DNA from: Skermanella pratensis
GTDB lineage: Bacteria > Pseudomonadota > Alphaproteobacteria > Azospirillales > Azospirillaceae
DNA: 64,000 nucleotides
NCBI RefSeq assembly: GCF_008843145.1
Contig: NZ_CP030265.1
Location: 3,774,501-3,838,500 of the forward strand
Direction: 5' to 3'
Shown one piece after another: positions 1 through 64,000 of this stretch. Position numbers and translations under genes: made by a program. The notes below the pieces were generated by a model that worked only from the letters and a program-made list of their open reading frames with translations, was not told where the DNA came from and did not search any database. How positions within the stretch are numbered: the first letter of the stretch is position 1; the number at the start of each line of letters is the position of its first letter.

Positions 1-677
1 GGCTGGCCGGCGGTCCCGCCGACCTCGTTCGCCGGGGTGTGCATGTCCGGGGCCACGGGACCGCCCTCGGCCGCCGTGCCGGAAAGCCTGGCGGCGATCT
101 CGGCGACGTGCCGGCCCTGGAAGCGGGCTCCATCCAGCTCGTTCCGGCTGGGCTGACGCGACCCGTCGCCGCCGGCCAGGGTGCTGGCGCCATAGGGCGT
201 TCCGCCGCTGACCTCGTCCAGCCGCGTCTGTCCGGGGAAGCTGTAGGGCAGTCCCACGATGATCATGCCGTGGTGCATCAGGTTGGTGATGATCGAGAAC
301 AGGGTGGTTTCCTGCCCGCCATGCTGGGAGGCGGTGCTGGTGAAGGCGCTGCCGACCTTGCCGACCAGCGCCCCCTTGACCCACAGGCCGCCGGTCTGGT
401 CCCAGAAGTTCGCCATCTGGGACGTGATGCGGCCATAGCGGGTGGGCGTGCCGACGATGATGGCGTCGTATGCGCCGAGCTCGTCCGGGCTGGCAATGGG
501 CGCTGCCTGGTCCAGCTTCATGTGGGCGGCGCGGGCGACGTCCTCGGGAACGAGTTCCGGCACCCGCTTGACGGCGACCTCCGTGCCCGGCACCGACCGG
601 GCTCCCTCGGCAATGGCGTTCGCCATCTGCTCGACATGACCATAGCTCGAATAATACAGCACCAGCACTTTCGGCAT
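1..677 (-). CDS. wrbA: NAD(P)H:quinone oxidoreductase, WrbA type (3' end outside window)
   Basis: FMN-dependent quinone reductase of the flavodoxin-like WrbA family, which carries out two-electron quinone reduction in the cytoplasm. The start at 677 begins [19 protein letters not shown], the family FMN-phosphate loop. Further in are the family blocks [22 protein letters not shown]-like (around 350-420) and [17 protein letters not shown] (around 160-205). The frame stays open to base 3 with no stop, so at least 225 residues are encoded against about 200 for usual WrbA. The extra tail is Gly/Ala/Pro-rich and the C-terminus lies off the left edge. A GAGAGGG ribosome site precedes the start. Confidence 0.93.
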
Positions 678-915
678 CGACCAACACCCTCTCGAAGACA
701 GCGGAACATGTCCGGCGCCGATCGGGGGCGACGCCGGCCTGCCGTGACAACCGCCGCTGTTTCTCTTTGTTCCTGATCGGGCACCGGGATGAAGGCGCCC
801 CGAAAGGCCGACCTGCCGTCGAGACCATGCCGGACGCGGGTTGTTGAGAAGAACGAGCCTCGCGGGATCTCCTTGGCAGGAACCGATGGGGGAGGAAGCG
901 ATGGGGGAGGAAACG

Positions 916-1152
916 ATGGAACGCAGGTTTGTCTGGCCGGCTGTCTGCTGCGTTGGTCTTGCCCTTGCAGCGATCGGATTGTTCTGGGTCTTCGGCGATC
1001 ATGCGGGGGTAAGCCTGACCGCCGGCTGGGCGGCGGCACTTGCCGTCGCCGCCACGATGGCGCTCGGCATCGGTCTGATGGCGGTCATCTTCTATGGCCG
1101 GCGAAGCCGGCGCGACCAGGCGGTGGACCGGGGGAACCATAGGGACGACTGA
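916..1152 (+). CDS. small two-helix membrane protein, unknown function
   Basis: A 78-residue protein with two hydrophobic stretches (about residues 7-26 and 36-62), a short polar turn between them and a basic, Arg-rich C-terminus, as expected for a small inner-membrane protein with a cytoplasmic tail. I chose ATG 916 ([10 protein letters not shown]) because GGGGAGG sits five bases upstream. ATG 901 and ATG 886 are in frame behind near-identical GGGGAGGAA repeats and cannot be excluded. No family recognised. It converges on the small gene ending at 1191. Confidence 0.6.
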
Positions 1153-1170
1153 CCCGCCTCCGGGCGGGTC
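1151..1170. terminator. hairpin between convergent small genes
   Basis: Perfect 8-bp inverted repeat GACCCGCC / GGCGGGTC with a four-base loop, right at the end of the 916-1152 gene and before the convergent gene ending at 1191. No T-run follows, so it is a probable bidirectional terminator rather than a proven one. Confidence 0.5.
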
Positions 1171-1190
1171 CGATCGTCGTCACGTGACCG

Positions 1191-1388
1191 TCAGTAGCGC
1201 CCCGGCGTGCCGCTGCCTCCTCCCATCTGATCTCCGCTCCCGCCATCTTGCCGGGTAGCGCCATAGGCCTTGATCTCGGCGTCGAGCTCCATGCGGCGGC
1301 GCCCCTGCGGGGAATCGTCCGGCGCGTCGCGAAGCTGCTGGAACTCCTGCATGGCCTTCTCGAACTCTTCGGTACTGCTGATCGGCAT
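1191..1388 (-). CDS. small acidic/Gly-rich protein, possible antitoxin-like N-terminal helix
   Basis: A 65-residue protein. The first 43 residues form a charged amphipathic segment (TEEFEKAMQEFQQLRDAPDD ... RRRMELDAEIKAYGA), and a Gly-rich disordered tail follows. The segment resembles the leading helix of HigA-like antitoxins (acidic helix, 'gtpeg.r...L...I.aY' spacing), but no HTH domain follows, so this is weak. It is a single gene between hairpins, with no partner toxin beside it. Function unknown. Confidence 0.5.
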   Translation of the reverse strand: MPISSTEEFEKAMQEFQQLRDAPDDSPQGRRRMELDAEIKAYGATRQDGGSGDQMGGGSGTPGRY

Positions 1389-1455
1389 GTCTCGCTCCGG
1401 TTTCGGGTGTCCCTAGCCTCAACAGATATGGTGACGAAACGGCGAGACGATTTTT

Positions 1456-2304
1456 TCAGCCACTCACATAATGCGGCTCCGGGCGGCGGTGCAGATCCTC
1501 GTAATGGACGAGGACAGGCTCGCCGAGCGGGACCGGCCGGCCGTCGCGCCAAGTCCATTCGCCACGGTCGCAGTCCGCCGCACGGACATAGCCGTTGATG
1601 TAGAGCCGCCGGTCATGGCTGGACCGGTTGGCGGCCGACCCGTGGATCATGTACGGGTGCCACAGGCCGACGTCGCCCGGCTCCATCGCGAAATCGACCA
1701 GCTTGGCGGGGTCGAGGCCGTATCGCTCCAGCGCCTCCTCCGCGATGCCGGACCCCAGGATGCTCGCCCGCGGCATCAGGTCCAGGTCGCCGAGCAGGTG
1801 GCTGCCGGGATAAAGGCGCATGGCCCCGCTCTCGGCGGTATGCGGGTCCACGGCGAGGCCGGTCTGCACATAGGACCCTGACAGGTTCCGGTAAGCCTCG
1901 CGCGGGCGGCGGAACCGGCTGTCCTGGTGGAAGGCGTAATCGCCGCCGGCCGCCCCGGGCGGTTTCCAATGCAGTTGGTTGATGATCTGCTTGAGATCGC
2001 CCCCCAACAGCGGCTCGATCAGCCGAAACATCCTGTCGTCCTGACGGAATGCGTTCAGCACCGGGTCGCCGTAGGACGGCCACTGCACCATGCGGACCGT
2101 ATGGCCCAGATTTCCGTCGTCGGCGACGCGGACGTGGAAATTGCCGTGGCGGAAACTGCTGGGGTGCTTCAGCCCGGCCTGGAACTGACGGTCGAAGGCT
2201 TCGGCCAGCGTCGCCACCTCCGTGGCGGTGAAGACGCCCCGCACGACGATGAACCCGTCACGGCGATAGGCATCCCGGATCTCGGATGCGGACGGCATAG
2301 GCAT
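1456..2304 (-). CDS. phytanoyl-CoA dioxygenase (PhyH) family Fe(II)/2-oxoglutarate oxygenase
   Basis: A 282-residue cytoplasmic oxygenase of the PhyH family, predicted to hydroxylate a small organic acid or acyl substrate with Fe(II) and 2-oxoglutarate. The start MPMPSASEIRDAYRRDGFIVV is the usual PhyH beginning and has GGAG nine bases upstream. HQDSRFRRP (about residue 126) gives the HxD iron ligands. HPYMIHGSAANRSSHDRRL (about residues 216-234) gives the distal His and the Arg that binds 2-oxoglutarate. It is monocistronic, so the neighbours do not reveal the substrate. Confidence 0.88.
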   Translation of the reverse strand: MPMPSASEIRDAYRRDGFIVVRGVFTATEVATLAEAFDRQFQAGLKHPSSFRHGNFHVRVADDGNLGHTVRMVQWPSYGDPVLNAFRQDDRMFRLIEPLLGGDLKQIINQLHWKPPGAAGGDYAFHQDSRFRRPREAYRNLSGSYVQTGLAVDPHTAESGAMRLYPGSHLLGDLDLMPRASILGSGIAEEALERYGLDPAKLVDFAMEPGDVGLWHPYMIHGSAANRSSHDRRLYINGYVRAADCDRGEWTWRDGRPVPLGEPVLVHYEDLHRRPEPHYVSG

Positions 2305-2964
2305 GGTCGGCGTCTCCGGTCAAAGGGCGGCATTCCTCGATTTCTCGCATTCCAGCGCTTTTTTCGTCAATCATCCCGCGTGGAGCCCCGACAGAGTACA
2401 CCTCAAGCGCCGATCGTCCCCGGCTGCCCGGACCCGACATGGCACGCAGTGGCGATCTGGAGTTTCCTTGGGGAAACGGCATCCGTCCGGCTTCCGCCCC
2501 AAGTCCACATATCCGGCGACGAATTAATACTTATGCGCCGAAGAATGCGACTATACTTCGGGCAGCCGCGAGCATCTACTTGGATGCGGGCGGGGAACGT
2601 CGATGCTTGCTCTTCATGACTGCATATCCAGAATCCAATGATGTCGGTTGTCCGGATGCTCACCGCACAGATCGGCTACGCCGGGGCTGTTGCAGGTTCC
2701 GCCATCGGTCGGCCGCGCCCTTCGTTCGGCGGAGGTGAAGCGACAGGATGAAGCATTCGCCAGCGGGTCGGCGCGATGGCCGGGTCGGTCGCTCCCATGA
2801 TCCTGAACCGGCTCGGCATGGTGACGATCCCGTTCTGCTGCGAGGATGAAATGATGGCGCACTGGGCAGAGGGAATTCGATGCGCCAGGGCCGCGATGCG
2901 GCGCCGCGTTCCCAGTTGCAGACAATCGATATCGGCGAAGGCAACAACGACAAGGGAGTAAGAA
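2305..2964. other. 660-bp intergenic region without a supported gene
   Basis: This lies between two divergent genes, so it must hold promoters for both the PhyH gene (leftward) and the MBL-fold gene (rightward). Open frames here have no recognisable domain, no good ribosome site and amino-acid composition typical of antisense GC-rich frames. A relatively AT-rich patch at about 2518-2575 may hold a promoter. I see nothing else. Confidence 0.5.
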
Positions 2965-3957
2965 ATGTCCAGGGATGGTTTGTTTCTGTCGCGCCGCGAG
3001 CTACTGATCGGAGCTTCCGCCGCAGGCGTCGTGGGAGGTCTGGCGGGGCCGCTCGGAGCGCCCGCCCTGGCCCGGGCGCCGATGCTCAACACCCAGGCGC
3101 CGTACTTCTATCGTTTCAAGCTCGGCGATGCCGAGGGGACCATTGTGTCGGACGGCACCCTGCCGCTGGGCGATCCGCGCAAGAACTTTGCCGGTCTCTC
3201 CGAAGAGGAGATCGGGAGCCAGCTTGCCGACAACTTCCTGCCGGACGACAACGCCGTGCTGGAGCAGAACGCGCTCGTGCTGAATACAGGTGACCGGCTC
3301 GTGCTGTTCGACACCGGCATGGGAAGCCTTCAGCTCTTCGGGCCGACCACGGGAAAGCTGATGAACAGCCTCCGGCAGGCCGGCATCGATCCCAAGGACA
3401 TCGACGCCGTGGTGATGTCGCACGCCCATATCGACCATTGCGGCGGCTGCATGGCTGACGACGGCTCGCGGAATTTCCCGAATGCCCAGTACTATATCAC
3501 CCAGGCCGATTACGAGTTCTGGACCAACGAGGCCAACGTCCCCGCCCAGTTCAAGGTCTTCCTGGACACAGCCGTCAAGAACCTCACACCCAACCGCGAC
3601 CGGATAAGGTTCATCAAGGACGGTGAGGAGTTCCTGCCCGGCATCCATGCGATCCTGGCACCGGGGCACACCGTCGGGCACACGATCTTCATGATCAGTT
3701 CAGGCAACAGTTCGCTGTGCTACATCGCGGACCTGGCCCATCATCCGGTCCTGCTGCTGGAAAAGCCGCTGACCGAGTTCATGTACGACACCGACCCAAA
3801 GCAGTCGGCCCAGTCGCGCATGAAGATGCTGAGCATGCTGGCGGCGAACCGGACCCCGATCCTCGCATACCATTTCGCGTGGCCGGGCATCGGCCACGTC
3901 GCGAAGCAGGGCGAGGGTTTCCGCTACCATCCCCAGGGCATGAAAATGGAACTCTGA
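2965..3957 (+). CDS. Tat-exported metallo-beta-lactamase-fold hydrolase
   Basis: A 330-residue MBL-fold protein predicted to be exported folded to the periplasm. The N-terminus has a twin-arginine signal (LSRRELLIGAS, residues about 9-19), a hydrophobic stretch and an ALA cleavage site near residue 36. HAHIDHCGG at about residues 153-161 is the HxHxDH zinc motif. Later ligands are GHTVGH (about residues 235-240) and an Asp in ADLAHHP. AGGGAGTAAGAA precedes the ATG. It resembles quorum-quenching lactonase and other broad MBL hydrolases, and the substrate is not deducible. A hairpin follows the stop. Confidence 0.88.
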   Translation: MSRDGLFLSRRELLIGASAAGVVGGLAGPLGAPALARAPMLNTQAPYFYRFKLGDAEGTIVSDGTLPLGDPRKNFAGLSEEEIGSQLADNFLPDDNAVLEQNALVLNTGDRLVLFDTGMGSLQLFGPTTGKLMNSLRQAGIDPKDIDAVVMSHAHIDHCGGCMADDGSRNFPNAQYYITQADYEFWTNEANVPAQFKVFLDTAVKNLTPNRDRIRFIKDGEEFLPGIHAILAPGHTVGHTIFMISSGNSSLCYIADLAHHPVLLLEKPLTEFMYDTDPKQSAQSRMKMLSMLAANRTPILAYHFAWPGIGHVAKQGEGFRYHPQGMKMEL

Positions 3958-3967
3958 CAGGCGGAAT

Positions 3968-3993
3968 GCCGGCCAAGCTCGTCCTTGGCCGGC
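3968..3993. terminator. bidirectional terminator-like hairpin
   Basis: Perfect 10-bp inverted repeat GCCGGCCAAG / CTTGGCCGGC with a six-base loop, placed exactly between the convergent MBL-fold gene (ends 3957) and the gene ending at 4003. There is no long T-run. Confidence 0.65.
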
Positions 3994-4002
3994 CCCTGCC
4001 GA

Positions 4003-4569
4003 TCAGCCAAAGGCGTCCGACGACGGTGGAACGCCGAGAAGATCCACGAACTGCTGCTCGAACCAGTGCAAGGCGCCGTGCAGGCTCTTGCCCTCGCCAC
4101 GGACTTCCGCCAGTCCGGTTTCCATGTTGTCGATCGCCTCCCCAAGCACGGTCGGAAGGTCGATCTCGGGGCCGAGTTCCCGGGCGAGCATGCCCAGTCC
4201 GCCGAACGACGCCATCTCTGCCGTGAGTGCCAGCGTGCTCAGGCCAGCGTAGAGGCTGGCCTCCGCATCCTTGAGCCCGCCGCCGGCATCCAGCCCGGCG
4301 ATACCGCCGATGAGGTCGGCGTGGGCGGATACCAGGTCGGCCGGCGTCAGACCATCCGCGTCGGTGGCAAAACCTTCGATTGTCCGGTCATGCGTCTTGA
4401 ACAGGTCGTCGAGGGCGTCGACCGGGATGCCGTCCTCTCCCGCATCGTTGAAAGGCCCGCCATAATCACCGTAGGACGGGATTTTGATCCCTCCCCGAGG
4501 GAACTCCTCCGACAGGTTCGGGCCGAACTTCGGATTGAACGTGATCGTCTTTTCCCAATCGATATGCAT
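4003..4569 (-). CDS. small protein with phospholipase-A2-like Ca-loop and His-Asp motif
   Basis: A 188-residue protein starting MHIDWEKTITFNPKFG; GGAG lies about ten bases before this ATG. Residues 33-61 read YGDYGGPFN, a short spacer, IPVDALDDLFKTHD. A Gly-rich loop followed by a His-Asp dyad (H60-D61) in a '..D.(L/A)...HD' helix is the signature of secreted, prokaryotic and parvoviral phospholipase A2 domains. The rest is mostly alpha-helical and Cys-free, and no signal peptide is seen. It lies 108 bp downstream of the RTX gene in the same direction, so co-expression is plausible. Enzymatic activity is inference from the motif only. Confidence 0.55.
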   Translation of the reverse strand: MHIDWEKTITFNPKFGPNLSEEFPRGGIKIPSYGDYGGPFNDAGEDGIPVDALDDLFKTHDRTIEGFATDADGLTPADLVSAHADLIGGIAGLDAGGGLKDAEASLYAGLSTLALTAEMASFGGLGMLARELGPEIDLPTVLGEAIDNMETGLAEVRGEGKSLHGALHWFEQQFVDLLGVPPSSDAFG

Positions 4570-4677
4570 CGATAACCATCTCCGGGTTGCGCAATGCGGC
4601 GATCCTAAATGCGGAACGGCGCCGAAGGTCAACCTGGAGTTAGATCATGTACCGATGCACCGGCCTCCCCCGCCGGA

Positions 4678-6564
4678 TCAGAGCAGGAACATGGATTTCT
4701 CGACAGCCGCGATGCCGAAGACCTGGATTTCGAAGTCCGGCCGGCCGTCACCGTTCACGTCGCCCTGCACGAGCTTGAAGTTCTTGACCTTCGACCATGC
4801 CAATGTTCCGGCGGTCCTGCCGAGGCCCCCTTCCCCGATGAAGGTGAAGGCTTGGTTTCCGGCTGCCGCCGCGTTGGCGTCGATCCCCGTCAGGTCGATG
4901 CGGTCGAGGCCGCGTTCGAAATCGAGGATGCTGTCCCGCTGCCCCCAGCCGGGAACGCTGTCCCTGGCCGCTTCGAAAACGAAACGGTCGGCTCCGCTTC
5001 CGCCGTAGAGCCGGTCCATGCCCGCTCCGCCCTTCAGGACGTCGTTGCCCTCGCCGCCCTTGAGGATATCCTTGCCGGCGCCGCCTTCGAGGAGGTCGCC
5101 GCCGCTGCCGCCGTACAGGTGGTCGTTGCCGTCGCCACCGAACAGGCTGTCGTTGCCTTCCAGGCCGTGCAGCTTGTCGGAACCGTCCCCGCCGCGGATC
5201 GTGTTGGCCTCCTTGTTCCCCCGGCCGGTCACTCCGGAAGAGGCTGTGATGGTGAGGTTCTCGACCGAGGAGTTCAAAGTCCAGGAGATCGACGACAGGA
5301 CGGTGTCCCGCCCCTCGCCGGCATGCTCTTCGATCCGGTCGCCCGCATTGTCGACCACGAAGGTATCGTCGCCGGAACCGCCGATCATCCGGTCGGCACC
5401 GGTCCCGCCGTCGAGAGTATCGTTCCCGCTGCCGCCGGAGAGATGGTCCGCCCCTCCCTTGCCGAACAGGGCATCGTTCCCCGCGTTGCCGACGAGCACG
5501 CCGGGGTCGTCGTCGCTGGTCAAGCGGTCCGCGTAGGGCGATCCGAGCACGTTGTCGATCCCGCTCAGACGATCGTCGCCGCCGCCGCCGCTGGCCCTGC
5601 CGAGGGAGAGATCGACGACCACTCCCGATTTGGCCCAGCTGTAGTCCACGAGATCCCGGTCGTAGTCACCCCTGAACACATCGTCCGCAGCGGTCCCGCG
5701 GAAGGCGCCGGAAGAAGACAATTCTCCATTGTCGTATCCGGAGCGGTCGAAATGGAGGCCCACCTCCCCCGCTGACACGAAGCCGGCGGTCCCCACCTTG
5801 ATCGATCCGGAATAGGGGTGGTTCGGAAAGGTTATGGTGTCGCCCTTGCGGACCGCGCCGTCCAGCCAGGCCGACGGATAGACGGAGTTGTACTCGGCTC
5901 TCTGGCCGTGCTGCTCCGTGACCAGCACGTTCTTGAAGGAGACCGGGTACTTCTGGTCGCCGGGCTGGGAGAAGTAATACAGCCAGGATTTCGCATCGCC
6001 GCCCGGCAGCTTCCGCATCTCGACGTTTTCGAGGGTCACGGACCCGATCGGATCCCTGGGCTGCAGGAACAGGCCCTGGTACGTCGTCGTGCCGGTGACG
6101 TTGTAGAACTTGAGATCCCCGACCGGCCCCTGGGGCTGGAACACGTCGCCGTGAGTCCCGTGGTAGCTGCCCTTCACGTTCTCGATCAGGGAGTTCTGCA
6201 GGGTGAAGTCCGCCCGCTTGCCGGCGGCGCTGTAGAAGTTGATCGCGTCCTTCTCGCCGGCGTACCGGTGGTCGATATGCACGCCTTCGACATGGACCGA
6301 CCCGTTCACCTTGGTGAAATTGAGGGTGCCGGCCGCGGAGCCGTGCGATTGCGGTTCGAACTTGCCGCCGATCAGGACGATGTTGTTCCCGCCGGTTGTC
6401 TGCAGCCGGTCCAGAGTCCTCACCTCGTCCGAAGCGATGAACAGGACATCCTCATCCCTATCGAAGGTCCACACGGTTCTTGAACCTGTCTTGCTCAGAT
6501 CAATGACAGTGTGGTCCGGCTTGAGAACCGGAGCATCCCAACGTTTCGCCGGACTTTGAGACAT
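4678..6564 (-). CDS. secreted beta-helix protein with RTX calcium-binding repeats
   Basis: A 628-residue protein. Residues about 20-260 look like a right-handed parallel beta-helix of the pectate-lyase/polysaccharide-binding type (repeated short beta segments such as NIVLIGGKF, FTLQNSLIENVKG, VTLENVEMRKL). Residues about 330-560 carry two blocks of GGxGxDxLx nonapeptides, for example GGSGNDTLDGGTGADRMIGG, which form Ca-binding beta-rolls. The C-terminus ends in hydrophobic EKSMFLL after an acidic stretch. There is no N-terminal signal, which fits type I secretion. ATG 6564 is preferred over GTG 6573. The role may be polysaccharide binding or cleavage, or adhesion; no catalytic residues could be assigned. 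Confidence 0.85.
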   Translation of the reverse strand: MSQSPAKRWDAPVLKPDHTVIDLSKTGSRTVWTFDRDEDVLFIASDEVRTLDRLQTTGGNNIVLIGGKFEPQSHGSAAGTLNFTKVNGSVHVEGVHIDHRYAGEKDAINFYSAAGKRADFTLQNSLIENVKGSYHGTHGDVFQPQGPVGDLKFYNVTGTTTYQGLFLQPRDPIGSVTLENVEMRKLPGGDAKSWLYYFSQPGDQKYPVSFKNVLVTEQHGQRAEYNSVYPSAWLDGAVRKGDTITFPNHPYSGSIKVGTAGFVSAGEVGLHFDRSGYDNGELSSSGAFRGTAADDVFRGDYDRDLVDYSWAKSGVVVDLSLGRASGGGGDDRLSGIDNVLGSPYADRLTSDDDPGVLVGNAGNDALFGKGGADHLSGGSGNDTLDGGTGADRMIGGSGDDTFVVDNAGDRIEEHAGEGRDTVLSSISWTLNSSVENLTITASSGVTGRGNKEANTIRGGDGSDKLHGLEGNDSLFGGDGNDHLYGGSGGDLLEGGAGKDILKGGEGNDVLKGGAGMDRLYGGSGADRFVFEAARDSVPGWGQRDSILDFERGLDRIDLTGIDANAAAAGNQAFTFIGEGGLGRTAGTLAWSKVKNFKLVQGDVNGDGRPDFEIQVFGIAAVEKSMFLL

Positions 6565-7023
6565 GCAGAACACCTGAAACAGAATAATGGGTTCCGTCAG
6601 GTTGCGTTCTACGGGTTAATAATACCTATATCGATTTTTCTATTAACCATAATACCGCTGTGTACATCAGCACGGGCCTCCAACATTGGCGCTGGCGATG
6701 TATGATTTCGATCAAATCTTATAAAATGCTTCCTTTTTTACGACGGTGGTCTGCGGAAATCGGGATTTGGAGTGTCGTGGGATCGACGGCGCGGTATGCT
6801 GACGCGGAAAGGCCCCGCGCTTGAGGAAGCGCGGGGCAGTGCGAGGTTTGAGCGCGGTACCGCATCGCGCGGCCGTTATCATCCGACAGGAGTTACTAAC
6901 AACCTGTTAACCATAATTATGCAGAATTTTATCATTTTTTTGTAGCCAGCTTCTTACACGGACCGGTCTATAAGGAATGGTCCAGAGCGTCCTACCGATC
7001 CGGCATCTACAGGGGGGAATGGT
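6565..7023. other. 459-bp intergenic region with strong hairpin
   Basis: AT-rich blocks flank the RTX start (about 6590-6740) and precede the anti-sigma gene (about 6890-6960), and probably hold divergent promoters. Between them at 6813-6836 is a perfect 10-bp stem (CCCCGCGCTT / AAGCGCGGGG, loop GAGG). No coding frame is supported. Confidence 0.55.
6813..6836. terminator. isolated 10-bp GC hairpin
   Basis: CCCCGCGCTT-GAGG-AAGCGCGGGG is a perfect inverted repeat in the intergenic region, not directly behind either flanking gene (both read outward from it). It has no T-run on the + side and only CCTTTCC on the other. It could insulate the two promoters or end an unannotated transcript. Confidence 0.4.
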
Positions 7024-7218
7024 GTGGAAATCGAAGAGCGTACTGAAGATATGTTGCTGTTCGCCTATGTGGATGGCGAACTGGACGAGGATCAGCGGCA
7101 GCTGGTCGAGGAATTGATCGCCAAGGATCCGGATGTGAGCCAGCGGATCGTGCAGCTCCGCGAGCTGAGCAGGCTGATCAAGGCCGCATATGACGAGGAC
7201 GGCGACGAACCCGTCTGA
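7024..7218 (+). CDS. minimal anti-sigma-factor-like protein
   Basis: A 64-residue acidic protein whose whole length matches the N-terminal segment of RsiW/ChrR-class anti-sigma factors: LLFAYVDGELDEDQRQLVEELIAKDP followed by RIVQLREL. No membrane helix, Cys or sensor domain follows, so it is only the sigma-binding helix part. Start GTG 7024 follows AGGGGGGAA; the ATG at 7019 is in another frame. Fifty bases beyond its stop, the sigma-region-4 protein ends in the opposite direction. The pairing suggests that it binds that protein or another ECF factor (inference). Confidence 0.65.
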   Translation: MEIEERTEDMLLFAYVDGELDEDQRQLVEELIAKDPDVSQRIVQLRELSRLIKAAYDEDGDEPV

Positions 7219-7267
7219 GCGACGGCGCGGCCACTCCCCTTCCCACGGTCCCACGGAATAGCGTCTT

Positions 7268-7501
7268 TTAAAGATCTAGTTTCCGTATAAGGGTCAGCCG
7301 GGCACGAAGCAATCGATCCTTGACCGTCGAAGCCGAGATGCCGAGCTGATGGGCGGCATCCTGATAACTCATGCCCTGTACGCAAACCAGCATGAGAACA
7401 TCCCGATCATCGGCAGGCAGCGCCCCCACAACCATTTTGACTTTCTGTGATGATGATGGATGGCTCTGGTAGTTGCTCCGTCTCTCCATCACGTTGCCCA
7501 T
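7268..7501 (-). CDS. sigma-70 region-4-only (ECF-like) DNA-binding protein
   Basis: About 77 residues from ATG 7501 (MGNVMERRSNYQ). The body LPADDRDVLMLVCVQGMSYQDAAHQLGISASTVKDRLLRAR... is a complete sigma-70 region 4 helix-turn-helix as in ECF factors ('lp..dR.v..L...g.sy.eiA..LgiS..TVk.rl.RAr'). Region 2, needed for core and -10 recognition, is absent. An upstream GTG (7528) would add nine residues but no domain. It could be a remnant ECF gene or a small regulator acting at -35 elements. It converges with the mini anti-sigma gene. Confidence 0.7.
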   Translation of the reverse strand: MGNVMERRSNYQSHPSSSQKVKMVVGALPADDRDVLMLVCVQGMSYQDAAHQLGISASTVKDRLLRARLTLIRKLDL

Positions 7502-7738
7502 TATTTTCCGCCCAGGGTAGACCAGCACATAAAACGATTGAACAACAATTCAATCTTATTGATACACAGTTATTCCCTGATTTGGAAACATATTTAGAAA
7601 GTTTGGCGTTATCTCAAGAGCGTAACCCGATGGAACTTTCCGTGGCATGTTGGCGGTATGCATGAAGGCTGTATCGGGCAGGGCTCCACCAAGGAGAGAT
7701 CACAGCCATGCCGTCTTTCTTTCCCGGCCCGCGATGGA

Positions 7739-8428
7739 TCATTTCACGGGCGGGGTCGGCAGGATCGTCAGTTCGTGCACGTCCACGCCCGGTGGCTGGG
7801 AAAGGGCGTAGATGACGCTGCGGGCGATGTCTTCAGGCTGCAGGGCATCGGATGGGGGAGCATCGAAGAAGGGAGTGTCCACCATCCCCGGCTCGATCAG
7901 GGTAACCCGGACCCCGCTGCCGCGCAGTTCCTCCCTCAGACCGTACCCGATGGCCGAAACGGCCCATTTGGTCGCCGCGTACATCGACCCGGCCAGCACC
8001 CGCCGCCCCGCGACGGACCCGGTGATCACCACATGGCCGCGCGCTTTCCTGACATGCTCCAGCACCGTCCGGAGCGTATAGGCGACGCCGAGGATGTTGA
8101 CGTCCACCATCCTTCGCCAGCTCTCCGGGGGCGCTCCGGAGAATCCGCCGGGCTCGCCGCCGATGCCGGCATTGGCGAAGACGGCATCGATGCGGCCGAA
8201 CCGCATGACGGCGGCGTCCACCATCCGTTGCTGGTCCTGGAAGTCGGTGACGTCGCAAGCCACCGCGCAGGCCCGATCCTCGCCGATCTCCCGGACCAGG
8301 GTTTCGAGCTTGTCGGCGGAGCGCGCCGCCAGCACGAGACTCCAGCCGTCCTCGGCGGCGGCGCGCGCCGTCGCGGCGCCGATGCCGCTGGAAGCTCCGG
8401 TGATGAGAAGGACCTTGGTGTCGGGCAT
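7739..8428 (-). CDS. short-chain dehydrogenase/reductase (SDR)
   Basis: A 229-residue classical SDR. TGASSGIG (residues about 10-17) is the dinucleotide-binding motif, CDVT follows near residue 60, NAGIG near 90, and YAATK (about 150-154) holds the catalytic Tyr and Lys with Ser in TGSVAG before it. Start 8428 (MPDTKVLLITG) has AGGAG eight bases upstream. It is of the YdfG/serine-dehydrogenase-like general type, acting on a 3-hydroxy compound with NADP(H). Upstream by 142 bp is the Tat amidohydrolase gene in the same direction; co-transcription is possible but not shown. Confidence 0.88.
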   Translation of the reverse strand: MPDTKVLLITGASSGIGAATARAAAEDGWSLVLAARSADKLETLVREIGEDRACAVACDVTDFQDQQRMVDAAVMRFGRIDAVFANAGIGGEPGGFSGAPPESWRRMVDVNILGVAYTLRTVLEHVRKARGHVVITGSVAGRRVLAGSMYAATKWAVSAIGYGLREELRGSGVRVTLIEPGMVDTPFFDAPPSDALQPEDIARSVIYALSQPPGVDVHELTILPTPPVK

Positions 8429-8570
8429 GTGCTTGTCTCCTGCCGTCGCGGCGCCTCCGCGCCCCATGGCGCGAGAATGGTGAAACGCGCGGGTCCGGAG
8501 ACCGGTTCCGACAGCATGGGCGATCACCTTGGCGCCAGGGTCCACGGCGACGCAGGACGGTGCGGGGCGC

Positions 8571-10067
8571 TCAGCCCGCGGCCCTGCCTCGAACCCCAAG
8601 GCTGGCTTCGGTGGCCCGGCGCACCAGTTCCGCCGTGTCGATCGAGGTCAGCCGGCCGTTCCGCTTGAGGATCCGGCCGTCGACCATGACCATGTCGATG
8701 TCCGACGGACCGGCGGAATGGACCACCATATGGGCAATGTCGGTCGTCGACACCGCCTGGAGCCCGCCGGTGCCGATCATGATCAGGTCCGCGCGCTTGC
8801 CGACCGCGATCGATCCGACGCGATCGGACAGACCGAGCGAGCGGGCGCCTTCCAGCGTGCCCAGTTCGAGCGCCCGCTTCGCGGTCATGCCGGACTCCTG
8901 CTCCGCCTGGCCGTTGAACAGGTTGTGGGTGATCTTCATGACTTCCAGCATGTCGGCCCTGCCGGTCAGCGGCGTCGTGTCGACCGACAGCCCGATGCCG
9001 ACGCCGCCGTCCAGGAAAGCCTTGAGCGGAGGAACGCCGTAGCCGATGGTCATTTCTGAATAGGGTGAAACGGTTATGACGGCTTTGCGGTCCGCCAGCA
9101 TTCCGATCTCGGCGGACGAAATGTGGGTGGCGTGGACGACCTGGAAACCCTCGTGCAGCAGGCCGAGACGCTCCAGTGCCGCCACGTGCCCATGGTCCGC
9201 CGGCGTCGAGTTGGCATGGAGGGTGATGGGCAGCCCGCGCTCACGCGCGGCATCGTAGTCGGCCCGGTAGACGGCTGGCTCGACCGGAACGATGCGGCTC
9301 CCGCCATCGTCCGTCGCGACCGCCTGGACGCCGCGCCAGCCGAGGCCCAGAGTAAGCAGGCCATCATCCCCGTATTCGTCCCATTGGTCATGCAACCGTA
9401 TGAAGTCGGCGACGTCCAGCGGCTGCTGCGGCGACAGCGGGCGATAGGGACCATAGGAGAAGCGGCCGCGGATGCCGCTGTCCACCAGCGCCTGGAGGTC
9501 GCCGCGGGCATGCCGGGGAGTGCGGATATTATGGCACCAGTCATGGACGGTCGTAATGCCCGCGTTGATCGCCTCGGCGGCCGACAGCAGCGTGCCGGTA
9601 TACATGTCTTCGGGATCGAATGCAGATCCGATCTTCGACACGACCTGGAAATATCCGTTCCCCGGGGTGCCGGTCGCCATGTTGCGCATCAGCGACGTCC
9701 ACATGTGCCAGTGCGTATCGACGAACCCGGGAGCGACGACGAAGCCGGTGCCGTCGATGGTTTCTGCGGACGGCGCGGCAAGGTCCCTGCCGACGGCGAC
9801 GATGACCCCGTCCCGGACATGGACGTCGCTTTCCGGAAGGTCGCCGGCGCCAGCCTCCAGGGTGAGCACATGGGCACCGCGGATTATGAACTCGCCGCGG
9901 CGCGGGGACTGGTGAACGAGTCGACCAGATCCGGCGGCGCCGGTTTCGGCAAGGGAGGAGCGGAACGGCATCAGCGCCGTGCCGAGCGCCAGTCCGCCCA
10001 GTAAGGAGCGCCGGCTCAGGGCGAGGGGGCGCGGACCGGAAAAACTGCAGCAGTCACAAGGCATCAT
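8571..10067 (-). CDS. Tat-exported amidohydrolase (cytosine deaminase/chlorohydrolase-like)
   Basis: A 498-residue metal-dependent hydrolase. Its Tat-type signal (LALSRRSLLGGLALGTALM, residues about 15-33) is unusual for this mostly cytosolic family. H119 and H121 in DTHWHMW are the first metal ligands. HANSTP (about 285), HATHIS (about 315) and a later Asp in LSVDTTPL complete the pattern of the ATZ/TRZ-like subfamily. It probably hydrolyses an amide or deaminates a ring in the periplasm; the substrate is unknown. It lies upstream of the SDR in the same orientation. Confidence 0.85.
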   Translation of the reverse strand: MMPCDCCSFSGPRPLALSRRSLLGGLALGTALMPFRSSLAETGAAGSGRLVHQSPRRGEFIIRGAHVLTLEAGAGDLPESDVHVRDGVIVAVGRDLAAPSAETIDGTGFVVAPGFVDTHWHMWTSLMRNMATGTPGNGYFQVVSKIGSAFDPEDMYTGTLLSAAEAINAGITTVHDWCHNIRTPRHARGDLQALVDSGIRGRFSYGPYRPLSPQQPLDVADFIRLHDQWDEYGDDGLLTLGLGWRGVQAVATDDGGSRIVPVEPAVYRADYDAARERGLPITLHANSTPADHGHVAALERLGLLHEGFQVVHATHISSAEIGMLADRKAVITVSPYSEMTIGYGVPPLKAFLDGGVGIGLSVDTTPLTGRADMLEVMKITHNLFNGQAEQESGMTAKRALELGTLEGARSLGLSDRVGSIAVGKRADLIMIGTGGLQAVSTTDIAHMVVHSAGPSDIDMVMVDGRILKRNGRLTSIDTAELVRRATEASLGVRGRAAG

Positions 10068-10199
10068 GGACCTTTCGAGAGATGATGACGGGCATCGTCT
10101 CCCCTCAGATCTGAAGCTGGATCGGTCCGTTTCCAGTATGTCGGCATCTTCCGGTCCCTATTCGGCACCGGATCGACCGTTACCGGCCAGCCGGGAGCC

Positions 10200-10397
10200 T
10201 CAGCGCTTGGCGTTCTGGTCGGCTTCCCGGATCGCCGCTTCATGATACCAGCCGCTGCCGGAAGCACCTTCGAAGACCGGCGTCGATGCCGGATCCGCCG
10301 CCGCCTTCGCCTCTTCGGCAAAGCTGCGGAGCCGTGCGCCGGCTCTTGCGGGAAACTTGATTATTCTGGCCGTTTGAAAACCGGGGTTCATGGTCAT
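10200..10397 (-). CDS. gstI: GstI-like DUF2735 small protein, glutamine synthetase II regulator
   Basis: A 65-residue basic protein, MTMNPGFQTARIIKFPARAG..., with the 'TA.Ii.FP.r.r' core of DUF2735. AAGGAG stands nine bases before the ATG. It is divergent from glnII, with 432 bp between the two starts. In Rhizobium leguminosarum a protein of the same size encoded upstream of glnII, GstI, is reported to inhibit GlnII synthesis at translation; this match is by size, motif and position. The C-terminal third (SGWYHEAAIREADQNAKR) is charged. Assignment is moderately firm; function here is inferred. Confidence 0.72.
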   Translation of the reverse strand: MTMNPGFQTARIIKFPARAGARLRSFAEEAKAAADPASTPVFEGASGSGWYHEAAIREADQNAKR

Positions 10398-10829
10398 TGT
10401 TTACATCTCCTTAAATCAGGCCCCCAAAACTAGGCTACCGCCATCAGAGTATATAATGTCGCACCGGCAGGGTTTGCACCCTTTTGTGCAAACGGCTTCA
10501 TTTAAAATCACTGATTGCCTATTTTGTTGGCACTTGGATGTTTGCCCAGTTCTTTGGCACCCATCTGCCAAGGAAGGCATTCATCGAGCCGGTACCGTGC
10601 CCGACTTGGCTTTTCGAAAGGATTTGGGACGATCCCCACACGTCGCCGACGCATCGATGGCGGGTGCCCGAGCCGTCCCCGACCACCGCGCCGGCTGGCA
10701 TGCCGAGTGCAAAGAGACATCGCGTGCAAAGAGAAACGATGCGTCGGTGGGCGCCCGCGCCTCCCGGCGGCAGGAAGCACTGCACCAGTTTTTCGAACAA
10801 CATGTCCAACACCTGATGAGAGACCCGCA
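10398..10829. promoter_or_regulatory. divergent gstI-glnII control region
   Basis: 432 bp with no supported gene. It contains the 20-bp palindrome at 10473-10492 and an AT-rich stretch at about 10450-10520. I looked for a sigma-54 -24/-12 element (GG-N10-GC) before glnII. The TGGCAC words near 10529 and 10556 do not have the right spacing to a GC, so I do not annotate one. Confidence 0.5.
10473..10492. promoter_or_regulatory. palindromic operator candidate, NtrC-like half-sites
   Basis: TTTGCAC-CCTTTT-GTGCAAA is a perfect 7-bp inverted repeat. The half-sites GCAC/GTGC match NtrC boxes, but the spacer is six instead of seven bases, so the match to the NtrC consensus is imperfect. The site is 76 bp upstream of the gstI start and 338 bp upstream of glnII, a reasonable place for an enhancer or repressor. 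Confidence 0.45.
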
Positions 10830-11876
10830 ATGACCAAGTATAAGCTGGAGTACATCTGGCTCGACGGGTACACTCCGGTTCCGAATCTGCGTGGAAAAAC
10901 GCAGATCAAGGAATATGCAGACTTCCCCACGCTCGAACAGCTCCCGCTCTGGGGCTTCGACGGAAGCTCGACCAAGCAGGCGGAAGGCAGCAGTTCCGAC
11001 TGCGTCCTGAAGCCCGTCCGCATTTTCCCGGACAGCGAACGCAAGAACGGTGCGATCGTCCTGTGCGAAGTCATGATGCCCGACGGCGAGACCCCTCACC
11101 CGTCGAACATGCGGGCGACCATCCTGGATGACGAGGGCGCCTGGTTCGGTTTCGAGCAGGAATATTTCTTCTACAAGAACGGCCGGCCGCTCGGCTTCCC
11201 CGATACCGGCTATCCGGCGCCCCAGGGTCCCTATTACACCGGGGTCGGCTATGGCAAGGTGGGCGACGTGGCCCGCAAGATCGTCGAGGAGCATCTCGAC
11301 ATCTGTCTGGCCGCGGGCATCAACCATGAGGGCATCAACGCCGAGGTGGCGAAGGGCCAGTGGGAATTCCAGATCTTCGGCAAGGGCTCCAAGAGGGCTG
11401 CGGACGAGATGTGGGTCGCCCGGTACCTGCTGGAGCGGCTGACCGAGAAGTACGGCATCGACATCGAGTACCATTGCAAGCCGCTCGGCCAGACCGACTG
11501 GAACGGGTCCGGCATGCACGCCAACTTCTCCACCGCTTATCTGCGCGAGACGGGCGGCAAGGAGTATTTCGAGAAGCTGATGGCCGCGTTTGAGACGGCG
11601 AAGGACGAGCATATCGCGGTCTATGGCCCGGACAACCACATGCGGCTGACCGGCAAGCACGAGACCCAGTCGATTCACACCTTCAGCTACGGCATCGCCG
11701 ACCGCGGCGCCTCGATCCGCGTGCCGCACAGCTTCGTGCGCAACGGGTACCGGGGATATCTGGAAGATCGCCGTCCGAACTCCCAGGGCGACCCGTACCA
11801 GATCGCTTCCCAGATCCTGAAGACTGTCGCGACCGTTCCGACGGGCGCCGAAGCCGACGTTTCGGCCGCCGCGTGA
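10830..11876 (+). CDS. glnII: glutamine synthetase II (eukaryote-like GSII)
   Basis: A 348-residue GlnII that joins glutamate and ammonia with ATP in the cytoplasm. It opens MTKYKLEYIWLDGYTPVPNL, followed by LPLWGFDGSSTKQAEGSSSD, the typical GSII N-domain. Catalytic blocks are FGFEQEYFFY (about 109-118), NHEGINAEVAKGQWEFQI (about 168-185), GSGMHANFS (about 228-236) and RVPHSF...GYRGYLEDRRP (about 297-316). Length equals rhizobial GSII. There is a weak GAGAG ribosome site. A small divergent gstI-like gene and a strong hairpin after the stop frame the locus. Nitrogen control by NtrC is expected from relatives. Confidence 0.97.
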   Translation: MTKYKLEYIWLDGYTPVPNLRGKTQIKEYADFPTLEQLPLWGFDGSSTKQAEGSSSDCVLKPVRIFPDSERKNGAIVLCEVMMPDGETPHPSNMRATILDDEGAWFGFEQEYFFYKNGRPLGFPDTGYPAPQGPYYTGVGYGKVGDVARKIVEEHLDICLAAGINHEGINAEVAKGQWEFQIFGKGSKRAADEMWVARYLLERLTEKYGIDIEYHCKPLGQTDWNGSGMHANFSTAYLRETGGKEYFEKLMAAFETAKDEHIAVYGPDNHMRLTGKHETQSIHTFSYGIADRGASIRVPHSFVRNGYRGYLEDRRPNSQGDPYQIASQILKTVATVPTGAEADVSAAA

Positions 11877-11882
11877 GCACGA

Positions 11883-11917
11883 GTCGCGGCGTGGATATCT
11901 TGCATCCACGCCGCGAC
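11883..11917. terminator. 14-bp stem hairpin after glnII
   Basis: Perfect inverted repeat GTCGCGGCGTGGAT / ATCCACGCCGCGAC with a seven-base loop, seven bases after the glnII stop and just before the convergent doxX stop (11937). No T-run, but length and position support a two-way terminator. Confidence 0.7.
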
Positions 11918-11936
11918 CCGCTCCCGGCGCGAGATG

Positions 11937-12434
11937 CTACAGATAACGGCCGTTCTCGCGGCGCCACCGCCAGCCGTCGATGCTGAAGCGGCCGGGTCCC
12001 GCCGCGGCGAAAGCCAGGAGACCGCCTGTGATCGCCAGGTTCTTCATGAACTGGGTCTGCTGGGCGGCCATCTGCTCGGGCGGCATGATCCAGTAGCGGT
12101 GTGCGATGTAGGTCGCGACGACGGTGAAGGCGGCCACCAGGAGGGCGGCCAACCATGTCCATGCGCCGAGAATGATTGCGAGCCCGCCGAAGAACTCGAC
12201 GAAGGCTCCGAGCGGTGCCATGACGGACGCAACCGGAACCCCCATCGATTCCATCCGCGCGGTGAACGCCGAAAGCTCCATCACCTTGCCGAACCCGCTG
12301 TGCAGGAAGATCGCGCCGATCGCGACGCGGCCGATCAGCAACAGCCCGTCCTGCCAACCGGCAGTCAGCCTGTCTCCCGAAATTTCCACTTCCGCCCTGG
12401 GAAGCGGCGCAATCGTCTCGTCATATCTCGCCAT
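11937..12434 (-). CDS. DoxX family membrane protein
   Basis: A 165-residue inner-membrane protein with four predicted helices (about 33-52, 66-92, 95-115, 133-152). LLIGRVAIGAIFLHSGFGKV and the later PLGAFVEFFGGLAIILG are DoxX/SURF4-like signatures. Start ATG 12434 (MARYDETIAPL) with GGAG upstream is preferred over TTG 12446. The family is linked to redox or thiol stress in some bacteria; function here is unknown. It stands alone between glnII and the arsenic operon. Confidence 0.82.
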   Translation of the reverse strand: MARYDETIAPLPRAEVEISGDRLTAGWQDGLLLIGRVAIGAIFLHSGFGKVMELSAFTARMESMGVPVASVMAPLGAFVEFFGGLAIILGAWTWLAALLVAAFTVVATYIAHRYWIMPPEQMAAQQTQFMKNLAITGGLLAFAAAGPGRFSIDGWRWRRENGRYL

Positions 12435-12548
12435 GTTCGACTCCAATTCCTGCTGAATGACCCCGGATCAGGATGTTTCTCACTCCAACAGAGTGAAGCC
12501 ACCTCCGTCAACAGACCGGTCGGTGCAGTTCGTTCCGGAAGATCGGGT

Positions 12549-13670
12549 TCAATGGCGGGACAGGCCGCTTGGCCCGGCCGGCGCCCGTACCGGTTCCGCC
12601 GCCTCTTCCGGGAAACGGTCGCGGGTGCGGTTGCACAGGGCCACAAGCGACAACATCACCGGCACTTCCACCAGCACTCCGACCACGGTCGCCAAGGCGG
12701 CGCCGCTTTCCAGCCCGAACAGGCTGATCGCCACCGCGACGGCCAGTTCGAAGAAGTTGGAGGTGCCGATCAGTGCCGCCGGGGCGGCGATCGCGTACGG
12801 TATCCGCCATGCCCAGGCCCAGGCGTATCCGATCGCGAAGATGGCATAGCTCTGGACCAGCAGCGGCACCGCGATCAGCAGGATCACGAACGGCTGCTCG
12901 ACGATGGTCCTGCCCTGGAAGCCGAACAGCAGCACGATGGTCGCCAGCAGGCCGACGATCGTATAGGGCTTCAGCCGGCCGGTGAAGCGCGTGACGGCAT
13001 CGGGGTCCTCCGCGGCACGCAGGGCGCGGCGGGTCGCGTAGCCGGCCGCAAGCGGGATGACCACATACAGCACCACCGACAGGATCAAGGTCTGCCAGGG
13101 CACGATGACGTCGGTCACGCCCAGCAGCAACGCCACGATCGGCGCGAAGGCGATGACCATGATGATGTCGTTCAGCGAGACCTGGACCAGCGTGTAGGTC
13201 GCGTCGCCGCGGGTGAGCTGGCTCCACACGAAGACCATCGCGGTGCAGGGTGCGGCCCCCAGCAGGATCATGCCGGCGATGTATTCCTTGGCGTCCTGCG
13301 GGTCGACCAGGTCGCGGAACAGCAGTTCGAAGAACAGGATGCCGAGCCCCGCCATGGTGAAGGGCTTGATCAGCCAGTTGACCACCACGGTGATCACCAG
13401 CCCCTTGGGCCGCTCGCCGATGCGGCGTAGGGACGAGAAGTCCACGGCCACCATCATGGGATAGATCATCACCCAGATCAGCACCGCGACGACCAGGTTG
13501 ACCGAGGCGAATTCCAGCGTCGCGAGGAGGCCGAACAGGCTCGGCATCAGCAGCCCCAGGGCGATGCCGGCGCCGATGCACAGGGCGACCCAGACGCTGA
13601 GATAACGTTCGAAAGCACCCAGGGGCGCGCCGGCGGAACGCCGGGCCGTGATCTCGCATTGAGCGGACAT
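12549..13670 (-). CDS. acr3: ACR3-family arsenite efflux transporter
   Basis: A 373-residue inner-membrane As(III) exporter with about ten helices. The start region [19 protein letters not shown], the central [18 protein letters not shown] (conserved Cys in helix 4) and [20 protein letters not shown] are ACR3 hallmarks. It is the last gene of the operon arsRC-gapdh-arsJ-acr3, 18 bp after the arsJ stop. It removes As(III) made by the ArsC domain, complementing ArsJ, which removes arsenylated phosphoglycerate. Regulation by the ArsR domain of the first gene is expected. Confidence 0.95.
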
Positions 13671-13688
13671 GATGTTGAAATATCTCCT

Positions 13689-14951
13689 TCAATCGCCGTC
13701 GGGAACAGCACCCGCCGGCCGGGCGGCATGGGTCGCGTCCACATGGGCGCCGGTCGGCAGCAGCAGCACGAGCGCCGCCGATGCCGCGACCAGTCCTGCG
13801 GCGGTCAGCAGGCAGCCGGCAAGGCCGAACCACTGGTAGGTCAGGCCCGACAGCAGGCTCCCCACCAGACGCCCGCCGGCATTCGCCATGTAATAGAAAC
13901 CGACGTTCAGCGCGACCTTGTCGGCATCGGTGAACGCCAGGATGAGGTAGGAGTGCAGCGAGGAATTGACGGCGAAGGCAACGCCGAACAGGCCCAGGCC
14001 GACCATGACCGCCGCCGCCGGGTCGACCCCGGCCCGGAGCGCCCCGACGAGCGCCAGCGGGATGACCGCCAGCACGGCCGCCCACAAGCGGGCGGCCCGC
14101 ACTTCGGACGAGGTGCCGTCGGTGGAGCGCCGGACGATCGCCGGGGCCGCCGCCTGCACGAAGCCGTAGCCGATCACCCAGGCCGCCAGGAAGCCGCCCA
14201 CCTGGGCGAAGCTCCAGCCGAGCTGGGCGTAGAGGAAGATCGGTACGCCGACCACAAACCAGACGTCGCGCGCCCCGAACAGGAAGAACCGCGCCGCCGA
14301 AAGGATGTTGATCTCCGGCGACTTGGCGAACAGGCTGCGGAACCCGGCCTTCGCCTTGGATTTCCCGAAATCGCCCCTCAACAGCACCATCGCCGCCACG
14401 AGCACCAGGGAAAGCGCCGCGGCCATCAGCCAAAGCCCCTGGACGAAACCGATCGTGGACAGAAGCAGACCGCCCAGGAAAAAGCCCACGCCCTTCAGCG
14501 CGTTCTTGGAGCCGGTCAGCAGCGCCACCCAGCGGAACAGCGTGCCCTCGGCACCGGCGGGCACCACGAGCTTGATCGCGCTCTTGGAACTCATCTTGGT
14601 GAGGTCCTTGGCGATGCCGGCCAGCCCCTGCGCCGCAACCACGTAGGCGACGGACAGGGCGAACTGCCACTCCGGGTCCAGCAGGGACAGCATGACCAGC
14701 GCCGCCACCTGGAGCCCCAGCCCGGCATAAAGCGTGATCCGCAGCCCCAGCCGCGATCCGATCCAGCCGCCGATCAGGTTGGTGACGATCCCGAAGAATT
14801 CGTACAGGACGAACAGGAACGCCAGTTGGAACGGCGTGAAGCCCAGGGTGTGGAAATGCAGCAGGACCAGCATGCGCAGGGCGCCGTCGGTCAGGGTGAA
14901 GCCCCAGTATGCCGCGGTGACGATGGCGTAGTCGCGCAGGGTTCCGCCCAT
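13689..14951 (-). CDS. arsJ: ArsJ organoarsenical (1-arseno-3-phosphoglycerate) MFS exporter
   Basis: A 420-residue major-facilitator protein with about 12 helices. The N-terminus RDYAIVTAAYWGFTLTDGALRMLVL and motif KDLTKMSSKSAIKLVVP are typical of ArsJ. It extrudes 1-arseno-3-phosphoglycerate formed by the partner GAPDH. Start ATG 14951 lies 11 bp after the gapdh stop with GAGG upstream, consistent with translational coupling. The C-tail is Ala/Gly-rich and probably unstructured. Arsenate detoxification without reduction is the established role of the GAPDH-ArsJ pair. Confidence 0.95.
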   Translation of the reverse strand: MGGTLRDYAIVTAAYWGFTLTDGALRMLVLLHFHTLGFTPFQLAFLFVLYEFFGIVTNLIGGWIGSRLGLRITLYAGLGLQVAALVMLSLLDPEWQFALSVAYVVAAQGLAGIAKDLTKMSSKSAIKLVVPAGAEGTLFRWVALLTGSKNALKGVGFFLGGLLLSTIGFVQGLWLMAAALSLVLVAAMVLLRGDFGKSKAKAGFRSLFAKSPEINILSAARFFLFGARDVWFVVGVPIFLYAQLGWSFAQVGGFLAAWVIGYGFVQAAAPAIVRRSTDGTSSEVRAARLWAAVLAVIPLALVGALRAGVDPAAAVMVGLGLFGVAFAVNSSLHSYLILAFTDADKVALNVGFYYMANAGGRLVGSLLSGLTYQWFGLAGCLLTAAGLVAASAALVLLLPTGAHVDATHAARPAGAVPDGD

Positions 14952-14962
14952 GTCCGACCGCC

Positions 14963-15982
14963 TCAACCCTGCTGCATGTGGCCGGCCACCTTGGCCGCCA
15001 GTTCGGCGAGACGGTGGGCGTAGCCCATCTCGTTGTCGTACCAGGCGAAGATCTTCACGGCGGTGCCGTCGACCACCAGGGTGGACGGGCCGTCGATGAT
15101 CGACGACCGGGTGTCGCCGCGGAAATCGATCGACACCAGCGGCCGGGACTCGAAGCCCAGGATGCCCTTCAGCGGGCCGTCGGCCGCCTCCTTCAGGAAG
15201 GCGTTGACTTCCTCCGCCGTAGTCGGCCGGGCCACCTCGAACACGCAGTCGGTCAGCGAGCCGGTCAGCAAGGGCACGCGCACGGCCAGCCCGTTCAGCT
15301 TGCCCTGCAACTCGGGATAGATAAGCCCGATCGCCGTGGCCGAGCCGGTCGAGGTGGGGATCAGCGACATCAGCGCCGAGCGGGCGCGCCGCAGGTCCTT
15401 GTGCGGCGCGTCCACGACGACCTGCGTATTGGTCGCGTCGTGGATCGTGGTGATGACGCCGTGGCGGATGCCGAGTCTTTCCTGGATCACCTTGACGACC
15501 GGCGCCAGGCAATTGGTGGTGCAGGAGGCGGCGGTAACCACATGATGCTCGTCCGGATCGTACAGATGGTCGTTGACGCCCATCACGACGTTCAGGGCGC
15601 CCGGCGTCTTGACCGGCGCCGCCACGACCACCTTGCGGGCGCCCCGGTCCAGGTGCGGGGTCACCGTTCCGGTCGTGACGAACTTGCCCGAGCATTCCAG
15701 CACCAGATCGACGCCCAGGTCGGCCCAGGGGATGCCGCCCGGCTCGCCATGGTCGGTGAAGCCGATGCGCCGGCCGTCAATCCGGATGGTGCCGTCCTCG
15801 GCGGCGACCGGCACGGGCCAGCGGCCCTGGACGCTGTCGAACTCCAGCAGGTGGGCGGCCGTTTCCGGGCCGCCCTTCACCTCGTTGACATGGACGATGT
15901 CGAGCAGGCCGCGGTCTACGGCGGCCCGGCAGGCAAGCCGCCCGATGCGGCCGAAGCCGTTGATGCCGACACGGATGGTCAT
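14963..15982 (-). CDS. ArsJ-associated glyceraldehyde-3-phosphate dehydrogenase
   Basis: A 339-residue type [26 protein letters not shown] (NAD site, residues 2-21), [12 protein letters not shown] (catalytic Cys near residue 155), and C-terminal [15 protein letters not shown]. Start ATG 15982 follows AAAGGTG; the longer open frame has no better signal. In ars operons this enzyme accepts arsenate in place of phosphate, giving 1-arseno-3-phosphoglycerate for ArsJ. Upstream lies a MITE-like insertion that separates it by about 270 bp from arsRC, longer than the other spacings in the operon. Confidence 0.94.
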
Positions 15983-16052
15983 GGTACACCTTTCCGGCCC
16001 GCCCCCAGGGACGAGCCGTCCTGAAACGAAACAGCATCTTGAAAGAAGCACC

Positions 16053-16231
16053 AGTGGCTCGGCACAGTGTTTTTTGATGACGTTCGGCAAAGCGGAGTGC
16101 CGTAGGTCGGCCTTCGCCCGTCAGGGCGAACGCCGACACCCTGCGTCAACGCTCCGGCCACGCTGTCGGCGTCGGCCTTCGGCCGTGGCCGACATACGAC
16201 AAATCAATCAAAACTACTGTGCCGAGCCACT
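16053..16231. mobile_element. MITE-like element with 16-bp terminal inverted repeats
   Basis: About 179 bp bounded by perfect inverted copies of AGTGGCTCGGCACAGT (16053-16068 and the complement at 16216-16231), with the homology continuing imperfectly inward (TTTTGAT). There is no coding capacity. The interior holds two REP-like GTCGGCC...GGCCGAC palindromes. It sits between arsRC and gapdh inside the operon. I see no clear target duplication. Confidence 0.65.
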
Positions 16232-16252
16232 AGTCGCGGAGCTGCCCGGCGA

Positions 16253-17188
16253 TCAACCGGCGGCGGCTACCTCTTCCTCGGACAGCCTGATCCTGCCGAT
16301 CTCGGCCAGGCGGTTGCGCAGGCTGAGCTTGTCCAGCGCCTCCAGCCGGAGGCTCGTGAAGATCTTGATCCGGCATTCAAGCTCCAGGTAGGAGCGTTTG
16401 AAGACCTTCCGGACCCGCTCGTCGGACCCGACGAAAGCGGCGGGATCCTCGACGCCCCAGTGGGCGCTCATCGGCTGGCCGGGCCACACCGGGCAGGTTT
16501 CGCTGGCGGCGCTGTCGCAAACGGTGAAGACGAAGTCCAGCTCGGGTGCGCCGGGTGCGGCGAACTCGTCCCAGCTCTTCGACCTGAGATGGTCGGTCTT
16601 GTAGTTCAGGCGTTTCAGAAGCTCGATCGCCTTCGGATGCACGGCGCCGCGCGGCTGGCTGCCGGCGCTGTAGGCGTTGAACCTGCCCTGCCCCCAGCGG
16701 GTCATGGCGCATTCCGCCATGATGCTGCGCGCCGAGTTGCCGGTGCACAGGAACAGGACGTTGTAAGGTTTCTCCAGGCTTGGGCGGTCTGACATCGGAG
16801 CACTCCATGCTGCGGGTTCGGCTCGGTCCGGGCGCCCCCCGCGCCGCTCGGGAGGACAGGCGGCCGCGGCGAGCGCCTGCAGCGACGGGCTGCAGACGTC
16901 GGGATTTCCCTGGCAGCAGTCCTCGGTCAGGAAGACCAGAAGGTCCCGCATGCCATCGTAATTCGCGTTGTAGATGATCGACCGGCCGACCCGGCTGGCG
17001 GTCACGAGGCCGGCGTTGGCCATCAGCGCCAGATGGCTCGACAGCGTGTTGGGCGGCACTCCCAGCGTGCGCGCGATCTCCCCGGCCGGCATGCCCTCCC
17101 CGCCCGCCCTGACGAGCAGGCGGTAGACATCCAGGCGGGTATCCTGGGCCAGCGCCGACAGGGAGGCTATGGCGTGTTTCGTATCCAT
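16253..17188 (-). CDS. arsRC: ArsR-ArsC fusion: arsenic repressor joined to arsenate reductase
   Basis: A single 311-residue frame. Residues 1-115 are a winged-helix ArsR (MDTKHAIASLSALAQDTRLD; HTH around 33-57) with As(III)-binding cysteines C91, C92 and C99 in EDCCQGNPDVC. Residues 132-311 are a low-molecular-weight-phosphatase-type arsenate reductase with CTGNSAR (C148-R154) and VCDSAASETCPVWPG. The 16-residue Pro/Arg/Ala linker has no stop in any frame, so fusion is real as sequenced. An internal ATG (16795) with GGAG seven bases upstream could also give free ArsC. It is the first gene of the operon. Confidence 0.88.
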   Translation of the reverse strand: MDTKHAIASLSALAQDTRLDVYRLLVRAGGEGMPAGEIARTLGVPPNTLSSHLALMANAGLVTASRVGRSIIYNANYDGMRDLLVFLTEDCCQGNPDVCSPSLQALAAAACPPERRGGRPDRAEPAAWSAPMSDRPSLEKPYNVLFLCTGNSARSIMAECAMTRWGQGRFNAYSAGSQPRGAVHPKAIELLKRLNYKTDHLRSKSWDEFAAPGAPELDFVFTVCDSAASETCPVWPGQPMSAHWGVEDPAAFVGSDERVRKVFKRSYLELECRIKIFTSLRLEALDKLSLRNRLAEIGRIRLSEEEVAAAG

Positions 17189-17190
17189 GA

Positions 17191-17206
17191 TTCGAGAAAT
17201 ATCGAA
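17191..17206. promoter_or_regulatory. putative ArsR operator
   Basis: TTCGA-GAAATA-TCGAA, a perfect 5-bp inverted repeat in an AT-rich patch starting three bases upstream of the arsRC start. The position and ATTCGA/TCGAAAT half-sites fit ArsR-family operators. It also lies within the 180-bp divergent region to the enolase-like gene. Confidence 0.55.
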
Positions 17207-17368
17207 ATATGGTTCTGAGCGCAAGCGCGAAAGTGCCGCGCAATCGGCGGGTCCCTGCCGAACGCGAACATGAACTTGCAAAGTTTCCATGCGAAGGCAC
17301 GATGTGGCACGGTGGCGACGCCGCTGTTCCGGCACACGCTGGTGCGGATCAGGATCACGGGAGGAATG

Positions 17369-18667
17369 ATGGCGAAGACCACGATCACGGCCGTGAAGGC
17401 CCGGCAGATCCTCGACTCCCGGGGGCGGCCGACCGTGGAGGCGGACGTGATGCTCGAAGGCGGGGCGATGGGCCGGGCGTCGGTGCCGTCCGGCGCGTCC
17501 ACCAGCCGGAGCGAGGCGCACGAACTCCGCGACGGCGACGCCGTAATCTATTTCGGCCGCGGGGTGTCGAATGCCGTGGCGAACGTCGCGGAGGAGATCG
17601 CGCCGCTCCTGCGGGGCCGGGATGCCGACGACCAGGCGGGAGTCGACGGTTCCATGCAGGCGCTGGACGGAACGCCGCGCCTGGAGCGTCTCGGCGCGAA
17701 CGCGGTCCTGGCGGTTTCGCTCGCCACTTGCCGGGCCGCGGCGGAAGCCGCCCGGGAACCGCTTCATCGCCGGCTCGGCGCCCTGGCGGGGGCCGGCGAT
17801 CCTGTGCTGCCGCTGCCGATGGTGAACATCCTGAGCGGCGGCCTCCATGCGGGACGCGGCATGGACGTGCAGGATTTCCTGGCCGTCCCCTTGACCGCGA
17901 CCGACTATCCCTCGGCGCTCCACGACATCATCCGGGTGCGTGCCGCCGCCGAGGAGGTCGTGGAGCGCTATGGCGCCCCCGTGCTCCTCGCCGACGAGGG
18001 AGGGCTGAGCCCGGGATGCCCTTCGGCCGAGATCGCGCTGCGATTGATGGTGGAGGCGATCGAGCGCGCGGGGCTGACGCCCGGCCGCGACATCGGGATC
18101 GCCATCGACGTGGCGGCGACGTCGCTTCTCGGGGCGGACGGTTCCTATGCCTTCTCCCGCGAAGGGCGCTCCCTGGACAGCGCCGGCATGATCGAAACCG
18201 TCGCCGAATGGGTCGAGCGCTTCCCGATCGTGTCCGTCGAGGACGGCCTGCACGACGAGGACTGGGACCATTGGCCGGAACTGACCCGCCGGCTTTCCCG
18301 CATCCAGGTGGTCGGGGACGACCTGTTCAGCACCAGCCCGGAGCGCATCCGGCGCGGCATGGAAGTTGGTGCTGCCAACAGCGTGCTGATCAAGCTCAAC
18401 CAGAACGGAACCCTGACCGGCACGCTGGACGCGATCGCGACCGCGCGGGCCGGCGGGTACTCGACCGTGGTCTCCGCCCGGTCGGGGGAGACCGGCGACA
18501 GTTTCATGTCGGACCTGGCCGTGGGCGCGGTCGGCGGGCAGATCAAGATCGGCTCGGTCCGTAACACCGAACGGCTGGAGAAATACAACCAGCTCCTCCG
18601 GATCGCCGAGGATCCGGCCGTGGGCTATGCCGGTGCGCGTTTCCTGGCCGGACAGAGGGGACCATGA
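17369..18667 (+). CDS. enolase paralogue with altered catalytic loop
   Basis: A 432-residue enolase-superfamily protein. Conserved parts are MAKTTITAVKARQILDSRG, VPSGAST, NILSGGLHA, LLADEGGLSP, the first metal Asp in AIDVAATSL, VSVEDGLHDEDWDHW, VVGDDLF and LIKLNQNGTLT. The usual SHRSGETED loop reads SARSGETGD: the active-site His is Ala (A370) and the second acidic residue is Gly. It may therefore be a specialised or weak enolase rather than the housekeeping one. ATG 17369 has GGGAGG just upstream. The stop overlaps the kinase start by four bases (ATGA). It is divergent from the ars operon. Confidence 0.85.
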   Translation: MAKTTITAVKARQILDSRGRPTVEADVMLEGGAMGRASVPSGASTSRSEAHELRDGDAVIYFGRGVSNAVANVAEEIAPLLRGRDADDQAGVDGSMQALDGTPRLERLGANAVLAVSLATCRAAAEAAREPLHRRLGALAGAGDPVLPLPMVNILSGGLHAGRGMDVQDFLAVPLTATDYPSALHDIIRVRAAAEEVVERYGAPVLLADEGGLSPGCPSAEIALRLMVEAIERAGLTPGRDIGIAIDVAATSLLGADGSYAFSREGRSLDSAGMIETVAEWVERFPIVSVEDGLHDEDWDHWPELTRRLSRIQVVGDDLFSTSPERIRRGMEVGAANSVLIKLNQNGTLTGTLDAIATARAGGYSTVVSARSGETGDSFMSDLAVGAVGGQIKIGSVRNTERLEKYNQLLRIAEDPAVGYAGARFLAGQRGP

Positions 18668-19674
18668 CGGCGCCGGATGCCGGTCTTCCCGACGACATGC
18701 GCCGGTTCCTCGCCGACCTGGGCATCCAGGGGCGGGACCTCCGCGCCCATCCGCTGACGGGCGGCGTGTCCTCCGACATCTGGTTCGTCGAGGCGGACGG
18801 GCGCACGCTCTGCATCAAGCGGGCGCTGCCGACGCTTCGGGTGGCGGCGCACTGGACCGCCCCGATCGAGCGCAGCGGCTACGAATACGCATGGTTCGAG
18901 AGGGTGCGGGAGATAGCGCCCGCGGCCGTGCCGCCGCTGATCGGACGCCATGCCGACGGCAACATGTTCGCCATGGCGTTCCTCCCGGCGGATCGCCATC
19001 CCCTGTGGAAAGCCCTGCTGCTCCGGGGGAAGGTCGATCCCGACTTCGCGGCTGCGGTCGGCGGGATCCTGGGCGCGATCCACGCCGGGACGGCCGGCGA
19101 CGGCCGCACCGCCGGGGCCTTCGCGACAGACGCGTCGTTCCACGCGCTGCGCCTCGAACCCTATCTCCTGGCGACCGCCCGCCGGCACCCGGACCTTGCC
19201 GGCCGGCTGGAAGCGATCGCCCGGACGACCGCGGCCACCAAGCTGGCGCTGGTCCACGGGGACGTCAGCCCCAAGAACATCCTGGCCGGTCCCGAAGGCC
19301 CGGTGATCCTCGACGCGGAATGCGCCTGGTACGGCGACCCGGCGTTCGACCTGGCCTTCTGCCTGAACCACCTGCTCCTGAAATGCCTTCCGGTCCGAGA
19401 CGGCACGAGCCTGCTCATGGATGCGTTCGACCGGATGATCGGCGCCTACCTGCCCCATGTGGCCTGGGAGAACGCCAAAGCCTTCGAGGGCCGTTGCGCG
19501 GCCCTGCTCCCGGCGCTCCTGCTTGCCCGCGTCGACGGAAAATCCCCCGTCGAGTACCTGACCGGGGAGATGGACAGGGAGATCGTCCGGAGCGCTGCGC
19601 GCGGTCTCGTGGCCGAGCCTCCGGACCGGCTTTCCACCGTAAAGCAACGCTGGCTCGACAGCTTGCGGCGATGA
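18664..19674 (+). CDS. aminoglycoside/choline-kinase-fold phosphotransferase
   Basis: A 336-residue APH-family kinase. HPLTGGVSSDIWFV (nucleotide loop, about 30-43), Lys in LCIKRALP, HGDVSPKNILAG (catalytic Asp, about 198-210) and LDAECAWYGDPAFDLAF (metal Asp) are all present. It phosphorylates a small hydroxylated or amino substrate that cannot be named. ATGA overlap with the enolase-like gene indicates translational coupling, so the two probably act on one pathway. The next gene, a multicopper oxidase, begins 13 bp after its stop. Confidence 0.88.
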   Translation: MTAPDAGLPDDMRRFLADLGIQGRDLRAHPLTGGVSSDIWFVEADGRTLCIKRALPTLRVAAHWTAPIERSGYEYAWFERVREIAPAAVPPLIGRHADGNMFAMAFLPADRHPLWKALLLRGKVDPDFAAAVGGILGAIHAGTAGDGRTAGAFATDASFHALRLEPYLLATARRHPDLAGRLEAIARTTAATKLALVHGDVSPKNILAGPEGPVILDAECAWYGDPAFDLAFCLNHLLLKCLPVRDGTSLLMDAFDRMIGAYLPHVAWENAKAFEGRCAALLPALLLARVDGKSPVEYLTGEMDREIVRSAARGLVAEPPDRLSTVKQRWLDSLRR

Positions 19675-19687
19675 GGCGAGGGACATC

Positions 19688-21160
19688 ATGAGCCAGAACC
19701 CGCTGGTCCGGCCGCTCACCCGCAGACGCCTTCTCCTTGGGGGCAGCGCCGCCGGGGCCGCTGCGCTGGTGCCCGTGGCCCTGCGCCCCGCGGCAGCCGC
19801 AAAGACGCCGACCCACGCGCTGGCAGCCGGCCCCGGGAGGGTCCGGATGGTCGGCGACGCCTATCCGGAGACGACGGTATGGGCCTATGACGGCCAGGTG
19901 CCCGGTCCCGAGATCCGCGTCCGGCAGGGCGACCGTCTTCGCATCGAGGTGACCAACCGGCTGGCCGAGGAGACGACCGTCCACTGGCACGGACTTCGCG
20001 TCCCCAACGCCATGGACGGCGTGCCGCACCTGACCCAGCGCCCGATCGGCCCCTTCGAGACCTTCACCTACGAGTTCGATGCCCTGGATGCCGGGACCTT
20101 CTGGTACCACCCGCACCAGCGGAGCCATGAACAGGTCGGCCGCGGCCTTCACGGCGCGCTCATCGTCGAGGAGCGAGAACCGGTCCCGGTCGACCGCGAC
20201 CTCTGCTGGGTGCTGGGCGACTGGCGGCTGAAGGGAGACGCTTCGATCAGCAACGACTTCGGCGCCATGATGGACATCAGCCACGGCGGCCGGGTCGGGA
20301 ACACCGTCACGGTGAACGGCCGCGTGCTCGACGTGGTGCCGGTGCGGGCGGGCGAACGGGTCCGGCTGCGTCTGGTCAACGCCGCCAACGCCCGTATCTT
20401 CGGGCTGCGCTTCCAGGGACACCGGCCGACGGTGATCGCCATCGACGGCCATCCGGTCGAACCGCACGAACCGGAAGACGGCCGCATCGTCCTGGCGCCC
20501 GCGATGCGCGTGGACCTCGTCCTCGACATGGCCGGCGCTCCCGGCGACCGCTCCAACGTCGTCGACGACTTCCATCCCAACCTCGCCTACCGGCTGCTGG
20601 ACCTCGGCTACGGGCCGGACCGTCTGCGGGACCGCCCGCCGGACACGCCGGTCCGGCTGCCGGCGAACCCGGTGGCGGAGCCGGACCTCTCCGCCGCGGT
20701 CCGACACGAGGTGGCCCTGGGCGGCGGGATGATGGGAACCATGGCCGGAGCCATGGTGGACGGCAGGATGACGGACATGCGCACCCTGTTGCGCCAAGGC
20801 ATGGCCTGGGCGATCAACGGAGTTTCCGCCGGCGGCGCCGACCGCCACGGCGGCGGCGAGGTTTCCGGACACGTCATGGACCCGATCTTCACGATCGAGC
20901 GCGGGCGCACCTGCGTGATCGCCATGGCCAACGACACGGCGTGGCACCATCCGATGCATCTGCACGGCCACACCTTCCGGGTGCTGTCGCGGAACGGCAG
21001 GCCGACCCGCTTCAAGGAATGGCAGGACACCGTCCTGCTGGCCCCGCGCGAACGCGTGGAGATCGCCTTCGTCGCCGACAATCCGGGCGACTGGATGTTC
21101 CACTGCCATATCCTCGAACATCAGGCCGCGGGGATGATGAGCACTATCCGCGTCGCCTGA
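19688..21160 (+). CDS. Tat-exported multicopper oxidase
   Basis: A 490-residue periplasmic laccase-like oxidase. The Tat signal is RPLTRRRLLLGGSAAGAAAL (about 9-28). Copper ligands are all present: VHWHGLRV (about 98-105), FWYHPHQRSHEQVGRGLHG (about 138-156), HHPMHLHGHTFRVL (about 420-433) and HCHILEHQAAGMM (about 473-485), giving one type 1 and one trinuclear centre. Such enzymes oxidise Cu(I) or phenolics. The cytochrome c gene 30 bp downstream suggests a shared periplasmic electron path. It follows the enolase-kinase pair closely and may share their promoter. Confidence 0.93.
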   Translation: MSQNPLVRPLTRRRLLLGGSAAGAAALVPVALRPAAAAKTPTHALAAGPGRVRMVGDAYPETTVWAYDGQVPGPEIRVRQGDRLRIEVTNRLAEETTVHWHGLRVPNAMDGVPHLTQRPIGPFETFTYEFDALDAGTFWYHPHQRSHEQVGRGLHGALIVEEREPVPVDRDLCWVLGDWRLKGDASISNDFGAMMDISHGGRVGNTVTVNGRVLDVVPVRAGERVRLRLVNAANARIFGLRFQGHRPTVIAIDGHPVEPHEPEDGRIVLAPAMRVDLVLDMAGAPGDRSNVVDDFHPNLAYRLLDLGYGPDRLRDRPPDTPVRLPANPVAEPDLSAAVRHEVALGGGMMGTMAGAMVDGRMTDMRTLLRQGMAWAINGVSAGGADRHGGGEVSGHVMDPIFTIERGRTCVIAMANDTAWHHPMHLHGHTFRVLSRNGRPTRFKEWQDTVLLAPRERVEIAFVADNPGDWMFHCHILEHQAAGMMSTIRVA

Positions 21161-21190
21161 ACCGGCCCCTGCCTTCGGAGGAGAACCACC

Positions 21191-21658
21191 ATGCCTGTCC
21201 CGACCGTCCTGGGCCGGAAGACGGCGCTGGTCGCCGCGCTGGTGCTCTTCGCCACCGGCGGCTTGGCCGCCTGGATGCTCTCTCCAGAAGACGGCCGGAT
21301 CGATCCGGGCGACCCCGCCCAGGTGGCCCTCGGCGAGACCGTCTATGCGGCGAACTGCGCGTCCTGCCACGGCGCCGACCTGGAGGGCCAGCCGGACTGG
21401 CGCGAGCGGAAGCCGGACGGCAGGCTGCCCGCCCCGCCCCACGACGTCTCCGGCCACACCTGGCACCATCCCGCCGAAACGCTTTTCGGCATCGTCAAGG
21501 ACGGCATGGCCGCGTACGCCCCTCCCGGCTACGAGAGCGACATGCCCGCGTTCGGCGGAACGCTGTCCGACCAGGAGATCCGGGCGGTGCTGGCCTTCAT
21601 CGCGAGCCGCTGGCCGGAGAACGTCCGGAACCGCTGGAAGTCCGCCGGTATCAGCTGA
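21191..21658 (+). CDS. membrane-anchored mono-haem cytochrome c
   Basis: A 155-residue protein with an N-terminal helix (residues about 10-32) that acts as anchor or signal. CASCH at about 56-60 binds haem, and the likely axial Met is in DMPAFGGTLS (about 117-126). GGAGG precedes the ATG. The last eight bases overlap the convergent fahA stop. It is downstream of the multicopper oxidase, so it may pass electrons to or from it. Confidence 0.88.
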   Translation: MPVPTVLGRKTALVAALVLFATGGLAAWMLSPEDGRIDPGDPAQVALGETVYAANCASCHGADLEGQPDWRERKPDGRLPAPPHDVSGHTWHHPAETLFGIVKDGMAAYAPPGYESDMPAFGGTLSDQEIRAVLAFIASRWPENVRNRWKSAGIS

Positions 21659-22928
21659 GGGCCGGCATCACGCGCCCCGCGACCTCGCCGAAGCCCACGC
21701 GATAGCCGTCTCCCTGGCACCAGCCGGTGATGGTCACCTCGTCCCCGTCCTCCAGGAACGAGCGCTCGCCGCCTCCCGCCAGGGCGAGCGGGTTCCGGCC
21801 GTTCCAGGTCAGTTCCAGCAAGCTGCCGAGGCTGTCCGGCTCCGGGCCGCTGATCGTGCCGGAGCCCATCAGGTCGCCCACGCGGGTGTTGCAGCCCGAT
21901 ACCGTGTGGTGGGCGAGTTGCTGCGCCATGCTCCAGTACAGGTGCCTGAAGTTCGTCCGGCAGACCATGGTGGCGTCGGTACGTCCGTCCGGCCGCAACG
22001 CCACCTCCAGGTGGAGGTCGACCGACGCCTTGCCGATCTGTCGGAGATAGGGCATCGGCTCCGGTTCCTGCGGCGGACCGGGCACCCGGAACGGCTCCAG
22101 AGCATCCAGAGTGACCACCCAGGGCGAGATCGAGGTCGCGAAACTCTTGGCGTTGAACGGCCCGAGCGGCACGTATTCCCACTGCTGGATGTCGCGGGCG
22201 CTCCAGTCGTTCATCAGCACCATGCCGAAGATGTGCCGCTCCGCCTCGCCCACGGGGATCGGCTCGCCCAGGTCGTTGCCTTGGCCGACGATGAAGGCGG
22301 TCTCCAGTTCGATGTCGAGCTTGCGGCTCGGTCCGAAGCCGGGCTTCTCGTCGGCCGGCGCCTTGGTCTGGCCGTTGGGCCGGCGCACCCGCGTGCCGCT
22401 GACCACCACCGAGCTGGCCCGGCCGTTGTACCCGACCGGCAGGTGCAGCCAGTTGGGCAGAAGCGCGTTCTTCGGGTCCCGGAACATCGACCCGACATTG
22501 GTGGCGTGTTCCTTGGACGAATAAAAATCGGTGTAATCGCCGACTTCGACCGGCAGGTGCAGACGCGCACCGGCCATCGGCACCAGGGCGCGGGCGCGCA
22601 GGGCCGGGTCGTCCCGGAGGATCGGGCCGTCGTGGCGCAGCAATTCGCTGACCCGTGCCCGCACCCGCCGCCAGGCGTCATGCCCCAGCGCGATGAAGGG
22701 GTTCAGGCTCGGCCGGGCGAATACCCCGACGGCGCCGGAACCCGCGTCCAGCAAACCGGCCTCCTCGATCACCGCCAGATCGAGGATTTGGTCGCCGATC
22801 GCGACGCCGACCCGGGGCGCCTGACCGGCATCGGCCGAGAACACCCCGAAGGGCAGGTTCTGGATCGGAAAGTGGCTGTCCGGCGCCACCGTCACGAAGG
22901 ACTTGAGGGAGGGATCGTTGGGGTGCAT
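21651..22928 (-). CDS. fahA: fumarylacetoacetase
   Basis: A 425-residue enzyme that splits fumarylacetoacetate into fumarate and acetoacetate, the last step of tyrosine/homogentisate catabolism. N-terminal FPIQNLPFGVF and core DFYSSKEHATNVGSMFRD (catalytic His), LDIELETAFIVG and GSGTISGPEPDSLGSLLEL are family blocks. It lies 12 bp downstream of hmgA in one operon. Its 3' end overlaps the cytochrome c gene by 8 bp in a convergent arrangement. Confidence 0.97.
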   Translation of the reverse strand: MHPNDPSLKSFVTVAPDSHFPIQNLPFGVFSADAGQAPRVGVAIGDQILDLAVIEEAGLLDAGSGAVGVFARPSLNPFIALGHDAWRRVRARVSELLRHDGPILRDDPALRARALVPMAGARLHLPVEVGDYTDFYSSKEHATNVGSMFRDPKNALLPNWLHLPVGYNGRASSVVVSGTRVRRPNGQTKAPADEKPGFGPSRKLDIELETAFIVGQGNDLGEPIPVGEAERHIFGMVLMNDWSARDIQQWEYVPLGPFNAKSFATSISPWVVTLDALEPFRVPGPPQEPEPMPYLRQIGKASVDLHLEVALRPDGRTDATMVCRTNFRHLYWSMAQQLAHHTVSGCNTRVGDLMGSGTISGPEPDSLGSLLELTWNGRNPLALAGGGERSFLEDGDEVTITGWCQGDGYRVGFGEVAGRVMPALS

Positions 22929-22940
22929 GTCGTTTCCTCC

Positions 22941-24248
22941 TCAGCGGCGTCCGGGATCGAAATGCTTGCGCAACCGCGTACCATAAGTGCCGTAGTCCTG
23001 CTGGAGCTGCTCCAGTCCAACGGCGTAGGCCGACACCCGCTGCGGGAAGCGCGTCTCGAACATGAAGGCCAGGGTGCCTTCCAGCTTGTGCGGCTTTAGC
23101 TCGGCGTTGCTCGCCTTCTCGAAGGCGTCCATGTCGGGCCCGTGCGGCAGCATCATGTTGTGCAGTGAGAAGCCGCCAGGCACGAAGCCGCCGCCGGTCT
23201 TCGCGTCATAGACGCCATGGATCAGTCCCATGAACTCGCTCATGACGTTCATGTGGTACCAGGGCGGCCGGAAGGTGTTCTCGGCCACCATCCAGCGCTC
23301 GGGAAAGATGACGAAGTCGATGTTCGCCGTGCCCGGCGTCTCCGAGGGCGATGTCAGCACCGTGAAGATCGAGGGGTCGGCATGGTCGAACAGGACGGGG
23401 CCGACCGGCGAGTAGCGCCGCAGGTCGTATTTGAAGGGCGCATAGTTGCCGTGCCACGCGACCACGTCGAGCGGCGAGTGGGCGATCTCCGTCACCCACA
23501 GCGAGCCGCCCCACTTCACGGTCAGCGTCGACGGCGCGTCGCGGTCCTCGTAGGCGGCGACGGGGGTGAGGAAGTCCCTCGGATTGGCGAGGCAGTTGGC
23601 GCCGATCGGGCCGCGCTCCGGCAGCGTCAGGCCGCCGCCGTAGTTCTCGCACAGATAGCCGCGGGCCGGACCGTCACGCAGTTCGGCCTTGAACTTCACC
23701 CCGCGCGGAATCACCGCGATCTCGCCGGGCTCGATGTCGATGACGCCGAACTCGGTGCGCAGCCGCAACGCGCCCTGCTGGGGCACGAACAGCATCTCGC
23801 CGTCGGCGTTGTAGAAATACTCGTCCTCCATGGAACGGGTGGCGAGATAGACGTGGGCCGCCATTCCGGTCTGGCTGCCGGCGTCGCCCGCCGTGGTGAT
23901 GGTCCGCACGCCCTCCACGAGGGAGAGACGCTGCGAGGGGATCGGCACCGGGTCCCAGCGCATCGGTGCCGGCGGGATCTCGACCTCGACGCAGGGCGCC
24001 GTGCACCACAGGCCGGCGTCGGCCTTGGCGAACCGGCCCCAGTTGGCGACGGTCGGCCGGATGCGGTACAGCCAGGAGCGCTCGTTGGACGCCCGCGGCG
24101 CCGTGAAGGGCGAGCCGCTGAGCTGTTCAGCATAAAGGCCATAGGCGCATCGCTGCGGCGAGTTGCGGCCGACCGGCAGGGCGCCGGGCAGCGCTTCGGA
24201 TTCGAAACCGTTGCCGAAGCCGGATTGGTAGGCCAGTTCGGTTGCCAT
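22941..24248 (-). CDS. hmgA: homogentisate 1,2-dioxygenase
   Basis: A 435-residue Fe(II) ring-cleaving dioxygenase that converts homogentisate to maleylacetoacetate. It begins [25 protein letters not shown] lies seven bases before ATG 24248. Iron-site regions [20 protein letters not shown] and [14 protein letters not shown] with [10 protein letters not shown] are present. It is the first gene of hmgA-fahA; a maleylacetoacetate isomerase is not in the visible operon. Confidence 0.97.
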
Positions 24249-24449
24249 GGGTGTTCCTCCGATCGTCTTCTTCGCAAGATCCGGGTTCAGGGTCGCCCCT
24301 CGGGAACCTTGACCATTCATGTGGGAAGGCTACCCGTTTTTCGCCCGGCTTGGTGCGTCGAGGGTACCGGATACCGAACAGGCACGTCCGCAGCGATCAT
24401 CGGTAGCACTCTCCCTGGTCGGCGGCCTGCGGACGCCCATGTCAATGCC

Positions 24450-24851
24450 ATGAACGCGCCACGCTTATCCCCTCCCGCCGCGACCGTCTACTATGACGGC
24501 GCCTGCCCGATCTGCTCTCGCGAGATCGCCTTCTATCGCCGGCGCGATGCGGCAGGGCGCGTCCGCTGGCACGATCTGCGCCGGGAGCCGGTCGACCCGT
24601 CCCTGGACGGGATCACCCAGGCGGCGGCGCTCGCCCGTTTCCATCTCCGCCGCGCGGACGGCACGGTGGTTTCGGGCGCTGCGGCTTTCGCCACCCTCTG
24701 GTCCTTGACTCCCGGCTTCCGGGGGCTCGGCGCCCTGGCGCGCCTGCCGGGCATGATCTGGGTGCTGGAGCGCGGCTACGATCTCTTCCTGCGCCTGCGC
24801 CCCCTGCCGTCGTCCACGGGCGCCTGCCCGGAAGATCGCTGCGGCACATGA
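24450..24851 (+). CDS. DCC family thiol-disulfide oxidoreductase-like protein (DUF393)
   Basis: A 133-residue protein with YYDGACPICSREIAFY near the N-terminus, the DxxCxxC signature of the DUF393/DCC family, followed by a helical region typical of the family. The ATG at 24450 follows no strong ribosome site, so the start is less certain. The stop overlaps the next ATG (ATGA at 24848), so it is coupled to the alpha/beta hydrolase. Function is poorly known; a redox role is suggested by the cysteines. Confidence 0.8.
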   Translation: MNAPRLSPPAATVYYDGACPICSREIAFYRRRDAAGRVRWHDLRREPVDPSLDGITQAAALARFHLRRADGTVVSGAAAFATLWSLTPGFRGLGALARLPGMIWVLERGYDLFLRLRPLPSSTGACPEDRCGT

Positions 24852-25789
24852 GTTTCCCCGGCCCCGGAAGTTTAGCCTGGATGGCGGCGGCCATCCTGCT
24901 CGCCGCCCTGGTCGGATTCGGCCTTTGGCTGTGGACGCCCGACAAGTCCAGGGGAGAGCTGGAATCCCGGTATCTCGACGCGCCGGCCGACATGGTGGAC
25001 GTGGCGGGCTTGCGCCTGCATGTGCGCGACGGCGGCCCGCGGGAGGCTCCGGCGGTGATCCTGATCCACGGCTTCGGGTCGAGCCTGCACACCTGGGAGG
25101 CATGGGCCGGCGGCCTGTCCCCCGGTTACCGGGTGATCCGCTTCGACCTCCCCGGCTCCGGCCTGTCGGAGCCGGACCCGACGGGCGACTACACGGTCGG
25201 ACGCAGCGTGGAGATCCTGACGGCCGTGATGGACAGGATGGAGATCGACCGGGCGAGCCTGGTGGGCAACTCCCTGGGCGGGCGGGTCGCCTGGAACTTC
25301 GCCGCCCGGAACCCCGGGCGGGTCGACAAGCTCGTGCTGATCTCTCCCGACGGTTTCGCTAGCCCCGGTGAGGAATACGGGCGCCGCACGGAGGTGCCCT
25401 TCCCCATGAAGCTGATGCGCTACGCCCTGCCGCGCGTCCTGCTGGGAATGAACCTGGCGCCGGCCTACGGCGATCCGGGCAGGATGAGCGATGCCTATCT
25501 CGACCGCTACCACGACCTGATCCGGGCTCCCGGCGTCCGGGACGCGATGATCGCCCGGATGGAGCAGGCGGTACGCGAGGACCCCGTGCCCCTGCTGCGG
25601 CTTATCCAGGCTCCGACCCTGCTGCTGTGGGGCGAAAAGGACGCCCTGATCCCGGTCGCCAACGCCGAGGATTATTTGCTGGCCCTGCCCCACGGCACGC
25701 TGGTGCGTCTGCCCGGCATCGGCCATGTCCCCCAGGAGGAAGCCCCCGCCGCCTCCCTGGAGCCGGTCAAGGACTTCCTGGCGCGGTGA
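24848..25789 (+). CDS. membrane-anchored alpha/beta hydrolase
   Basis: A 313-residue alpha/beta-fold hydrolase with an N-terminal helix (about residues 8-28) that likely anchors it facing the periplasm. HGFGSSLHTW is the oxyanion loop, GNSLGG (about 139-144) the nucleophile elbow with Ser141, the acid is in LLWGEKDALIP, and GIGHVPQEE supplies the catalytic His. It resembles meta-cleavage-type hydrolases and lipases; the substrate is unknown. It is translationally coupled to the DUF393 gene. Confidence 0.88.
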   Translation: MSFPGPGSLAWMAAAILLAALVGFGLWLWTPDKSRGELESRYLDAPADMVDVAGLRLHVRDGGPREAPAVILIHGFGSSLHTWEAWAGGLSPGYRVIRFDLPGSGLSEPDPTGDYTVGRSVEILTAVMDRMEIDRASLVGNSLGGRVAWNFAARNPGRVDKLVLISPDGFASPGEEYGRRTEVPFPMKLMRYALPRVLLGMNLAPAYGDPGRMSDAYLDRYHDLIRAPGVRDAMIARMEQAVREDPVPLLRLIQAPTLLLWGEKDALIPVANAEDYLLALPHGTLVRLPGIGHVPQEEAPAASLEPVKDFLAR

Positions 25790-25814
25790 GCGGCCGGCGT
25801 CCCGGCGACGGGCG

Positions 25815-26426
25815 TCAGGACCGGCGGGAGACGGATTGGCGCGGAGCCCCGGAAGAGTTGGCGCGCATGGCGGCCCCCAGGATCACGCCGAGAACTCCGC
25901 CCAGGATGTGCGCCGTCTGGGAGATGCCGTCGTCCGCGAACAGCGCCATCACCTCGCGGCCGAGATAGAGGGCGGCCACCAGCAGCACGGTGAGCGGGAT
26001 CGTGCCGGACCGCCCGGCCAGCATGGCTGTCAGCATGATCAGGCAGAAAACGGTACCGCTGGCGCCGATCAAGGCGCCCCTTGGGTCGAGGATGCACTGG
26101 GCCAGCCCGACCGACACCGATGCCGTGACCAGCACGGCCAGCATCCTGAAGGAGCCGAATCGATCCTCCAGCAGCGGCCCGGTCAGCAGGATCACCACGA
26201 AGTTCGACAGCAGGTGGGTCATGCCGCCATGAGCCAGCGTCCAGGTCAGCAGGGAAAGGAGAAAGTCGCCGTCCCACGGACGGATCGGCCCATGGATCGC
26301 CAGTTTTCCCTGAATCGGCAGGATGGTGGCCGCGACGGCGGCCAAGGTGTAGCAGACGGTCACCGGCGCGTTCAGTTCGATCCTGGGCAAGGCGGCACCT
26401 GGGCAGTGAGATCCAGCCGAGACCAT
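25815..26426 (-). CDS. rhomboid-family intramembrane protease
   Basis: A 203-residue membrane protein with about six helices. HGGMTHLLSNFVVI matches the rhomboid His/Asn helix, IGASGTVF holds the catalytic Ser (GxSG) and HILGGVLGVILGA the catalytic His. Start ATG 26426 has GGAG five bases upstream; GTG 26450 is an alternative. It belongs to the short rhomboid/rhombosortase-like type. The next gene upstream is a response regulator in the same orientation. Confidence 0.87.
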   Translation of the reverse strand: MVSAGSHCPGAALPRIELNAPVTVCYTLAAVAATILPIQGKLAIHGPIRPWDGDFLLSLLTWTLAHGGMTHLLSNFVVILLTGPLLEDRFGSFRMLAVLVTASVSVGLAQCILDPRGALIGASGTVFCLIMLTAMLAGRSGTIPLTVLLVAALYLGREVMALFADDGISQTAHILGGVLGVILGAAMRANSSGAPRQSVSRRS

Positions 26427-26471
26427 AAAGGCTCCGGCCGCCGCCGTCACCGGGAGTCGCCGCCCCGGCGA

Positions 26472-26936
26472 TCAGGATGCGAGCAGGGCGGCTTGGCGCT
26501 TCTCCTGCGGCGGTCTCTTGGCGAGAGTGGCGGCCACGGAGTTCAGCACCGCACTGACGCGCACGGGCTTGATCAGGACGTCCGATGCGTATTCCCGACC
26601 GTCCATGGCCGCCCTCTGGTAGTCGGAGGTCACGAAAATGACGCTCACCCCCATCGGATGCAGTTCGGCCGCCACCGATATGCCGTCGACGGCGCTTGCC
26701 AATCCGATATCGAGCAGCACCAGGTCAGGCAGGTCAAGGAATGCCGTACGAAGGGCTTCCTCGCCGGTGTCGACCGGCCCCAGGACGGTGTAGCCTTCCC
26801 TGGTCAGGATGGACGCCAACCCCATGGCGATCAAATGGTTGTCCTCACAGACCAGGATGCGCCGCGCGCTGGTGTGTTCCGTACTGGTGGCGGTGTCTCC
26901 AGTGAAAGGCATCTGAGCGACCCCTATGCTGAGCAT
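26472..26936 (-). CDS. stand-alone response-regulator receiver protein
   Basis: A 154-residue CheY-like receiver with no output domain. RRILVCEDNHLIAMG gives the acidic pair, LVLLDIGL the phospho-acceptor Asp (about residue 76), FVTSD the switch Thr/Ser and DVLIKPVR the Lys. The N-terminal 24 residues are probably flexible; ATG 26912 is a possible shorter start. No histidine kinase is nearby, so the partner is unknown. It is divergent from the asparaginase operon. Confidence 0.87.
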   Translation of the reverse strand: MLSIGVAQMPFTGDTATSTEHTSARRILVCEDNHLIAMGLASILTREGYTVLGPVDTGEEALRTAFLDLPDLVLLDIGLASAVDGISVAAELHPMGVSVIFVTSDYQRAAMDGREYASDVLIKPVRVSAVLNSVAATLAKRPPQEKRQAALLAS

Positions 26937-27161
26937 GACCTCCGTGATTGATCCTGTAGAGTGCGCCCCAGATTGTTAACCAAACGTTATCCATAAATTG
27001 TGACTCATTAAACTAATTTCCCCGCGATCCCGCTGACGCTCCTTTCTCGCGCCTCCGGTGCCACAAGCGGCGGCCGGGGTGGACCCAAGGGCCGGGACGG
27101 GGTGTTGCTATGGAGGAAGCGGTCTGGGACAGGCACTTCCCGTCCCGACCCAATCCGCCAT

Positions 27162-27189
27162 CGAGCCCAACGGGGCGAGCCCAACGGGG
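27162..27189. repeat. 14-bp tandem duplication before the asparaginase ribosome site
   Basis: CGAGCCCAACGGGG occurs twice in direct succession (27162-27175 and 27176-27189), ending at the GGGAG ribosome site of the GTG start at 27200. It is a local slippage-type duplication in the leader. Confidence 0.75.
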
Positions 27190-27199
27190 AGGGAGTCCA

Positions 27200-28179
27200 G
27201 TGGCACGTATCGTCGTTCTCAGCACCGGCGGAACCATCGCGTCGCGCTACAGCGCCGAGCATGAGTCCGTGGTGAGCAACGTGGCGGGCGAAGAGCTCGT
27301 CTCGACCCTCGGCCCCCTCGCCCCGACGTGCCGGTCACGGCGGAGGAATTCTCCAACCTCGGAAGCTACCGGATCGACCTGCCGACCGCCTTCGAGCTGG
27401 TCCAGCGCATCGGCGTCCTTGTGTCCGACCCGGAAATCGCCGGAGTGGTCGTCACCCATGGAACCGACACCATGGAGGAAAGCGCCTATCTTGCGGACTT
27501 GGTACTGGATACGGAAAAGCCGGTGGTCTTCACCGGGGCGCAGCTGCATGCCGACGAGCCGGACTCCGACGGGCCGAGGAACCTGGCGGACTCGATCCGG
27601 GTCGCCGCCTGTGCGGATGCCCGCGGACTGGGTGCCCTGATCGTGTTCGGTCAGGAAATCCACGCGGCGCGGGACGCCACGAAGGTGCATGCGTCACGAG
27701 TCGGGACCTTCGCCTCGTCGGAGCACGGCAAGCTCGGCGAGATCGACGCCGGCCGGATCAGGCTGCAGCGCAGGACCATCCGCCGCGGCCCCGTCGAAAC
27801 CGGCCGGATCGAGCCGCGGGTCGACCTGATCAAGCTGGTCATGGGATCCGACGCGGCGTTCGTCAGGGCGGCGGTGGAGAACGGTGCGCGCGGCCTTGTC
27901 CTTGAAGCCTTCGGCCGGGGCAACGCCACGCCCGAGGTCACCGAGGCGGCGATCGAGGCGATCGGACGGGGAATACCCGTGGCCGTGACCTCCCGCTCTC
28001 CCCAGGGGAGGGTCGAGCCGATCTATGGAGCCGGCGGAGGATCCGACCTGGCGTCCGCCGGAGCGATCTTCTGCGGCGACCTGAGCGGCATCAAGGCACG
28101 AATCCTGCTGGCGCTGCTGCTGGGGTCCGGTGCGGACCTATCCACCATCCGCCGGCGGATGGAGCTTCACGGCAACTGA
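27200..28179 (+). pseudogene. L-asparaginase with a one-base frameshift
   Basis: Type I/II asparaginase. GTG 27200 starts ARIVVLSTGGTIASRY with the first catalytic Thr. The frame breaks at about 27321-27324 in a CCCC run. The next frame continues VPVTAEEFSNLGSYR... with VVTHGTDTMEESAY (second catalytic Thr, Asp) and runs to 28179. Adding one C restores ALGPLAP-DVPVTAEEF. Without the first part the 283-residue remainder lacks the TGGTIA Thr and should be inactive. Either a real pseudogene or a base-call error. It is first in the operon with the deacetylase, CxxC, CobW and AKR genes. Confidence 0.85.
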
Positions 28180-28212
28180 TCCGGCGGAACCCACATACAG
28201 GGAAGAAGAAAC

Positions 28213-29112
28213 ATGGCAAAAGAGATTCTGGTATCCTACGGGGTCGACGTGGACGCGGTCGCGGGCTGGCTCGGGTCCTACGGCGGCGAGGACAGCCCCT
28301 GCGACATCTCCCGCGGGGTGTTCGCCGGGCGGGTCGGAAGCATGCGGCTGCTGCGCATGTTCGAGAAATGGGGGATCAGGACGACCTGGTTCATGCCCGG
28401 CCACTCGATAGAGACCTTCCGGGAGCAGATGAAGGCCGTCGCCGACGCCGGCCACGAGGTCGGGATGCATGGCTACAGCCATGAGAACCCCATCGCCATG
28501 ACCCCGGTGCAGGAAGAAGCGATCTTCGACAAATGCGTCGACCTGATCGCCGAACTGTCGGGCAAGCCGCCGCGCGGCTATGTGGCGCCCTGGTGGGAGT
28601 TCGGCTCCAAGACCAACGAGCTGCTCCTGAAGAAGGGCATCAAGTACGATCACTCGCTGATGCACAACGACCACCATCCCTATTACGTGACGGTCGGCGA
28701 CCAGTGGACGAAGATCGACTATTCCCAGCATCCGTCGGCCTGGATGAAACCCTACGTATCGGGCGAGGAAACCGACCTGATCGAGATCCCCGCCTCCTGG
28801 TACCTGGACGACCTGCCGCCGATGATGTTCATCAAGGCGTCGCCGAACAGCCACGGCTTCGTCAATCCGCACGACATCGAACAGATGTGGCGCGACCAGT
28901 TCGACTGGGTGTACGAGAACTACGACTACGCGGTCTTCCCGCTGACCATCCACCCCGACGTTTCGGGCAAGCCGCACGTGCTTCAGATGCACCAGCGCCT
29001 GTTCGACTACCTGAAAGGTCACGACGGCGTCCGGTTCGTCACGATGGAGGAGATCGCCGGGGACTTCGCCCGGAGATTCCCGAAGTCGGGCTCGGCACGG
29101 CCCCAGTCGTGA
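28213..29112 (+). CDS. polysaccharide deacetylase-fold (NodB/PuuE-like) hydrolase
   Basis: A 299-residue NodB-homology enzyme. The N-terminus [15 protein letters not shown] supplies the metal Asp (D in GVDVD), and [12 protein letters not shown] gives HxxxH (about 80-91). The late-sequence [16 protein letters not shown] contributes the final His. The PuuE/HpPgdA group acts on allantoin-like amides or peptidoglycan; 'SHENP' and lack of a signal peptide favour a cytosolic small-molecule hydrolase. AGGGAAGAAG precedes the ATG. It lies 33 bp after asparaginase and is co-oriented with the CxxC-CobW pair. Confidence 0.88.
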
Positions 29113-29134
29113 CGCCACGCCGACACCGGAGGCG

Positions 29135-29464
29135 ATGAACACCATGTGCGGGCTATGCGGAACATTCGGGACCGCCGATCACTGGACCGACGGCCTGGGG
29201 GAAGGTGCCGCGCTCTCCCCCTCCGCCGAACGGAGGCGGCGCGCGAGCGTCGCCAACGAGGTGCTGGGCCACTACGGGCTCAAGCTGACGGAATGGGCGA
29301 ACCGATTCACCCTGACCGGCCGGACCGGGAAGTCCGCCGTGGTCGACCGGTTCGGCGCCATCTGGACCGAGGCCGAACGGCTCACGGGGCGGACCTGCGA
29401 CCCGCTCGACCCGGCGGTGATCGAGGCGATGGAAGCCCGGCAGCGCGCCGGCGGCCATGGTTGA
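29135..29464 (+). CDS. small CxxC protein in a CobW operon
   Basis: A 109-residue protein beginning MNTMCGLCGTFGTADHWTDG. The CGLC pair near the N-terminus and His/Trp just after could bind metal or form a redox site. The rest is helical and Arg-rich, with a WANRFTLTGRTGKSAVVDRF segment and a C-terminal LTGRTCDPLDP. ATG 29144 is an alternative start. The last eight bases overlap the CobW gene. I recall similar genes beside CobW in other Alphaproteobacteria but know no function. It may be a client of the GTPase. Confidence 0.7.
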   Translation: MNTMCGLCGTFGTADHWTDGLGEGAALSPSAERRRRASVANEVLGHYGLKLTEWANRFTLTGRTGKSAVVDRFGAIWTEAERLTGRTCDPLDPAVIEAMEARQRAGGHG

Positions 29465-30524
29465 AATCGTGGCTGACGCCGTGACCTCCGACGCGCTGCC
29501 GCCGGTGACTGTCAATATCCTCACCGGCTTCCTGGGCTCGGGCAAGACCTCGCTGCTGAAGCGGCTGCTCGCCCAGCCGGACCTGAAGGACTCGGCGGTC
29601 CTGATCAACGAGTTCGGCGAGATCGGCATCGATCATTTCCTGATCGAGGAGGTCGATGAGGACGTGGTCCTCCTGAAGAGCGGATGCATCTGCTGCACCA
29701 TCCGCGGCGACCTGAAGGAGGCGCTTCTGGACCTGGACCAGCGGCGCGCGGCCGGGCGGGTGCCCGCCTTCGGCCGGCTGATCCTGGAAACGACGGGGCT
29801 GGCCGACCCGGCGCCGATCGTCGCGACCCTGGTGGCGGACCCGGCACTGCGCCATCACTTCCGGATCGGCAACATCGTGACGGTGGTGGATGCCGTCAAC
29901 GGCGCGCGGAACCTCGACGCTCATCCGGAATCGGTGCGGCAGGCCGCCGTGGCGGACCGGCTCATCCTGTCCAAGACCGATCTGGCGGACGCCGAGACGG
30001 TCGATCTGGTCGAGCGCAGGCTGGCCGCGCTGAACCCGACGGCGGACATCATCCGGCTCGACGAATCCCGGACGCCGGACGTGTCGCTGTTCACCGGCGA
30101 CATCCACGACGCCGGCGCCCGCCGGGACGAAGTCGCGCGCTGGCTGGTTTCCGAAACCGTGGAACAGCATCACCACCATGGCCGCCCGGACGTGAGTCGC
30201 CACGGCGACGTGCGGGCCTTCCTGCTGGCATCGCCGACGCCGCTCGACTGGGCCCGCTTCGGGCTCTGGCTGTCGATGCTGCTCAACCGCCACGGCACGG
30301 AAGTGCTTCGCATCAAGGGACTGCTGTCGATCCGGGGAGTGGACTCACCCGTCGTCGTCCAGGGCGTGCAGCACCTGATCCACAAGCCGGTTCACCTCGA
30401 CGCCTGGCCCGACGGCGTCGCCGGCACGCGTATCGTGGTCATCGCCCAGGGGCTGGACCCGGCTCTCGTCCGGCGATCCTTCAAGGCCTTCGTCGATCCG
30501 CCGGCCGGGCACCAGACGACGTAG
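29457..30524 (+). CDS. CobW/COG0523-family GTP-binding metallochaperone
   Basis: A 355-residue G3E GTPase. NILTGFLGSGKTSLLKRLL is the P-loop (about 16-34), KSGCICCTIRGDL contains the CxCC metal motif (about 74-86), LETTGLADPAP is switch/Walker B, and SKTDLAD is the guanine motif (NKxD variant). A His-rich EQHHHHGRPDVSRHGD segment (about 237-252) precedes the CobW C-terminal domain. Members insert Zn, Co or other metals into client enzymes. The metal-dependent deacetylase and the CxxC protein next to it are the obvious candidate clients. Confidence 0.93.
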   Translation: MVEIVADAVTSDALPPVTVNILTGFLGSGKTSLLKRLLAQPDLKDSAVLINEFGEIGIDHFLIEEVDEDVVLLKSGCICCTIRGDLKEALLDLDQRRAAGRVPAFGRLILETTGLADPAPIVATLVADPALRHHFRIGNIVTVVDAVNGARNLDAHPESVRQAAVADRLILSKTDLADAETVDLVERRLAALNPTADIIRLDESRTPDVSLFTGDIHDAGARRDEVARWLVSETVEQHHHHGRPDVSRHGDVRAFLLASPTPLDWARFGLWLSMLLNRHGTEVLRIKGLLSIRGVDSPVVVQGVQHLIHKPVHLDAWPDGVAGTRIVVIAQGLDPALVRRSFKAFVDPPAGHQTT

Positions 30525-30573
30525 CATTTTCGACCCTCTCCTACCCTTCCCGATCCTGCAAGGAACCCACCAG

Positions 30574-31629
30574 ATGGAATATCGTCAACTTGGCCGATCC
30601 GGCCTCAAGGTATCGGCGCTGACGCTCGGCACGATGACGTTCGGCGGCAAGGGAAGCTTCGCCAAGACCGGCAACACCGATCCGGCCGGCGCCCGCCGCC
30701 AGATCGACATGTGCCTGGATGCCGGGATCAACCTCTATGATACGGCCGACGTCTATTCGAGCGGCCTGTCCGAGGAGATCCTGGGAGAGGCCGTCGCGGA
30801 CCGGCGCGACCGGCTGCTGATCACCACGAAGGCGCGCTTTCCCATGGGAACGGACCCCAACGACCGGGGCCTGTCCCGCCACCATCTCGTCCGCGCCTGT
30901 GAGGCGAGCCTCCGGCGGCTGAAGACCGATTATATCGACCTCTACCAGCTCCACGAGTGGGACGGACTGACCCCGCTGGAGGAAACGCTGGCGGCACTCG
31001 ACGACCTCGTCCGCTCGGGAAAGGTCCGCTATGTCGGCGTGTCGAACTTCTCCGGCTGGCACCTGATGAAGGCACTGGGGATCTCGGAGCGGGACGGGTT
31101 CGTCCGCCCGGTTTCGCAGCAGATCCATTACACGCTGCAAGCCCGCGAAGCGGAATACGAGCTGGCGCCGATCGCGGTCGACCAGGGCGTCGGAATCCTC
31201 GTCTGGTCGCCGCTGGCGGGGGGACTGCTCTCCGGGAAGTACCGGCGCGGCCAGCCAGAGCCGGCGGGCACGCGCAAGGCCAACGACTGGCGCGAGCCGC
31301 CGGTGCGCGACCTCGACAAGCTCCACGACATCGTCGAAGTGCTGGTGGAGATCGCGGAGGCGCGCAGCGTCTCGGCCGCCCAGGTCGCCCTGGCATGGCT
31401 GCTCGGCAGGCCGGGCGTCGCGTCGGCGGTGATCGGCGCGCGCACCGACGAACAGCTCGCCGATAACCTCAAGGCGGCCGAACTCACCCTCGGCGCGGAC
31501 GAGCGGACCCGGCTGGACGAGGTCAGCCGGCCGCCCCTGCTCTATCCCTACTGGCACCAGGCGAACACCGCATCCGACCGCCTGTCGGCGGCTGACCTGG
31601 TCCTGATCGCCCCCCACCTGAAGGCATGA
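30574..31629 (+). CDS. aldo/keto reductase
   Basis: A 351-residue NADPH-dependent reductase with a TIM-barrel fold. MEYRQLGRSGLKVSALTLGTM is the family start; NLYDTADVYSSG holds the catalytic Asp and Tyr, LITTKARFP the Lys and YQLHEWD the His. IGARTDEQLADNL binds the coenzyme phosphate. It is the last gene of the asparaginase-to-AKR run, 49 bp after the CobW stop. The substrate is unknown. Confidence 0.9.
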   Translation: MEYRQLGRSGLKVSALTLGTMTFGGKGSFAKTGNTDPAGARRQIDMCLDAGINLYDTADVYSSGLSEEILGEAVADRRDRLLITTKARFPMGTDPNDRGLSRHHLVRACEASLRRLKTDYIDLYQLHEWDGLTPLEETLAALDDLVRSGKVRYVGVSNFSGWHLMKALGISERDGFVRPVSQQIHYTLQAREAEYELAPIAVDQGVGILVWSPLAGGLLSGKYRRGQPEPAGTRKANDWREPPVRDLDKLHDIVEVLVEIAEARSVSAAQVALAWLLGRPGVASAVIGARTDEQLADNLKAAELTLGADERTRLDEVSRPPLLYPYWHQANTASDRLSAADLVLIAPHLKA

Positions 31630-31741
31630 GCACCGCCACCGCGGCCGCAGGTCGTACCGCTTTCGATTTCACCCCTTATGCGCAACGATCGTCGAGCTTC
31701 CTGGTTGATGGATTGAAGCCAACTTTAGGGGAATGCAATCC

Positions 31742-31903
31742 ATGCGTACCATGAAGATAGTCCTTGTCGCCCTGGCCGTCCCGGTGCTCCTGGCCGCCTG
31801 CGGATCGGACGACACGGTGACGGAGCGGACGACGACCACGACGACGCCGGGCACCTATTCGGACTCGGTGACGACCGAGCGCAAGACGACAGTCGACGAC
31901 TGA
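31742..31903 (+). CDS. small Thr-rich lipoprotein
   Basis: A 53-residue protein starting MRTMKIVLVALAVPVLLAAC, a signal peptide with lipobox LAAC (Cys20), followed by GSDDTVTERTTTTTTPGTYS and an acidic end. The mature peptide is only about 34 residues, very rich in Thr and Asp. AGGGG lies about ten bases upstream. It resembles small entericidin-like or other orphan outer-membrane lipoproteins; function unknown. It lies 80 bp upstream of the DUF1206 membrane-protein gene in the same direction. Confidence 0.7.
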   Translation: MRTMKIVLVALAVPVLLAACGSDDTVTERTTTTTTPGTYSDSVTTERKTTVDD

Positions 31904-31983
31904 GAGCGCACACCCGCGCAATCTCCTGGAACCGGGCGGCATTGGACCGCCCGAGCAACGATAACTCCGGTGGAAACGCTGTA

Positions 31984-32808
31984 ATGGGCAACTTGGGTCG
32001 TTTCGAGTCCTTGGCGCGTCTCGGCTACGGAGCCCGCGGCGTCGTCTACGTCTTGGTCGGCTGGTTCGCCATGATGGCCGCGATCGGCGCCGGCCAGCTG
32101 ACCGACACGAAAGGGGTTCTCCGGGAAATCCTGCAGCAGCCCTTCGGCAAGGCGCTCCTCGCGGTCGTCGCGCTCGGACTGATCGGCCATGCGGCGTGGC
32201 GCATCGCCCAGGCCTGGCTCGATCTGGACGGGCACGGCGCCAAGGCCAAGGGGCTGGTGGTCCGGGGCGGCCTTCTGGCGAGCGGGGCGATCCACGTCTC
32301 GCTCGCCTTCTTCGCGGTCTCCCTGGTGCTCGGCTGGCAGGGGCCGGGCTCGGGAGGCGGCGGCGACGGAGCCAGGGACTGGACCGCCTGGCTGCTGTCC
32401 CAGCCTTTCGGGCGCTGGCTGGTCGGTGCCGTCGGGATAGCGGTCCTGGGGGCCGCCGCGGGACATTTCGTGAAGGCCTGGAAGGCGACCTTCCGCCGCT
32501 ACCTGCGGGCCGATCCGAAGACGATGGAAATGATCTGCCCGATCGGCCGGATCGGCCTCGCCGCCAAGGGCGTCGTCTTCCTGATCATCGGCATGTTCTT
32601 CCTGACCGCCGCCTGGCAGGTCGACTCGTCCGAATCGGGCGGGCTCGGAAAGGCGCTGCAGATGCTTCAGGAACAGCCCTACGGCGCCTGGGTGCTCGGC
32701 GTCGTTGCCGCCGGTCTGTTCGCCTTCGGCATCTACAGCGTGATCGAGGGGGTCTACCGGCGGATCGATTGTCCCGCGGTGATCCCCCGCTTCAAGATCG
32801 CGGCCTAG
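31984..32808 (+). CDS. DUF1206 six-helix membrane protein
   Basis: A 274-residue integral membrane protein with three repeated two-helix units, each starting with a Gly-rich motif: LARLGYGARGVVYVLVGWFA, LVVRGGLLASGAIHVSLAFF and IGRIGLAAKGVVFLIIGMFF. This internal triplication is the DUF1206 pattern. Start ATG 31984 (MGNLGRFESLARLG) is used; a TTG at 31942 would add 14 residues. Function unknown; often stress-associated in related genomes. Confidence 0.85.
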   Translation: MGNLGRFESLARLGYGARGVVYVLVGWFAMMAAIGAGQLTDTKGVLREILQQPFGKALLAVVALGLIGHAAWRIAQAWLDLDGHGAKAKGLVVRGGLLASGAIHVSLAFFAVSLVLGWQGPGSGGGGDGARDWTAWLLSQPFGRWLVGAVGIAVLGAAAGHFVKAWKATFRRYLRADPKTMEMICPIGRIGLAAKGVVFLIIGMFFLTAAWQVDSSESGGLGKALQMLQEQPYGAWVLGVVAAGLFAFGIYSVIEGVYRRIDCPAVIPRFKIAA

Positions 32809-32819
32809 CTCCCGACCGC

Positions 32820-34091
32820 TCAGGCGGCCGCCCGGGTCTCCGTGACGGGCAGGTCGACCGGCATGGCGAGGGCGATCTTCTCCGCGATGATCCGGGCGGT
32901 GGCCGCGGAGAGCGTCCAGCCGAGATGGCCGTGGCCGGTGTTGTAGAAAACCCCGGGGCGGCGCCCCGCGCCGACGCGCGGCATCATGTCCGGCATCATG
33001 GGACGCAGGCCGCTCCATGGTTCCACCCGCCCGGTATCGACCGTCGGGAACAGGCCCCGGGTCCAGTCGACCAGCGGCCGGATCCGATCGGCGCGAATGT
33101 CGCGGTTCTCGCCGTTGAACTCCGCGGTGCCGGCGACGCGCAGGCGGTCGCGCCCCAGCCGGCTGGTGACGATCTTGGCCTTGTCGTCCAGCAGGCTGAC
33201 CCAGGGGGCCGCCTCGCGGCTCGCGTCGTCGTCGAGATGGACCGTGATCGAGTATCCCTTGACCGGATAGATGTTCACCCGGTCGCCGACCATCGCGGCG
33301 AACTTCCGGCTGGCCACGCCGGCGCAGATGACGACGCCGTCGGCGACCAGTTCGTCGCGGGCCGCGGGGTCCGCCTCGCCGGCTCCGGACCAGACGATCC
33401 TGACGCCCGGGCCCATATGCTCGATCCGCTCGACCGTGGCGTCATGGACGAAGCGAACGCCGTGCCGGACGCACGCCTTGGCAAGGCCGCGGGTGAACTT
33501 GTGGATGTCTCCGGTGGCGTCCGACGGCGTGAAGAAGCCGCCGTGGAAGTCGCCCGGCAGCGCCGGCTCGATGGCGCGGATCTCGGCCGGCGTCACGGGG
33601 CGCCGGTCCAGCCCGCCCTCGACCAGCATCCCGTTGACGCGGCCGGCATGCTCGAAGCTCTTGCGGTCGCGGTAGAAGTGCAGGATGCCGCGGGTCTCCA
33701 GGTCGAAGTCGATGCGCTCCTGCTCCGCCATGTCGAACAGGTGGCGCCGCGCCTGGATGGCGAGCCGGGTGGTCGCGACCGTGTTGGCCCGGTAGTGGCG
33801 GATGTTGCCGACGAATTCCGCCATCCATGAATATTTGTGCCAGTTGGGCGACGGGTTCATCAGGAGCGGCGCGTCGCTCTTCAGCATCCAGGCGATGCCC
33901 TTGACGACCGTGGACCAGTGGTTCCAGACCTCCGCGTTGCTGGCGGAAAGCTGGCCGCCGTTGGCGAACGACGTCTCCATCGCGGCGTAGCGCTGGCGGT
34001 CGAACACGGTGACGGCATAGCCCTTCCCGGCGAGGGCGTAGGCGGTGGTCACGCCGGTGATACCGGCGCCGATGACGGCGATGTGGCGCAT
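32820..34091 (-). CDS. dadA: D-amino-acid dehydrogenase (DadA-like FAD oxidoreductase)
   Basis: A 423-residue DAO-superfamily flavoprotein. MRHIAVIGAGITGVTTAYAL is the FAD Rossmann motif, and GGQLSASNAEVW, PVKGYSITVHL and C-terminal YNTGHGHLGWTLS are DadA blocks. It oxidises D-amino acids to 2-oxo acids at the inner membrane. ATG 34091 has GGAGA seven bases upstream. A tandem glycine riboswitch forms its leader, so its substrate or role is probably linked to glycine. An AGCS glycine/alanine symporter gene lies just upstream. Confidence 0.92.
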   Translation of the reverse strand: MRHIAVIGAGITGVTTAYALAGKGYAVTVFDRQRYAAMETSFANGGQLSASNAEVWNHWSTVVKGIAWMLKSDAPLLMNPSPNWHKYSWMAEFVGNIRHYRANTVATTRLAIQARRHLFDMAEQERIDFDLETRGILHFYRDRKSFEHAGRVNGMLVEGGLDRRPVTPAEIRAIEPALPGDFHGGFFTPSDATGDIHKFTRGLAKACVRHGVRFVHDATVERIEHMGPGVRIVWSGAGEADPAARDELVADGVVICAGVASRKFAAMVGDRVNIYPVKGYSITVHLDDDASREAAPWVSLLDDKAKIVTSRLGRDRLRVAGTAEFNGENRDIRADRIRPLVDWTRGLFPTVDTGRVEPWSGLRPMMPDMMPRVGAGRRPGVFYNTGHGHLGWTLSAATARIIAEKIALAMPVDLPVTETRAAA

Positions 34092-34123
34092 GAAAGATTC
34101 TCCGGTGCGCATGAGGGCAATGG

Positions 34124-34145
34124 GGACCGGGCTTCGGCCCGGTCC
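34124..34145 (-). terminator. expression-platform hairpin of the glycine riboswitch
   Basis: GGACCGGGC-CGAA-GCCCGGTCC (minus strand), a perfect 9-bp stem with a stable tetraloop, between the second aptamer and the dadA ribosome site. It has no T-run. It may act as terminator or as a switch for ribosome access. Confidence 0.6.
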
Positions 34146-34151
34146 GGCTTT

Positions 34152-34354
34152 CCCCATCTGTCGCTGTACCTGAGAGCTTGCCCCGATGCTCCGCGGAGCG
34201 CCGGGCTTCCCCTTCGGTGGGCATCACCGGCTGATCGCGGCCGGCCGCCTCTCTCCAGATCGTCCAGCCATGCGGTCCCTTGTGCCTGAGAGTTTCCTGG
34301 GGGTTGCTCCGTCGGCGCCGACGTCAGCCGGGGCTGCGTCGAACTCTCCCGCAT
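34152..34354 (-). ncRNA. tandem glycine riboswitch (gcvT type)
   Basis: On the minus strand, aptamer 1 starts GCGGGAGAGTT (34352 down) and closes with CAGGAAACTCTCAGGCAC. Aptamer 2 starts with CTGGAGAGAGGCGG, has CACCGAAGGGGAAG, and closes with AAGCTCTCAGGTACAGCGAC. These GAGAG/CTCTCAGG pairs and the ACCGAAGG bulge are the conserved core of the glycine aptamer, present twice. It lies in the leader of the DadA-like gene, and a hairpin follows before the start codon. Confidence 0.9.
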
Positions 34355-34450
34355 GACAGTATCGGACTTTATTGATTATTCACTTCCCGCGGATTCTGTC
34401 AAGACGAGTTTCGAAAATACCCGATCCTGTGCAGTTTTACCGCAGCTCTA

Positions 34451-35820
34451 TTATTCGGCGGCGACGAGACTTCCGTTGCTCTCCCGCACGAAATACTCGC
34501 GGCTCAACTTCACGATCACGGGCGAAAGCAGCAGCAGCGAGATCAGGTTCGGTATCGCCATGAAGGCGTTCAGCGTGTCGGCGATCAGCCAGACCAGGTC
34601 GAGCTGCGCCACGGCGCCGAGGAACACCGCGAGCGTCCAGAATATCCGGTAGGGCTTCACGGATTTCGTGCCGACCAGGAATTCCCAGCACTTCTCGCCG
34701 TAGTAGGACCATCCCAGGATGGTGGTGAAGGCGAAGACCGCGAGTTCGACCGACAGGAGATACTGGCCGATCCCCGGCATCGCCGATTCGAAGGCCGACG
34801 AGGACAGCACCGCTCCGGACTGGCCGCTGTTCCAGACGCCGGACACGATGATCGCCAGGCCGGTCATGGTGCACACGATGATGGTGTCGATGAAGGTGCC
34901 CATCATGCCGACCAGGGCCGAGCGGACCGGGCTGCGCGTGGTGCCGGCCGCCTGGGCGATGCCGGCGGTGCCGAGGCCCGCCTCGTTGGAGAAGATGCCG
35001 CGGGCGACGCCGTAGCGCATGGCCGCCCAAACGGCGGCGCCGGCGAAGCCGCCGCTGGCCGCGACCGGGGTGAAGGCATGGGTGAATACCAGGGAAATCG
35101 CCTCGGGCAGCCGGTCCGCGAAGACCACCAGGACGAACAGGGCGCAGACCACGTAGCTGACGCACATGGCCGGGACCAGCGCCTCGGCCACCCGGCCGAT
35201 CCGCTTGATGCCGCCCAGGATGACCGCGCCGGTGACGACGGTCAGCACGATGCCGGTGATCCAGACGGGCACCCCGAAGGTGTTCTCCGCGACCCCGGCG
35301 ATGGCGTTGGCCTGCACCATGTTGCCGATGCCGAAACCCGCGAAGCCGGCGGACAGCGCGAACGCCACGCCCAGCCAGCGCCAGCGGGGGCCGAGGCCGT
35401 TCTTGATCGCGTACATCGGACCGCCGACATGCTCGCCCTTGTCGTCCACTTCGCGGTAGTGGACGGCCAGAAGAACCTCGGCATATTTGGTCGCCATGCC
35501 GACCAGCGCCGTGCACCACATCCAGAACAGGGCGCCCGGCCCCCGAGGGCTATGGCCGTCGCGACGCCAGCGATGTTGCCGGTGCCGACCGTCGCGGCCA
35601 GCGCCGTCATCAGGGCCGCGAACGGGCTGATCTCGCCGTCTTCCGCCGATCCCGTCTTGCGGCCCTGCCAGACGAGCCTTATGCCGTAGCCGATCTTCGC
35701 GAGCGGCATCAGCTTGAGCCGCAACTGCAGGAACAGGCCGGTGCCCAGGATCAGCACCAGCATGGGGACACCCCAGACAATGCCGTTCAAGGCATTGAGG
35801 CTTTCAGTGAAAGCTTCCAC
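34451..35820 (-). pseudogene. AGCS sodium:alanine/glycine symporter with a one-base frameshift
   Basis: The N-part starts GTG 35820 (MEAFTESLNALNGIVWGVPM) after GGAGGAAAC and runs ...GTGNIAGVATAIALGG; the remainder, MWCTALVGMATKYAEVLLAV to VRESNGSLVAAE, is in another frame. The break is at about 35538-35541 in a GGCCCCC stretch. One added G/C gives ALGGPGALFWMWCTALVG, the normal family sequence. The total would be about 457 residues with roughly ten helices. Real inactivation or base-call error cannot be told apart. It lies upstream of the glycine riboswitch and dadA. Confidence 0.88.
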
Positions 35821-36135
35821 GTTTCCTCCGAACGATTCTTTGTTCTCTGTTCTGAGGAGATCGGGCGGACCCGCATGCGACCTCGATCGCCGGCCCGGAG
35901 TCGATCTCCGTTAACCAGAATTCAGCAAACGGCATGCCACTCCGGAAACCGCGATATCGCGCGGGTTTTCGGCGGAATGCCGGCCCCGGGATGTACGCGA
36001 ATGTTTACGCATTCGCGGCGCAAAGAGCCCGGTGCCGAAAAAGTCTTCGGAGGACCAATGGTTTGGCTAGGCTGTATGGCAAGGCTTACAGCGTAAACGG
36101 AGAGATACAGAAATACAGACGGAGGCCGGCTGCCG
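35821..36135. other. intergenic region with a palindrome
   Basis: 315 bp between the AGCS start and the 3' end of the LVIVD gene, so it holds the AGCS promoter. At 35996-36017 is a perfect inverted repeat CGCGAATG-TTTACG-CATTCGCG, a possible operator or terminator of the incoming transcript. No gene is supported. Confidence 0.5.
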
Positions 36136-37407
36136 TCAGATCAGCGGCTCCAGGATATCCAGCCCGCGGTTCCGGTCGATCACATAGACCAGTTCCCGGT
36201 CATCGACGAAGACGTCGTTGCTCTGGGCGCAGGGCTGGCCCTTCGGAGGCTCCGGGATGAACCAACCGATCTCCCGGGGAGCCGTGGGGTCGGCGATGTC
36301 CAGCATGCGCAGACCGCCGGAGAACCAGGTGCAGTAGAGGCGGTCGCCGGTCACCCGCTCCTGGAACTGGTGCGCGCCGAAGCGGGCACCGGCGCGGGCG
36401 AAGGGCGAATCCAGCTCGCTCAGGTGGAACATGCCGATCGGCCGGATGTCGGCCCGGTCCTCCACGTCGAAGAACCACAGTCCGCCATGAAGCTGGCCGT
36501 GGGTGTGGTCGTGCTCCTCGTCCACCGCGGCGGCGACCTGGCGGCCCTGCCACCGCACCGGGAGCGGTGCCACGGTGTGGGTCGGTTCCGGGAAAGGCGG
36601 GTGGTAATCGTAGGATCCGATCGTGCGAAGGTCGGTGATGTCGGAAGCGTCGATCACCCGCAGGCCGGCATACCAGACCGACGCCCACAGTTCGTCGCCG
36701 AAGCGGAGCGCGTGGTGCAGGCGGTTGCGCTGGCCGGTCCAGTGCGGCGTCTCCCCGCCGGCGACATGCTGGCCGGGCATCCACCAGCGCGAGACCTCGG
36801 CCGGCCGGGCCGGGTCGGCGATGTCGTAGACGACCAGGATGTTGCCGACATAGCCTTCCATCTCGGTCGAGATGTAGGCGTAGCGGTCGTCCATGTCGAA
36901 GCGGTGGACGCCGACGCCGTGGGTGCGGAGATAGGCGATCTCCCGCGGGCGGGACCGGTCGGCGATGTCGTACACCTTGAAGCCGCCGTCCCGGTAGCCG
37001 TGCTCCAGCACGTGGCGCAGGCGGGGCAGCAGGTCTTCGGGGATCTTCAGGGCGGCGGCCACCTCGGCATCGGACGGCGGGCGGCCGAGCCGGGCGGCCA
37101 GGTCGGACGTCGCCTCCGCCAGCCTGGCTCCGCGCCGCAGGGCGTGGCGGTCGTTCTGCTCGACGTTGGTGATCATCAGGTCGCCGACGACCCGGACCTT
37201 GTGGGTGTGGGAATCCTCGTTCGGCAGCTCGATGGCCGAGGCGATCCGGGGATTGGCCGGGTCCCGCACATCGACGATGGTGGTTCCGAAGGGCGGCTTC
37301 ATATGGCCGACGAAGGCATGGCCGCCGGACACCGTCACCTGTCCTCCGCCGGGCAGGTCGAGGTGGCCGACCAGGCGGAGGTTCTTCGCAAGGGGCATGT
37401 CGGTCAT
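36136..37407 (-). CDS. LVIVD-repeat beta-propeller protein with inserted helical segment
   Basis: A 423-residue protein with repeated blade motifs: [73 protein letters not shown] and GGLRMLDIADPTAPREIGWF. Residues about 85-140 interrupt the propeller with an Arg-rich helical insert (LAEATSDLAARLGRPPSDAE). No signal peptide. The ATG overlaps the tctA stop (ATGA), so it is made together with the tripartite transporter. The role of LVIVD proteins in such operons is unknown. Confidence 0.85.
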   Translation of the reverse strand: MTDMPLAKNLRLVGHLDLPGGGQVTVSGGHAFVGHMKPPFGTTIVDVRDPANPRIASAIELPNEDSHTHKVRVVGDLMITNVEQNDRHALRRGARLAEATSDLAARLGRPPSDAEVAAALKIPEDLLPRLRHVLEHGYRDGGFKVYDIADRSRPREIAYLRTHGVGVHRFDMDDRYAYISTEMEGYVGNILVVYDIADPARPAEVSRWWMPGQHVAGGETPHWTGQRNRLHHALRFGDELWASVWYAGLRVIDASDITDLRTIGSYDYHPPFPEPTHTVAPLPVRWQGRQVAAAVDEEHDHTHGQLHGGLWFFDVEDRADIRPIGMFHLSELDSPFARAGARFGAHQFQERVTGDRLYCTWFSGGLRMLDIADPTAPREIGWFIPEPPKGQPCAQSNDVFVDDRELVYVIDRNRGLDILEPLI

Positions 37408-38951
37408 CGGGGCTGGTCTCCGGTCAGGGCCGTCGGGGTTTCGCGCTCCACCCTCCGCCGGCGTTCCTGCTGCCGGCTGCGCAGCCAGGGAAGCAGCACC
37501 GAGAGCACCACGAAGGCCCACAGCACGTTGCCGATGGTCGAGGAGAACAGGATCGTCAGGTCGCCCTGCCCGATCCGCAGCGAGCGCAGCAGGTACTGTT
37601 CGAACAGCGGTCCCAGGATGATGCCGATCAGGATCGCGGTGACGTGGTAGTGGGTCTTGCGGGCGATGTAGCCGATCACCCCGAAGACCAGGGCCAGGCT
37701 CATGTCGAACACGTATTCGCGGTTGGCGAAGGCGCCGACGATGGTCAGCGACAGGATCATGGGCACCAGGATCCTGGTCGGGATCAACACCACCTGGCTC
37801 ATGTAGCGGGCCAGCGGCAGGATCGTGAAGAGCATCACGATGTAGGACAGCGTCATCGAGAAGAAGATGCCGTAGGCGATCTCCGGCGATTCGATGAACA
37901 GCCGGGGACCGAGCACGATGCCATGGTACTGCAGGACCACCATCATCACCGCGGCGGTGCTGCCGCCCGGCACGCCGATCGCCATCAGCGGCACCAGCGT
38001 GCCCGACGTGACGCCGTTGTTGGCGGCCTCGGGCGCCACCACGCCGGGGGCGAAGCCCTTGCCGAACTCGTCGGGCGTCTTGGAGAACATTCGCGCCTGC
38101 TGGTATGCCACGAACGACGCGATGCTGGCGCCGGCGCCCGGCACGACGCCGATCAGCAAGCCCACGAAGCTGGTCCAGATCGTCAGCCACCAGTATTTGA
38201 GGCTGAGCCGCAGGCCCTCCAGCGTGTCCGCCCAGTGGGCGCGGGTGTCCACGACGGCCGAGCGCGGCACGATGGTCGACCGCTCCATCATGCTGAAGGC
38301 TTCGGAAATCGCGAACAGGCCGATCAGGGCCGGCACCAGCGGCACGCCGTCGTACAGTTCCAGGAAGCCGAACGCCGCACGCGGCGTTCCGTAGATATGG
38401 TCGGTGCCGATCGCCCCGATCATCAGGCCGAAGAAGCCGGCGATGATCCCCTTCAACGGATCGTCGGCGGCGATGGCGGCGATCAGCACCAGGCCGAACA
38501 CCATCACGGCCACCATCTCGACGCTGCGCAGGTACATGCCCACCTGGGCAAGGAACGGCAGCAGGGCGACGGTCGCGATGCTGGTGACCAGCCCGCCGAT
38601 GGTGGAAGCCACGAAACAGAGCACGAGCGCCTGCTGCGCCTTCCCCTTCAGGGTCATCTGGTAGCCGTCCAGCGTGGTCGCGGCCGCCCCGCCGGTACCG
38701 GGCATGTTCACCAGGATCGCGGGGATGCCGCCGCCCAGATGGGTCGCGCAATAGAGCGACACCATGAAGGCCAGGGCCATGTTGATGTCCATGGCCAACG
38801 TCAGCGGCAGCAGGATGATCAAGGTGTTCTGCGCGCTGAAGCCGGGGATCGCGCCGACCAGGATGCCGAGCAGCACCGCCGGCACCACGATCCAGGTGAG
38901 CATGACCGCGTCGACCGCGAGCGAGAGGAGCAGTGCGCTGTCCCATCCCAT
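37404..38951 (-). CDS. tctA: tripartite tricarboxylate transporter large permease (TctA)
   Basis: A 515-residue membrane protein with about 12 helices. GAIPGFSAQNTLIILLPLT and the second GVVPGAGASIASFVAYQQAR are the two family motifs, and GIPGGSTAAVMM-like and HLGGGIPAILVNMPGTGGAAA are also present. It works with TctB and the periplasmic TctC to import carboxylates with Na+ or H+. Starts 3 bp after the tctB stop and overlaps the LVIVD gene by 4 bp. Confidence 0.95.
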   Translation of the reverse strand: MGWDSALLLSLAVDAVMLTWIVVPAVLLGILVGAIPGFSAQNTLIILLPLTLAMDINMALAFMVSLYCATHLGGGIPAILVNMPGTGGAAATTLDGYQMTLKGKAQQALVLCFVASTIGGLVTSIATVALLPFLAQVGMYLRSVEMVAVMVFGLVLIAAIAADDPLKGIIAGFFGLMIGAIGTDHIYGTPRAAFGFLELYDGVPLVPALIGLFAISEAFSMMERSTIVPRSAVVDTRAHWADTLEGLRLSLKYWWLTIWTSFVGLLIGVVPGAGASIASFVAYQQARMFSKTPDEFGKGFAPGVVAPEAANNGVTSGTLVPLMAIGVPGGSTAAVMMVVLQYHGIVLGPRLFIESPEIAYGIFFSMTLSYIVMLFTILPLARYMSQVVLIPTRILVPMILSLTIVGAFANREYVFDMSLALVFGVIGYIARKTHYHVTAILIGIILGPLFEQYLLRSLRIGQGDLTILFSSTIGNVLWAFVVLSVLLPWLRSRQQERRRRVERETPTALTGDQPR

Positions 38952-38953
38952 GC

Positions 38954-39481
38954 TCAGACCCCCCCGCCGAGCAGCGGGACCACGACCCGCTCGACCGGAC
39001 CCGGCGGGAACCGCGCCCCCAGCAGCACGATGAAGACGAGGAACACCGACGCGGCGACGCCGCCGGCGACGGCCAACAGGGTGACCGGCTGCCGCAGGCC
39101 GAGTATCCACATGGCCGCAAGCATGACCAGGAACAGGCCGAGCGTTGTTCCGAGCCAGGGTATCGTGACGATGAACAGGATCAGGACGCCGATCAGGGCC
39201 AGCCGCTGGCCCTGCGCCGGCGTCCACCGGCCAAGGTCGCCGAAACCGAGCGAACCGGTGCCGTTCCGCAGGTTCAGGACGATGCGGACGACCTGAACCG
39301 CGATCAGGGCCAGCAGCACGACGCCGATCACCGTCCCGTTCGCCCGCGCCTCCCACACCAGGTTGGACGACGAGATCAGGTAGTAGAGGGTGAAGCCGGC
39401 GGCGAGAACCGGTATGATCAGGTCGGCGCCGAGCTGTGCGTTCCGGCGCTGCCGCAGCGATTGCAGCACTTTCTGGCTCAT
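38954..39481 (-). CDS. tctB: tripartite tricarboxylate transporter small permease (TctB)
   Basis: A 175-residue protein with four predicted helices (about 20-36, 48-68, 92-110, 115-150). Size and position between tctC and tctA are diagnostic, as the family varies in sequence. It forms the membrane part with TctA. The tctC stop lies 24 bp upstream. Confidence 0.9.
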   Translation of the reverse strand: MSQKVLQSLRQRRNAQLGADLIIPVLAAGFTLYYLISSSNLVWEARANGTVIGVVLLALIAVQVVRIVLNLRNGTGSLGFGDLGRWTPAQGQRLALIGVLILFIVTIPWLGTTLGLFLVMLAAMWILGLRQPVTLLAVAGGVAASVFLVFIVLLGARFPPGPVERVVVPLLGGGV

Positions 39482-39505
39482 GACGTTGCTCCTTGGCCGC
39501 CGGGA

Positions 39506-40528
39506 CTATCGCTGCGCGCTGAGCACCGGTTCGTAGCGCTTCGCCAGGTCGAGCATCGCCAGGGCGTATTCGGTGCAGACCTGGCGGTCGCCGTATTTCA
39601 GGGATTCGACCGGGGCTCCCGTCTTGACGAAGGCGTCCTGGAACTCGGCCGAGGCGTGGGCCTCCTGCGACGTGCGTTCCAGCAGGGCGAAATCCTCCGG
39701 GTTGGCATCGGCCCAACTGGAATGCACCGCCCAGGCCCGCGACGAATAGAGGTCCGGGATCGAGGTGCCGAAGGCTCCGTTGACCGTCGGCGCGTTGTCG
39801 GTGATTCCGGCGAAGATGTTCTCGCGGTTGAAGACGCCGAGCACCTTGAACTGGCTGGACAGCGACAGCACGCCGGTGATGGGCAGCGCGCCGATGTCGG
39901 CCTCGCCGTTCATCACGGCGACGTAGGTCGGATTGCCGCCGCCATAGGGGATCAGGTTGTAGGTCGAGCCGGTCGCTTCCCCAAGCGCCAGCATGCCGAT
40001 CGAGGCCGGGTGCGGAATCCGGCTGACCGCCACGTTCACGGGACGCTTCTTGGCCGCCTCGACCACCGACTTCAGGTCCTTGTAGGGAGAGTCGTTCCGC
40101 ACGAAGATGCAGCTGTCGTCGATGTCGGTCCGGCTGAAATAGATGAAGTCCTCCGGGAACCTGTAGTCGGGCTTCTGGACCGCGTACATGATCATCTCGG
40201 GTCCCATGTTGCCGAACAGCAGGTTATAGCCGTCGGCCTCGCGCTGCTTGACGAAAAGTTCGTAGCCGATCTGCCCGGCGGCGCCGGGATGGAAGGTGTA
40301 TTCGAACTGCCGCTTGAGCAGATCCGACCAGGCATCGTCGAAGGCGCGGGCCAGTCTTTCGGCGCCGCCGCCCTGTCCAGTCGGGATGATCACGCGGAAG
40401 TTCCGCTGGGGGTAGGACTGCGCCAAGGCGCGGGACATAGGCAGTCCTGGCATGAGCCCGGCCAGCAGTCCGGCGGCGGCCATGCCGCCGCACAGCGCCC
40501 GGCGGGTGATGCGCGTCGAGTGATCCAT
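39506..40528 (-). CDS. tctC: tripartite tricarboxylate transporter substrate-binding protein (TctC/Bug)
   Basis: A 340-residue periplasmic binding protein. The N-terminus ITRRALCGGMAAAGLLAGLM looks like a Tat-type signal ending near ALAQS. FRVIIPTGQGGGAERLARAF replaces the usual Bug ligand loop, and PGAAGQIGYELFVKQ-type text follows. GGGAGG precedes ATG 40528. It captures a carboxylate for TctAB. Ligand unknown; several residues (NMGPEMIMYA) differ from the citrate-type relatives I know. Confidence 0.92.
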   Translation of the reverse strand: MDHSTRITRRALCGGMAAAGLLAGLMPGLPMSRALAQSYPQRNFRVIIPTGQGGGAERLARAFDDAWSDLLKRQFEYTFHPGAAGQIGYELFVKQREADGYNLLFGNMGPEMIMYAVQKPDYRFPEDFIYFSRTDIDDSCIFVRNDSPYKDLKSVVEAAKKRPVNVAVSRIPHPASIGMLALGEATGSTYNLIPYGGGNPTYVAVMNGEADIGALPITGVLSLSSQFKVLGVFNRENIFAGITDNAPTVNGAFGTSIPDLYSSRAWAVHSSWADANPEDFALLERTSQEAHASAEFQDAFVKTGAPVESLKYGDRQVCTEYALAMLDLAKRYEPVLSAQR

Positions 40529-40613
40529 GGTTTTCCCTCCCAGGTTATTTTTTCGTTGGGCTGCCCTTGTCGGGACGGCCCTAGTCAAGACAGCCCTTGG
40601 GGGCCGGTGCCGG

Positions 40614-41558
40614 TCACCCGCGGTAGACGGGAGCCGGCTGCTCGAAGAAAGAGCTCAGGATATGGTAGACGATCGCGTGGTTCTTCTGCTGGAAGCTGGC
40701 ATGGGCGATGCCCGGCATCACCGCGAACTGCTTGTCGGGGTTGGGCAGCAGCGCGAAGAACTTCAGCAGGTCGTCGAAGCCGGCGATCCCGTCATACTCA
40801 CCGCGCATCACCAGGGTCGGCATCGTGATGCGGGCCGGGTCGACCAGCGGCAGGTTCTCGCACATGTCGATATAGGTCCCGACCGGCATCGAATCGTCCA
40901 GCGCCAGGATCGCGTCGGCGAAGGCGTCGACCACCGTCTCGTCGGCGGTGCCCGGGTGGTCGCGGGTGAAGATCGAATGAACGAAGGCCCGGTCGATCGG
41001 CCGCCGCTTCCCGGACTTGAACTGGGGCAGCTTCTTGCGCCGCTCGGCCAGCGTCGGGCTCCCCTCACCGGTCCACACCATGGCGTCGAGGGCCAGGCGC
41101 GCGACGCGATCGGGATGGCGCTCGGCGAACAGCGCGGCGCGCAGGGCGCCCGACGATATGCCGTAGACCAGCAGAGGGCCGCAGCCGCGTTCGGCCTTGA
41201 TGTAGGCGGACGCGGCGGCGAGGTCGTCGGCGCCGTCCGATATGTTCGACGTGACGCTCCGGTGCTTGTCCGACCGGCCGTAGCCTTCCATGTCGACGCA
41301 CCAGGTGTCGAAGCCGCGACGGGCGAAGAAGTCCATGACGGAGGAGTCGTCGCGACCGGGAACCTGGAGATCGAAGGTCGGGGTCGAGGCCATGGACGAG
41401 CCGTGGACGAACAGGATCGTGCCCCGTTTCCCGGAGCCGGCGACCGCGGGCTTTTCCCAGAGGAACAGCCGCACGTCGTCCTTGGTCGTCCAGTGTTCCC
41501 TGCCGCTGGGTGAAACGCCGCCGGGCGATGTTTCGTGGGAGGCTTGAGCTTGCGTCAT
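40614..41558 (-). CDS. alpha/beta hydrolase
   Basis: A 314-residue cytoplasmic hydrolase. ILFVHGSSMAS is the oxyanion-hole loop, VYGISSGALRAAL the nucleophile elbow (Ser in GISSG), MRGEYDGIAGFDD the acid and GIAHASFQQKN the catalytic His. ATG 41558 has AAGGA upstream. It is in the same direction as tctC, 85 bp before its start, and may be part of the transporter operon, perhaps hydrolysing an ester before or after import. Confidence 0.87.
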   Translation of the reverse strand: MTQAQASHETSPGGVSPSGREHWTTKDDVRLFLWEKPAVAGSGKRGTILFVHGSSMASTPTFDLQVPGRDDSSVMDFFARRGFDTWCVDMEGYGRSDKHRSVTSNISDGADDLAAASAYIKAERGCGPLLVYGISSGALRAALFAERHPDRVARLALDAMVWTGEGSPTLAERRKKLPQFKSGKRRPIDRAFVHSIFTRDHPGTADETVVDAFADAILALDDSMPVGTYIDMCENLPLVDPARITMPTLVMRGEYDGIAGFDDLLKFFALLPNPDKQFAVMPGIAHASFQQKNHAIVYHILSSFFEQPAPVYRG

Positions 41559-41756
41559 CGGATCCTTTCCCGTCTGGCGGTGCAAGTCACGATCACGGAT
41601 TGGCGGTGCGGCGGTCCCGTCGTTGAGCCATTCAATGACCAATCCGCAATAGGTTCACATTGGGCGACAATGGTGTAGCATTGTCAAGCCGGTGTTTTGC
41701 ATTCTCGGACTATTGCTGCGCAGCGATAACCAATCATCGATTGGTCAGAACGGGCA

Positions 41757-42743
<987 letters not shown>

Positions 42744-42787
42744 TGTCCTTCCTCCCCGTTTGCTTGTTCCTGTTCGCTTGTTCCTGT

Positions 42788-43533
42788 TCACCCCCCGCGA
42801 AGGCCGCGATGCCCTGCACGAGGTAGACGAGGCCGACGCCGAGCACGATGCGCTGGGTCCAGCTGCGGAACTGGACGTCGGTCAGGCGTTCGAGCGCCGC
42901 CCGGCTCAGGCTGGTTCCCGCCATGGCCAGAGCCACCGAGATCACCAGGACGGGCCAGTCGAGCGAATCCCCGGCGCCGCCGATGATCTGCCCGAAATAC
43001 ACGAGCTTGAGCAGATGGGTCGCGACCTGGCACGCGGCCTTGGTCGCCACGACCGCCCGGCGGTCAAGCGGGCAGCGCACGAAGAAGACGTCGAGCAGCG
43101 GGCCGGAAACGCCGGACAGGAGCTGGAACGCGGTCCCGATGAAGCCGCACAGTTCGGCCCCGCCCGTCCGGTCGGCGCGCGGCGCCAGCCGGTCCGGCAC
43201 GGTCCGGGCCAGGAACGGCGTCAATCCGAGCGTGACCAGCACCAGCGCCGGATCGGGCACGAAGCGCACCAGCGAGAAAGCGGCGAAAGCCAGCAGGGAG
43301 CCGATCAGGTAGCGCAGCAGGATCGGCCAGGCGATGTAGCCGCGCCACAGGAAGGCCCGCCAGCCATTGGACGCCGTCTGGGTCACGCCGTGAAGCACCA
43401 TGGCGGCGGGAACGGGCAGCAGGAGCAGCAGCGCCCCCATGTAGATCATGCCGCCGGCCATCCCGAAGATCCCGGACAGGAAGGAGGTCGCGAGCACGAT
43501 CGCGGCGATGACGAGGATCGTGCCGGCGCTCAC
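42788..43533 (-). pseudogene. TauE/SafE (TSUP) membrane permease, stop displaced by an indel
   Basis: Eight-helix TSUP permease for sulfonate/sulfite-type anions. GTG 43533 opens SAGTILVIAAIVLATSFLSG IFGMAGGMI-type sequence with the family Gly-rich loops, and the tail is [20 protein letters not shown]. The normal length (about 248 residues) would end at TGA 42790-42788, but a run of six C/G just before it puts that stop out of frame. As sequenced the frame continues to 41734, through the aldo/keto reductase gene. One added G restores the stop. Likely indel, real or technical. Confidence 0.75.
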
Positions 43534-43709
43534 GGGGGTTCCCTGGAGCGGTCTTCGGGCATGCCGGGGCCGGAAGTCTCGATGCTGGGGGAGCGGCGGA
43601 ACATGGTCCGCAGCTTAACGCCGGAGGCCGATCCCCTCCAAGAAGAATCAGCTCAATACGCGCGCCAAAAGTTCGCCATTCGACCTCGGGATAGCGGGCC
43701 GCAGCCCTC

Positions 43710-44450
43710 TCAGGAACTCGCCGGGCCCATCAGGTTGGACCGCACCATGAGCAGGTGGTCGAGCAGTTCCAAACGGGCGGCCTGGGCGTCCCGGTCGGTC
43801 AGCGCCTCCACGATGCGCCGGTGCTGCTCCTGGTAGGTGCGGCGCCGCTCCGGCGTCAGCGAGCGGCGCTTCAGCCTGAGCCATTCCGGCTGGTTGCGGG
43901 TCTCGTTCATCGTCCGGTAGAGGTCGATCAGCAGGCTGTTCTTGGACGCGGTCACGATCGAGACGTGCAGCTGGCCGTCCCAATGCTCGAAATCCCCGAT
44001 ATCCTGGGCCGTTTCCGACCGGGCGAGACACTCCCGGATGCGCTGGAAATCCTCCGCATTGGCGCGGACCGCCGCCAGTTCGACCGCCGCGGGCTCGATC
44101 ACGAGGCGCACCTCCATGATTTCCGCGGGGCTGGCGCCATGGATCCGCCGGACCAGACTGTCGGTCGGGGCGGGCCCTTCGGCACCGGCGTCGGGTTGCG
44201 GCGGAGCGACGAACGACCCCCTTCCCACATGGCGGATGATGCTGCCCTTGTCCTGAAGCAGCTTCAGGCTCTTGCGCAACGTGTTGCGCGACACGCCGAA
44301 CTGTTTTTCCAGGTCGCGTTCGGCGGGGAGCTTGAAGCCCGCGCTCCAGACGCCCTCCGCGATGTTGCTTTCGATGAGTTGGACCAGGGCGCTGGCTCCC
44401 ATCGCAGCCTTCGTGCGGATATTCTGGGTACGAATGTCTTGCGTGCTCAT
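43710..44450 (-). CDS. GntR/FadR (FCD) family transcriptional regulator
   Basis: A 246-residue regulator. Residues about 18-85 form the GntR winged helix (LVQLIESNIAEGVWSAGFKL PAERDLEKQ, SRNTLRKSLKLL); residues about 105-240 are an FCD ligand domain with EVRLVIEPAAVELAA and HVSIVTASKN. ATG 44450 is preceded by GGAACGG. It is divergent from the FAH-CitE-GGT genes, with 227 bp between starts, and is the likely controller of that operon in response to a carboxylate. Confidence 0.92.
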   Translation of the reverse strand: MSTQDIRTQNIRTKAAMGASALVQLIESNIAEGVWSAGFKLPAERDLEKQFGVSRNTLRKSLKLLQDKGSIIRHVGRGSFVAPPQPDAGAEGPAPTDSLVRRIHGASPAEIMEVRLVIEPAAVELAAVRANAEDFQRIRECLARSETAQDIGDFEHWDGQLHVSIVTASKNSLLIDLYRTMNETRNQPEWLRLKRRSLTPERRRTYQEQHRRIVEALTDRDAQAARLELLDHLLMVRSNLMGPASS

Positions 44451-44648
44451 CAGCCGTTCCCGCAGTCCGCGATGGTGAACCAAACAGCGCCCATTTCTAC
44501 CCGCCAAACGGGTCGGCGGCAATAACCAGAAAAGCCTTAACCACCGGGAGATTAACATGCAGCGGAAGGCGGAGCGCATGCGCCGCGCCCGTGTCGCGTT
44601 GATCCATTGTTGCGCAATTCACTACGGCTGGTGATAATGCCCCTGGTA

Positions 44649-44658
44649 TTGGCACCAA
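44649..44658. promoter_or_regulatory. candidate GntR operator
   Basis: TTGG-CA-CCAA within CTGGTATTGGCACCAAATTG, 19 bp before the FAH-family start. The TTGG/CCAA inverted pair is similar to FadR-type boxes, but short; a weak candidate. Confidence 0.3.
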
Positions 44659-44677
44659 ATTGGATCAGGAGAGCTTG

Positions 44678-45559
44678 ATGAAATTCGCCACGTTCCAGAT
44701 GGATGGCCGCACCGCGGTCGGCCTGGTCGACCCCGAGAATGGCAAGATCTGGCCGCTGGAAGCCCTCCTGGGCGAACCCGTGGACGACATGGTCGACCTG
44801 ATCCGGCGCTACGACGAGCTGAAGGGGCGTATCCGCCCGACCGGCAGGGCCGTCGATCTCGCATCGGTGAGGATCATGGCGCCGATCCCGCGCCCGGCCC
44901 GGAACGTCATGTGCGTGGGCAAGAACTACCACGACCATGCGCACGAGTTCGCCCGCAGCGGGTTCGACAGCAGCGCCGGGGGCAAGGCGGACGCGGTGCC
45001 CGAGTTCCCGATCATCTTCACCAAGGTTCCGGAATCCGTGATCGCCGACGGCGAGCCGATCCGCTACCCCGACGGCATCAGCGACAGCATCGATTACGAA
45101 GCCGAGGTGACGGTGATCATCGGCAAGGGCGGCCGCGGGATCGCCAGGGAGCAGGCTTACCGGCACGTCTGGGGCTACACCATCATCAACGACGTGACGG
45201 CGCGCGACATCCAGGGCCGTCACAAGCAGTGGTTCCTGGGCAAGTCCTTCGATACCTTCTGCCCGATGGGACCCTGGATCGTCACGGCCGACGACATCGA
45301 TCCGGCATCCCTGGCCGTGCGCTGCTGGGTGAACGACGAGCTGCGGCAGGACGCCAACACCCGGGACCTGATCTTCGACATCCCGACGCTGATCGAAACC
45401 ATCTCAGCCGGCATCACCCTTGTGCCCGGCGACGTCATCGCGACCGGAACGCCGGCCGGCGTCGGCATCGGGTTCGACCCGCCGAAATACCTGACGCGGG
45501 GCGACCGCGTCGCCATCGAGGTCGAAGGCATCGGCCGCCTCGCCAATATCCTGGAATGA
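44678..45559 (+). CDS. fumarylacetoacetate hydrolase-family protein
   Basis: A 293-residue FAH-superfamily enzyme. NVMCVGKNYHDHAHEF, DSIDYEAEVTVIIGKGGR (metal Glu/Asp), GYTIINDVTARDIQ and the late VIATGTPAGVGIGFDP are diagnostic. It could be a C-C hydrolase, hydratase or decarboxylase of 2-oxo acids. Start ATG 44678 follows GGAGAG. It is first in a probable operon with the CitE-like lyase (34 bp downstream). Confidence 0.93.
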   Translation: MKFATFQMDGRTAVGLVDPENGKIWPLEALLGEPVDDMVDLIRRYDELKGRIRPTGRAVDLASVRIMAPIPRPARNVMCVGKNYHDHAHEFARSGFDSSAGGKADAVPEFPIIFTKVPESVIADGEPIRYPDGISDSIDYEAEVTVIIGKGGRGIAREQAYRHVWGYTIINDVTARDIQGRHKQWFLGKSFDTFCPMGPWIVTADDIDPASLAVRCWVNDELRQDANTRDLIFDIPTLIETISAGITLVPGDVIATGTPAGVGIGFDPPKYLTRGDRVAIEVEGIGRLANILE

Positions 45560-45593
45560 ACCGGCACCGGGCGACGACAAGGACGGGAACATC

Positions 45594-46457
45594 ATGAATA
45601 CAAACGGAATCGGCTGGCGGAGCCTGCTTTTCGTTCCGGGCACGCGGCCGGACAGGTTCGGCAAGGCGGCGGCCAGCGGTGCCGACGCGGTCTGCGTCGA
45701 TCTGGAGGACGCGGTGCCGCCAAGCCGGAAGGAAGAGGCCCGCGGCGAGGCCCTGGGCTTCCTCGCCGGTCCCGACGGCACCGGATGCGACCGCGTGGTC
45801 CGCATCAACGGCGTGCGCACCGAACCCGGCCTGCGCGACCTGCTGGCCGTGATCGAAGCGCGCCCGGAACAGGGAACGATCGCCGTTCCCAAGATCGAAT
45901 CCGCGGAAGAGGTCTGCTGGATCGACCAGTTGCTGACCGCCGCCGGCTCCGGCCTCCGGGTGGTGGCGCAGATCGAAACCCTGCGCGGGGTCGAGAACGC
46001 GACCGCCATCGCCGGCGCCTCGCCTCGCCTTTCCGGCATCATGTTCGGCGGCCTGGACCTGGCGGCGGAGCTGGGCGCGCCGGCATCGTGGGAAGCCCTG
46101 CTCCACGGCCGGTCGCGGGTGATCCACGCGGCGGCGCTCGCGGGAGTTCCGGCGATCGACATGCCCTTCGTGGATGTCGGCGATCCGGACGGCTGCGGGC
46201 GGGAGGCACGCCGCGCCCTGGGTCTCGGTTTCTCGGCCAAGATGGTGATCCATCCGACCCAGGTGGACGTCGTCAACACGGTCTTCTCGCCGACCCGGGA
46301 GGAGATCGACCAGGCCCGCCGCGTCATCGCGGCCCTGGAGGAGGCCAGCGGAACCGCCACGGGAGGCGTCGTCCTGCTCGACGGCCGGATGGTCGAACGG
46401 CCGGTCGTGCTCGCCATGCAGCGCATACTGGCACGTGCGGGAGTCCGGGCATCCTGA
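45594..46457 (+). CDS. HpcH/HpaI aldolase/citrate lyase beta-subunit (CitE-like)
   Basis: A 287-residue TIM-barrel lyase. SLLFVPGTRPDRFGKAAASG, VCVDLEDAVPPSRKEEAR, VVAQIETLRGVENA and MVIHPTQVDVVNTVFSPT are family motifs, covering the Mg-binding Glu/Asp. Members cleave or form malyl-, citramalyl- or acyl-CoA thioesters. No CitD/CitF partner is present, which argues for a stand-alone CoA lyase. Operon with the FAH-family gene. Confidence 0.93.
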   Translation: MNTNGIGWRSLLFVPGTRPDRFGKAAASGADAVCVDLEDAVPPSRKEEARGEALGFLAGPDGTGCDRVVRINGVRTEPGLRDLLAVIEARPEQGTIAVPKIESAEEVCWIDQLLTAAGSGLRVVAQIETLRGVENATAIAGASPRLSGIMFGGLDLAAELGAPASWEALLHGRSRVIHAAALAGVPAIDMPFVDVGDPDGCGREARRALGLGFSAKMVIHPTQVDVVNTVFSPTREEIDQARRVIAALEEASGTATGGVVLLDGRMVERPVVLAMQRILARAGVRAS

Positions 46458-46577
46458 TCGTGGACACCATGGTCGGGAAGGCGCAGAACCATCACATGGC
46501 CTTCGAAGCGAAGCGAAGCGCGGCCGCTGGACGAGCATCGCCAGGATCGCCCGAGGATACTGCAGGGACAGGATGAC

Positions 46578-48368
46578 ATGACAAGCGAACGGTCGTTCAG
46601 GATCACCCCCAACGATGACGTCACCTTCTACCCGCGGGTGTTCGGCCGGCGCGGGGTTGTCGCCTCCCACCACTACCTGTCGGCCGGCGCCGGCCTGGAC
46701 GCCCTCAAGGCGGGCGGCAACGCGGTGGATGCCGCCGTCGCCGCGACCTTCGTCGAAGGCGTGCTGAATCCGAACATGCACACCATCGGCGGCGAATGCC
46801 CGATCCTGATCGCGCCCGCGGACGGCAGCGGGATCATCTGCATCAACGGCAACGCCACGGCCCCGGCCGCGGCGACCCCCGAAGCCTTCCGGGCGCTCGG
46901 GCACGAGACGATCCCGTCGGAAGGCGTCCTGGCGGCCGGTGTGCCCGGGGCCTTCGGCGCGCTGATCGTGGCGGCCCTGCGGTACGGCAGGCTGAGCTTC
47001 GCGGACCTGGTCCGGCCGGCGCTGGAGCTGGCGCGCGACGGCTTCCCGGTGCATGCCGGACTGCTGCGCCAGCACAAGTTCGGCATCGTCCCGAACGCGG
47101 AGAGGTTCCTGACCCACTGGACCACGACCGGCGATGTCTACATGCCGGGAGGAGTCCCGCCGGCCGAAGGCGCCGTTCTGACCAATCCGGCGCTGGCAGG
47201 CATGTTCGGCCATCTGGCGGCGGTCGAGGCCGCATCCGGGGGATCGCGCGAACAAGGGCTGCAGGCGGTGTTCGACGGCTTCTACCGGGGCGACGTCGCC
47301 CGCGAGATCGTCGCCTTCTCCAAGGAGCAGGGCGGCTTGCTGGAGCGGTCGGATTTCGACGCCTTCGAAATCCCCTTGGAGCAGCCTGTCTCAATCGAGT
47401 TCGCCGGTGCCCGCATCTACAAATGCTCGGCCTGGAACCAGGGTGCCGCCCTCCTCCAGAGCCTGTCCATCCTGAAGGCGCGCGATCTGGCCGCCATGGG
47501 GCACAACAGCGCCGACTACGTGCATACCGTCACGGAGGCGATGAAGCTCGCCTTCGCCGACCGGGAACAATACTACGGCGATACCCGCCACGTGAACATC
47601 CCGGTCGACGACCTGCTGGACGACGCCTACGGCCGCCTCCGCGCCGATCTGATCGATCCCGCCGCGGCGAACGCGGAACTGCGCCCGGGCGACCCGACCC
47701 GGCCCGCGGCCCTGCTCGACCCCGCCGAGCGGTTCGGCGGCGCGTCGTGGGGACCGGGGACCGTGCATGTCGACACGGCGGACGCGGCGGGGAACCTGTG
47801 CTCCTTCACGCCGAGCGGCGCCTGGATCAAGTCGTCGCCCGTGATGCCGGCGCTGGGTTTCCCGCTGGGCAACCGGATCTCCAACTTCCACCTGGGACCG
47901 GCGAACCACCCCAACGTGGTGGCGCCGGGCAAACGGCCCCGCACCACCATCAGCCCGACGATCGTGACGCGGAACGACGAGCCCTGGATCGCCTGCGGCA
48001 GCATGGGCGGCGACCAGCAGGACCAGTGGCAGCTCCAGTTCCTGCTGAACCGCCTGCTGTTCGGCATGCCGATCCAGCAGGCGATCGAAGCCCCGAAATT
48101 TTCCAGCGAGCATTTCCCCGGTTTCTTCGCGCCGCATAATTTTTTCACGAATCGCCTGCGCGCCGAGGAGACCCTGGGCGCGGCCGTGCTGGAGGAGCTG
48201 GCCCGGCGCGGCCACGATGTTTCGGTCGGCCCGGCTTGGTCGGAAGGCTTCATGCTCGCGACCGAGCGCCATTCGGCGTCGTCCGGCCCCGCCGGCACGC
48301 TGGAAGCCGGCTGCGATCCGCGCGGAGCCAAGTCCGAAGTGTTTCCCGCAGCGGCGGTCGCCTGGTAA
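46578..48368 (+). CDS. gamma-glutamyltransferase-family Ntn hydrolase
   Basis: A 596-residue GGT-family protein. ASHHYLSAGAGLDALKAGGN AVDAAVA-type N-terminal text and GGECPILI are family features. The expected autocleavage Thr lies in SWGPGTVHVDTADAAGNLCS (about residues 390-409); TVHVDTADAAGN replaces the usual TxHfsVvDxxGN. CGSMGGDQQDQWQLQF is the C-terminal substrate loop. No signal peptide, so a cytosolic amidase or acylase is more likely than glutathione GGT. It follows CitE by 120 bp with no hairpin between. Confidence 0.9.
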   Translation: MTSERSFRITPNDDVTFYPRVFGRRGVVASHHYLSAGAGLDALKAGGNAVDAAVAATFVEGVLNPNMHTIGGECPILIAPADGSGIICINGNATAPAAATPEAFRALGHETIPSEGVLAAGVPGAFGALIVAALRYGRLSFADLVRPALELARDGFPVHAGLLRQHKFGIVPNAERFLTHWTTTGDVYMPGGVPPAEGAVLTNPALAGMFGHLAAVEAASGGSREQGLQAVFDGFYRGDVAREIVAFSKEQGGLLERSDFDAFEIPLEQPVSIEFAGARIYKCSAWNQGAALLQSLSILKARDLAAMGHNSADYVHTVTEAMKLAFADREQYYGDTRHVNIPVDDLLDDAYGRLRADLIDPAAANAELRPGDPTRPAALLDPAERFGGASWGPGTVHVDTADAAGNLCSFTPSGAWIKSSPVMPALGFPLGNRISNFHLGPANHPNVVAPGKRPRTTISPTIVTRNDEPWIACGSMGGDQQDQWQLQFLLNRLLFGMPIQQAIEAPKFSSEHFPGFFAPHNFFTNRLRAEETLGAAVLEELARRGHDVSVGPAWSEGFMLATERHSASSGPAGTLEAGCDPRGAKSEVFPAAAVAW

Positions 48369-48374
48369 CCGCCG

Positions 48375-48419
48375 CCCCGGTCACGCCAGCCCCGGTCACG
48401 CCAGCCCCGGTCACGCCAG
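48375..48419. repeat. three tandem copies of a 15-bp unit
   Basis: CCCCGGTCACGCCAG three times (48375-48389, 48390-48404, 48405-48419) directly after the GGT stop, with a degenerate fourth copy starting. It is likely to vary in copy number. Confidence 0.85.
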
Positions 48420-48515
48420 CCCAGGACGTCGATCTCGGAGTGGATCCACGGCTGTCCGGCATGGTGATTGCTTATTACGGGAAAAGGTTAATCGCGGGCA
48501 GAAGCACTCCGTTTT

Positions 48516-48605
48516 CGTCATGGCCGGACTTGATCCGGCCATCTTTCGCGGGAAGCATCGAAGCCTCCGTGCCTTGAGATCCGCTGGTCAAGCCCGCGGA
48601 TGACG
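48516..48605. repeat. dispersed palindromic (REP-like) element
   Basis: Bounded by CGTCAT and ATGACG, with an inner 9-bp stem ATGGCCGGA / TCCGGCCAT (48520-48542) and a second weaker arm GGATCC-type near the right end. The word GTCATGGCCGG.CTTGA.CCGGCCAT is a very common intergenic repeat in Alphaproteobacteria, usually mis-translated as VMAGLDPAIF. Confidence 0.75.
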
Positions 48606-48729
48606 AACCGAAGGAGAAAACAGTCGCCAGGAATGTTCTCAATAGTTGATTAGCAGAACACGTGCCGGACAGCCGTGGAGTGGATCAGGGTGTCCCGGCT
48701 CAGGTGATCCCGCGGCGGCCCCCGGAGCC

Positions 48730-50379
48730 TTACGGGGCGTCTCGGCCGGTCTCGATCGACTTCGCCACATCGTCGCGGATCGATTGGATCCAGACCCCCT
48801 CGTTCGCCGCGTAGGTGCCGGACTGCCCGTTCAGCTTGCGTACGGACTGCCCGCCGGCCCGGTGCAGGCCGACGACCCGCCAGCCTTGCCCGGCGAATAC
48901 CGGGCTGCCGGAACTGCCGCGTTCCGTGGGGGCACGGTAATGCAGCAGGCGGCGTTCGGGCCGGTCGGGACGACCCGCCGGCGGCCCGTCGTGATCCATC
49001 AGACGGTTGTCCTCCAGCGAAAAGCTGAGTTCGCCGCCCAGGGGATGGCCGATGACATAGACCCGCTGGCCCTCGTCCAGGAAAGGCATGGCCTTCGAGA
49101 TGGGACAGGGTTCGACGCCGCGCGGCGTTTCCTCCAGCCGCAACAGGGTGGCGTCGAGATCCTTGGCGGGGGAACTCCAGGCCACTCCGGTCACGCCATA
49201 GCGTGGAGCGGAACAGCCGGGTTCGGCCAGGGCCTCGAAACTGACCACCGCCTCGTCGCTGTTCAGTTCCGAGCGGTCCCAGGGATCGTCGCTGACCACA
49301 TGGGCGTTGGTCAGCAGGAAATTCCCGTCGCCCAGGGACTGGTGCAGGTCGCTGCCGCGCAGGAGGAAGCCGGTCCCCCTGCCCCGCCCGTCCGGGGCGC
49401 GGATCATGGCGACCGCCCGGGCCCGCTCCATACCCAGGCACATCCACTTGTAGGTGCTGGAACCGGTATCGCCCAGGACACGCTCGAAGGTGCTTGGATC
49501 GGCACCCTGCATTCCCTGCACCTGATCGGGCGTGAGGCTGATCCGGCCGTCTTCGCGCCGGAGCAGCTCGGCCCGGAGCACGGCCAACAGGCCGCCTCCC
49601 GGCCCTCCGTCGATCCGAAGGTTCCAGACTTCGGTGAATTGGCGCAAGGTGCCGGCGATGGCGAAGGCGTCCACATCCTGCGCACCCAGGTACTTGCCCA
49701 GCCAGCGCTCCGCCCCCCGCCAGTCCTCCAGCGCCAGGCAGACCTCGGCGGCGATGGCATAGTCCCAGGCCGGCAGCTCCTCCGCCCAGCGCCGGCCGAT
49801 ATGGTCCCTGATGCGGGCGGCCAAGTGCCCCGGATCGGGCGCGTCGGGCACCCGGATGCCGTCCCGTTCGGCGCGGCGCAACAGGGCGACCACGTTGACG
49901 CCGTGCCAGACCCGGTTCGCGTCGGACTCGTAGATCCTGTGGTACCATGCGACGGCTTGGCCCAAGGCCGACTCGCCCATGCCGAGCCGGCTGCCCCGGG
50001 CCTCGATGAAGATCTGCTTGTACACGCGGCCGAGCAGACCGCAGGCCTCGGGATACTCGTCGCGATCGTCCCGGGCGCGCTCCTCCAGGCGTTTCAGGAG
50101 ATCGAGGGCGGGAATGAGTTCCCCCCGGTCGATCAACGCCTGGCCGTACTGGCGGTAGACGAGGTGCGAATCGCATCCGAGCCGGATCATCGCGTCGGCG
50201 AACTTCTGCATCGTGCCGAAATGCCGCCATTTCCGGAGTTCGCCGAGGATCCTTTTGACGAGGACTCCAGCGGGCAGGTCCGCCTGGTGCCGCAAATGGG
50301 TGATCAGTACTTCAGCCGCTTCGTCGAGCCGCTCCGCTTCCAGGCTTCTAGCCGCCCGCGCGCAGAGGTAACGTCCAGC
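48730..50379 (-). pseudogene. trypsin-like peptidase with TPR-like region, 3' part separated by IS
   Basis: This encodes the C-terminal ~547 residues. The first ~250 are helical repeat-like (LDLLKRLEERARDDRDEYPE, AWYHRIYESDANRVWHGVN), as in peptidases with a TRAFs-binding/TPR domain. The last ~250 form a chymotrypsin-fold protease: TNAHVVSDD (His), DLDATLLRL (Asp), RGSSGSPVF (Ser). The reading frame has lost its own start because the IS lies directly upstream. Joining at the shared GCTGG word to the fragment at 51790-51881 gives a continuous frame (DCVRQAG-RYLCARAARS) of about 578 residues. Confidence 0.85.
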
Positions 50380-50403
50380 GGAGTGGTGGAAATTGGCCCC
50401 TGA

Positions 50404-50460
50404 AGGGTTGAGGCGGCCCGGGTGGAGCTCGCAGAGCGGAACCCGGGCCGCCTCAACCCT
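50404..50460. terminator. 20-bp perfect-stem hairpin inside the IS left end
   Basis: AGGGTTGAGGCGGCCCGGGT (50404-50423) is exactly complementary to 50441-50460, with a 17-base loop. It stands between the IS end and the transposase start, and could block transcription entering from the host gene or serve in regulation of the transposase. Confidence 0.75.
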
Positions 50461-50550
50461 CCGCCCCTGGGGCCGCAACGACGCGGAGGTGGTCATCACG
50501 CTCATCAGGTAAGGTCGAGTTGCGACACGAGACCAGACCCCGAGAGAGGC

Positions 50551-51756
50551 ATGATGACCAAGGATACGATGACACTTCTGCTCGACCAGATCCAGGCCAG
50601 TACCGATGGCGACTTCCTGCGCGCCATCGCCGCTCACACGCTCCAGCGGCTGATGGAGTTCGAGGTCGACGGCCTGATCGGCGCCGGGCGCCATGAGCGC
50701 TCCGACGAGCGCACCACATACCGCAACGGCTATCGGGATCGTCAGCTGGAAACCCGGCTCGGCACGCTCGACCTGAAGATACCGAAGCTGCGCCAGGGAA
50801 CCTACTTTCCGGCCTTCCTGGAGCCCCGCAAGACCGCCGAGAAGGCGCTGACGGCCGTGATCCAGGAAGCGTGGATCCAGGGCGTGTCCACCCGCAAGGT
50901 CGATGACCTGGTCCAGGCGCTGGGCATGACCGGCATCTCCAAGTCGCAGGTCTCGGCCCTGTGCCAGGACATCGACACCCGCGTGCTGTCCTTCCTCGAG
51001 CGGCCGCTGGATGGCGAGTGGCCCTACCTTTGGCTCGATGCGACCTACATCAAGGTCCGCCAGAATGGCCGCATCGTGTCGATCGCGGCAATAATCGCCA
51101 CCGGCGTCAACCAGGACGGCCGCCGCGAAATCCTCGGGCTCGGCCTGGGCCAGTCGGAAGCCGCCACCTTCTGGATCGAGTTTCTGCGTGGTCTGGTCCG
51201 TCGCGGCCTGAAGGGCGTGAAGCTGGTGATCTCCGACGCCCACGAAGGTCTCAAGGCGGCCATCACCCAGGTCCTGAGCGCCACCTGGCAGAGGTGCCGG
51301 GTGCATTTCATGAGATCGCTATTGGCCCATGTGCCGAAAAGCCAGCAGTCGGTCGTCTCGGCCGCTGTCCGGCAGGTCTTCGTCCAGCCCGATCGCGAGA
51401 CTGCCGGACAGGCCTGGCGCCACGTCGCCGATCAGCTCCGCCCGCGCTTTCGCAAGGTCGCCGCCCTGCTCGACGATGCCGAACACGACGTGCTCGCCTA
51501 CATGGACTATCCTGAACCCCATCGTAGCAAGTTGCACTCGACCAATCCGATCGAGCGCTTGAACAAGGAAGTCAAGCGCCGGACCAATGTCGTCGGCATC
51601 TTCCCGAACGAGGCCAGCGTTCGCAGGCTTGTTGGTGCTGTACTTCTCGAGCAGAATGACGAGTGGCAACTACAACATCGTTACCTGACGCTTGAGACCA
51701 TGACCGGCATGGCCGCCAGTGATGAAGCGGCCCTCGCCGCGCTGACCAAGACCTGA
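50551..51756 (+). CDS. IS256-family transposase (MULE/DDE)
   Basis: A 401-residue transposase, full length for the family. The N-domain has GAGRHERSDERTTYRNGYRD and LDLKIPKLRQGTYFPAFLEP; the catalytic domain has LWLDATYIKVR (D), VISDAHEGLKAAI (D) and STNPIERLNKEVKRRTNVVG (E), with CRVHFMRSLLA. No stop or frameshift, so it is probably active. ATG 50551/50554 follows GAGAGG. Confidence 0.96.
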   Translation: MMTKDTMTLLLDQIQASTDGDFLRAIAAHTLQRLMEFEVDGLIGAGRHERSDERTTYRNGYRDRQLETRLGTLDLKIPKLRQGTYFPAFLEPRKTAEKALTAVIQEAWIQGVSTRKVDDLVQALGMTGISKSQVSALCQDIDTRVLSFLERPLDGEWPYLWLDATYIKVRQNGRIVSIAAIIATGVNQDGRREILGLGLGQSEAATFWIEFLRGLVRRGLKGVKLVISDAHEGLKAAITQVLSATWQRCRVHFMRSLLAHVPKSQQSVVSAAVRQVFVQPDRETAGQAWRHVADQLRPRFRKVAALLDDAEHDVLAYMDYPEPHRSKLHSTNPIERLNKEVKRRTNVVGIFPNEASVRRLVGAVLLEQNDEWQLQHRYLTLETMTGMAASDEAALAALTKT

Positions 51757-51789
51757 CCTACGATGCTGATGGCCTCCTCCCAATTTACA

Positions 51790-51881
51790 CCAGCTTGACG
51801 GACGCAATCCGCGCAGACAACATCATCGACCAGTTCGGGCAGTTCGGGCAGTCCCGGAAGGTCGGTTGCTCCAGGGGTCAT
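51790..51881 (-). pseudogene. 5' fragment of the IS-split trypsin-like peptidase gene
   Basis: ATG 51881 encodes MTPGATDLPGLPELPELVDD, then VVCADCVRQAG, before the IS border. The open frame continues into the IS by chance. Its end joins in frame with the 48730-50379 part, so this is the original N-terminus. GGAGTAGCC lies directly before the ATG. Confidence 0.75.
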
Positions 51882-52192
51882 GGCTACTCCTTCGGCGAGA
51901 GGTCCGGATGGCAGGCCGGCACCCGAATACGGCTTTTGCGAGTATTACCATGAATTAATACCCTTCCATCGATATAACGTATAAGGGGATTTCTCCTTGC
52001 TGATTTCCCCCTGGGGGAAGTGGCGGCAGCGATCCCCGGCGCGGGACCTTATCGAAGACGCCGCACAGCTTCAGGCGGAACTCCATGGCGCGGAGCGCCG
52101 GCGCACCGCCGGCCATGGCTTGGCAGAAGGCTTCCCGACGCTGATACAGCTCCGATCCGGCCCAAGCTCATCGCAAGGAGGGCGGTCTCGGA
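51882..52192. other. intergenic region upstream of the split peptidase gene
   Basis: 311 bp with an AT-rich block at about 51940-51990 that probably holds the peptidase promoter. A + frame from 51997 (SPARDLIEDAAQLQAELHGA) looks protein-like for some 40 residues but has no start signal I trust and no family; possibly a decayed gene remnant. Confidence 0.4.
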
Positions 52193-53110
52193 TTACGCGG
52201 GCTGCGGCTTCATCCGGGCTTCGTCCAGCCGGCGCGCGAGCTGCTCGGCGAACTTCGCGGTCGCGACCGGCAGGGTCCGGCCCCGTTGCTGGCCCAGCAC
52301 CAGCGGGCCGTGCGCCATCTCCAGGTCGCTCAGGGGAAGCGCCACGAGGCCGGGATCGGTCTCCGGCACCGGCGCGCCGATCTCGATCTGGAAAGTCACC
52401 ACGCTGCCCGACCGCGCCAGGTTCCGCAGCATCTCGAACGAGTTGGATTCCAGCTCCACCGACAGCTTCGCCGAACTGACGGACAGCAGGTCCTCCAGGA
52501 TGGCGCGGGTACCGAAGCTGCCGTCCGGCAGGGCGATCGGGTATTGCGCGCAATCGCGCAGGCGCACGACTTCCTTCCCCGTCAGGGGATGGTCGGCGGC
52601 GACGATGGCGACGACGCGCTGGCCCAGGGTCATCAGCGGCTGGAACTCGGGTGTCCTGCGCGGGCTGAAGATGATCGCAAGGTCCGTCTCGTACTCGCGC
52701 AGCATCCGGATCGCCGAGCCCTGGTCGACCACCGAGATCTGGAAGCTGACCAGCGGGAAGCGCTCCCGGAACTCCGATATCTGCCGGGGCAGCAGATAGT
52801 TCACCAGCGCCTGGCTGCACGCGATCCGGACATGGCCGCGCCTGAGGCCCGACAGGTCCTCTATGTGCGAGCGCACCCGTTCCAGGTCGGCGGACTGGCT
52901 GCGCACCCAGCGGATGAAGCTCTCCCCCGCCGCGGTCAGCCGGATCCCCTGGGCGGAGCGCTCGAAGATGGCGGCGCCCAGATCCTCCTCCACGTCCTGG
53001 ATCCGGCGCTGGAGCGCCGACGGCGTCACATTGAGCTGTTCGGCCGCCTTCCGCAGCGAACCGAACTTCGCCGCCTCGTCGACATAGCGCCAGATCCGCA
53101 TGTGCCTCAT
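52193..53110 (-). CDS. LysR-family transcriptional regulator
   Basis: A 305-residue LTTR. The N-terminal HTH is MRIWRYVDEAAKFGSLRKAA ... VTPSALQRRIQDVEEDLGAA; residues about 90-295 are the ligand domain (GHVRIACSQALVNYLLPRQI, ISVVDQGSAIRMLREYETDL). Start 53110 or 53101. It is divergent from the heterocycle cluster, 145 bp away, with a perfect palindrome between, so it most likely controls that cluster in response to a pathway compound. Confidence 0.92.
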   Translation of the reverse strand: MRHMRIWRYVDEAAKFGSLRKAAEQLNVTPSALQRRIQDVEEDLGAAIFERSAQGIRLTAAGESFIRWVRSQSADLERVRSHIEDLSGLRRGHVRIACSQALVNYLLPRQISEFRERFPLVSFQISVVDQGSAIRMLREYETDLAIIFSPRRTPEFQPLMTLGQRVVAIVAADHPLTGKEVVRLRDCAQYPIALPDGSFGTRAILEDLLSVSSAKLSVELESNSFEMLRNLARSGSVVTFQIEIGAPVPETDPGLVALPLSDLEMAHGPLVLGQQRGRTLPVATAKFAEQLARRLDEARMKPQPA

Positions 53111-53126
53111 TCCGACATACCCCGCT

Positions 53127-53147
53127 GTGTAGACTTTCCGTCTACAC
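53127..53147. promoter_or_regulatory. LysR operator candidate
   Basis: GTGTAGAC-TTTCC-GTCTACAC, a perfect 8-bp inverted repeat with a five-base spacer; it includes T-N11-A. It is 17 bp before the LysR start and 109 bp before the first ABC gene. Confidence 0.75.
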
Positions 53148-53255
53148 CCTAGCAGGAAAACGGCGTTTGAGGCGCCGTCGGATCGCGCATAGCGTCGTCG
53201 GCGTCCGGATGACGGGCATTCTCCCCTTCCCCACCCCATAGGAGGAACAGGCCAC

Positions 53256-54299
53256 ATGCGCAGCGTCATCAGCCAATGGCCCGCGGTTCTGGCGGGCGCC
53301 CTGGTCGGGGCCTTCGGCCTGGCCGGCGCGGCATCCGCCCAGACACCCGTCAAGATGGTTCTCAACTGGAAATACCAGGGACCGCAGGCGCTGTTCTTCA
53401 TCGCCGAGGACAAGGGCTACTTCAAGGCGGAGGGGCTGGACGTCACCATCGACCAGGGCGAAGGGTCGGCCGCCTCCATCACCAAGGTGGCGACGGGAGC
53501 CTACGACGCCGGGTTCGGCGACGTGAACGCGCTGATCACCCTGGCCGCCAAGTCGCCCGACGAGGCGCCGGTCGCCGTCTTCATGATGTACAACACGCCG
53601 CCCTTCACGGTCGCGGTCAAGGCGGACGGCCCGATCCGGACGCCCAAGGACCTGGAAGGCAAGACCATCGGCGGCCCCGCCAACGACGGCGCGCTCAAGC
53701 TGTTCCCGGCGTTCGCCCAGGTCGCCGGCATCGACGCCGGCAAGGTCTCCGTCACCAATATGCAGGCGAACCTGCGCGAGCAGATGCTCCAGCGCGGCCA
53801 GGTCGACGGGATCTTCGGCTATGTCAACACCATAGCCTTCAGCGCCAAGAGCGCCGGCATGGACCCGGACAAGGATTTCCGCTTCATCAACTACGGCGAT
53901 TACGGGATGGACCTTTATTCCAACGCGATCGTCGTGTCCAAGGCGTTCCTGAGCCAGAACGGCGAGGCGGCGAAGGGCCTGGTCCGGGCGATCAACCGCG
54001 CGGCCAAGGACATGATCGCCGACCCCGCCGGCTCGGTCGCGGCCGTGATGAGGCGCGAGCCCCTGCTGAACGAGAAGGTCGAGATCGAGCGCACCGTCGC
54101 CACCCTGCGGATGGAGATGAACCATCCCGAGATCGCCGCGATCGGCCTGGGCGACGTGGACGACGAACGCCTGAAGCGCGCCATCGACATGGTGGTCGAG
54201 GCCAACGGCCTGGAGAACACCCCGGAACCGTCGGCGATCTTCACCGACGCGTACCTGCCGCCGTTGTCCGAGCGGCCCACCGCCGTCATCAAGCAATAA
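53256..54299 (+). CDS. NMT1/THI5-like ABC substrate-binding protein (1)
   Basis: A 347-residue periplasmic binding protein with a signal peptide ending ASAQ (about residue 29). VKMVLNWKYQGPQALFFIAE DKGYF-type opening, IDQGEGSAASITKVATGAYD and DLYSNAIVVSKAFL match the ThiY/RibY/SsuA group, several of whose members bind pyrimidine-type or aromatic nitrogen ligands. It is the first gene after the LysR operator. A second, related binding protein lies at 58283, sharing the LNWKYQG and IDQGEGSAA segments. Confidence 0.9.
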   Translation: MRSVISQWPAVLAGALVGAFGLAGAASAQTPVKMVLNWKYQGPQALFFIAEDKGYFKAEGLDVTIDQGEGSAASITKVATGAYDAGFGDVNALITLAAKSPDEAPVAVFMMYNTPPFTVAVKADGPIRTPKDLEGKTIGGPANDGALKLFPAFAQVAGIDAGKVSVTNMQANLREQMLQRGQVDGIFGYVNTIAFSAKSAGMDPDKDFRFINYGDYGMDLYSNAIVVSKAFLSQNGEAAKGLVRAINRAAKDMIADPAGSVAAVMRREPLLNEKVEIERTVATLRMEMNHPEIAAIGLGDVDDERLKRAIDMVVEANGLENTPEPSAIFTDAYLPPLSERPTAVIKQ

Positions 54300-54313
54300 C
54301 CAGAAGAAGACAC

Positions 54314-55105
54314 ATGGAACTGGGTCTGAAATCGCGGGTCGTGATGATCACCGGCCCCGCGAAAGGAATGGGAGAGGCCGTCACCATGGCCTTTGCCGCC
54401 GAAGGCTGCCGGCTGGCGCTGGTCGGGCGCGACGTCGCCGCGATCGAGCCGGTCGCCGCCAAGGTCCGGGCGCTGGGCGCGGAGGCGATCGTGATCCACT
54501 GCGACATCACCGACGAGGCGCAATGCGCCGGGGCGGCCGAACGGACGCTCGCGGCCTTTGGGCGGATCGACGTGCTGGTCAACGTGGCGGGCGGCTCCGG
54601 CCCGGTCGGCAAGACCGGCTGGGAGACCACCCGCGAGGAGTTCGACGAGATCGTGGAGCTGAACATGGCGGGATGCTTCAACACCATGAGCGCCGTCATG
54701 CCGACCTTCATCGACCAGCGCTACGGCAAGGTCGTCAATGTCGGCGGCACCTTCGGGATGCGCGGCCGGGCCGGCCGGATGGCCTATTCGGCGTCCAAGT
54801 GGGGCCTGCGCGGCATCACCAAGTCCTTCGCGCTGGAGGCCGGGCCCTACAACGTCAACGTCAACTGCGTGGCGCCGGGCATGGTCGAGGGGCCGCGCTT
54901 CCGCGGCAAGGTCGTGCCGGAAATGGCCCGGCGGCTCGGCATCACCGAGGAGGAGGCGGCCGAGCGGCACGCCGCCGACTACGCGCTGCGCCGCGTCTCC
55001 ACCGGCGAGGACGTGGCCAAGGCGTGCCTCTTCCTCGCCAGCGACGCGGCCCGCCAGATCACCGGCGTCGATCTGCCGGTGGACGGCGGCTGGGCCTCCC
55101 TCTGA
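54314..55105 (+). CDS. SDR-family oxidoreductase
   Basis: A 263-residue SDR. VVMITGPAKGMGEAV is a TGxxxGxG variant, CDITDEAQ, NVAGGSGPVGK, the Ser/Tyr/Lys set GGTFGMRGRAGRMAYSASKW and C-terminal TGVDLPVDGGWASL are typical. It would oxidise or reduce a ring or alcohol carbon of the pathway compound with NAD(P). It starts 14 bp after the binding-protein stop. Confidence 0.92.
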   Translation: MELGLKSRVVMITGPAKGMGEAVTMAFAAEGCRLALVGRDVAAIEPVAAKVRALGAEAIVIHCDITDEAQCAGAAERTLAAFGRIDVLVNVAGGSGPVGKTGWETTREEFDEIVELNMAGCFNTMSAVMPTFIDQRYGKVVNVGGTFGMRGRAGRMAYSASKWGLRGITKSFALEAGPYNVNVNCVAPGMVEGPRFRGKVVPEMARRLGITEEEAAERHAADYALRRVSTGEDVAKACLFLASDAARQITGVDLPVDGGWASL

Positions 55106-55122
55106 CACAGGACGACAGGAAC

Positions 55123-56589
55123 ATGGAAACCGGAAAGACCCTCGCCGACCTCGTCATCACCGGCGGCACCATCGTCACCGACCAAGCCAGCTTCCGGGGC
55201 GCCGTCGCCGTCAAGGACGGCCGCATCCTGGCGGTGGGCGCGGACGAGTCCATGCCGGCCGCGCGGGAGACCTTCGACGCGGCCGGCCTGCACCTGCTGC
55301 CCGGCGCGATCGACGCCCACGTCCATTTCCGCGAACCGGGCTATACCCACAAGGAGGACTGGCGGACCGGAACGGCGGCGGCGGCCATGGGCGGAGTCAC
55401 CACCGTCTTCGAGATGCCCAACACCGACCCGCCGACCGGCACGGTCGAGGCGCTGAGGATCAAGCAGCAGGCGGCGGCCAAGGCGCACGTGGACTACGGC
55501 CTGTACGGGCTGCTCGCCGAGGACAACCTGGACCAGCTGGACGGCCTGGTCGCGGGCGGCGTGGCCGCGTTCAAATGCTTCATGGGCAACACCTTCGGCA
55601 ACCTGCCCTCGCCCTCCACCGGCGCCATGCTGGAAGGGTTCGAGATCATCGCGCGGCACGGGCTTCGCATCTCGCTCCATGCCGAGACCGCCTCCATCAT
55701 GGCGTGGCGCCAGCGCAAGCTGATGGCCGCCGGCCGGCGCGATCCGCTCGCCCACTTGGCGTCGCGCCCCGCCGTGGTCGCGACCGAGGCGGTGTCGCGC
55801 GCCGCGATCCTGGCTGAATGGACCGGCGCCCGCATCCACGTCCTGCACATCTCCTCGGGCGACGAGCTGCGGCCGCTGCGGGAGGCGAAGGCGCGCGGCG
55901 TCGACGTCACCGGCGAGACCTGTCCGCATTACCTGCTGTTCGACGAGCGGGCCTATGCCGACCTGGGCTCGATCATCCGGGTCAACCCGCCGGTCCGCGA
56001 GCGGCATCACCAGCAGGCGCTCTGGGAGGGCCTCAGGGACGGCACGATCGACATGATCGCGACCGACCACGCGCCGCACGATCCCGGGGAAAAGGTGCGG
56101 GACGACATCTGGACGGCCGATTGCGGCTTCCCCGGCGTCGAGACCCAGATGCCGCTGATGCTGACCCAGGTGAACGCCGGCCGCCTGTCGCTGACCGACT
56201 ATGTGCGGCTGTCCTCGACGGCCCCGGCCAAGGCGTTCGGCCTCCATCCGCGGAAGGGGGCGATCATGCCCGGCGCCGACGCCGACATCGCGCTGGTCGA
56301 TCTGGCCCGGCGCGAAACGGTCCGCGCCGACGCGCTGCACTCGCGCGGCAGGATCACGCCGTTCGAGGGGTTCGAAACGGTGGGCGCGCCGATCCACACG
56401 CTGGTTCGGGGTCGGTTCGTGATGCGGTACCGCCGGCTGGTCGAGGATGCCTCCGGGTGGGGCCTTCCGGTCGGCCGGGTCCAGGCCATGCCGGAACCCC
56501 AGCCCCGCCACGTCGAGGAGACGACCGCCGCGATCACCGGCGCCCGTCCGGCTGGCGCGACGGCTCCGTCCGTTCGGGCGGCCGAGTGA
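55123..56589 (+). CDS. dihydroorotase/hydantoinase/allantoinase-family cyclic amidohydrolase
   Basis: A 488-residue metal-dependent cyclic amidase. IDAHVHFREPGYTHKEDWRT (HxH), FKCFMGNTFG (carboxylated Lys), SLHAETASIM, HVLHISSGDE and ATDHAPHDP (Asp) give a complete two-metal site. It hydrolyses a cyclic ureide or imide ring; the sequence alone cannot choose between dihydroorotate, hydantoin, allantoin and dihydropyrimidine. The C-terminal 40 residues (EETTAAITGARPAGATAPSV) are an unstructured tail. Its stop overlaps a GTG (56586) of the next frame. Confidence 0.9.
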   Translation: METGKTLADLVITGGTIVTDQASFRGAVAVKDGRILAVGADESMPAARETFDAAGLHLLPGAIDAHVHFREPGYTHKEDWRTGTAAAAMGGVTTVFEMPNTDPPTGTVEALRIKQQAAAKAHVDYGLYGLLAEDNLDQLDGLVAGGVAAFKCFMGNTFGNLPSPSTGAMLEGFEIIARHGLRISLHAETASIMAWRQRKLMAAGRRDPLAHLASRPAVVATEAVSRAAILAEWTGARIHVLHISSGDELRPLREAKARGVDVTGETCPHYLLFDERAYADLGSIIRVNPPVRERHHQQALWEGLRDGTIDMIATDHAPHDPGEKVRDDIWTADCGFPGVETQMPLMLTQVNAGRLSLTDYVRLSSTAPAKAFGLHPRKGAIMPGADADIALVDLARRETVRADALHSRGRITPFEGFETVGAPIHTLVRGRFVMRYRRLVEDASGWGLPVGRVQAMPEPQPRHVEETTAAITGARPAGATAPSVRAAE

Positions 56590-56609
56590 AGACGAACCCG
56601 AGGACATCC

Positions 56610-57485
56610 ATGCAGACGGCGAAATCACCCAGCCTGGTCCCGATCCCGCTGAAGCCGGACCCGGACCAGCAGTCCCCGCGCAAGCTGTTCATCGAACTGG
56701 AAAAGGTCACCGTCTCCTACGGCAAGGGGCCGGGCGCCACCCAGGCGCTCTCCGAGATCACGCTCCAGGTCGGCGAAGGCGACTTCATCGCGCTGGTCGG
56801 ACCGTCGGGCTGCGGCAAGAGCACGATCCTGAAGCTGGTCGGCGACCTGCTGAAGGCGTCGAGCGGCCACGTCTTCGTGGCCGGGCGGGAAGTCGGGGCG
56901 CAGGACGTGCGGATCGGCATGGCCTTCCAGAACCCGACGCTGCTGCCCTGGCTGAGCATCCGCGACAACGTCATGCTGCCTCTCAAGATCGTGCAGCCTT
57001 TCCGGGCCGACTGGAAGCGCAAGCGGCACGGCGAGTACCGCGACCGGGCCGAAGCTCTGCTGGCCAAGGTCGGCCTGGGCGGCTTCGGCGGCAAGTATCC
57101 CTGGCAGCTCTCGGGCGGCATGCAGCAGCGGGCCTCGCTGTGCCGGGCGCTGATCCACGACCCCAACCTGCTGCTGCTGGACGAGCCGTTCGGCGCGCTG
57201 GACCAGTTCACGCGGGAGGAGCTTTGGGACATCCTCCAGACGCTGTGGATCGACGGCAAGCCGACCGTGCTGCTGGTCACCCACGACCTGCGCGAGAGCG
57301 CCTTCCTGGCCAACCGCATCGTCGTGATGAGCGCCCGGCCCGGGCGGATCCTGGTGGACGAGCCGGTCGGCTTCGCCCGCCCGCGCACGCTGGACACGAC
57401 CTACCAGCCGGGCTTCACCAACCTGACCCACAAGCTGCGCACCCTGATCGTCGAGGCCCGGAGCGCCGCGGGAGGTACCCCATGA
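56610..57485 (+). CDS. ABC transporter ATPase (nitrate/sulfonate/taurine type)
   Basis: A 291-residue ATPase. GPSGCGKSTILKLVG (Walker A), QLSGGMQQRASLCRAL (signature), LLLLDEPFGALD (Walker B) and LVTHDLRESAFLANR (H-loop). ATG 56610 has GAGG six bases upstream; GTG 56586 is possible. It energises uptake with the permease, with which its stop overlaps (ATGA at 57482). Confidence 0.96.
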   Translation: MQTAKSPSLVPIPLKPDPDQQSPRKLFIELEKVTVSYGKGPGATQALSEITLQVGEGDFIALVGPSGCGKSTILKLVGDLLKASSGHVFVAGREVGAQDVRIGMAFQNPTLLPWLSIRDNVMLPLKIVQPFRADWKRKRHGEYRDRAEALLAKVGLGGFGGKYPWQLSGGMQQRASLCRALIHDPNLLLLDEPFGALDQFTREELWDILQTLWIDGKPTVLLVTHDLRESAFLANRIVVMSARPGRILVDEPVGFARPRTLDTTYQPGFTNLTHKLRTLIVEARSAAGGTP

Positions 57486-58255
57486 CCAGCCTGAACCGGG
57501 AGAAGATCGCGTCCGCCGCCCTGATCGCCGGGGTCTTCGTGGCATGGGAGGTCGGCTGCCTGCTGTTCGGCATCAGCGAATACGTCCTGCCGCGCCCGTC
57601 CCAGATCGTCATGGTGCTGGTGGAGCGCTGGCCCGCCCTGATGCCGCACGCGGTACAGACACTCTACACCACGCTGGTCGGGTTCGCGCTCGGCGTCTCC
57701 GCCGGGGTGCTGATCGGAATGCTGATCGGGTCGTCCAGGCTGGCCTACAACGTGGCGTTCCCCCTGCTGGTGGGCTTCTCGTCGATCCCCAAGGTGGCGG
57801 TGGTGCCGATCTTCGTGCTGTGGTTCGGCGCCGGGACGGTTCCGGCGGTGCTCACCTCCATGATCATCTCGGTCTTCCCGGTGGTGGTGAACATGGCGAC
57901 GGGGCTGGCGACCACGGAGCCGGAGCTGGAGGACGTGCTGCGCACGATGAAGGCGACCAAGCGCGACATCCTGCTGAACGTCGGGCTGCCGCGCGCCATG
58001 CCGTACCTGTTCGCCTCCCTCAAGGTCGCGGTCACGCTGTCCTTCGTCGGCACGGTCATCGCGGAGACGGTCGCGTCCAACCGGGGGATCGGCAACATGA
58101 TGCTGATCGCCTCCTCCAACTTCAACGTCCCCCTGGTCTTCGCCGGGCTCTTCATCCTGGCCGGCCTCGGCATCGCGCTCTACGTCGTCTTCTCGCTGAT
58201 CGAGCGCCGCGTGACCGGCTGGGCCAACCGCAAGACCGAATTCGCGATGGGCTGA
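57482..58255 (+). CDS. ABC transporter permease (SsuC/TauC/ThiX type)
   Basis: A 257-residue permease with six helices. The EAA loop is ATKRDILLNVGLPRAMPYLF ASLK; IPKVAVVPIFVLWFGAGTVP is the family P-loop-like motif. It forms the membrane channel with the ATPase; two binding proteins (53256, 58283) could serve it. ATGA overlap with the ATPase gene. Confidence 0.95.
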   Translation: MTSLNREKIASAALIAGVFVAWEVGCLLFGISEYVLPRPSQIVMVLVERWPALMPHAVQTLYTTLVGFALGVSAGVLIGMLIGSSRLAYNVAFPLLVGFSSIPKVAVVPIFVLWFGAGTVPAVLTSMIISVFPVVVNMATGLATTEPELEDVLRTMKATKRDILLNVGLPRAMPYLFASLKVAVTLSFVGTVIAETVASNRGIGNMMLIASSNFNVPLVFAGLFILAGLGIALYVVFSLIERRVTGWANRKTEFAMG

Positions 58256-58282
58256 CGCCCGCGCACAGCATCGGAGAACACC

Positions 58283-59341
58283 ATGATCGACATATCCCGC
58301 CGGGCCGCCCTGGCGGCCGGGTTCGGCCTCGCGCTCGCCGTCTCGCAGCCGTTCGCCGTCACCCCGGCCCAGGCCCGGGAGCCGACGCCGATCCGCTTCA
58401 CGCTGGACTGGAAGTACCAGGGCATCCACGCCTGGTACTTCGTCGCCCAGGACAAGGGCTATTTCCGCGACGAGGGGCTGGAGGTCACGATCGACCAGGG
58501 CGAGGGGTCCGCCGCCACCGTCACCCGCATCATGTCCGGCGCCTACGACGCCGGGTTCGGCGACATCAACGCCGTGATCCAGCAGGCGGCGCAGAAGCCC
58601 GGCGAGGCGCCGGTGATGGTCTACCAGATCTACAACCGTCCGCCCTTCGCGGTGCTGACCAGGACGGACAGCGGCATCGAGGACATGAAGGACCTGGCCG
58701 GCCGCAAGGTCGGCGGCCCGGCCGGCAGTGCCGCGACCCGGCTGCTTCCGGCGCTGCTGGCGCGGAACGGCGTGGCGGAGCCGTCGGTCGAGGTGCTGAA
58801 CATGCAGCCGAACCTGCAGGAGCAGATGCTGATCCGCGGCGAGGTCGCGGCCTCCCTGGTATTCAACGTGACCAGCTACGTCAACCTGATCCAGCAGGGC
58901 CAGGACCCGGACGGCGATTTCCGCTGGCTTGACTATGCCGACCACGGGCTGGACCTCTATTCCAACGGCGTGATGGTGTCCCGGGATCTTGCCCGCGACA
59001 AGCCGGAGGCGGTCCGAGGGCTGGTCCGGGCGATCAATCGGGCGGTGCAGGACGTGATGGCCGATCCGGACATGGGCGTGAAGGCGCTGACCGCGGTCGA
59101 GCCGCTGGTCGATGCCGGCAGCGAGGGGCGCCGGGTGCGGTTCGCCTTCGACCGGTTGATGATCACGCCGGAAACGCGGAAGATCGGGCTGGGCGACGTG
59201 GACGACGCCCGGCTGGAGCGGTCCATCGCGGTGATGGCCGAAGCCTACGACCTGCCGCGGAAGCCCGAGCCGTCGCAAGTGTTCGACCGGTCGTTCCTGC
59301 CGCCGCAGGACCGGCGCCTCGTCGCCGGCGCGGGGAATTGA
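58283..59341 (+). CDS. NMT1/THI5-like ABC substrate-binding protein (2)
   Basis: A 352-residue periplasmic protein with a signal peptide (ISRRAALAAGFGLALAVSQP, cleavage near AQA). IRFTLDWKYQGIHAWYFVAQ DKGYF, IDQGEGSAATVTRIMSGAYD and DLYSNGVMVSRDLA make it a clear paralogue of the 53256 product. Two receptors on one transporter suggest two related ligands, or capture of substrate and intermediate. Confidence 0.92.
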   Translation: MIDISRRAALAAGFGLALAVSQPFAVTPAQAREPTPIRFTLDWKYQGIHAWYFVAQDKGYFRDEGLEVTIDQGEGSAATVTRIMSGAYDAGFGDINAVIQQAAQKPGEAPVMVYQIYNRPPFAVLTRTDSGIEDMKDLAGRKVGGPAGSAATRLLPALLARNGVAEPSVEVLNMQPNLQEQMLIRGEVAASLVFNVTSYVNLIQQGQDPDGDFRWLDYADHGLDLYSNGVMVSRDLARDKPEAVRGLVRAINRAVQDVMADPDMGVKALTAVEPLVDAGSEGRRVRFAFDRLMITPETRKIGLGDVDDARLERSIAVMAEAYDLPRKPEPSQVFDRSFLPPQDRRLVAGAGN

Positions 59342-59349
59342 GGCCCGAC

Positions 59350-60804
59350 ATGACGGAAAGATCCATCGCCTGCGCCGGCCTGCTCCACGGCAGGGGCTAC
59401 GACCTGCAGGGGCCGTGCCGGGTCTCGCTCGACGGCGGCCGGATCGCCGGCGTGGCGGGGATCGACGGGGAGGCCGACCCGCTGTTCGTCCTGCCGGTGC
59501 TGGTCAACGCCCACGACCACGGCCGGCCCGTGCGGTCCAGTTCCTTCGGGGCGGCGGGCAAGCCGCTGGAACTCTGGCTCCAGTACCTGGCGCTGCTGCC
59601 GGCGGTGGACCCGTACCTCGCCGCCGCGGCCTCGCTGGGCCGCAGCGCCCTGGGCGGGGCCGGCGCCGTCATGGTCCATCATACGCGGGTGCAGGGATTG
59701 ACCCCGCTTCCCCTGGAAGCCGCCGAGGTCGCCCGCGCCGCCGCCGACATCGGGGTGCGGATCGGCTTCGCGGTCGCGCTGAAGGACCGCAACCCCTTGG
59801 TCTACGGCCCGTCGGAGGAAGTGCTGGCCCTGCTGCCGGAGGACGCCCGGCGCGAGATCGCCCGGCGGACCGGCAATGCCCCGATGCCCGTCGAGGACCA
59901 GATCCGGCTGGTCGAGGAAGTGGCCGGCGCCGCGGCCGGCGACCTGGTGGACGTGCAGTACGGGCCGACCGGCGTCCAGTGGTGCTCGCCCGGGCTGCTG
60001 CGTGCCGTCGCCGACGCCTCCGCCCGGACCGGCCGGCGGGTGCATATGCACTGCCTGGAGACGCGCTACCAGCGTGACTGGGCGGACCGCAATTTCGCCG
60101 GAGAACCCGGGGGGATGTTCGCCTTCCTGAAGGGGATCGGGTTGCTGTCGCCGCGCCTGACGCTGGCGCACTGCACCTGGGCGCGGCCGGAAGAGCTGGA
60201 CCTGATCGCCGAATCAGGCGCCACGGTCGCGGTCAACACGGGCTCCAACCTGGGCATCCGGTCCGGCATCGCGCCGGTGGCCGAGATGGTGGCGCGCGGC
60301 TGCAAGGTAGCATTGGGCCTGGACGGGCTGACGCTGAACGAGGACGACGACGCGCTGGGCGAGATGCGCCTCGCCAACGCGCTGCACCGCGGCTGGGGCT
60401 TCGACACCGCGATCGACGAGACGGCGATGCTGCGGATCGCCCTGGCCAACGGGCGTGCCGCCGTGACCGGACGGGACGAGGGCGGCGCCATCGAACCCGG
60501 AGCGCCCGCGGACCTGCTGCTACTCGACACCGGAAGGCTGGACTCCGACCGGCTGGTGCCGGACCTGTCGCCGCGCGACCTGCTGTTCGCCCGCGCCGGC
60601 GCCGGCCATGTCGCCGAGGTGATCGTGGCGGGACGGACGGTCGTGCGGCGGGGCAAGGTGACGGGAATCGACCACGACGCCGCCCAGGCCGAGCTGCTGG
60701 ACCGGATGCGCCACGGCATCAAGGAGAACGACGCCCTGCGGGCCGCGCTGCCGGAGCTGGGCCGCGCGCTGCACCGGCATTTCGCGGCGGCACCCTGCTG
60801 CTGA
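59350..60804 (+). CDS. amidohydrolase (deaminase/ureidase-like)
   Basis: A 484-residue amidohydrolase-superfamily protein. VLVNAHDHGRPVRSSSFG provides HxH, HMHCLETRYQRDW and LTLAHCTWARPEEL the later His, and VALGLDGLTLNEDDD the Asp, so a one-metal site similar to the ATZ/TRZ and cytosine deaminase group. It may deaminate the ring compound or hydrolyse the ureido acid left after ring opening. TTG 59338 is an alternative start but ATG 59350 fits the family. Confidence 0.87.
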   Translation: MTERSIACAGLLHGRGYDLQGPCRVSLDGGRIAGVAGIDGEADPLFVLPVLVNAHDHGRPVRSSSFGAAGKPLELWLQYLALLPAVDPYLAAAASLGRSALGGAGAVMVHHTRVQGLTPLPLEAAEVARAAADIGVRIGFAVALKDRNPLVYGPSEEVLALLPEDARREIARRTGNAPMPVEDQIRLVEEVAGAAAGDLVDVQYGPTGVQWCSPGLLRAVADASARTGRRVHMHCLETRYQRDWADRNFAGEPGGMFAFLKGIGLLSPRLTLAHCTWARPEELDLIAESGATVAVNTGSNLGIRSGIAPVAEMVARGCKVALGLDGLTLNEDDDALGEMRLANALHRGWGFDTAIDETAMLRIALANGRAAVTGRDEGGAIEPGAPADLLLLDTGRLDSDRLVPDLSPRDLLFARAGAGHVAEVIVAGRTVVRRGKVTGIDHDAAQAELLDRMRHGIKENDALRAALPELGRALHRHFAAAPCC

Positions 60805-60836
60805 GCCGCCCAACGAACGGAAGACCAGGACACATC

Positions 60837-61946
60837 ATGACATCAGGCATTCGCCCCGGCGTCGCGGTCCACCGCGTCGCGACCACCGGCCCCGACGACG
60901 TGGCCGGGCTCGAACGGCTGGTCCGGGCGGGCGAGCTGGACCCGGCCGGGATTGTCGCGATCCTCGGCAAGACGGAAGGAAACGGCTGCGTCAACGATTT
61001 CAGCCGGGGCTTCGCCACCCAAAGCCTCAAGTTGTTCCTCCAGGGGCATGTCGGGCGGGAGGCGGCCGGGCGCGTCTGCCTCGTGATGTCCGGCGGGACC
61101 GAGGGCGCCCTCTCCCCCCACTGGATCGTGTTCGAGCGCCGGGAGTCGGATGAGTCGGCGCGCGGTCCGGCGCTCGCCATGGGAAGCGCCATCACCCCCG
61201 ACCTGCCGCCCGAGCATCTGGGCCGCCGCGCCCAGGTGGAGATGGTCGCGCGGGGAGTTGCCGACGCCATGGAGCGAGCGGGCATCGCCGATCCGGCCGC
61301 CGTGCATTTCGTGCAGATCAAGTGCCCGCTGCTGACGGCGGCCCGCGCCGCCGAGGCCGAGGCCCGGGGCCGGGCGACCGCCACGCGCGACACGCTGAAG
61401 TCCATGGGGCTGTCGCGCGGCGCCAGCGCGTTGGGCGTCGCCGTGGCGCTGGGCGAGCTGTCGATCGGGGAAATCCCCAACGGCGCCATCGGCACCGACA
61501 TGGGCCTGTGGTCCGGGCGGGCCAGCACCTCGTCGGGGATCGAGCTGATGGGCCACGAGATCCTGGTGCTCGGCATGAGTCCGGACTGGACCGGTCCGCT
61601 CGCCATCGACCATGCGGTGATGCGGGATGCCGCCGACATCGGCCCGTTGCGCGCGGCGCTGGCGCGGCTGGGCCTCGACGCGGAGGGGCAGCTCGACGCC
61701 TCCGCGCGGGCCAGGGTCAGGGCCGTGCTCGCCAAGGCGGAGGCGTCGCGAAGCGGCACCGTGCGGGGGCTGCGGCACACGATGCTGGACGACAGCGACA
61801 TCTCGGCGACCCGGCATGCCCGCGCCTTCGTCGCCGGCGTGCTGGCCGGGACGATGGGCATGACCGACCTGTTCGTTTCCGGCGGGGCCGAGCACCAGGG
61901 ACCGGACGGCGGCGGGCCGGTCGCGATCATCGCGGAACGGGCCTGA
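60837..61946 (+). CDS. ring-opening amidohydrolase, cyanuric acid hydrolase/barbiturase family
   Basis: A 369-residue member of the small AtzD/TrzD/barbiturase family (three-repeat fold with Ser-Lys dyads). Diagnostic are AILGKTEGNGCVNDFSRGFA, CLVMSGGTEGALSPH, VQIKCPLLT, ALGVAVALGE, GRASTSSGIELMG and FVSGGAEHQGPDGGGPVAII. Each repeat supplies a Ser and a Lys. The family opens cyanuric acid to carboxybiuret or barbiturate to ureidomalonate. Which of the two, or another ring, cannot be told by eye. It is 33 bp after the amidohydrolase gene. Confidence 0.92.
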   Translation: MTSGIRPGVAVHRVATTGPDDVAGLERLVRAGELDPAGIVAILGKTEGNGCVNDFSRGFATQSLKLFLQGHVGREAAGRVCLVMSGGTEGALSPHWIVFERRESDESARGPALAMGSAITPDLPPEHLGRRAQVEMVARGVADAMERAGIADPAAVHFVQIKCPLLTAARAAEAEARGRATATRDTLKSMGLSRGASALGVAVALGELSIGEIPNGAIGTDMGLWSGRASTSSGIELMGHEILVLGMSPDWTGPLAIDHAVMRDAADIGPLRAALARLGLDAEGQLDASARARVRAVLAKAEASRSGTVRGLRHTMLDDSDISATRHARAFVAGVLAGTMGMTDLFVSGGAEHQGPDGGGPVAIIAERA

Positions 61947-61950
61947 GCCG

Positions 61951-62910
61951 ATGCCCGGCCGGATCGAACTCCTCCCCGAACCCGGAACGGTCCACTGGGG
62001 CCATTTCGACGCGGCGCTGGCCCCGGTCGCCGAGATCGCCGGCGGCGGCACCGTCGTCATCCATACCGTGAGCGGCGGCCGGGACGACCTGCCGCCGCCC
62101 GGCTCCGGCATGACGGTCCGGCCCGAGCACCGGCGCATCCTCGACGCGGTCGAGCCGGACATGGGGCCGCACATCATGACCGGCCCCGTCGCCGTCCGGG
62201 GCGCCGAACCGGGCGACGCGCTTCGCGTCGAGATCCTGGACGTGGCGCTGCGCGAGAATTGGGGCTTCAACCTGATCAGGCCGGGCGCCGGAGCCCTGCC
62301 GGACCGGTTCCCCGATCACCGGCGGATACACCTGCCGATCGACCGGGCGGCGGGAAAGGTGCTGACGCCCTGGGGGCTGGAGATCCCGGCCCGTCCTTTC
62401 TTCGGCGTGATGGGCACCGCGCCGGCGCCGGACCTGGGGCGGCTCACCTCGATCGTGCCGGGAGCCTTCGGCGGCAACATCGACAACAAGGAGCTGACGG
62501 CAGGATCGGTCCTGTACCTGCCGGTCTGGACGGAGGGCGCGCTGTTCTCTGCCGGCGACGGCCACGCCGCCCAGGGCGACGGGGAGGTCTGCCTGACCGC
62601 GGTGGAGACGGGCCTGACCGGAACCTTCCGCATCGACCTGGTAAAGCGGGCCGGACTGACGTCTCCCCGGGCGGAAACGCCGGACCACCTGATCACCATG
62701 GGCTTCGACGAGGACCTGGACGAGGCCGCGCGCATGGCCCTGATAGAGATGATCGGGCTGATCACCGAACGCACGCCCCTGTCGGAGGAGGAAGCCTACC
62801 GGCTGTGCAGCCTTGCAGCCGACCTGCGCGTCACGCAATTGGTGAACCGGCGCAAGGGCATCCATGCCATGCTGGGGCGCTGGGCGCTCCGGACGAAACC
62901 AATCCCCTGA
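61951..62910 (+). CDS. acetamidase/formamidase-family amidase
   Basis: A 319-residue FmdA/AmdA-family protein. TVHWGHFDAALAPVAEIAGG, TGPVAVRGAEPGDALRVEIL, RPFFGVMGTAPA, GAFGGNIDNKELTAGSVLYL and SAGDGHAAQGDGEV are family blocks with the metal-binding His/Asp/Glu. It would release ammonia from a small amide or urea-type product of the ring opener. It starts four bases after the previous stop. Confidence 0.93.
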   Translation: MPGRIELLPEPGTVHWGHFDAALAPVAEIAGGGTVVIHTVSGGRDDLPPPGSGMTVRPEHRRILDAVEPDMGPHIMTGPVAVRGAEPGDALRVEILDVALRENWGFNLIRPGAGALPDRFPDHRRIHLPIDRAAGKVLTPWGLEIPARPFFGVMGTAPAPDLGRLTSIVPGAFGGNIDNKELTAGSVLYLPVWTEGALFSAGDGHAAQGDGEVCLTAVETGLTGTFRIDLVKRAGLTSPRAETPDHLITMGFDEDLDEAARMALIEMIGLITERTPLSEEEAYRLCSLAADLRVTQLVNRRKGIHAMLGRWALRTKPIP

Positions 62911-62927
62911 CGGGGAGGAGAGAGACC

Positions 62928-63340
62928 ATGGAAAATCTGAAGATCACCATCAACGAGATGGTCTTCGACGCACGACTGGAACTCCAGGCGGCGCCGAAGA
63001 CCTGTGCCGCCTTCATCCAGCGCCTGCCGTTCGATTCCCAGGTCGTCCATGTCCGCTGGAGCGGCGAAGGCGTCTGGATCCCGCTCGGCGACTATGATTT
63101 CGGCGTCGGATACGAGAACCACACCAGCTATCCGGCCCCGGGCCAGATCATCCTGTATCCCGGCGGGATCAGCGAGACCGAGATCCTGCTGGCCTATGGC
63201 GGGGTGCAGTTCGCCAGCAAGATGGGCCAGCTGGCCGGCAACCACTTCATCACCCTGACCTCGGACTGGAGAACCTGCCCGAGGTCGGCCGCCTCGCCCT
63301 GTGGCACGGCGCCCAGAAGATCAGGTTCGAGGCGGCGTGA
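62928..63340 (+). pseudogene. DUF3830 (cyclophilin-like) protein with a late frameshift
   Basis: ATG 62928 after GGGGAGGAGAG encodes MENLKITINEMVFDARLELQ, CAAFIQRLPFDSQVVHVRWS and MGQLAGNHFITLT, then leaves frame at about 63263. The following +1 frame reads LENLPEVGRLALWHGAQKIR FEAA and stops at 63340, the normal family end. One extra G in TCGGACTGG joins them. The short cyclophilin-fold DUF3830 proteins are often found near ring-opening amidohydrolases. Real loss or base-call error is unresolved. Confidence 0.8.
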
Positions 63341-63610
63341 CGGGAAGCCCGGATCGTGAGGGACGATCATGCAGGTCCCTCATGCAGGTCCCGGCGGGGG
63401 GCTGGGGCACCTCGTCTTCACCGCGCCCAGCCTCTACGACCTCAACACGGTGTGGGTTGCCGCCTCCGCGGAGCGCGCATCGGTGTTCCGAACGGTTCGA
63501 CAGGTTTTCCTGATCCAGGTTAATGCGGCCGGGGCGTTGGCGTGCCATCACCGGCATATGGGAGTGGGACGAGCGGCAACGCCGTCCGTGACCTTCATGA
63601 GGAGCGCCAG

Positions 63611-63946
63611 ATGGCCGGACTATCCTGGAAGGCAGCGATCCTGTTGGGAGCCGCGGCGACCCCCTGGGTCACCGACGCCGGCCAGGCGCGGAGCGGCGAT
63701 CCCGCCGCCGGGGGACGCATCGCCGAACAGTGGTGCTCGTCCTGCCACGTCGTCTCGGGAGCCGGAACCGACGCGGTCCCGAGCCTGGAGCGCATCGCCA
63801 GGGATATTCCCGCCGCGCAGGGAGATCCGGGATTCGCCCGGTTGAGGCAGTGGCTGGCCGATCCGCACCCGCCGATGCCGAACCTCTCCCTGTCGGACGC
63901 CGAGATCATCGACATCGCGGCCTATCTTGAAACCCTGGCGCGCTGA
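63611..63946 (+). CDS. periplasmic mono-haem cytochrome c
   Basis: A 111-residue class I cytochrome c. Signal peptide residues 1-24 (LSWKAAILLGAAATPWVTDA), haem motif CSSCH (about 43-47) and axial Met in PHPPMPNLSL (about 85-94). ATG 63611 follows GAGGAGC. It stands 270 bp after the DUF3830 gene and may be a separate unit; no oxidase partner is visible before the right edge. Confidence 0.88.
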   Translation: MAGLSWKAAILLGAAATPWVTDAGQARSGDPAAGGRIAEQWCSSCHVVSGAGTDAVPSLERIARDIPAAQGDPGFARLRQWLADPHPPMPNLSLSDAEIIDIAAYLETLAR

Positions 63947-64000
63947 GCCGGCCACGGCCTGAGCGCACCGGGCACCCCTTTCCTTCCCGAACCCTCCCTC

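Follow-up and report, generated by a model that had tools for sequence, protein, structure and literature searches.

A conserved alphaproteobacterial operon that encodes a predicted cyanuric acid hydrolase and may serve two related kinds of nitrogen-rich ring

Gene organization of the cluster

The window, i.e. the whole 64 kb stretch of DNA from the soil bacterium Skermanella analysed here and to which all coordinates refer, contains a LysR-type regulator gene (52193-53110, minus strand; PF00126 and PF03466) and, divergent from it, an operon on the plus strand. The best NCBIfam model for the regulator is CynR with 134.6 bits, below the cut-off of 277. The gap between the regulator gene and the first operon gene holds a candidate operator, a perfect 8-bp inverted repeat with a 5-bp spacer (53127-53147), which is identical in S. 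rosea and degenerate in two further species; as there are 35 such repeats in the 64 kb window, it is not rare by itself.

The operon begins with SBP1, an NMT1/THI5-type periplasmic receptor (53256-54299; PF09084, 5e-40), followed by an SDR oxidoreductase (54314-55105; PF13561), a cyclic amidohydrolase of the dihydroorotase/allantoinase/hydantoinase type with a complete two-metal site (DHO; 55123-56589), an ABC ATPase (56586-57485, starting with GTG at 56586 or ATG at 56610; PF00005, 3e-30) and an ABC permease (57482-58255; PF00528, 5e-26). Next come a second NMT1/THI5-type receptor, SBP2 (58283-59341; PF09084, 6.5e-41), an ATZ/TRZ-type amidohydrolase that is a probable amino-heterocycle deaminase (ATZ; 59350-60804; PF01979, 1e-33), an AtzD-family cyanuric acid hydrolase (CAH; 60837-61946), an FmdA_AmdA-family hydrolase, probably an open-chain amidase (FMD; 61951-62910; PF03069, 7e-35), and a DUF3830 protein (62928-63339; PF12903, 1.4e-27 for the in-frame part) whose frame is lost after about 63266. 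Alignment with three relatives shows the DUF3830 gene to be one base short, so that the C-terminus is out of frame in the assembly; our literature search returned no mention of DUF3830. Several neighbouring genes abut or overlap, and the best Pfam E-values per gene, ranging from 5e-26 to 2e-147 over all named cluster genes, exclude chance family matches. Every gene named in the initial annotation is present at its position with a Pfam match. The set is thus genuine, and it is conserved: the cluster was also found in the three other species whose surroundings were read, S. rosea, S. aerolata and a further species (G388), the last having no match to FMD.

The nearest solved relatives of SBP1 are 4nmy and the formylaminopyrimidine-binding 3ix1, both with weak similarity. 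ATZ belongs only distantly to the superfamily of triazine deaminases and dechlorinases, and its residues H54, H56, H233, E236, H273 and D324 (numbering omits the start Met) are present in 28/28 aligned rows. FMD stays below the cut-off of the formamidase FmdA equivalog (78.9 vs 500 bits). We analysed the co-occurrence of these genes in 28 of 31 permease loci, L031, L041 and L054 being dropped as short contigs, with p-values that ignore relatedness throughout. SBP2 and ATZ tend to co-occur (both in 20 loci, SBP2 only in 1, ATZ only in 2, neither in 5; p=0.0012). FMD and an isochorismatase-family hydrolase of other species (ISO) were never found in the same locus (FMD only in 8, ISO only in 10, neither in 10; p=0.025). 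CAH is present in all 10 loci with ISO vs 12 of the 18 without it (p=0.06), suggesting that ISO may act after CAH rather than as a replacement for FMD.

The SDR, the cyclic amidohydrolase and their shared neighbourhood

Classical SDRs use an Asn-Ser-Tyr-Lys catalytic tetrad. In the window SDR Asn117, Tyr158 and Lys162 are kept, but Gly145 stands where classical SDRs have Ser, presumably the catalytic Ser, leaving the tetrad incomplete. This is not confined to one protein, as G144, G145, T146, Y158 and K162 were found in 42/42 rows and the GGTFG motif is invariant in the alignment.

In DHO the residues H66, H68, K151, H186, H242 and D315 as well as R70 and N100 are conserved in 49/49 rows. We take Arg70 and Asn100 to be the dihydroorotase pair that binds the substrate carboxylate. 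DHO scores above the cut-offs of the allantoinase model AllB (TIGR03178; 376 vs 357.85 bits) and of pyrC_multi (TIGR00857; 331 vs 279), and below that of PRK09060 (395 vs 482).

The SDR gene accompanies DHO in all 37 loci examined that have a DHO relative of at least 60% identity, mostly together with the same transporter and a LysR gene, the latter being near DHO in 32/37. This count leaves out 11 loci with 53-56% identical DHO (L090, L091, L150-L158), of which L090, L155 and L157 carry an SDR of 63-64% and L091 one of 51% identity, the other 7 having none at 50% or more; it also leaves out the DHO matches of at least 60% in G625 (contig end) and in H45, H46 and H47 (Azospirillum). At a limit of at least 50% DHO identity the SDR accompanies DHO in 41/48 loci.

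These data bear on the reading that the core is a hydantoin- or allantoin-type ureide pathway, in which DHO would be a true allantoinase or hydantoinase and CAH a passenger present by chance or co-selection. It is favoured by the AllB score, by the annotation of DHO relatives as allB in several records, and by related SDR-DHO loci that have HyuA/HyuB, a gene of the hydantoin racemase family or an M20 hydrolase in their vicinity. We nevertheless regard it as unlikely: the invariant Arg70 is replaced by Asn in the aligned allantoinase 3hm7 and by other residues in the hydantoinases 1gkr and L172, CAH recurs in the cluster across several families, and the same genome already encodes another protein above the TIGR03212 cut-off (558 vs 425), a model that we assume to cover PuuE-type allantoinases, plus two dihydropyrimidinase/hydantoinase genes above the TIGR02033 cut-off.

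Identity and distribution of the ring opener

The product of 60837-61946 exceeds the cut-off of the NCBI cyanuric acid hydrolase equivalog NF052395 by 195 bits (555 vs 360) and shares 66.7% identity with 4nq3, the characterised enzyme from Azorhizobium. All three Ser-Lys dyads (Lys40/Ser79, Lys156/Ser226 and Lys285/Ser333; 4nq3 numbering) and the substrate-contacting Arg52, Arg188 and Arg314 are identical in both proteins, the residues being those named in the accessible part of PMC4051656. The mark of barbiturases, Gln188, is absent, as the window protein and 82/82 compared rows have Arg188, and the chain scores are 471 bits with 4nq3 vs 238 bits with the barbiturase 5hwe. In the tree the window protein falls with characterised cyanuric acid hydrolases. 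Its assignment as a cyanuric acid hydrolase is thus well supported at the level of sequence, and its substrate is not undescribed, as had initially been proposed for the pathway; that proposal holds for the SDR and the cyclic amidase.

One well-supported group of the tree comprises 4nq3 and the Xanthobacteraceae proteins L020, L021 and L031, the latter three each being encoded in the same operon type as in the window. Operon-linked CAHs occur in several families and do not form a single clade: the tree requires 9 changes, 5 of them forced by well-supported branches. Nor does Ser227 mark the operon type (Ser in 6/27 operon rows and 4/55 others); in the tree and in these residue counts L039 and L045, short contigs without a full DHO, were classed as operon type by their neighbouring genes only.

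An AtzD-family gene is present in 5/5 genomes of the genus, this one included. CAH adjoins the core in 23/80 CAH loci, a share that is inflated, since the loci were chosen as the nearest to the window CAH. At the genome level, adjacency aside, the co-occurrence of the core (close relatives) with CAH is weak, CAH being found in 4/9 core genomes vs 46/290 others. Two near-complete genomes, G528 and G485, carry the ABC-SDR-DHO-SBP2-ATZ cluster and no AtzD-family gene, indicating that the core works without CAH; at the threshold applied, G485 lacks an allophanate hydrolase as well.

A single linear route through all enzymes is contradicted by the core genomes that lack an AtzD-family gene. In its s-triazine form ATZ, SDR and DHO would convert a substituted triazine (amino- or carboxy-, e.g. 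oxonate) into cyanuric acid for CAH, a reading in line with the 23/80 adjoining loci, with the superfamily of ATZ, distant as it is, and with cyanuric acid being a uric acid oxidation product in the accessible part of the TrtA paper. The core without an AtzD-family gene in G528 and G485 contradicts it as the main reading, two Azospirillum plasmid clusters likewise lack an adjoining CAH, and one would not expect a ring-opening cyclic amidase to act upstream of an intact triazine ring; we rate it slightly below the allantoin/hydantoin reading. Catabolism of uracil- or thymine-like substrates or barbiturate, with CAH as barbiturase or pyrimidine-ring opener, is highly improbable given Arg188, the equivalog margin and the chain scores, even though barbiturases share the Pfam family, SBP1 weakly resembles pyrimidine-precursor receptors and, in the accessible part of PMC9456165, AtzD is speculated to open the pyrimidine ring of chlorimuron-ethyl.

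Proposed function and comparison with known systems

We favour, at a probability of roughly 0.55, an operon under LysR control with two arms for two related kinds of nitrogen-rich ring, cyanuric acid and a second cyclic ureide, which the operon would import and hydrolyse. In the first arm CAH would open cyanuric acid to carboxybiuret/biuret. Their degradation to ammonia and CO2 would fall to AtzF together with AtzE/AtzH and/or BiuH-like enzymes, all encoded elsewhere. AtzE, AtzH, AtzF and BiuH-like proteins are all encoded in this genome, although none of its four BiuH places exceeds the BiuH cut-off singly; frame breaks occur there as in the DUF3830 gene and may be assembly errors. A BMP-type receptor and a permease adjoin AtzF, suggesting that the ABC system of the cluster may not be the cyanuric acid carrier. 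The second arm, which we infer to consist of deaminase, SDR, cyclic amidase and amidase, might take up a cyclic ureide via the ABC transporter with SBP1 and an amino analogue via SBP2, ATZ deaminating the analogue to the same series. The SDR would alter the redox state of the ring, DHO would open it at an amide, probably one flanked by a carboxylate or a second carbonyl that Arg70/Asn100 hold in place, and FMD, in other species perhaps ISO, would split the open-chain amide.

Oxonate and hydroxyhydantoins are also uric acid oxidation products, and we found nothing in the literature on bacterial degradation of oxonate. Triuret and cyanuric acid arise non-enzymatically in this oxidation. More tentatively, the LysR-SBP1-SDR-DHO-ABC core might represent a so far undescribed route by which several alphaproteobacterial families break down a cyclic ureide that is carboxylated or oxidised, and in which the SDR lacking the usual Ser readies the ring for the dihydroorotase-like amidase. 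CAH would often be linked to it by co-arising substrates such as uric acid oxidation products, making the operon a scavenger of oxidised purine debris and not a xenobiotic pathway.

The literature, as far as our sources cover it, links cyanuric acid hydrolase mainly to herbicides and pool chemicals; here the enzyme turns up repeatedly alongside an SDR and a cyclic amidase, in an operon shared by several alphaproteobacterial families. Once found, the substrate of these two enzymes would tell what accompanies cyanuric acid in nature and show what proteins automatically annotated as 'AllB', 'dihydroorotase family' or DUF3830 do. Direct tests are possible, since the cluster offers two binding proteins and one regulator, and several of its modules are present in some natural variants and missing from others. 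Import and hydrolytic opening of N-heterocycles, the general part of the initial annotation, are well supported by the protein families, by the conservation of active sites and by synteny, and, the ring opener aside, it may be right about the rest of the cluster.

We found no operon of this kind described in the literature. CAH shares with the enzyme of Azorhizobium caulinodans ORS 571 (4nq3) its dyads, the three substrate Arg and Ser227, and differs in having Phe instead of Tyr331. DHO resembles AllB and class I dihydroorotases in its two-metal ligands and in passing the TIGR03178 and TIGR00857 cut-offs, whereas Arg70 and the accompanying SDR set it apart. With atzDGEHF of Pseudomonas sp. ADP and the Rhizobium AtzD-BiuH route the genome has the AtzD step and AtzE, AtzH, AtzF and BiuH-like proteins in common, but the window AtzD (3.835 Mb) lies in another operon, about 1.1 Mb from AtzE/AtzH/AtzF (4.96 Mb, G000:C1) instead of next to them. 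The accessible parts of our sources mention no SDR, cyclic amidase, deaminase or NMT1 receptors for either route. As initially noted, the Rut pathway does not match, RutA and RutB being absent among the ten cluster products scanned, and the RutB-like hydrolase of sister loci reaches 108-141 in the four tested vs a RutB cut-off of 378. The Rut and reductive pyrimidine pathways do share the overall scheme of import followed by a redox change, ring opening and an amidase.

Operon layout and identity of the ring opener

Eleven genes lie at 52193-63339, in the order given by the initial annotation and with family scores far above chance: a divergent LysR gene, the NMT1/THI5-type receptor gene SBP1, SDR, the cyclic amidohydrolase gene DHO, ABC ATPase and permease genes, a second NMT1/THI5-type receptor gene (SBP2), the ATZ/TRZ-type amidohydrolase gene ATZ, the AtzD-family ring opener gene CAH, the FmdA_AmdA-family gene FMD, and DUF3830. 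The window is carried by a single 5.87-Mb contig (3774501-3838500). The same operon is found on plasmid pSR-2 of Skermanella rosea, whose CAH, the nearest record in the plasmid collection, is 95% identical, and CAH was found in 5/5 Skermanella genomes.

Immediately beyond the LysR gene an IS256-family transposase is encoded (50437-51756; 364 bits vs a cut-off of 150), and the LysR/SBP1 gap contains a second short palindrome (53158-53168) within a stretch that four Skermanella genomes share unchanged. The DUF3830 gene is one base short at 63258-63270 when compared with three relatives, putting its final ~25 residues out of frame. A cytochrome c gene follows it directly, leaving no space for the second ABC transporter and amidase located between these two genes in S. 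rosea (pSR-2, L082 17828-21805).

The CAH product (60837-61946) scored 555 bits against the NCBIfam equivalog NF052395 (cut-off 360); among solved structures it is closest to 4nq3 from Azorhizobium caulinodans (471 bits, 66.7% identity), with a barbiturase at 238 bits. PMC4051656 names the catalytic dyads Lys40/Ser79, Lys156/Ser226 and Lys285/Ser333 and arginines 52, 188 and 314, and states that barbiturases carry Gln at position 188; in an alignment every CAH residue named there is present in the window protein. By the sequence tests made, the ring opener is thus a cyanuric acid hydrolase, siding with these enzymes and not with the barbiturases, and on sequence grounds the suggestion of the initial annotation that the substrate is undescribed falls for this protein. 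The same paper puts the Km of the Azorhizobium enzyme at 370 µM cyanuric acid and that of AtzD at 23 µM, so that cyanuric acid fits less tightly on the 4nq3 branch. The sister Skermanella genome G388 encodes a second AtzD-family protein (L098 9460-10557; 48% identical, with Arg52 replaced by Cys) that may be a ring opener of another kind, and the start of an adjoining ORF resembles an amidase.

Scanning 84,980 species genomes for CAH yielded at least 597 stretches, 586 of them confirmed; in the nearest 80 of these, a set biased towards the window, DHO at ≥60% identity accompanied CAH in 23. When 81 loci were grouped by gene family, 41 contained a receptor group represented by a protein similar to the BMP-type receptor of the S. 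pratensis genome, a label borne by 0 operon-type loci among them, and 37 contained a group taken as AtzF/AtzE-like amidases, both names being assigned at group level. In a tree built from 89 CAH rows, operon linkage has to change state 9 times (shuffled mean 24.1), and 4nq3 groups with three Xanthobacteraceae loci (L020, L021, L031), operon-linked in 3/3. Operon-linked CAHs are clustered on this tree, yet they do not form one clade, 5 of the changes being forced by well-supported branches.

The SDR-DHO core and its optional modules

Among 105 loci searched, DHO at ≥60% identity was present in 37, all with SDR no more than 13 kb away (37/37), four further matches at this level lying outside the count; at 50% identity 48 loci contained DHO, 41 of them with SDR. 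LysR (32/37) and permease genes (31/37) were frequent near DHO, and in two Azospirillum plasmids DHO lies a few kb off on the opposite strand. The core is SDR plus DHO. CAH stands outside it because two genomes, G528 (a single contig, 98% complete) and G485 (98%), carry an SBP1-SDR-DHO-ATPase-permease-SBP2-ATZ cluster (L146, L147), and a genome search detected no AtzD-family gene in either. Allophanate hydrolase at E 1e-120 was absent from G485 and present in 8/12 tested genomes, including G528; in G575 and G549 the cluster is present with CAH on a separate contig. Within one order an AtzD-family gene occurred in 11 of the 16 genomes that matched DHO at 1e-140 vs 39 of the 283 that did not, and, counting close core relatives, in 4/9 core genomes vs 46/290 others; we give this genome-level co-occurrence little weight.

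Neighbours of SDR-DHO at other loci include an M20 hydrolase (L088, L090), HyuA/HyuB (L088, L089, L140), a LigB-type extradiol dioxygenase (L148 6084-7001, by Pfam) and a gene whose start resembles such a dioxygenase by eye (L149 12517-13449). A richer operon version combines CAH-SDR-isochorismatase-DHO-M20 with a pair of VanA-type Rieske oxygenases and with an amidase (G298, L090 2200-13865). The M20, HyuA/HyuB, Rieske and LigB-type neighbours are in keeping with nitrogen-ring catabolism.

Gene pairs (15 tested) were compared in 28 permease-bearing loci, 3 short ones left out, with p-values that ignore relatedness: SBP2 and ATZ were both present in 20, only SBP2 in 1, only ATZ in 2 and neither in 5 (p=0.0012); FMD and ISO, an isochorismatase-family hydrolase of other loci, never occurred together (FMD alone 8, ISO alone 10, neither 10; p=0.025); ISO was present in 7/7 loci without SBP2 vs 3/21 with it (p=1e-4); and CAH was present in 10/10 loci with ISO vs 12/18 without (p=0.06). 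On this basis SBP2 would take up an amino analogue on which ATZ acts, and FMD and ISO would serve the same step, cleavage of the open-chain product. Alternatively, since ISO was always accompanied by CAH, its substrate may be what CAH releases. ISO scored under the RutB and BiuH cut-offs in 4/4 tested.

Active sites of DHO, SDR and ATZ

The two-metal ligands, Arg70 and Asn100 of DHO are kept in 49/49 rows; at the Arg70 position the aligned allantoinase 3hm7 carries Asn, and other residues stand there in the aligned hydantoinase 1gkr and in a hydantoinase of the S. pratensis genome (L172). Dihydroorotases bind the substrate carboxylate by an Arg/Asn pair, presumably equivalent to Arg70/Asn100, and we therefore guess that DHO acts on a carboxylated or imide-like cyclic ureide. 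As the genome encodes one protein over the TIGR03212 cut-off, taken here as an allantoinase of the PuuE type, plus two dihydropyrimidinase/hydantoinase genes above their cut-offs, an allantoinase or simple hydantoinase role of DHO would be redundant. In SDR, Gly145, within an invariant GGTFG, replaces the Ser of aligned SDRs, presumably the catalytic one, while Tyr158 and Lys162 are kept in 42/42 rows. Lack of the usual Ser makes its chemistry uncertain, C=N or C=C reduction and alcohol/ketone exchange being equally possible. The active-site residues of ATZ, kept in 28/28 rows, presumably form a mononuclear deaminase-type site.

Downstream steps and proposed pathway

At ~4.96 Mb the genome encodes an AtzH/HpxZ protein (PF11533, 202 bits; HpxZ, 208 vs cut-off 135), AtzE (704 vs 461), allophanate hydrolase (778 vs 511), a BMP-type receptor, a permease-like protein and a second BiuH-like hydrolase (255 bits); a second allophanate hydrolase lies at 5.13 Mb. 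In 14 control genomes allophanate hydrolase exceeded the cut-off in 1 and an AtzD-family match occurred in 0. The BiuH gene of the ~4.96-Mb region (L120 13072-13733; C1:4967071-4967732) is readable only in two overlapping frames, its pieces scoring 235 and 178 bits, and none of the four BiuH places of the genome reaches the cut-off of 370 as they stand. This frame break and that in DUF3830 may be indel errors in the assembly. Judged by homology, a gene set leading from cyanuric acid to ammonia is present, divided between two places ~1.1 Mb apart, and opening of the cyanuric acid ring by CAH, with downstream genes present, is a well-supported prediction.

A second substrate, probably a cyclic ureide, would be imported through this ABC system, deaminated by ATZ, altered in redox state by SDR and ring-opened by DHO, FMD then splitting the amide. 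Speculatively, oxidised purine debris could be a natural common source of the two substrates.

Searches of the open-licence literature turned up no account of an operon that joins CAH to SDR, cyclic amidase and NMT1 receptors, although an earlier mention is possible. PMC9456165 reports that atzD and atzF of Chenggangzhangella lie in one gene cluster and are up-regulated with chlorimuron-ethyl; opening of a pyrimidine ring by AtzD is a speculation of its authors.
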